In this document: piece by piece, positions 1 to 14,009 of the stretch | Position numbering within the stretch: the first letter of the stretch is position 1 | How the letters are laid out: each line of letters begins with the position of its first letter | NCBI GenBank assembly: GCA_016932955.1 | Contig: JAFGBV010000147.1 | Location: 1-14,009, forward strand | Origin: Anaerolineales bacterium | GTDB lineage: Bacteria > Chloroflexota > Anaerolineae > Anaerolineales > UBA4823 | Length of the DNA stretch: 14,009 nt | Direction of reading: 5' to 3' | The notes under the pieces: generated by a model | Seen by the model: only the letters and a program-made list of their open reading frames with translations | What the model was told of the DNA's origin: nothing | Database searches by the model: none | Made by a program: the position numbers and the translations under genes

Positions 1-3
1 CAT
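1..3 (-). other. Possible start codon of a leftward gene leaving the window
   Basis: Read on the minus strand, the window ends with an ATG preceded by a purine-rich GAGAGG (13-18) at a spacing of 9 nt. This is what the start of a leftward gene would look like, but only one codon is inside the window, so nothing can be said about a product. Chance occurrence is quite possible. Confidence 0.25.
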
Positions 4-191
4 TCACCGTTACCTCTCTTTTTTCACATATATTGGTAATCCTCAAATGGTTGCGCTTCAGGTGCCGCACCTTTCACCGACACGCCTAACTCTCGCCTTG
101 CTTTAACGACAAGCCTTATTTCTGCCCATATAATAACCAAATCACGTGGAGGAAACGTGGTAGAAAATGTGGCAATTCAGACGAGAACTAC

Positions 192-220
192 TTTACCCTC
201 ATCTACATTTGTGCTAAACT
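192..220 (+). promoter_or_regulatory. Weak sigma70-like promoter upstream of the SARP remnant
   Basis: TTTACC (192-197) and TAAACT (215-220) are separated by 17 bp and lie 20 bp before the ATG at 241. Each hexamer matches the consensus at 4 of 6 positions. No clear ribosome binding site follows. It may be the fossil promoter of the broken regulator gene. Low confidence. Confidence 0.25.
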
Positions 221-240
221 GAAAACGGTCAACGTAAACG

Positions 241-731
241 ATGACCCTGCTCAGCCTTTCCCTGTTTGGCCCTTTCCAAGCCAACCTGGATGGCAAACCC
301 ATCACAGGTTTTGCCACCAATCGTGAACGCGCCCTGTTAGCTTACCTGGCAGTTGAAGCCGATAGACTCCACCATCGCGACAAGTTAGCCGGACTATTTT
401 GGCCTGAGTGGCCTCAAAAAACAGCCTGGTTTTCGACGAATGGCTGATGGTCAAACGAGAAGGATACTGTCGCCAAGCACTTCTTGCCCTCCGCCATCTG
501 ACTGTTAGCTATGCGCAACTCGGTGAGCTTGAGCGCGCCTTGCCCTATGCCTGGCATCAGATAGAGTTGGAACCGTTCCATGAGCAGGCTCACCAGCAAG
601 TGATGCGCTTGCTGGCTTTGATCGGTCAGCGAGGAGCGGCCTTAGTTCAATACAGAACCTGCCAGTCAATGCTACAAGAAATAGGTATCGAACCAGCCCA
701 GGAGACAACTCAGCTATACGAAATGATTTGA
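241..731 (+). pseudogene. SARP/BTAD-family transcriptional activator, internally deleted and truncated
   Basis: The first reading frame (241-447) encodes about 60 residues typical of the N-terminal winged-helix domain of SARP/AfsR-like activators (motifs SLFGPFQANLDG, NRERALLAYLAVEAD, KLAGLFWPEWP). In another frame (from about 420) the sequence resumes as the bacterial transcriptional activator domain (FDEWLMVKRE, RQALLALRHL, GELERALPYAWHQIELEP, GQRGAALVQYRTCQ, IGIEPAQETTQLYE). Roughly 80-100 family residues that should lie between, covering the end of the winged helix and the linker, are missing, and the join shifts the frame. The second frame ends at a TGA (729) where the family has an Arg codon of an 'ERIRAG'-like stretch, consistent with CGA to TGA decay. 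The ATPase and TPR regions usual downstream in Chloroflexota homologues are absent. The gene cannot give a functional regulator. Confidence 0.85.
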
Positions 732-1157
732 GAGGGGAAATTCTCTGCCGAAGAATCACAACTGTCATCGTCCATCTCCCTTCAGTCATTAAAAACGCAA
801 CCTTACCTCAAATCATCAATCCTTGATACCCCTCCTGGCAACACTCTTACTCACCCCGGCAATTCCCAGAGAACCCAATTGTTTTTCGTTTGCTGAAATG
901 GTAAGAAGGTTAACAAGCACTGACGCTACCCGCCACCGATGAGTTGTCCCACACGAAACTTCAGCGGTCTGGTCACCTTTACCTACGTCTAACCGACACC
1001 GCCACTGTCACCATCACATACTCATCGGTCTTGAGCCTCACAACCCCCAAATATCCCCTCGCATAACACAACTTGCCCAAGTTCGGCTATACTGTAAGCA
1101 AGCCGAGACACTGGTTGCTAAATAAATAATCATCTCATCGGCCAACCATAAACCAAC
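732..1157. other. Gene-free stretch between SARP remnant and DUF2007 gene
   Basis: No convincing coding region, RNA gene or strong hairpin is visible here. The frame of the SARP remnant can be read on to about 896 without further stops but shows no recognisable domain. Around 975-1030 a few codons (LTDTATVTITY) recall cadherin-like or Ig-like repeat proteins, too short to assign. A TATACT at 1088-1093 could be a -10 element for the downstream gene, without a good -35. The stretch looks like degraded sequence. Confidence 0.4.
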
Positions 1158-1595
1158 ATGAACTACGCCACCCTCCGCACCTGCACACAGCTAGAAGCTG
1201 CCGAGCTCCAGGCATACCTGGAGGCAGAAAACATCCCTGTCGCCCTCTTCTCCAGCTCCGAGTCGGTTACCACCACCGTCGCCGGGGGCATGTCCATGGT
1301 CGATGTCTGCGTACGGGCAGAAGATCAGACGCGCGCCATGGCGGTGCTGGGCATGCTTCCCCACGCCCCATCCCCGCGCACCCCGCGGCCGCCGCTGGAT
1401 ACGCCGCGGGCGGCGAACTACCCACGGCAAATCCTGATCGGCCTGGCCTGGCTTTTGGGCGGCGTGGCACTCACCTGGCTCATGCTACAGAGTAGTAGCA
1501 ACCTGCGCATCTTCTTTGTAGGTACCATCCTCTATGGCCTGTACCAGGTGGTGGATGGACTGGTTGGCTGGTGGCGCAGGCGAAAAGGAAATTAA
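1158..1595 (+). CDS. DUF2007-domain membrane protein
   Basis: This is a 145-residue protein. Residues 1-67 fit the DUF2007 family (PF09413, 'putative signal transducing protein'): an early acidic helix (LEAAELQAYLEAENIPVAL) followed by a V-x-V-x-x-E-D segment (VDVCVRAEDQTRAMAVL), the pattern shared with PII-like/ACT-type small domains. A Pro/Arg-rich linker (70-90) leads to two hydrophobic segments (about 91-110 and 117-137) and a basic tail WWRRRKGN, so the N-terminal domain is probably cytoplasmic and anchored by a helical hairpin. The ATG at 1158 is the only sensible start, though no strong ribosome binding site precedes it. The gene is isolated, with broken genes on both sides. Family function is unknown; I infer nothing beyond membrane-attached sensing or partner binding. 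Confidence 0.75.
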   Translation: MNYATLRTCTQLEAAELQAYLEAENIPVALFSSSESVTTTVAGGMSMVDVCVRAEDQTRAMAVLGMLPHAPSPRTPRPPLDTPRAANYPRQILIGLAWLLGGVALTWLMLQSSSNLRIFFVGTILYGLYQVVDGLVGWWRRRKGN

Positions 1596-1625
1596 TGCAC
1601 ACCAGCCCCCAGGTATCGAGCTGAC

Positions 1626-1648
1626 TATCTACGATCACCTCGTAGATA
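1626..1648. terminator. Perfect 9-bp hairpin between convergent genes
   Basis: TATCTACGA (1626-1634) and TCGTAGATA (1640-1648) form a perfect 9-bp stem with a 5-nt loop. It lies 30 bp after the DUF2007 stop and 8 bp after the stop of the convergent SnoaL-like remnant. No T-tract follows on either strand, so it is either a weak bidirectional terminator or an mRNA 3'-end stabiliser. Confidence 0.45.
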
Positions 1649-1656
1649 ATGGCAGA

Positions 1657-1951
1657 TCACCCCGCTTCTATTTCATCCGTAGCAAACGAAAAATGCATTT
1701 GGACGATCACCCATTTGCTATTCCGCTTCTCCAGCACCCCCGTCCAACGGGCGTTGTCCCAACCAGTTGGCTCGCCGTTCCATTCGGCATGGTCATCGAG
1801 AAATATCGGGATGAAAAATAGAGAAATCTTCGTCCTGCGCGACGATTGAAAAGAGGCGGTTTACATCTTTCGTCAGCGCCCAGCCAATAGAGTCGTGAAT
1901 GGCTATTTCGACCTCAGTCCGGTCGGATTCACGGATATTGTCCTTGCTCAT
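1657..1951 (-). pseudogene. SnoaL/DUF4440-like (ketosteroid-isomerase fold) gene with internal deletion and frameshift
   Basis: From the ATG at 1951, which overlaps the GNAT stop as ATGA, the minus strand reads MSKDNIRESD, then EIAIHDSIGWALTKDVNRLF and QDEDFSIFHPD, and hits a stop at about 1789. In the next frame it resumes at once as LDDHAEWNGEPTGWDNARW, GVLEKRNSKWVIVQMHFSFA and a TGA at 1657. These are the two ends of a SnoaL/NTF2-like protein of the kind with a 'W-T-G-V-L-E-K-R' strand and a 'V-Q-M-H-F-S-F' C-terminal strand. About 40 central residues (the helix with the pocket lining and the strand before ILDDxxEW) are missing and the join at about 1800 changes frame. The ends are well preserved, so the loss looks recent. 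The NTF2-like fold assignment is firm; substrate is unknown. It was probably translated together with the acetyltransferase. Confidence 0.8.
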
Positions 1952-2886
1952 CGCCAGTTGATCCTTTCATGAATCCAGGTATCAGTCACTTTCATGTTGG
2001 TCATTACCGAGCGGTAGAGCGCATCGGCAGGTTCATCGTTCGCAGTGGAGAAGACGCGGGTGCAGCCAAGATGTTTGAGCCGCCGCATCCCTTCGAGGAT
2101 GATGGCTTTGCCCAACCCGCGTCGCCAGTGTTCTGCAGCAACACCTACCAGTACAGTGACTGCGCTGCGCGTGTAATCATCATAGTAGATGGTGCAGAAA
2201 GCGGCAATCTCCCCATTCAAGGCGGCAGCAACGATATCCAGGTCGCGGCGGTAGAGCGGAGCTGATTGCAGGTTGTGGAACCAGGAGAAGTCGCCATCAT
2301 AGTTGGAGGCGGGTTCGTCAGAATGGAAAGCGCGCCACGAACACCAACTGCGGGAGGGGTGCTCGCTTTCATCACCCATCGAGCGGATCAGGTAACCGGG
2401 CGGCGCGGAAACCTCCGCCATAGGCGCATCCAAGTCTCGCCAGTAGTGGTGGTTCCAGCCCTCTCGTTTAGAAAATCCCAGGCGGGTGAGCACTTGCTGC
2501 CGGAGAGCATCATCTGCAAACACCGGTGCGATGAGACGTGCGCCGCTTTCGCTTTGCTCTGCGTAATGCTCCACAGCATAGGTAAAAGCTTCAGCTTCCA
2601 GCTCTGGGCTGCGCCAGCGCGGGTGGATGTGCAGGCGGATCTCGCCGTCGCCAAAGGGATGCAGCACAGCAACGAGTTCGCCTGAGGCGGTCTCCCAGGC
2701 AACGGCAACTTGCTCAAAGGGAGGGGTGATCTGGCAGGTGGCAATGAAGTGCCAGCGCCAGTAGTCGAGGCGGGCAACCTGCCAGCTATGTTCGAGGCGG
2801 TTATTCAGCAGGAATACCTCGCGCAGGAAATTGCGTACCAGGAAATAATCGTTCTCTGCGTTACAGGAGCGTATAGTGAAGGCCAT
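1948..2886 (-). CDS. Two-domain GNAT-family N-acetyltransferase
   Basis: This 312-residue protein has the size of a tandem-GNAT protein. The C-terminal domain carries a clear acetyl-CoA motif A at about 249-270 (VAAEHWRRGLGKAIILEGM, with the RRGLGKA pyrophosphate loop), followed by a FSTANDEPADALYRSV segment that matches GNAT motif B. The N-terminal half (MAFTIRSC..., VAVAWETASGELVAVLHP) has a weaker GNAT-like pattern and probably lacks the CoA loop. I chose the ATG at 2886 because GGGAG stands 8 nt before it; a GTG at 2916 in the same frame has no such site. The gene overlaps by 4 bp the damaged SnoaL-like gene downstream. The acceptor substrate is unknown; small molecules such as antibiotics or amines are the usual targets of the family. 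Confidence 0.8.
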   Translation of the reverse strand: MAFTIRSCNAENDYFLVRNFLREVFLLNNRLEHSWQVARLDYWRWHFIATCQITPPFEQVAVAWETASGELVAVLHPFGDGEIRLHIHPRWRSPELEAEAFTYAVEHYAEQSESGARLIAPVFADDALRQQVLTRLGFSKREGWNHHYWRDLDAPMAEVSAPPGYLIRSMGDESEHPSRSWCSWRAFHSDEPASNYDGDFSWFHNLQSAPLYRRDLDIVAAALNGEIAAFCTIYYDDYTRSAVTVLVGVAAEHWRRGLGKAIILEGMRRLKHLGCTRVFSTANDEPADALYRSVMTNMKVTDTWIHERINWR

Positions 2887-3016
2887 GCTGCTATCTCCCA
2901 TTAGGATAAAGGTCACCTGGTTCGGCGGAGGAACTCATCCTCATAGTCAATACCTTTTCCAGCAAGAGATAGTTCACCATAACGGATCCGCGAAAGGATT
3001 GTTAGCGGCACATATC

Positions 3017-3472
3017 TTAAGGCTGGCCACCCTGGCCTTGCCCGTTACCGCCTGCCCAGGCAGGACGCCCCGATGCGCCGCCTGTACCTTGTCCGTTGCC
3101 TCCCTGCCCCATGCCTCCAGCCGTGACACCACCGCTGTCAATCCCAGCACCAGTTCCATTTTGCCCGCTTTGCCCGGCGCGGCGCCCACCACCCTGACCG
3201 CTGTCATATCCGATACCGTTTCCTGCGCCTTCCCCGATACATTGGCTTTGGTCAACGGGCTCCGCATCTGTCGTAACAGCCAGGGGAGCCTCCTGGTTGG
3301 CATCTGCCACGCTCGTTTCTACTGCTGCCGGGCGGGCCTGTACAGCCGAAGCCGCAGCGGGCTCTTCAACCTGTGCATTGACCTGCGGAGCCGCGCTGAC
3401 ATTGTAAATGCTGACCCCCACTGCTACCGCCACTGTAGTTACCAATATACCAATGATGATTTTCTTCAACAT
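3017..3472 (-). CDS. Secreted Gly/Gln-rich low-complexity protein
   Basis: The 151-residue product begins with a classical Sec signal peptide (MLKKIIIGILVTTVAVAVGV, cleavage probably near VSA-AP at about 27). Next comes an Ala/Val/Glu-rich section (30-75), and from about 80 on a tail dominated by Gly, Gln, Asn and Ser with loose GGNGQG/GQGG repeats. A single Cys (near 79) is present and no haem or metal motif is seen. A strong ribosome binding site, AGGAGG, stands 6 nt before the ATG at 3472. The gene is read divergently from the cytochrome bc operon, and the shared intergenic region has matching promoter architectures, so co-regulation is likely. I do not recognise a family with known function. 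It may be an extracytoplasmic or envelope protein of an actively respiring cell. The tail is low complexity, so homology searches will be uninformative there. Confidence 0.7.
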   Translation of the reverse strand: MLKKIIIGILVTTVAVAVGVSIYNVSAAPQVNAQVEEPAAASAVQARPAAVETSVADANQEAPLAVTTDAEPVDQSQCIGEGAGNGIGYDSGQGGGRRAGQSGQNGTGAGIDSGGVTAGGMGQGGNGQGTGGASGRPAWAGGNGQGQGGQP

Positions 3473-3512
3473 TCCATACCTCCTGATCTAGTGTTCGTTT
3501 TGTGATCTGCCC

Positions 3513-3533
3513 GTGAGGCGAATTTTCGCTCAC
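3513..3533. repeat. Short palindrome in the leader of the Gly-rich gene
   Basis: GTGAGGCGAA (3513-3522) faces TTCGCTCAC (3525-3533), an inverted repeat with a single bulged G. On the minus strand it lies between the proposed promoter (-10 at 3554-3549) and the start codon at 3472, hence inside the 5' leader. It could be an operator or a small 5' mRNA hairpin. Nothing in the sequence decides between these. Confidence 0.3.
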
Positions 3534-3548
3534 ACGAGCAATTTGTCA

Positions 3549-3604
3549 AGTATATCCTTGCGATATGAAGGAACTGTGAAGAGCCTATGCGCCTTTTGTG
3601 AACA
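3549..3604 (-). promoter_or_regulatory. Promoter of Gly-rich gene with 11-bp-phased activator repeats
   Basis: On the minus strand TCTTCA (3582-3577) and CCTTCA (3571-3566) are spaced exactly 11 bp, and a related TGTTCA (3604-3599) sits 22 bp further upstream, in the same helical phase. The last repeat is followed by 11 nt and then TATACT (3554-3549), a good -10 hexamer. There is no -35 element at the usual distance. This is the arrangement seen at PhoB/OmpR-family activated promoters, where the repeats replace the -35. The leader would be about 70 nt. Confidence 0.5.
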
Positions 3605-3625
3605 TTAAACTGTTCTCCCACAAGA

Positions 3626-3670
3626 TCTTCACCCGCTCTTCAACATTTCTTCACAGATGTGCAGTAAAAT
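3626..3670 (+). promoter_or_regulatory. Promoter of cytochrome bc operon with three 11-bp-phased activator repeats
   Basis: TCTTCA occurs at 3626, 3637 and 3648, exactly one 11-bp helical turn apart. After the third copy come 11 nt and then TAAAAT (3665-3670), a plausible -10. No -35 consensus stands at the normal distance. Direct repeats of 11 bp ending about 11 bp before the -10 are typical of PhoB/PhoP-type response-regulator sites, and the CTTCACC core recalls the GTTCACC units of actinobacterial PHO boxes. The transcript would begin near 3677 with a short leader. Confidence 0.55.
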
Positions 3671-3700
3671 CGCTCTATTCGCAATAAGAGAGGCACGCCC

Positions 3701-5098
3701 ATGCCAGTAGAGACACATTCCGATCATGAAACCCCCATCAGTCGCATGCGCCGGCGGCTGGCCCCACCCACATTTCCCAGCGATGACCGCAGTCGCATGC
3801 GCATGGTAGTGGACAGCCTGGTGCTTCACCTGCACCCAACCAAAGTACCAAAAACCACGCTGCGCTGGACATATACCTGGGGCTTGGGTGGCCTTTCCGC
3901 GCTGCTGGTCACATTGCTAGCCCTTACCGGCGTTTTCTTACAGATGAACTACACCCCCAGTCCGCCGCAGGCTTACCTGGATGTCTTGGCATTGCGCACC
4001 GATACCTGGTTCGGCGACCTGCTGCGCAACTTGCACCACTGGTCAGCGAATTTGCTCATCATCACCACAATCTTGCACTTGCTGCGCGTGTTCTTCACCG
4101 GCGCACACCGGCCCCCGCGCGAGCTCAACTGGCTGCTGGGTATCGGGATGCTGCTCCTGGTAATGGGTGCCAACTTCACCGGCTACCTGTTGCCCTGGGA
4201 CCAGTTGGCTTTCTGGGCCATCACGGTCGGCACCAGCATCCTCAGCTATATTCCCCTCATCGGCCAGCCGCTCAGCAGCTTGCTTTTAGGCGGACCAGAA
4301 GTAGGGTCAGCCACTTTACTAACCTTCTATTCGCTCCACATCAGCTTTATCCCAATCGGCATTTTAGCGCTCATGTCCTATCATTTCTGGCGCGTGCGCA
4401 AAGACGGTGGTTTGACCATCCCCAAAAGCGCTTCTGGGCGCGAACAACCCGCACCAGAACGCGTCACTACCATCCCGCACCTTGTGCGGCGCGAGCTCGT
4501 ATGGGCAGTGGCCTGGCTGGCAATCCTCTTCACCTGGTCAATGCTTGTTCCTGCTCCCCTGGAGGGGATTGCCGATCCGGCCGTCAGCCCAAACCCCGCC
4601 AAAGCGCCCTGGTATTTCCTGGGCATCCAGGAGCTGCTCCTGCACTTTCACCCGCTGGTCGGTGCTGTGATCATTCCCACATTAGGCCTGGGCGCACTGG
4701 CACTACTGCCGTTCTATGATGTGCACGTAGAGAATGTGGGGGTGTACTTCCGTTCTTATCGCGGGCGATTCATCAGCATGCTGGCAGTCGGGGGCGCGCT
4801 GCTGCTCACACCGTTGTGGGTTGTGCTGGACGAGTTTGTGCTGGATTGGGTAGCCTGGCTACCCGATTGGCCCACCCTGCTCTCCAACGGCGCCATCCCC
4901 ATGGCAGTTGTACTATTGGGGCTGATCGGCCTGGATGAAATCTTGCATCGGGCTTTTCAGACCAAAACCGAAGAACGCGTCCTGGCGCTGTTCATGTTTG
5001 TCTTTACAGCCCTGGTCATCTTAACCATCATTGGCATCTTCTTCCGCGGCCCCGGCATGGCGCTCTACTGGCCGTGGGAAATTCCATCTGCACATTAG
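3701..5098 (+). CDS. qcrB: Cytochrome b subunit of quinol:cytochrome c oxidoreductase (bc complex)
   Basis: This 465-residue integral membrane protein holds the two b haems and the quinone sites of a bc-type complex. Haem ligands are H112 and H126 in helix B (LLRNLHHWSANLLI...HLLR) and H213 and H228 in helix D. The second pair is 15 residues apart, as in b6-type proteins, not 14 as in mitochondrial b. FTGYLLPWDQ (159-168) is the classical segment after helix C. N-terminal (b6-like) and C-terminal (subunit IV-like) halves are fused in one chain. At the quinol-oxidation loop, where PEWY or PDWY is expected, the sequence is APWY (302-305), so the acidic residue is replaced by Pro. A 50-residue charged N-terminal extension precedes helix A. 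GAGAGG lies 7 nt before the ATG. First gene of a three-gene operon, with the Rieske gene 18 bp downstream. Confidence 0.95.
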   Translation: MPVETHSDHETPISRMRRRLAPPTFPSDDRSRMRMVVDSLVLHLHPTKVPKTTLRWTYTWGLGGLSALLVTLLALTGVFLQMNYTPSPPQAYLDVLALRTDTWFGDLLRNLHHWSANLLIITTILHLLRVFFTGAHRPPRELNWLLGIGMLLLVMGANFTGYLLPWDQLAFWAITVGTSILSYIPLIGQPLSSLLLGGPEVGSATLLTFYSLHISFIPIGILALMSYHFWRVRKDGGLTIPKSASGREQPAPERVTTIPHLVRRELVWAVAWLAILFTWSMLVPAPLEGIADPAVSPNPAKAPWYFLGIQELLLHFHPLVGAVIIPTLGLGALALLPFYDVHVENVGVYFRSYRGRFISMLAVGGALLLTPLWVVLDEFVLDWVAWLPDWPTLLSNGAIPMAVVLLGLIGLDEILHRAFQTKTEERVLALFMFVFTALVILTIIGIFFRGPGMALYWPWEIPSAH

Positions 5099-5116
5099 AT
5101 CAAAGAGACAAGATAC

Positions 5117-5614
5117 ATGGCATCCGAGAACCAACCTCAAAAAACAAAAATCGCACGCCGGGATTTTCTAAAGATCACCTGGGCAGCATTAGGCGGGCTG
5201 GCTGTGCTTGAAATCGGTGGCTTGGCCTTGGTCTATCTGCAGCCACGCCTTGCCGAGGGCGAGTTTGGCGGACAGCTCAACGCAGGGCGCGTCGATGATT
5301 TTCCTCCCGGCTCCGTCTCGCACATCTCCAATGGCCGATTTTACCTGGCGCGCCTGCCCGATGGCGGCTTCCTGGCGCTGTACCAGCGCTGCACGCATCT
5401 GGGTTGCAATGTTCCGTGGGATCAAGAGCAGGGCGCTTTTATCTGCCCTTGCCACAATTCACAGTTCACAACCGAAGGAGATGTGATGAACCCGCCTGCC
5501 CCGCGACCGCTGGATCTGTTCCCCATCTCGATCCAGGATGGCCAGGTGATCGTAGATACCGGGCAGCCGATCCAGCGCCAACATTTTGAATCCTCACAGG
5601 TTGTTTACGCATGA
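5117..5614 (+). CDS. qcrA: Rieske [2Fe-2S] subunit of the bc complex
   Basis: The 165-residue protein transfers electrons from quinol to cytochrome c. It starts with a twin-arginine-like segment (ARRDFLK, 13-19) and one hydrophobic helix (about 20-41) that serves as membrane anchor, as in other Rieske subunits exported by Tat. The cluster motifs are complete: CTHLGC (C92, H94, C97) and CPCH (C110, C112, H113). C92, H94, C110 and H113 should bind the cluster, and C97 and C112 form the stabilising disulfide that marks respiratory Rieske proteins as opposed to oxygenase ferredoxins. The Gly/Pro loop near NPPAPRPLDL (125-134) is present. The gene follows cytochrome b by 18 bp and its stop overlaps the cytochrome c start as ATGA, so the operon assignment is secure. 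Confidence 0.95.
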   Translation: MASENQPQKTKIARRDFLKITWAALGGLAVLEIGGLALVYLQPRLAEGEFGGQLNAGRVDDFPPGSVSHISNGRFYLARLPDGGFLALYQRCTHLGCNVPWDQEQGAFICPCHNSQFTTEGDVMNPPAPRPLDLFPISIQDGQVIVDTGQPIQRQHFESSQVVYA

Positions 5615-6984
5615 AAACCATTAAGATCGCACCCCGAACAATAGAATTAGTAGTCGGCATCCTGGCTACTGCTATGATCGTGGCGGGGGTAGCCTTGTAT
5701 GCCTGGAATGAGCCAACCCGCCTGCAAGAAGCCCAAACCCGCCAGTTAGCATCTGATCTGGATGGCGCAATGACCCTCTACGCCCAGAATTGCGCCGTCT
5801 GCCATGGTGCAGGCGGCGAGGGCATTGGTGCTACACCTGCCCTGAACAACCCCGCCCTGCAAGAGACGGATGCCGAGGCGATCACCAAGATCATTTCCCG
5901 CGGATTGTATAGCAGCGCCATGGCTGCCTGGAGCTTGGAAGATGGCGGACCGCTCAGTGAATACCAGATCAACCAACTGGTCAACCTGATCCACCATGGT
6001 GATTGGATTGAAACACAATCTCGCGTGGTCAACCTGGGCCTCGCCCCCCTCATTCCCTTCGCTTCAGAGGCCGATCCATTAATCCTGGATAACCTTACCG
6101 AACTGCCGCAAGGTGATACACTGGCCGCCGGAATCTCACTGTATGCTGAGAACTGCGTGGCCTGTCATGGCGCAGATGGCGTGGGAACCACCCTGGCCCC
6201 TGCGCTGAACGATCCCGCTGTTCGCGCACAAAACGCCGTTGATTTGGAGCGCACCATCCGCCTGGGCACCCCTGGCACGCTCATGGCTGGTTGGGAAAAA
6301 GCCCTGGATGACGAACAGATCACTGCCCTGTTGGAGTTGATGTTGCGTTGGGATGAGATCCCCACTGGCGCCATCCCCGCCCCCGATGAGCCAATCCTGG
6401 TGACCGCAGAGTCGCTGGCGCTGGGAAGCGAGCTGTACGCCGCCTCCTGCGACAACTGTCACGGCCCTGAAGGCCAGGGCAGCCAGCGCGCCCCATCCCT
6501 GAATGTTCGCTCTTACCTGGCTGAAACGCCCGATGCCGCCCTGCAGCAGATCATTACCCTGGGCGTGCCCGAAACATCCATGCCAGCCTGGGGTGACCGC
6601 CTGAGCGAAGCGCAAATCCAGGCGATTGTTGGCTTCATCCGCTCTTGGGAGCCCACTGCCCCAGAGGTAGCCCAGCCGGTGCGCGTGCGCGGCCCGTGGT
6701 GGCAAGGGAACACCGCGGCTGGCGACAGCCCGCAGTTGCCCAGCGGCGGAGCCTCTACTGCAGCCAACCCAGAAGCAGCCATTCCCGCCCCATCTGCCAC
6801 ATCTGGAGACCTTGCCAATAAACAACCTGAGGGTAACGCAGGCGGAAATTCACCTTGGGTAGCACAGGAGCTGCCCTGGTATCAGACCCTGGATCCGCGA
6901 GCAATTGTACTGGCGCTCAGCGTGATCTTCATCGCTTCGTTGATCATCCTGGCCGCGTTGCACGGGCTGCGCCGGCTGGCCTGA
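5611..6984 (+). CDS. Membrane-anchored tri-haem cytochrome c of the bc complex
   Basis: This 457-residue protein takes the place of cytochrome c1/f. It has an N-terminal signal-anchor (about 12-31) and three consecutive cytochrome c domains: CAVCH (61-65, probable axial Met104), CVACH (182-186, Met225) and CDNCH (280-284, Met324). Each follows the CxxCHG-x-x-G pattern, with a Met in an 'xxMxxW' context about 40 residues later. The three domains are similar to one another (for example YAENCVACHGADGVG and YAASCDNCHGPEGQG), indicating internal triplication. A Pro/Ala/Ser/Gly-rich linker (about 350-415) leads to a C-terminal transmembrane helix (about 430-452) with a basic end GLRRLA. It is translated from an ATGA overlap with the Rieske gene. 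Three haems could carry electrons some distance to a terminal acceptor. The stop lies 6 bp from the stop of the convergent ctaB gene, with no terminator visible. Confidence 0.92.
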   Translation: MKTIKIAPRTIELVVGILATAMIVAGVALYAWNEPTRLQEAQTRQLASDLDGAMTLYAQNCAVCHGAGGEGIGATPALNNPALQETDAEAITKIISRGLYSSAMAAWSLEDGGPLSEYQINQLVNLIHHGDWIETQSRVVNLGLAPLIPFASEADPLILDNLTELPQGDTLAAGISLYAENCVACHGADGVGTTLAPALNDPAVRAQNAVDLERTIRLGTPGTLMAGWEKALDDEQITALLELMLRWDEIPTGAIPAPDEPILVTAESLALGSELYAASCDNCHGPEGQGSQRAPSLNVRSYLAETPDAALQQIITLGVPETSMPAWGDRLSEAQIQAIVGFIRSWEPTAPEVAQPVRVRGPWWQGNTAAGDSPQLPSGGASTAANPEAAIPAPSATSGDLANKQPEGNAGGNSPWVAQELPWYQTLDPRAIVLALSVIFIASLIILAALHGLRRLA

Positions 6985-6990
6985 TAATCG

Positions 6991-7845
6991 CTAGATCATC
7001 ATCAACAGCATTGAGGCCAGCATATAGACCGAAGCATACTTGAACAATCCAAAGTTGATCCGTTCCGAAGGACGTAAAACCATACCGATCGCCAGTACCA
7101 GCAAGCCAGCAGACAGAACCCCTAGCACGCGCAGAAAGCTCCATTCCATGCCGATGCCCCAGGCTGCCAGGCCCATTGCAAGCGCAGCCAGCACGCTCGA
7201 TATAGCGATCGTTGCCCTGGTAAAGGCCAATCCATAAGTAGAAGGGAAAGTAGGCACACTTGCAGCCTGGTAATCATCATAATAGCGCATACTAAAAGTC
7301 AAGATGTGGGTTGGGATCCAGAACAGGACGCCCAGAGAGAGCAGCACCCCTACCCAATCCACGCCGCCCACGCCCAGCACACGCCCAGCCAGGATGGGCA
7401 TGCCGCCCGAAATACCCCCCCACACAATGCTCCAACACGTGCGCCGCTTGAGCCAGATCGAGTAAACAACGACATCGAAGAACAACCCCGCAAAGATGAC
7501 CAGGCCATACAGAACATCCATCGCAAGTGCCAATCCCACACCCACTGCAGAGAGCCCCAGCCCCACTCGCAAAGCCTCTGCAGGATCTACCTTGCCACAT
7601 GCCAGCGGACGCTTTTTTGTCCGCCCCATTCGTGCATCGATATCGCGATCCCACCACATGTTGAGTATGGTGCTGCCGCTGACCGAGGCCACCAGGCTGA
7701 CCAATAACCCCGCCATGGTGGGTAAGTTAAACACTGGGCAGCGGGCGCTCATGTAACCCGCCAGGCCAGTGGATACAAGCAAGCCAGTTTGCAGGCTTTT
7801 GATGAGCGGCCAATAGAGCGTAAATTTAGCAAGCACCGTTTTCAT
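6991..7845 (-). CDS. ctaB: Haem O synthase (protohaem IX farnesyltransferase, UbiA superfamily)
   Basis: The 284-residue, multi-helix membrane enzyme adds a farnesyl group to protohaem to make haem O, needed by o- and a-type haem proteins. The first Asp-rich prenyl-diphosphate motif is NMWWDRDIDARMGRTKKRPL (62-81), the signature of haem O synthases. The second is YYDDYQAASVP (188-198). KRRTCWSIVWGGISGGMP (133-150) matches the haem O synthase stretch between them. Length is slightly short but complete. AGGAG stands 7 nt before the ATG. It is the last gene of the minus-strand run, 62 bp after the FGE-like lipoprotein gene. No haem A synthase (ctaA) is in the window. Its place beside a putative haem-binding membrane complex suggests it supplies haem O to that complex; this is inference. 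Confidence 0.88.
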   Translation of the reverse strand: MKTVLAKFTLYWPLIKSLQTGLLVSTGLAGYMSARCPVFNLPTMAGLLVSLVASVSGSTILNMWWDRDIDARMGRTKKRPLACGKVDPAEALRVGLGLSAVGVGLALAMDVLYGLVIFAGLFFDVVVYSIWLKRRTCWSIVWGGISGGMPILAGRVLGVGGVDWVGVLLSLGVLFWIPTHILTFSMRYYDDYQAASVPTFPSTYGLAFTRATIAISSVLAALAMGLAAWGIGMEWSFLRVLGVLSAGLLVLAIGMVLRPSERINFGLFKYASVYMLASMLLMMI

Positions 7846-7874
7846 GCTTGTTCTCCTCTAAGAGAAAAAGGTCG

Positions 7875-7896
7875 GGCAGGCTTTCTACGCCCTGCC
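7875..7896 (-). terminator. Weak intercistronic terminator or attenuator between FGE-like gene and ctaB
   Basis: On the minus strand, shortly after the stop of the FGE-like gene, GGCAGG (7896-7891) pairs with CCTGCC (7880-7875) across a 10-nt loop. A T-rich run (CCTTTTTCTC) begins a few bases later. The stem is short and the T-run is displaced, so it would at most reduce read-through into ctaB. Confidence 0.35.
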
Positions 7897-7907
7897 TTCT
7901 TGAGAAC

Positions 7908-8804
7908 TCAGGGATCGCGGGCGCAGCGAAATCCCACACCAGGACTGAAGTAGGTTGGCGTGGCGTTATTGCGTACCCATGCCCTCAAATCCATCTCGTA
8001 GGTATCCTTCGATCCGCCGCACATGAGGCGGTAATGCATGCCTTCGTACACATCACCAGTCCACTGCCATACATTGCCCGCCATGTCATACAACCCATAG
8101 GGCGAGGCAGAGTCTAATGTGGCATACCCATCATAAGTCGCGCCATTATAGAAACCCACCGGCGTGGTGCGCGAGCCAAAGGAGCTCATATCCTCAAATG
8201 GATCCCGGCTGGCATAGAAGTTGGCGTTTTCACGCAAGATATCATCCCCCCAGGGGAAGGGACGGGCATCTGTACCACGCCCGGCTTTTTCCCACTCCAC
8301 CTCGCTTGGTAGGCGCCAACCATTGTATTCACAGTAGCCCCGCGCCCCAAACCAGCTCACCATCGTCATCGGGTGGTTCTCATACCCTTGTTGAGGAGTG
8401 AATGCATTCCCGTCAAACTGGATACGCTGCGATGGATCATCCAGGGGGATGAATATCCAATCCCCGGCCTCAATCGGCTCCTCGTGCTTCACACCGCGGA
8501 ATACGTCTCCGGGATAGTAGCCTACAATCTGTTCCCCATCCAACTTCACATAACCATCTGCCAGCGCCTGGTTAAGGAAGGCCGCATATTGGGCCGTAGT
8601 GACATGGGTTACCATGATCTCGTAGGCACCCGTCGTCTCAACCGCTTCGTGCTGACCATAGTAGAATTCCCCAGCCGGAATTTCCACCCAGGCGTTCGGG
8701 TCCACACCCGTATCGAAAACGGGCAATTCTGCGTTCAGATCCACCGGTGCGCAGGCAGCCAGCAAAACAGTAAGCAGGATCATGGCGGGAAGAATACGCT
8801 TCAT
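7908..8804 (-). CDS. FGE-sulfatase-fold (SUMF1/NirV-like) lipoprotein
   Basis: This 298-residue protein has a lipoprotein signal peptide with lipobox LLAAC (C18), so it should be anchored on the outer face of the membrane. Residues 40-297 form one formylglycine-generating-enzyme-like domain: WVEIPAGEFYYG at its start, TTAQYAAFLN, NHPMTMVSWFGARGYCEYNG, WRLPSEVEWEKAGRG, FPWGDD, DMAGNVWQWTGD and the closing GVGFRCARD. In true formylglycine-generating enzymes two catalytic cysteines follow the GGS motif. Here the segment after MCGGS (KDTYEMDLRAWVRNNATP) has none, so sulfatase activation is unlikely. Related non-catalytic or copper-associated paralogues such as NirV occur next to nitrite-reductase and other redox genes. 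A strong AGGAGG is 7 nt before the ATG. It sits between the 474-aa membrane protein (50 bp upstream) and ctaB; an assembly or binding role there is inference. Confidence 0.82.
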   Translation of the reverse strand: MKRILPAMILLTVLLAACAPVDLNAELPVFDTGVDPNAWVEIPAGEFYYGQHEAVETTGAYEIMVTHVTTAQYAAFLNQALADGYVKLDGEQIVGYYPGDVFRGVKHEEPIEAGDWIFIPLDDPSQRIQFDGNAFTPQQGYENHPMTMVSWFGARGYCEYNGWRLPSEVEWEKAGRGTDARPFPWGDDILRENANFYASRDPFEDMSSFGSRTTPVGFYNGATYDGYATLDSASPYGLYDMAGNVWQWTGDVYEGMHYRLMCGGSKDTYEMDLRAWVRNNATPTYFSPGVGFRCARDP

Positions 8805-8854
8805 TCTGACACCTCCTGCGAAAGCTCCTGGCTGACCTCTTCTGTCCAGCGCCC

Positions 8855-10279
8855 TTATTGTTTGAACAGATCAACCAGCCTCCAAACCATCACAATCGCC
8901 AATAAAAGTAGCAACATTGCCAAACCAAAATCCATCGTGTACATCAACGCATTGACCAGCGGTTGCTGTTCTGCTTCGTCGATGAACAAGCGCTTCATCT
9001 CAAAGATCGTCACTGCCCCAAAGGCAATATCCGAGAGGATGATAACCCCCCAACCATACCATTGGCGCAGTCTGCCCTTGAAGCCAAGTATATCGCCATA
9101 GTAAAGCAGAATGATGGTGGCTACAATCGCCGAAAGCACGTGCCAGTGACCGGTCAGCTCGATGCGCTCCTCGCGCGCCGGCCAAACACGGAAGATTTCC
9201 TCCAGCCGGATCGCCATGAAGATGCCCAGGCCGCTGGTAGTGAAATTCATAAAGAGCATCTGCCAGGTTGGGCCAAATTTAAGCGGATCGCGCAGCAGGG
9301 CGCTGATTTTTTGACCGAAGTTGGGCTTTTGGATGTGTGCCGTGCCATCTCGCATCTGCTTAGCCCAGCTCCAGATGAGCAGGAGCAGCGCCGCTACCAT
9401 CGAGGGCGTAGCCCCTACGTAGATAACCATATGCGCAATCGGTTCCAGGGGAGTTGCCACACCCCAAACACCCAGGTTTAACACAATGGTGCCTAAGATC
9501 ATCAGTGGCATCGCGATCTTGTGCAACACGCCCCTGAAGTTCAGCCAGCGGCCGATAATCAACGTGATCATAATGGAAATCAAGGCCAGCATGATGTGCA
9601 GGTGGCCGATGATAGAAAACTGCATGGTTGTCTTCTCAGGATAACGGATGACGTTTTCCGCCAGGAATACATCAAACCCATTCCCGAAGAACGAACCCGG
9701 TACAGCCCCAAACAAGGCGGAGATCACTGTGGTCAGTGCAGTCGAGAAGAAAGCCACCCGTTCCACATCCACACCTGACCGGGTGCGGGCGTAGTCCTTG
9801 TCCATTTGGTAGTATTCCTTGTTCCACGGCCACAGGGCAATCACCAACAGCACACCCCCAAAGAACATAAGCGAAAGCCCGGCAATATACACCCCATGAA
9901 AGGCCCAGTTATGGCCAAAATAGGCAAAGCTCAGGCCAAAGACCATGGTTGCAATATAACCCACCGTGATGATGGCCCGGACTGCCACCTTGAAGAAGGT
10001 CTTCATCGCTAGCAGGCTGGTGACCATGTAAACCTCGATCGCAATCACGGCCATGGCAATCGAGTGATACAGGATGATAATGCGCCCTTCGCGTTCGGCC
10101 TGCACCATATCCATACCCAGCAGCTTAACCACCACCTCGCGCACACCCCATTCAGCCATCGGCCCCGAGAGCATGCCCCATACAGCCGTGACCATGGCGA
10201 TCATGGCAATCGCCACCAGGATCAAGCCTTTGGTTGAGCTGAACAGGTAGTTAAAGCGGTTTTTAACGAAATGCAGCAT
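8855..10279 (-). CDS. Twelve-helix membrane protein with GHxH motifs, haem-copper-oxidase-like
   Basis: The 474-residue product has about 12 hydrophobic helices. Histidines fall in helix 2 (H72, ILYHSIAMA), helix 6 (H226/H228, SIIGHLHIMLAL) and helix 10 (H378/H380, ELTGHWHVLSAI), 152-154 residues apart. Others lie at the end of helix 3 (H123, H128 in FGHNWAFHG) and at the start of helix 8 (H283). The helix-10 motif resembles the HFHYVLS helix X of haem-copper oxidases, and helices II, VI and X are the pseudo-threefold equivalents in that fold. The HH pair of helix VII, which binds CuB, is missing, so a canonical O2- or NO-reducing site is doubtful. The segments after H228 and H380 are alike (long helix, G-x-x-L-x-F-x-G, second helix). 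I chose the ATG at 10279 because AGGAAGGAGAAGG stands 4 nt before it. It follows the 263-aa gene by 28 bp. Haem binding is inferred, the family not established. Confidence 0.6.
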   Translation of the reverse strand: MLHFVKNRFNYLFSSTKGLILVAIAMIAMVTAVWGMLSGPMAEWGVREVVVKLLGMDMVQAEREGRIIILYHSIAMAVIAIEVYMVTSLLAMKTFFKVAVRAIITVGYIATMVFGLSFAYFGHNWAFHGVYIAGLSLMFFGGVLLVIALWPWNKEYYQMDKDYARTRSGVDVERVAFFSTALTTVISALFGAVPGSFFGNGFDVFLAENVIRYPEKTTMQFSIIGHLHIMLALISIMITLIIGRWLNFRGVLHKIAMPLMILGTIVLNLGVWGVATPLEPIAHMVIYVGATPSMVAALLLLIWSWAKQMRDGTAHIQKPNFGQKISALLRDPLKFGPTWQMLFMNFTTSGLGIFMAIRLEEIFRVWPAREERIELTGHWHVLSAIVATIILLYYGDILGFKGRLRQWYGWGVIILSDIAFGAVTIFEMKRLFIDEAEQQPLVNALMYTMDFGLAMLLLLLAIVMVWRLVDLFKQ

Positions 10280-10307
10280 GATGCCTTCTCCTTCCTGGAT
10301 TCGCTTG

Positions 10308-11099
10308 CTACTTTGGCCCACTCCAGGCAGCAATCACTTTACGCGTGAAGGGCAACAGCAGAAATATAAACAAGCCCGTGCTCATGACTGGCGCAGCCAG
10401 GAACATAGAAAAACGCCCCTGGATGATTACATCTGTTATGCCCACCGGAAACCCGCCAAACATCGACATCGCCGCTGCAAATACACCCACGGGCATAGCC
10501 CAGGGCTTTGCTTTGACCAGCGCAAAGATAAACACAGCCCAGGCTGCAGCCCCCCACCAGTTGACCATCTGCGACATTGCATACATCGAGCTAATGAAGC
10601 CCTCAGCTTCGGTCTGGTGGCGCGAGATAGCTCCCACGCCATCGATAAATGTCAGCACATAGGCCAGCCCACTGATAAAAGCAATGGCAATGATTTTCCT
10701 TTCAATACCGCCAATCAGGAGCATTCCAAACCACAATACAAATGCAATCAGGAAAACCCAGATCGTCGGCGTAGGTAATCCAATGCTGGATGGCGGAATG
10801 ATAGGGAAGAAACCTGCCAGGATCTGAATGGTGGCGGCCACCGTTCCCCAAAACCAGGCCCAATTGGCCTTGGTCAAAAAGCCGTATAGCACCATCACCC
10901 ACAAGGCCCCGGCAGAAACACCCCACCAGGCAAGTATAGCAAAGACAATGCGTACGGTAATGGCCTCATCAGGGCGCTCCCCGGCCATTTTTCCATCGAT
11001 ATTCACTTGGTATATGCTGGCCATCAACAACAGCACCGCCAGGCCTACTCCAATCCCTATCACGGCCAGCAACGCCCCTAATTTGTGATTGTTTTTCAT
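10308..11099 (-). CDS. Unrecognised integral membrane protein (about eight helices)
   Basis: I do not recognise this 263-residue protein. It has about eight hydrophobic segments (roughly 7-29, 48-73, 79-100, 110-131, 134-155, 170-186, 190-210 and 221-241). A polar stretch holds the only internal His (ISRHQTEAEG, near 160), and another polar loop (QVNIDGKMAGERPDEA, 31-46) lies between helices 1 and 2. Trp-rich helix ends (WWGVSAGALW, WAWFWG, WWGAAAW) are prominent. There are no Cys and no obvious haem, iron or nucleotide motif. AAGGAG is 8 nt before the ATG at 11099, which is better than a GTG 9 nt upstream. It lies between the 287-aa and 474-aa membrane proteins, so a structural or quinone-facing subunit of one complex is a reasonable guess. 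Confidence 0.65.
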   Translation of the reverse strand: MKNNHKLGALLAVIGIGVGLAVLLLMASIYQVNIDGKMAGERPDEAITVRIVFAILAWWGVSAGALWVMVLYGFLTKANWAWFWGTVAATIQILAGFFPIIPPSSIGLPTPTIWVFLIAFVLWFGMLLIGGIERKIIAIAFISGLAYVLTFIDGVGAISRHQTEAEGFISSMYAMSQMVNWWGAAAWAVFIFALVKAKPWAMPVGVFAAAMSMFGGFPVGITDVIIQGRFSMFLAAPVMSTGLFIFLLLPFTRKVIAAWSGPK

Positions 11100-11120
11100 G
11101 CGTCTCACTCCTTATGTCAC

Positions 11121-11159
11121 GCAACCACATGGGTTGCTGATGAAATGCAGGTTGCTGAT
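11121..11159 (-). repeat. Intercistronic direct repeat with alternative hairpins
   Basis: In the 89-bp gap between two membrane-protein genes, GGTTGCTGAT occurs twice (11132-11141 and 11150-11159), 18 bp apart. GCAACC at 11121-11126 is complementary to the GGTTGC of either copy. In the minus-strand transcript GGTTGC just before the downstream ribosome binding site could therefore pair with the near or the far copy, giving two exclusive hairpins. It may tune translation or mRNA stability. Confidence 0.35.
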
Positions 11160-11188
11160 TTCTGCCACATCAGATTTTTTGACCGCCT

Positions 11189-12052
11189 TCACACTTGGCT
11201 CTCCTTGACCAGCGTTTCATTCTCACCTACCAGCAGGTGTTTCTTGAAGAAAGGTGCCAGCGTGAAGAACAATACGCCAATCGCAAGCAGCGCGCCATAC
11301 AGGTAATCGAGTGTCTTGGTGCGGACGAACTGCGTGGGAACATTGATCGCCAGGATTGCGATCGCCGCGATCACAGCCAGCCACCAACCCTTGCGTTTGC
11401 CAACTGCCAGCAAGGGGATCGACAGGAATAACAGAATAACCGCCACCCAGTTCACCTCGCCTACCCAGTTGAACATCCACCAGGATAGATCTTTGTAGAA
11501 GGGATAGTCCGGACGCGTCATCATGGTGCGTTGGGCGCCAATACCAATTGTGAAAGCATGTGTGGATAACATGCCGATAAAGGTCAATGCGCCAAAACGC
11601 GCCCATTTTTGAGCCATGCTAGCCTTACGCAGAAAAATATAGCTGAAGTAACCGATCAGCCCGATCAAGGAGATCAGCATCGGCAGCGGGAAACCATCCA
11701 CCCAGCTAACGTAGGGGAGGAACATGAACATCCCACCAATGGCAGGCAGCGCAAACAAAGCCATGCTTAATGGATAAGTCCACTCGCTGCCTTTCCTGAT
11801 TTCCAACGAGATCACCATCAACGCAATACCAGCCACAAAAATCACTGCTCGCCAGATTGGGTAAAACAGATCAAAAAGTGGTATGCCGCTGGCAAAGGTC
11901 GGGTTGCCAGCTTTTACATGCTCATCTAACCCATGCAAAACTCGATCCAGCGATGTTTGTGTCAGGAAGGGAACCACAGCCGCCATCAGCAAGCCAATCA
12001 ATATAGCAATGACAAACATAATGTTGCGGTTCACTTGAGCAGTATCTTTCAT
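11189..12052 (-). CDS. Unrecognised integral membrane protein (about eight helices)
   Basis: This 287-residue protein has no family I can name. It shows about eight hydrophobic segments (near 9-30, 66-84, 93-114, 122-141, 151-172, 199-217, 222-238 and 249-269). A long polar loop of about 35 residues after helix 1 (TSLDRVLHGLDEHVKAGNPT, 34-53) is probably extracytoplasmic. One His (H165, MLSTHAFTIG) is inside helix 5. A second conserved-looking loop, RTMMTRPDYPFYKDLSWW (175-192), is followed by W-rich residues. The C-terminus is polar and cytoplasmic. I chose the ATG at 12052 because GGAGG lies 5 nt before it; the ATG at 12073 has no site. It follows the CopD-like gene by 29 bp and precedes the 263-aa gene. 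Its size and topology suit an accessory subunit of a membrane redox complex, but nothing proves this. Confidence 0.65.
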   Translation of the reverse strand: MKDTAQVNRNIMFVIAILIGLLMAAVVPFLTQTSLDRVLHGLDEHVKAGNPTFASGIPLFDLFYPIWRAVIFVAGIALMVISLEIRKGSEWTYPLSMALFALPAIGGMFMFLPYVSWVDGFPLPMLISLIGLIGYFSYIFLRKASMAQKWARFGALTFIGMLSTHAFTIGIGAQRTMMTRPDYPFYKDLSWWMFNWVGEVNWVAVILLFLSIPLLAVGKRKGWWLAVIAAIAILAINVPTQFVRTKTLDYLYGALLAIGVLFFTLAPFFKKHLLVGENETLVKESQV

Positions 12053-12081
12053 TTTCTCCTCCATATTATTCATTTTATCGT

Positions 12082-12573
12082 TTAAACGTGTAACGGACTG
12101 TTCAATGCAGCCACCAACCCACTGAGTAACAAAACCAGAATCACCAATGCGGCGTTCGCCAACAGCAGCCTCAAATTCAAGCGTTCTTTTGCCGGCGTCA
12201 TCCCCTCCGAACTTCGTCCCAGCACCAGGGCACGATACAACGTGATCGCAATCATACCAATCACCAGGATATGCTTAAGCGATAGCGCCGCCGAATACAG
12301 GTTACCAAACCCAAACAGGTGTTCATAATCCGGGCTTCGGTGCGTCATCACCAGGCCAGTCACGATCAACCCCACCATGCTGGCATACACCCAAACGCTT
12401 TGTCGCTTCTGGAAAGCCGCCATCACTTTCTTGACCTGCAAGCCAGGACCTAGCGCGTCTTTGACGGCTGGCAAAAAGCTCATCACCGTGACGAGCAGCC
12501 CGCCCATCCAGACCACAGTGAACAAATCATGAAAGAACGACATAAGTGCAAAGACAATGATTTTTATATTCAT
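12082..12573 (-). CDS. CopD-like four-helix membrane protein
   Basis: The 163-residue protein has four hydrophobic helices (about 5-33, 59-76, 97-118, 135-157). Helix 1 reads FFHDLFTVVWMGGLL (H15) and helix 3 begins LSLKHILVIGMIAITLYRAL (H101). These match the two hallmark segments of the CopD/PcoD family (PF05425): a His near the start of a helix with WxGG, and a K-H/L-x-x-x pattern two helices on. H78 and H85 lie in the loop THRSPDYEH. CopD proteins are linked to copper or haem-b handling in the membrane. This one is shorter than CopD proper and resembles stand-alone paralogues. The start overlaps the BON gene stop (ATGA), with GAGG 7 nt before it, so the two are translationally coupled. 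It may help supply metal or haem to the proteins encoded downstream. Confidence 0.6.
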   Translation of the reverse strand: MNIKIIVFALMSFFHDLFTVVWMGGLLVTVMSFLPAVKDALGPGLQVKKVMAAFQKRQSVWVYASMVGLIVTGLVMTHRSPDYEHLFGFGNLYSAALSLKHILVIGMIAITLYRALVLGRSSEGMTPAKERLNLRLLLANAALVILVLLLSGLVAALNSPLHV

Positions 12574-12869
12574 TCAGTTTCCTCAAATCTGTAATCGCTC
12601 AGGTTTAGATTGACTGTCCGTGCCGGGCTGGGTGCTCCGGGGGCTTCAATGCGGTTCACAACCCCGCGTACGCCAGCCACACCTTGAGCAATTTCTTCTG
12701 CCGCGGCGCGCCCGGTCAGTGTATCTACCCTGCCTGCCAGGTGAGCAATGCCATTCAGCACGCCTACCCGCAGTTCACTTTTGGCAGTGCGTTCATCAAC
12801 CAACAATTGGGCCAGAATAGCGGCCCGCAAACTTTCATCTGGGAGGGGTGCAGAAATTCTCATCGGCAT
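12570..12869 (-). CDS. BON-domain protein
   Basis: This 99-residue protein is a single BON domain (residues about 13-77): LRAAILAQLLVDERT, then a V-x-V-x-x-G-x-x-x-L-x-G-x-V strand pair (LRVGVLNGIAHLAGRVDTL), and AAAEEIAQGVAGVRGVVNRIE. No signal peptide is seen, so it is probably cytoplasmic, unlike OsmY. BON domains bind membranes or ligands and often act as small regulatory or attachment modules. The ATG at 12869 has GGATGAAG before it; a second ATG two codons in is equally usable. It is the first gene after the 238-bp regulatory gap and is coupled to the CopD-like gene, so it likely opens the operon. Its role in the cluster is not evident from sequence. Confidence 0.78.
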   Translation of the reverse strand: MPMRISAPLPDESLRAAILAQLLVDERTAKSELRVGVLNGIAHLAGRVDTLTGRAAAEEIAQGVAGVRGVVNRIEAPGAPSPARTVNLNLSDYRFEETE

Positions 12870-12893
12870 GCTTCATCCGAGCAGACTGTGCGC

Positions 12894-12932
12894 ATTAGAC
12901 TTAGTGTACAAACAAGGCGGTTTTTTGTATAC
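12894..12932 (-). promoter_or_regulatory. Candidate promoter/operator of the membrane-protein operon
   Basis: An interrupted inverted repeat, GTGTACAAA (12904-12912) facing TTTGTATAC (12924-12932), has one mismatch in nine pairs and 20 bp between arm centres. On the minus strand it is followed by TCTAAT (12899-12894), a possible -10 about 25 nt before the BON start. No -35 is evident. The dyad is not a canonical FNR (TTGAT-N4-ATCAA) or CRP (TGTGA-N6-TCACA) site. The Crp-family gene immediately upstream is the obvious candidate regulator, but a repressor is also possible. Confidence 0.4.
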
Positions 12933-13107
12933 GACTTTTATCGTACTTCACTGCCTAGAAGCGCGCCTGGCTGGCAGCGCCCGAGTCTAAGCTGCCTGAC
13001 GTCTGCACCGCAAAAGCAACATCTGGTTCAGATGACCAACCCAACAGTCATCGCACCCTCAGAATTAGGCGTGATAAAACAGCTTTGACTTTATAGAAGG
13101 ATTTCTT

Positions 13108-13794
13108 TCACCGGTCAGCGCGCTCTGCCAGACCCTTTGGGTTGAGGATTATAATGCTTCGCTTCTCCACCCTGAGAAGATTCTCGGTTTCAAGTGTTTT
13201 CATCGCCCGGCCGAGAACATCGCGCACCGTTCCCAGGCGCACAGCCATTTGGTCAAAAGTTGCCCAATCGCGGCGTGGGACAATCAATTGCCCATCGCGA
13301 AGTTCTGCATGATATAAGAGCGTACGCGCCAGTCGTGATTCTACACTCCGCAGAGAAAGATCTTCGACGAGATTGAGGTAGTAAAGCACGCGCTCGCCGA
13401 GATGGCGGATGACGGACAGCGCGAATGCAGGCTGGCTTTGGATGAGCTCAAGAACGGTATGCGCTGGAATGACCCACACGGATACGTCTTCGAGCGCTGT
13501 CACAGTACCCGGATAGGGCACGCCTGTCAGCACAGCAATATCGCCAAATATTTCAACGGGGCGCAGAAACATCATAGCCTGCTCGCGGCCACCTCGTGTC
13601 ATGCGCGTGGCTTTGACCCAGCCCAATTCTAAAAGGTAAATTGACTCAGCAGGCTCACCTTCCACATAGATCACCTGACCGCTTTGATAATAGCGAAGTA
13701 CCGCTACCGCCGCAAGCGCTTGCTGCGTTTCTGCTAACAGATCATTCAAGCGCGGCACACACTGCAAGGTTTTCTTGAATCGGGCAATATCCAT
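13108..13794 (-). CDS. Crp/Fnr-family transcriptional regulator
   Basis: This 228-residue protein has the standard layout: a cyclic-nucleotide-binding-like beta-roll (about 30-115; GQVIYVEGEPAESIYLLELG, VEIFGDIAVLTGVPYPGTV), a dimer helix (120-145) and a C-terminal winged helix with the recognition region DQMAVRLGTVRDVLGRAMKT (181-200). The FGDIAV...PYPGTVTA loop stands where Crp binds cAMP. The only Cys is C12, so there is no FNR-type iron-sulfur cluster. I prefer the ATG at 13794, where homology to the family begins, although its ribosome binding site is weak. The frame stays open to an ATG at 13929, and those extra 45 residues look non-coding. The gene precedes the BON-to-ctaB run on the same strand, and local control of it is likely. 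The effector cannot be told. Confidence 0.88.
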   Translation of the reverse strand: MDIARFKKTLQCVPRLNDLLAETQQALAAVAVLRYYQSGQVIYVEGEPAESIYLLELGWVKATRMTRGGREQAMMFLRPVEIFGDIAVLTGVPYPGTVTALEDVSVWVIPAHTVLELIQSQPAFALSVIRHLGERVLYYLNLVEDLSLRSVESRLARTLLYHAELRDGQLIVPRRDWATFDQMAVRLGTVRDVLGRAMKTLETENLLRVEKRSIIILNPKGLAERADR

Positions 13795-13955
13795 CAATGT
13801 AAGCCTGCTACCATAGCTATCATACCACAGGCGCCACTGATCTCCCGACACGGTTGGCCCTTTCTCGCCAGCGCAATACTTGGCGCACCGGTGCCAGATC
13901 TCACCTTGCCACGAAAATAAATGGTTCATTGGGAGTTGCCGTTACAGAGGGCAGG

Positions 13956-13998
13956 TATGGGGGTGTTTTGCGGGCTCCGCCCGCAAAACACCCCCATA
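13956..13998. repeat. Perfect 20-bp-stem palindrome (REP/MITE-like hairpin)
   Basis: The arms 13956-13975 and 13979-13998 are exact reverse complements around a 3-nt loop (TCC, or GGA on the minus strand). The core is GCGGGC-TCC-GCCCGC, flanked by AT-richer and G-run segments. No T-tract follows on either strand, so a simple intrinsic terminator is unlikely. The form suggests a dispersed palindromic repeat, placed upstream of the Crp-family gene and at the right edge of the window. Confidence 0.7.
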
Positions 13999-14009
13999 TA
14001 TCGGCCCCA

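Follow-up and report, generated by a model that had tools for sequence, protein, structure and literature searches.

Aerobic respiration and most of the nitric oxide (NO) reduction known so far rely on the heme-copper oxidase (HCO) fold, and proteins with this fold are usually identified with a single profile. The C-type (cbb3) oxidases use heme b, and NnrS, which is linked to NO, is a membrane protein of twelve helices with heme and copper. The FeB site of AxqNOR comprises His486, His537 and His538, with Glu490 nearby (PMC6713497). The genes of eNOR are described as similar enough to cytochrome c oxidase to be annotated wrongly as such, and as having a cupredoxin subunit; the same work states for Chloroflexi a general puzzle, i.e. 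NirS without an NO reductase (PMC8756737). The genome paper of Thermanaerothrix daxensis likewise lists NirS and no NO reductase (PMC4653793).

We analysed a stretch of 14,009 nucleotides (hereafter the window; contig JAFGBV010000147.1) from an Anaerolineales bacterium of the Chloroflexota phylum. An ORF of 474 codons runs on its minus strand from an ATG at 10279 to a stop at 8855, while the plus strand of this interval is interrupted by stops. The AF2 model of the encoded protein contains twelve long helices, as the original prediction had proposed from the sequence alone, and its residue numbers (H72, H226, H228, H283, H378 and H380) and spacings (154 and 152) are all correct. Structural comparison of the model indicates the twelve-helix pseudo-threefold fold of HCO catalytic subunit I, with collinear helices (Table 1). 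Our results suggest that the window protein is probably a heme enzyme of Chloroflexota that has so far escaped study, and that its family is real, large and unrecognised, with an HCO fold, as modelled, and an altered ligand set.

Table 1. Features of the window around the predicted HCO-fold gene, and codons of the seven invariant His.
Feature	Position	Strand	Basis and recurrence
CyoE-type heme O synthase (UbiA family)	6991..7845	-	Pfam PF01040; homologue in 73/80 loci
SUMF1/FGE-like-domain lipoprotein	7908..8804	-	Pfam PF03781; homologue in 76/80 loci
12-helix HCO-fold protein (predicted), 474 aa	8855..10279	-	ORF, AF2 model
266-aa membrane protein, upstream, 28-base gap	10308..11108	-	relatives in 47/80 loci
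294-aa membrane protein, optional neighbour	11189..12073	-	11/80 loci
CopD-like membrane protein, optional neighbour	12082..12573	-	10/80 loci
BON-domain protein, optional neighbour	12570..12869	-	17/80 loci
Crp/Fnr-type regulator	13108..13929	-	homologue somewhere in 53/80 loci
Codon H72 (helix II)	10064..10066	-	computed from ORF start; invariant
Codon H128 (helix IV)	9896..9898	-	computed from ORF start; invariant
Codon H226 (helix VI, first His of GHLH)	9602..9604	-	computed from ORF start; invariant
Codon H228 (helix VI, second His of GHLH)	9596..9598	-	computed from ORF start; invariant
Codon H283 (start of helix VIII, region of HCO HH pair)	9431..9433	-	computed from ORF start; invariant
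Codon H378 (helix X, first His of GHWH)	9146..9148	-	computed from ORF start; invariant
Codon H380 (helix X, second His of GHWH)	9140..9142	-	computed from ORF start; invariant

A search of 5.8 billion proteins (8,000 scored) returned at least 3,232 homologues at E 1e-3 or better. The best 120 of these are unnamed or called "hypothetical" and carry no Pfam domains, and the organism-named entries among them belong to Anaerolineales or other Chloroflexi. A scan of species genomes gave 266 stretches that encode relatives. The 80 best of them (61–87% identity) served as loci; these bear Chloroflexota names, with two exceptions called Neomarinimicrobiota. The family is present in 13 of 301 and 17 of 400 sampled Chloroflexota genomes (the two samples overlap), and a distant subfamily B in two of the 301 (G199 and G019), with searches seeded from subfamily B returning at least 365 and at least 649 homologues. 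One member belongs to a cultured isolate, T. daxensis GNS-1 (locus L065, genome G001). No earlier description of the family was found in the literature, in a search thin on subscription papers. Typical relatives are 491 aa long and end in a KGRWTEE-like tail that is missing from the window copy; the latter ends at residue 474, and the tail (~17 residues) is present in the other 22 sequences of alignment A1.

Conservation was assessed in an alignment of 367 rows (286 database proteins and 81 ORFs of the 80 loci; the two sets overlap and the window protein is included), with 201 rows at 50% identity or more, 166 below and a minimum of 36%. Seven residues, i.e. H72, H128, H226, H228, H283, H378 and H380, are His in every row with a residue there (365 rows for H72 and 366 for each of the other six), and the gaps come from a single incomplete protein and from one gene that is divided between two ORFs. 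Such invariance is not a product of chance, and it extends to H128 in helix 4, which the original prediction had overlooked. H123 and H253 are variable, L70 is Leu in 363 of 365 rows, and Y71, Y108, Y120, R66, R174, D331, E371 and R372 are nearly or fully invariant. Helix 6 carries GHLH, an instance of the GHxH noted there earlier, and helix 10 carries GHWH (377–380), with both His invariant in each motif. There is no HH anywhere in the window protein or in columns 276–299 of any of the 367 rows, so that the proposed lack of a CuB-type pair holds in all the aligned rows. The residue at +4 after H226 is Met in 365 of 366 rows, and that after H228 is Ala or Thr in 355 of 366. The copy in genome G371, outside this alignment, is without helices VIII–XII as assembled, and thus without H283, H378 and H380; it passes from helix VII straight into the C-terminal tail (L140:5492-6475), which reflects either a deletion or an assembly error.

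We then compared these features with those of known systems. The HxH of helix X in HCOs corresponds to GHWH, which bears out the earlier likening of GHWHVLSA to the helix X motif, while the HH pair between helices VII and VIII is absent and the single invariant H283 occupies its region. By contrast with A- and B-type oxygen reductases, the window protein is undetected by the COX1 profile (PF00115; no match at E 1, nor at E 5 for L094 and L095) and its ligand set is altered, and no CuA subunit gene is among the recurring neighbours of the family. Compared with CcoN of cbb3 oxidases, the family lacks the HH pair, has an extra His in helix IV and a second His in helix VI, and is paired with CyoE, and no CcoO/CcoP-like cytochromes recur beside the gene. 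Unlike NorB and qNOR, with a three-His FeB and a nearby Glu, it has one His in the HH region and no Glu at +4. The eNOR of Chloroflexi shares with the family its phylum and its occurrence in NirS genomes, but the cytochrome c oxidase-like sequence and cupredoxin subunit described for eNOR are lacking here. With regard to NnrS, no family of Pfam-A, which we take to include an NnrS model, matches the window protein at E 1. We do not class the protein as a heme-copper oxidase, since a search for the HH pair and for the COX1 signature found neither. The suggestion of a divergent or non-canonical member fits better than that of a convergent protein; the model shows no unrelated fold and the alignment no unconserved His, the two outcomes on which the original prediction would have fallen. 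A family with at least 3,232 homologous clusters, a predicted fold, a dedicated CyoE and seven invariant His that is missed by the COX1 profile would show that the HCO fold is used more widely than databases record.

The protein also contains a strong internal repeat, which bears on the origin of the pseudo-threefold fold. Self-alignment of helices VI–IX with X–XII gave Prob 95% (score 50.4, 86 columns), compared with a mean of 15.2 (SD 3.6, maximum 28.5) for 60 block-shuffled controls and 12.3 for a reversed one, and Prob 82.6% was retained with GHxH masked. The II–V segment aligned weakly with the other two repeats (Prob 0.2 and 2.7). A weaker VI/X repeat was found in the mixed HCO set too (Prob 31–72), so this family is not alone in having one; three single-type HCO subsets, shallow at 6, 2 and 2 sequences, show none. 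The VI–IX/X–XII repeat makes H226 equivalent to H378 and H228 to H380. Basic loops (M92/K93, F248/R249 and F400/K401) lie 20 residues past H72, H228 and H380, respectively, and this equal spacing, together with the weak II–V alignments, suggests that H72, H228 and H380 are equivalent, as are H128 and H283. By the positive-inside rule, H72, H228 and H380 would sit in the outer half of the membrane. In one of the five HCO references, cbb3 (L105), the repeat equates the helix VI CuB His with the second helix X His, an alignment that favours H228 over H226 as the counterpart of that CuB His. If the fold is threefold-symmetric, His of the first type should point into the gap on one side and His of the second type into the gap on the other; H378, H228 and H283 would then lie between helices X and VI, and H226, H72 and H128 between VI and II, in the pore left empty by HCOs, while H380 would face the old low-spin site. 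A literature search on HCO pore nomenclature found only unrelated papers.

Taken together, we judge it fairly probable that the window protein forms the core, akin to subunit I, of a branch of the HCO fold not described before, in which (i) H378 and H380 would be the usual HxH on helix X; (ii) a prenylated heme (heme O), made by the CyoE encoded two genes downstream, would be bound; (iii) the metal site opposite the H378 heme would be reduced from three His to two (H228 on helix VI and H283 on helix VIII); (iv) a second, pseudo-symmetric set (H226, H72 and H128) would occupy the pore between helices VI and II; (v) the electron donor would probably be quinol, because no cytochrome c or CuA subunit gene recurs beside the gene in the 80 loci; (vi) the SUMF1 lipoprotein would probably lie outside, as an accessory subunit; and (vii) a small oxidant would be reduced or detoxified, most likely NO in the first place and oxygen in the second.

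A possible, though on balance unlikely, alternative is the plain HCO layout implied by the original prediction, in which a low-spin heme would be bound by H72 and H380, a high-spin heme by H378, and a metal by the three His H226, H228 and H283. This would agree with the collinear helices of the predicted fold and with the invariance of the His of helices II, VI, VIII and X. In segment hhalign, moreover, the collinear pairing of II–V with HCO II–V scored highest among segments (up to Prob 36%), compared with Prob 12–27%, in four of five references, for the shifted pairing of VI–IX with HCO X–XII; since both pairings score, the profiles do not decide between a plain and a rotated reading. Helix register, taken from the ends of VIA alignments with the first aligned pair carried ungapped down helix II, speaks against the plain layout: in the bovine, ba3 and Paracoccus rows L70, not H72, falls at the helix II ligand position, opposite bovine H61, ba3 His72 and Paracoccus H94 (we take H61, H94 and, in P. 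stutzeri cbb3, H60 to be the helix II ligands). The P. stutzeri cbb3 row, read ungapped, would put the ligand His at residue 75, which disagrees with this register and gives no two-residue shift of helix II, and the qNOR rows also look inconsistent with it; in the bovine, ba3, Paracoccus, cbb3 and AxqNOR rows alike, the helix X end-pair is displaced by one residue. The plain layout is further weakened by the helix end lying 20 residues from H72, H228 and H380 alike and by H226 and H228 being on opposite sides of helix VI, and it gives H128 no role. From the A/B-type end-pairs, the helix-end spacing and the weak internal repeats, H72 is probably not a low-spin-heme ligand. The original match of the His of helices 2, 6 and 10 to those of HCOs is thus upheld by the predicted fold and by His invariance, but H72 is doubtful as a plain helix II counterpart.

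The best global hhalign (L096, Prob 11%) is offset by one pseudo-repeat, which gave rise to the idea of rotated cofactors; the next (L109, Prob 4.8%) is collinear and pairs H378 and H380 with the HCO HxH. With cofactor positions turned by one third, two three-His heme-O centres would form, the II–X low-spin site would be given up and the protein would fill the place of an NO-handling enzyme in those NirS-bearing Chloroflexota that have no recognised NO reductase, a reading that we regard as doubtful. It is also unlikely that the protein binds heme without catalysis, as a sensor or electron carrier whose two hemes are both bis-His and leave no site open. If the repeat register is right, the gaps X–VI and VI–II would each hold a pair of first-type and second-type His, as in the geometry of the HCO low-spin heme, and the lack of a canonical CuB set also fits such a protein, as does the presence of Met, Ala or Thr, not Tyr or Glu, at +4 after H226 and H228. 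However, a dedicated CyoE points to an enzyme of the HCO kind, because oxidases use heme O in their catalytic sites, and H283 and H128 would be idle though invariant.

The gene organization around the HCO-fold gene is relatively conserved, with the SUMF1 lipoprotein gene and then the CyoE gene downstream of it. CyoE is downstream in 72 of the 73 loci that have it, and in L031 lies 7.4 kb upstream; five of the seven loci without it end less than 1 kb from the gene. The CyoE of the window scores 207.7 bits to TIGR01473 (cut-off 210.3), and the CyoE consensus retains NxxxDxxxD, which we take to be among the prenyltransferase motifs. Clustering also yields a 203-aa membrane protein family in 57 and a 232-aa one in 44 of the 80 loci. 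Two paralogous 203-aa proteins (L038:9316-9924 and L045:13434-14042) share an invariant H123 in an HG(V/I)AG motif, and one is usually upstream and the other downstream of the operon. CxxCH proteins occur within 5 kb in five of the 80 loci on the gene's strand and in eight on either strand. We rejected the SUMF1 protein as a formylglycine-generating enzyme, since its consensus has Cys only at 18, 158 and 294 and lacks what we take to be the catalytic Cys pair motif. A bc-type operon (cytochrome b, Rieske and triheme cytochrome c; 3701-6984, plus strand), whose cytochrome b reaches 273.6 bits against ExtP (cut-off 290), was likewise set aside as part of the system: it is convergent with the CyoE gene, and only its triheme-cytochrome homologue recurs, in one of the 80 loci.

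At the genome level, CyoE adjoins the gene in 23 of 26 family-positive genomes. Four of the 26 (G002, G003, G079 and G371) have no COX1-family match, and their only strong CyoE match is the one adjoining the HCO-fold gene. This is the best evidence for heme O, which is very probably the cofactor of the window protein. G371 counts for less, because its copy is without helices VIII–XII and its CyoE match has an internal TAG stop. Heme A synthase is absent in 5 of the 14 genomes searched for it, including G002, G003 and G079 (G371 is outside those 14), and these three have cytochrome bd. The CyoE pairing also points to putative low-spin and high-spin heme binding. It could instead be that CyoE serves another protein and that the conserved order reflects co-regulation only, since many family-positive genomes hold a second, higher-scoring CyoE and the two subfamily B genomes (G199 and G019) and G054 have no CyoE next to the gene, three exceptions that also count against our preferred reading. 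The sole strong CyoE of the four COX1-less genomes makes this explanation improbable.

We also analysed the distribution of full-length NirS (PF02239 above 400 bits). It is present in 10 of the 400 Chloroflexota genomes, six of them among the 17 family-positive ones (Fisher p 4.3e-7, a statistic that ignores kinship; a broken match in G266 was left out of the count), and in 4 of 11 further family-positive genomes, of which G079 and G371 were already in the 400, i.e. in 10 of 26 family-positive genomes overall. In G013, NirS shares one neighbourhood with the operon, a NapH-like ferredoxin protein and three Crp homologues, and lies ~10 kb from the gene; it is absent from all 80 loci. T. daxensis (G001), G004 and G006 combine NirS with a single COX1 match, A-type by eye. 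The link to NO is not strict, because the four COX1-less genomes have no full-length NirS, and G111 and G223 have NirS and one COX1 match and no member of the family. The genome association with NirS nevertheless makes NO metabolism the likeliest role, which we put forward tentatively; roles in O2 reduction, or as a sensor or in electron transfer, each appear unlikely. The family is a testable candidate for the NO-reductase gap in some Chloroflexota. A 392–393-aa multi-helix protein without a Pfam match (L138:17074-18249 and L022:1002-2180, the L022 copy with an HVH motif) adjoins NirS in G013 and is found in six of the 80 loci. A lipoprotein with two tandem similar domains, weakly FmdE-like (L138:9540-11066; 22.3 bits, cut-off 22.9), lies in the same neighbourhood as this protein in L138, and occurs also in L015 and L073.

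No tie to HCOs emerges at the sequence level, by the COX1 profile or by hhalign, nor a strong structural match by Foldseek, and this counts against our preferred reading. No significant match to HCOs came from Pfam, NCBIfam, phmmer against the PDB or the family profile against the PDB; whole-protein hhalign against a 12-sequence HCO set gave Prob 0.2–11% only; and Foldseek gave no match at E <= 1e-3 (best E 1.3e-2). A convergent helical bundle, unrelated to HCOs and superposing by chance, would account for this lack of matches, but we consider it very improbable.

Some COX1-related and other proteins were observed in passing. Paired proteins of ~140 aa that match parts of the COX1 profile (L113:1483-1899 and L116:1453-1899, with relatives in L015) resemble single repeat modules of the HCO fold, and similar short paired matches occur in G054, G351 and G407. 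A COX1-family protein whose helix VI His is apparently replaced (GLD motif; L017:4373-6438 and L106:1393-3018) is encoded close to members of both subfamilies; in L017 it is accompanied by a short candidate for subunit II. Within the window, a SARP/BTAD-type regulator (241-731) is spread over two frames that overlap (241-447 and 408-731), as a frameshift or truncation would produce, and only the second matches BTAD. A 151-aa exported-looking protein (3017-3472, minus strand) has a Gly/Gln/Asn-rich second half and no Pfam match.
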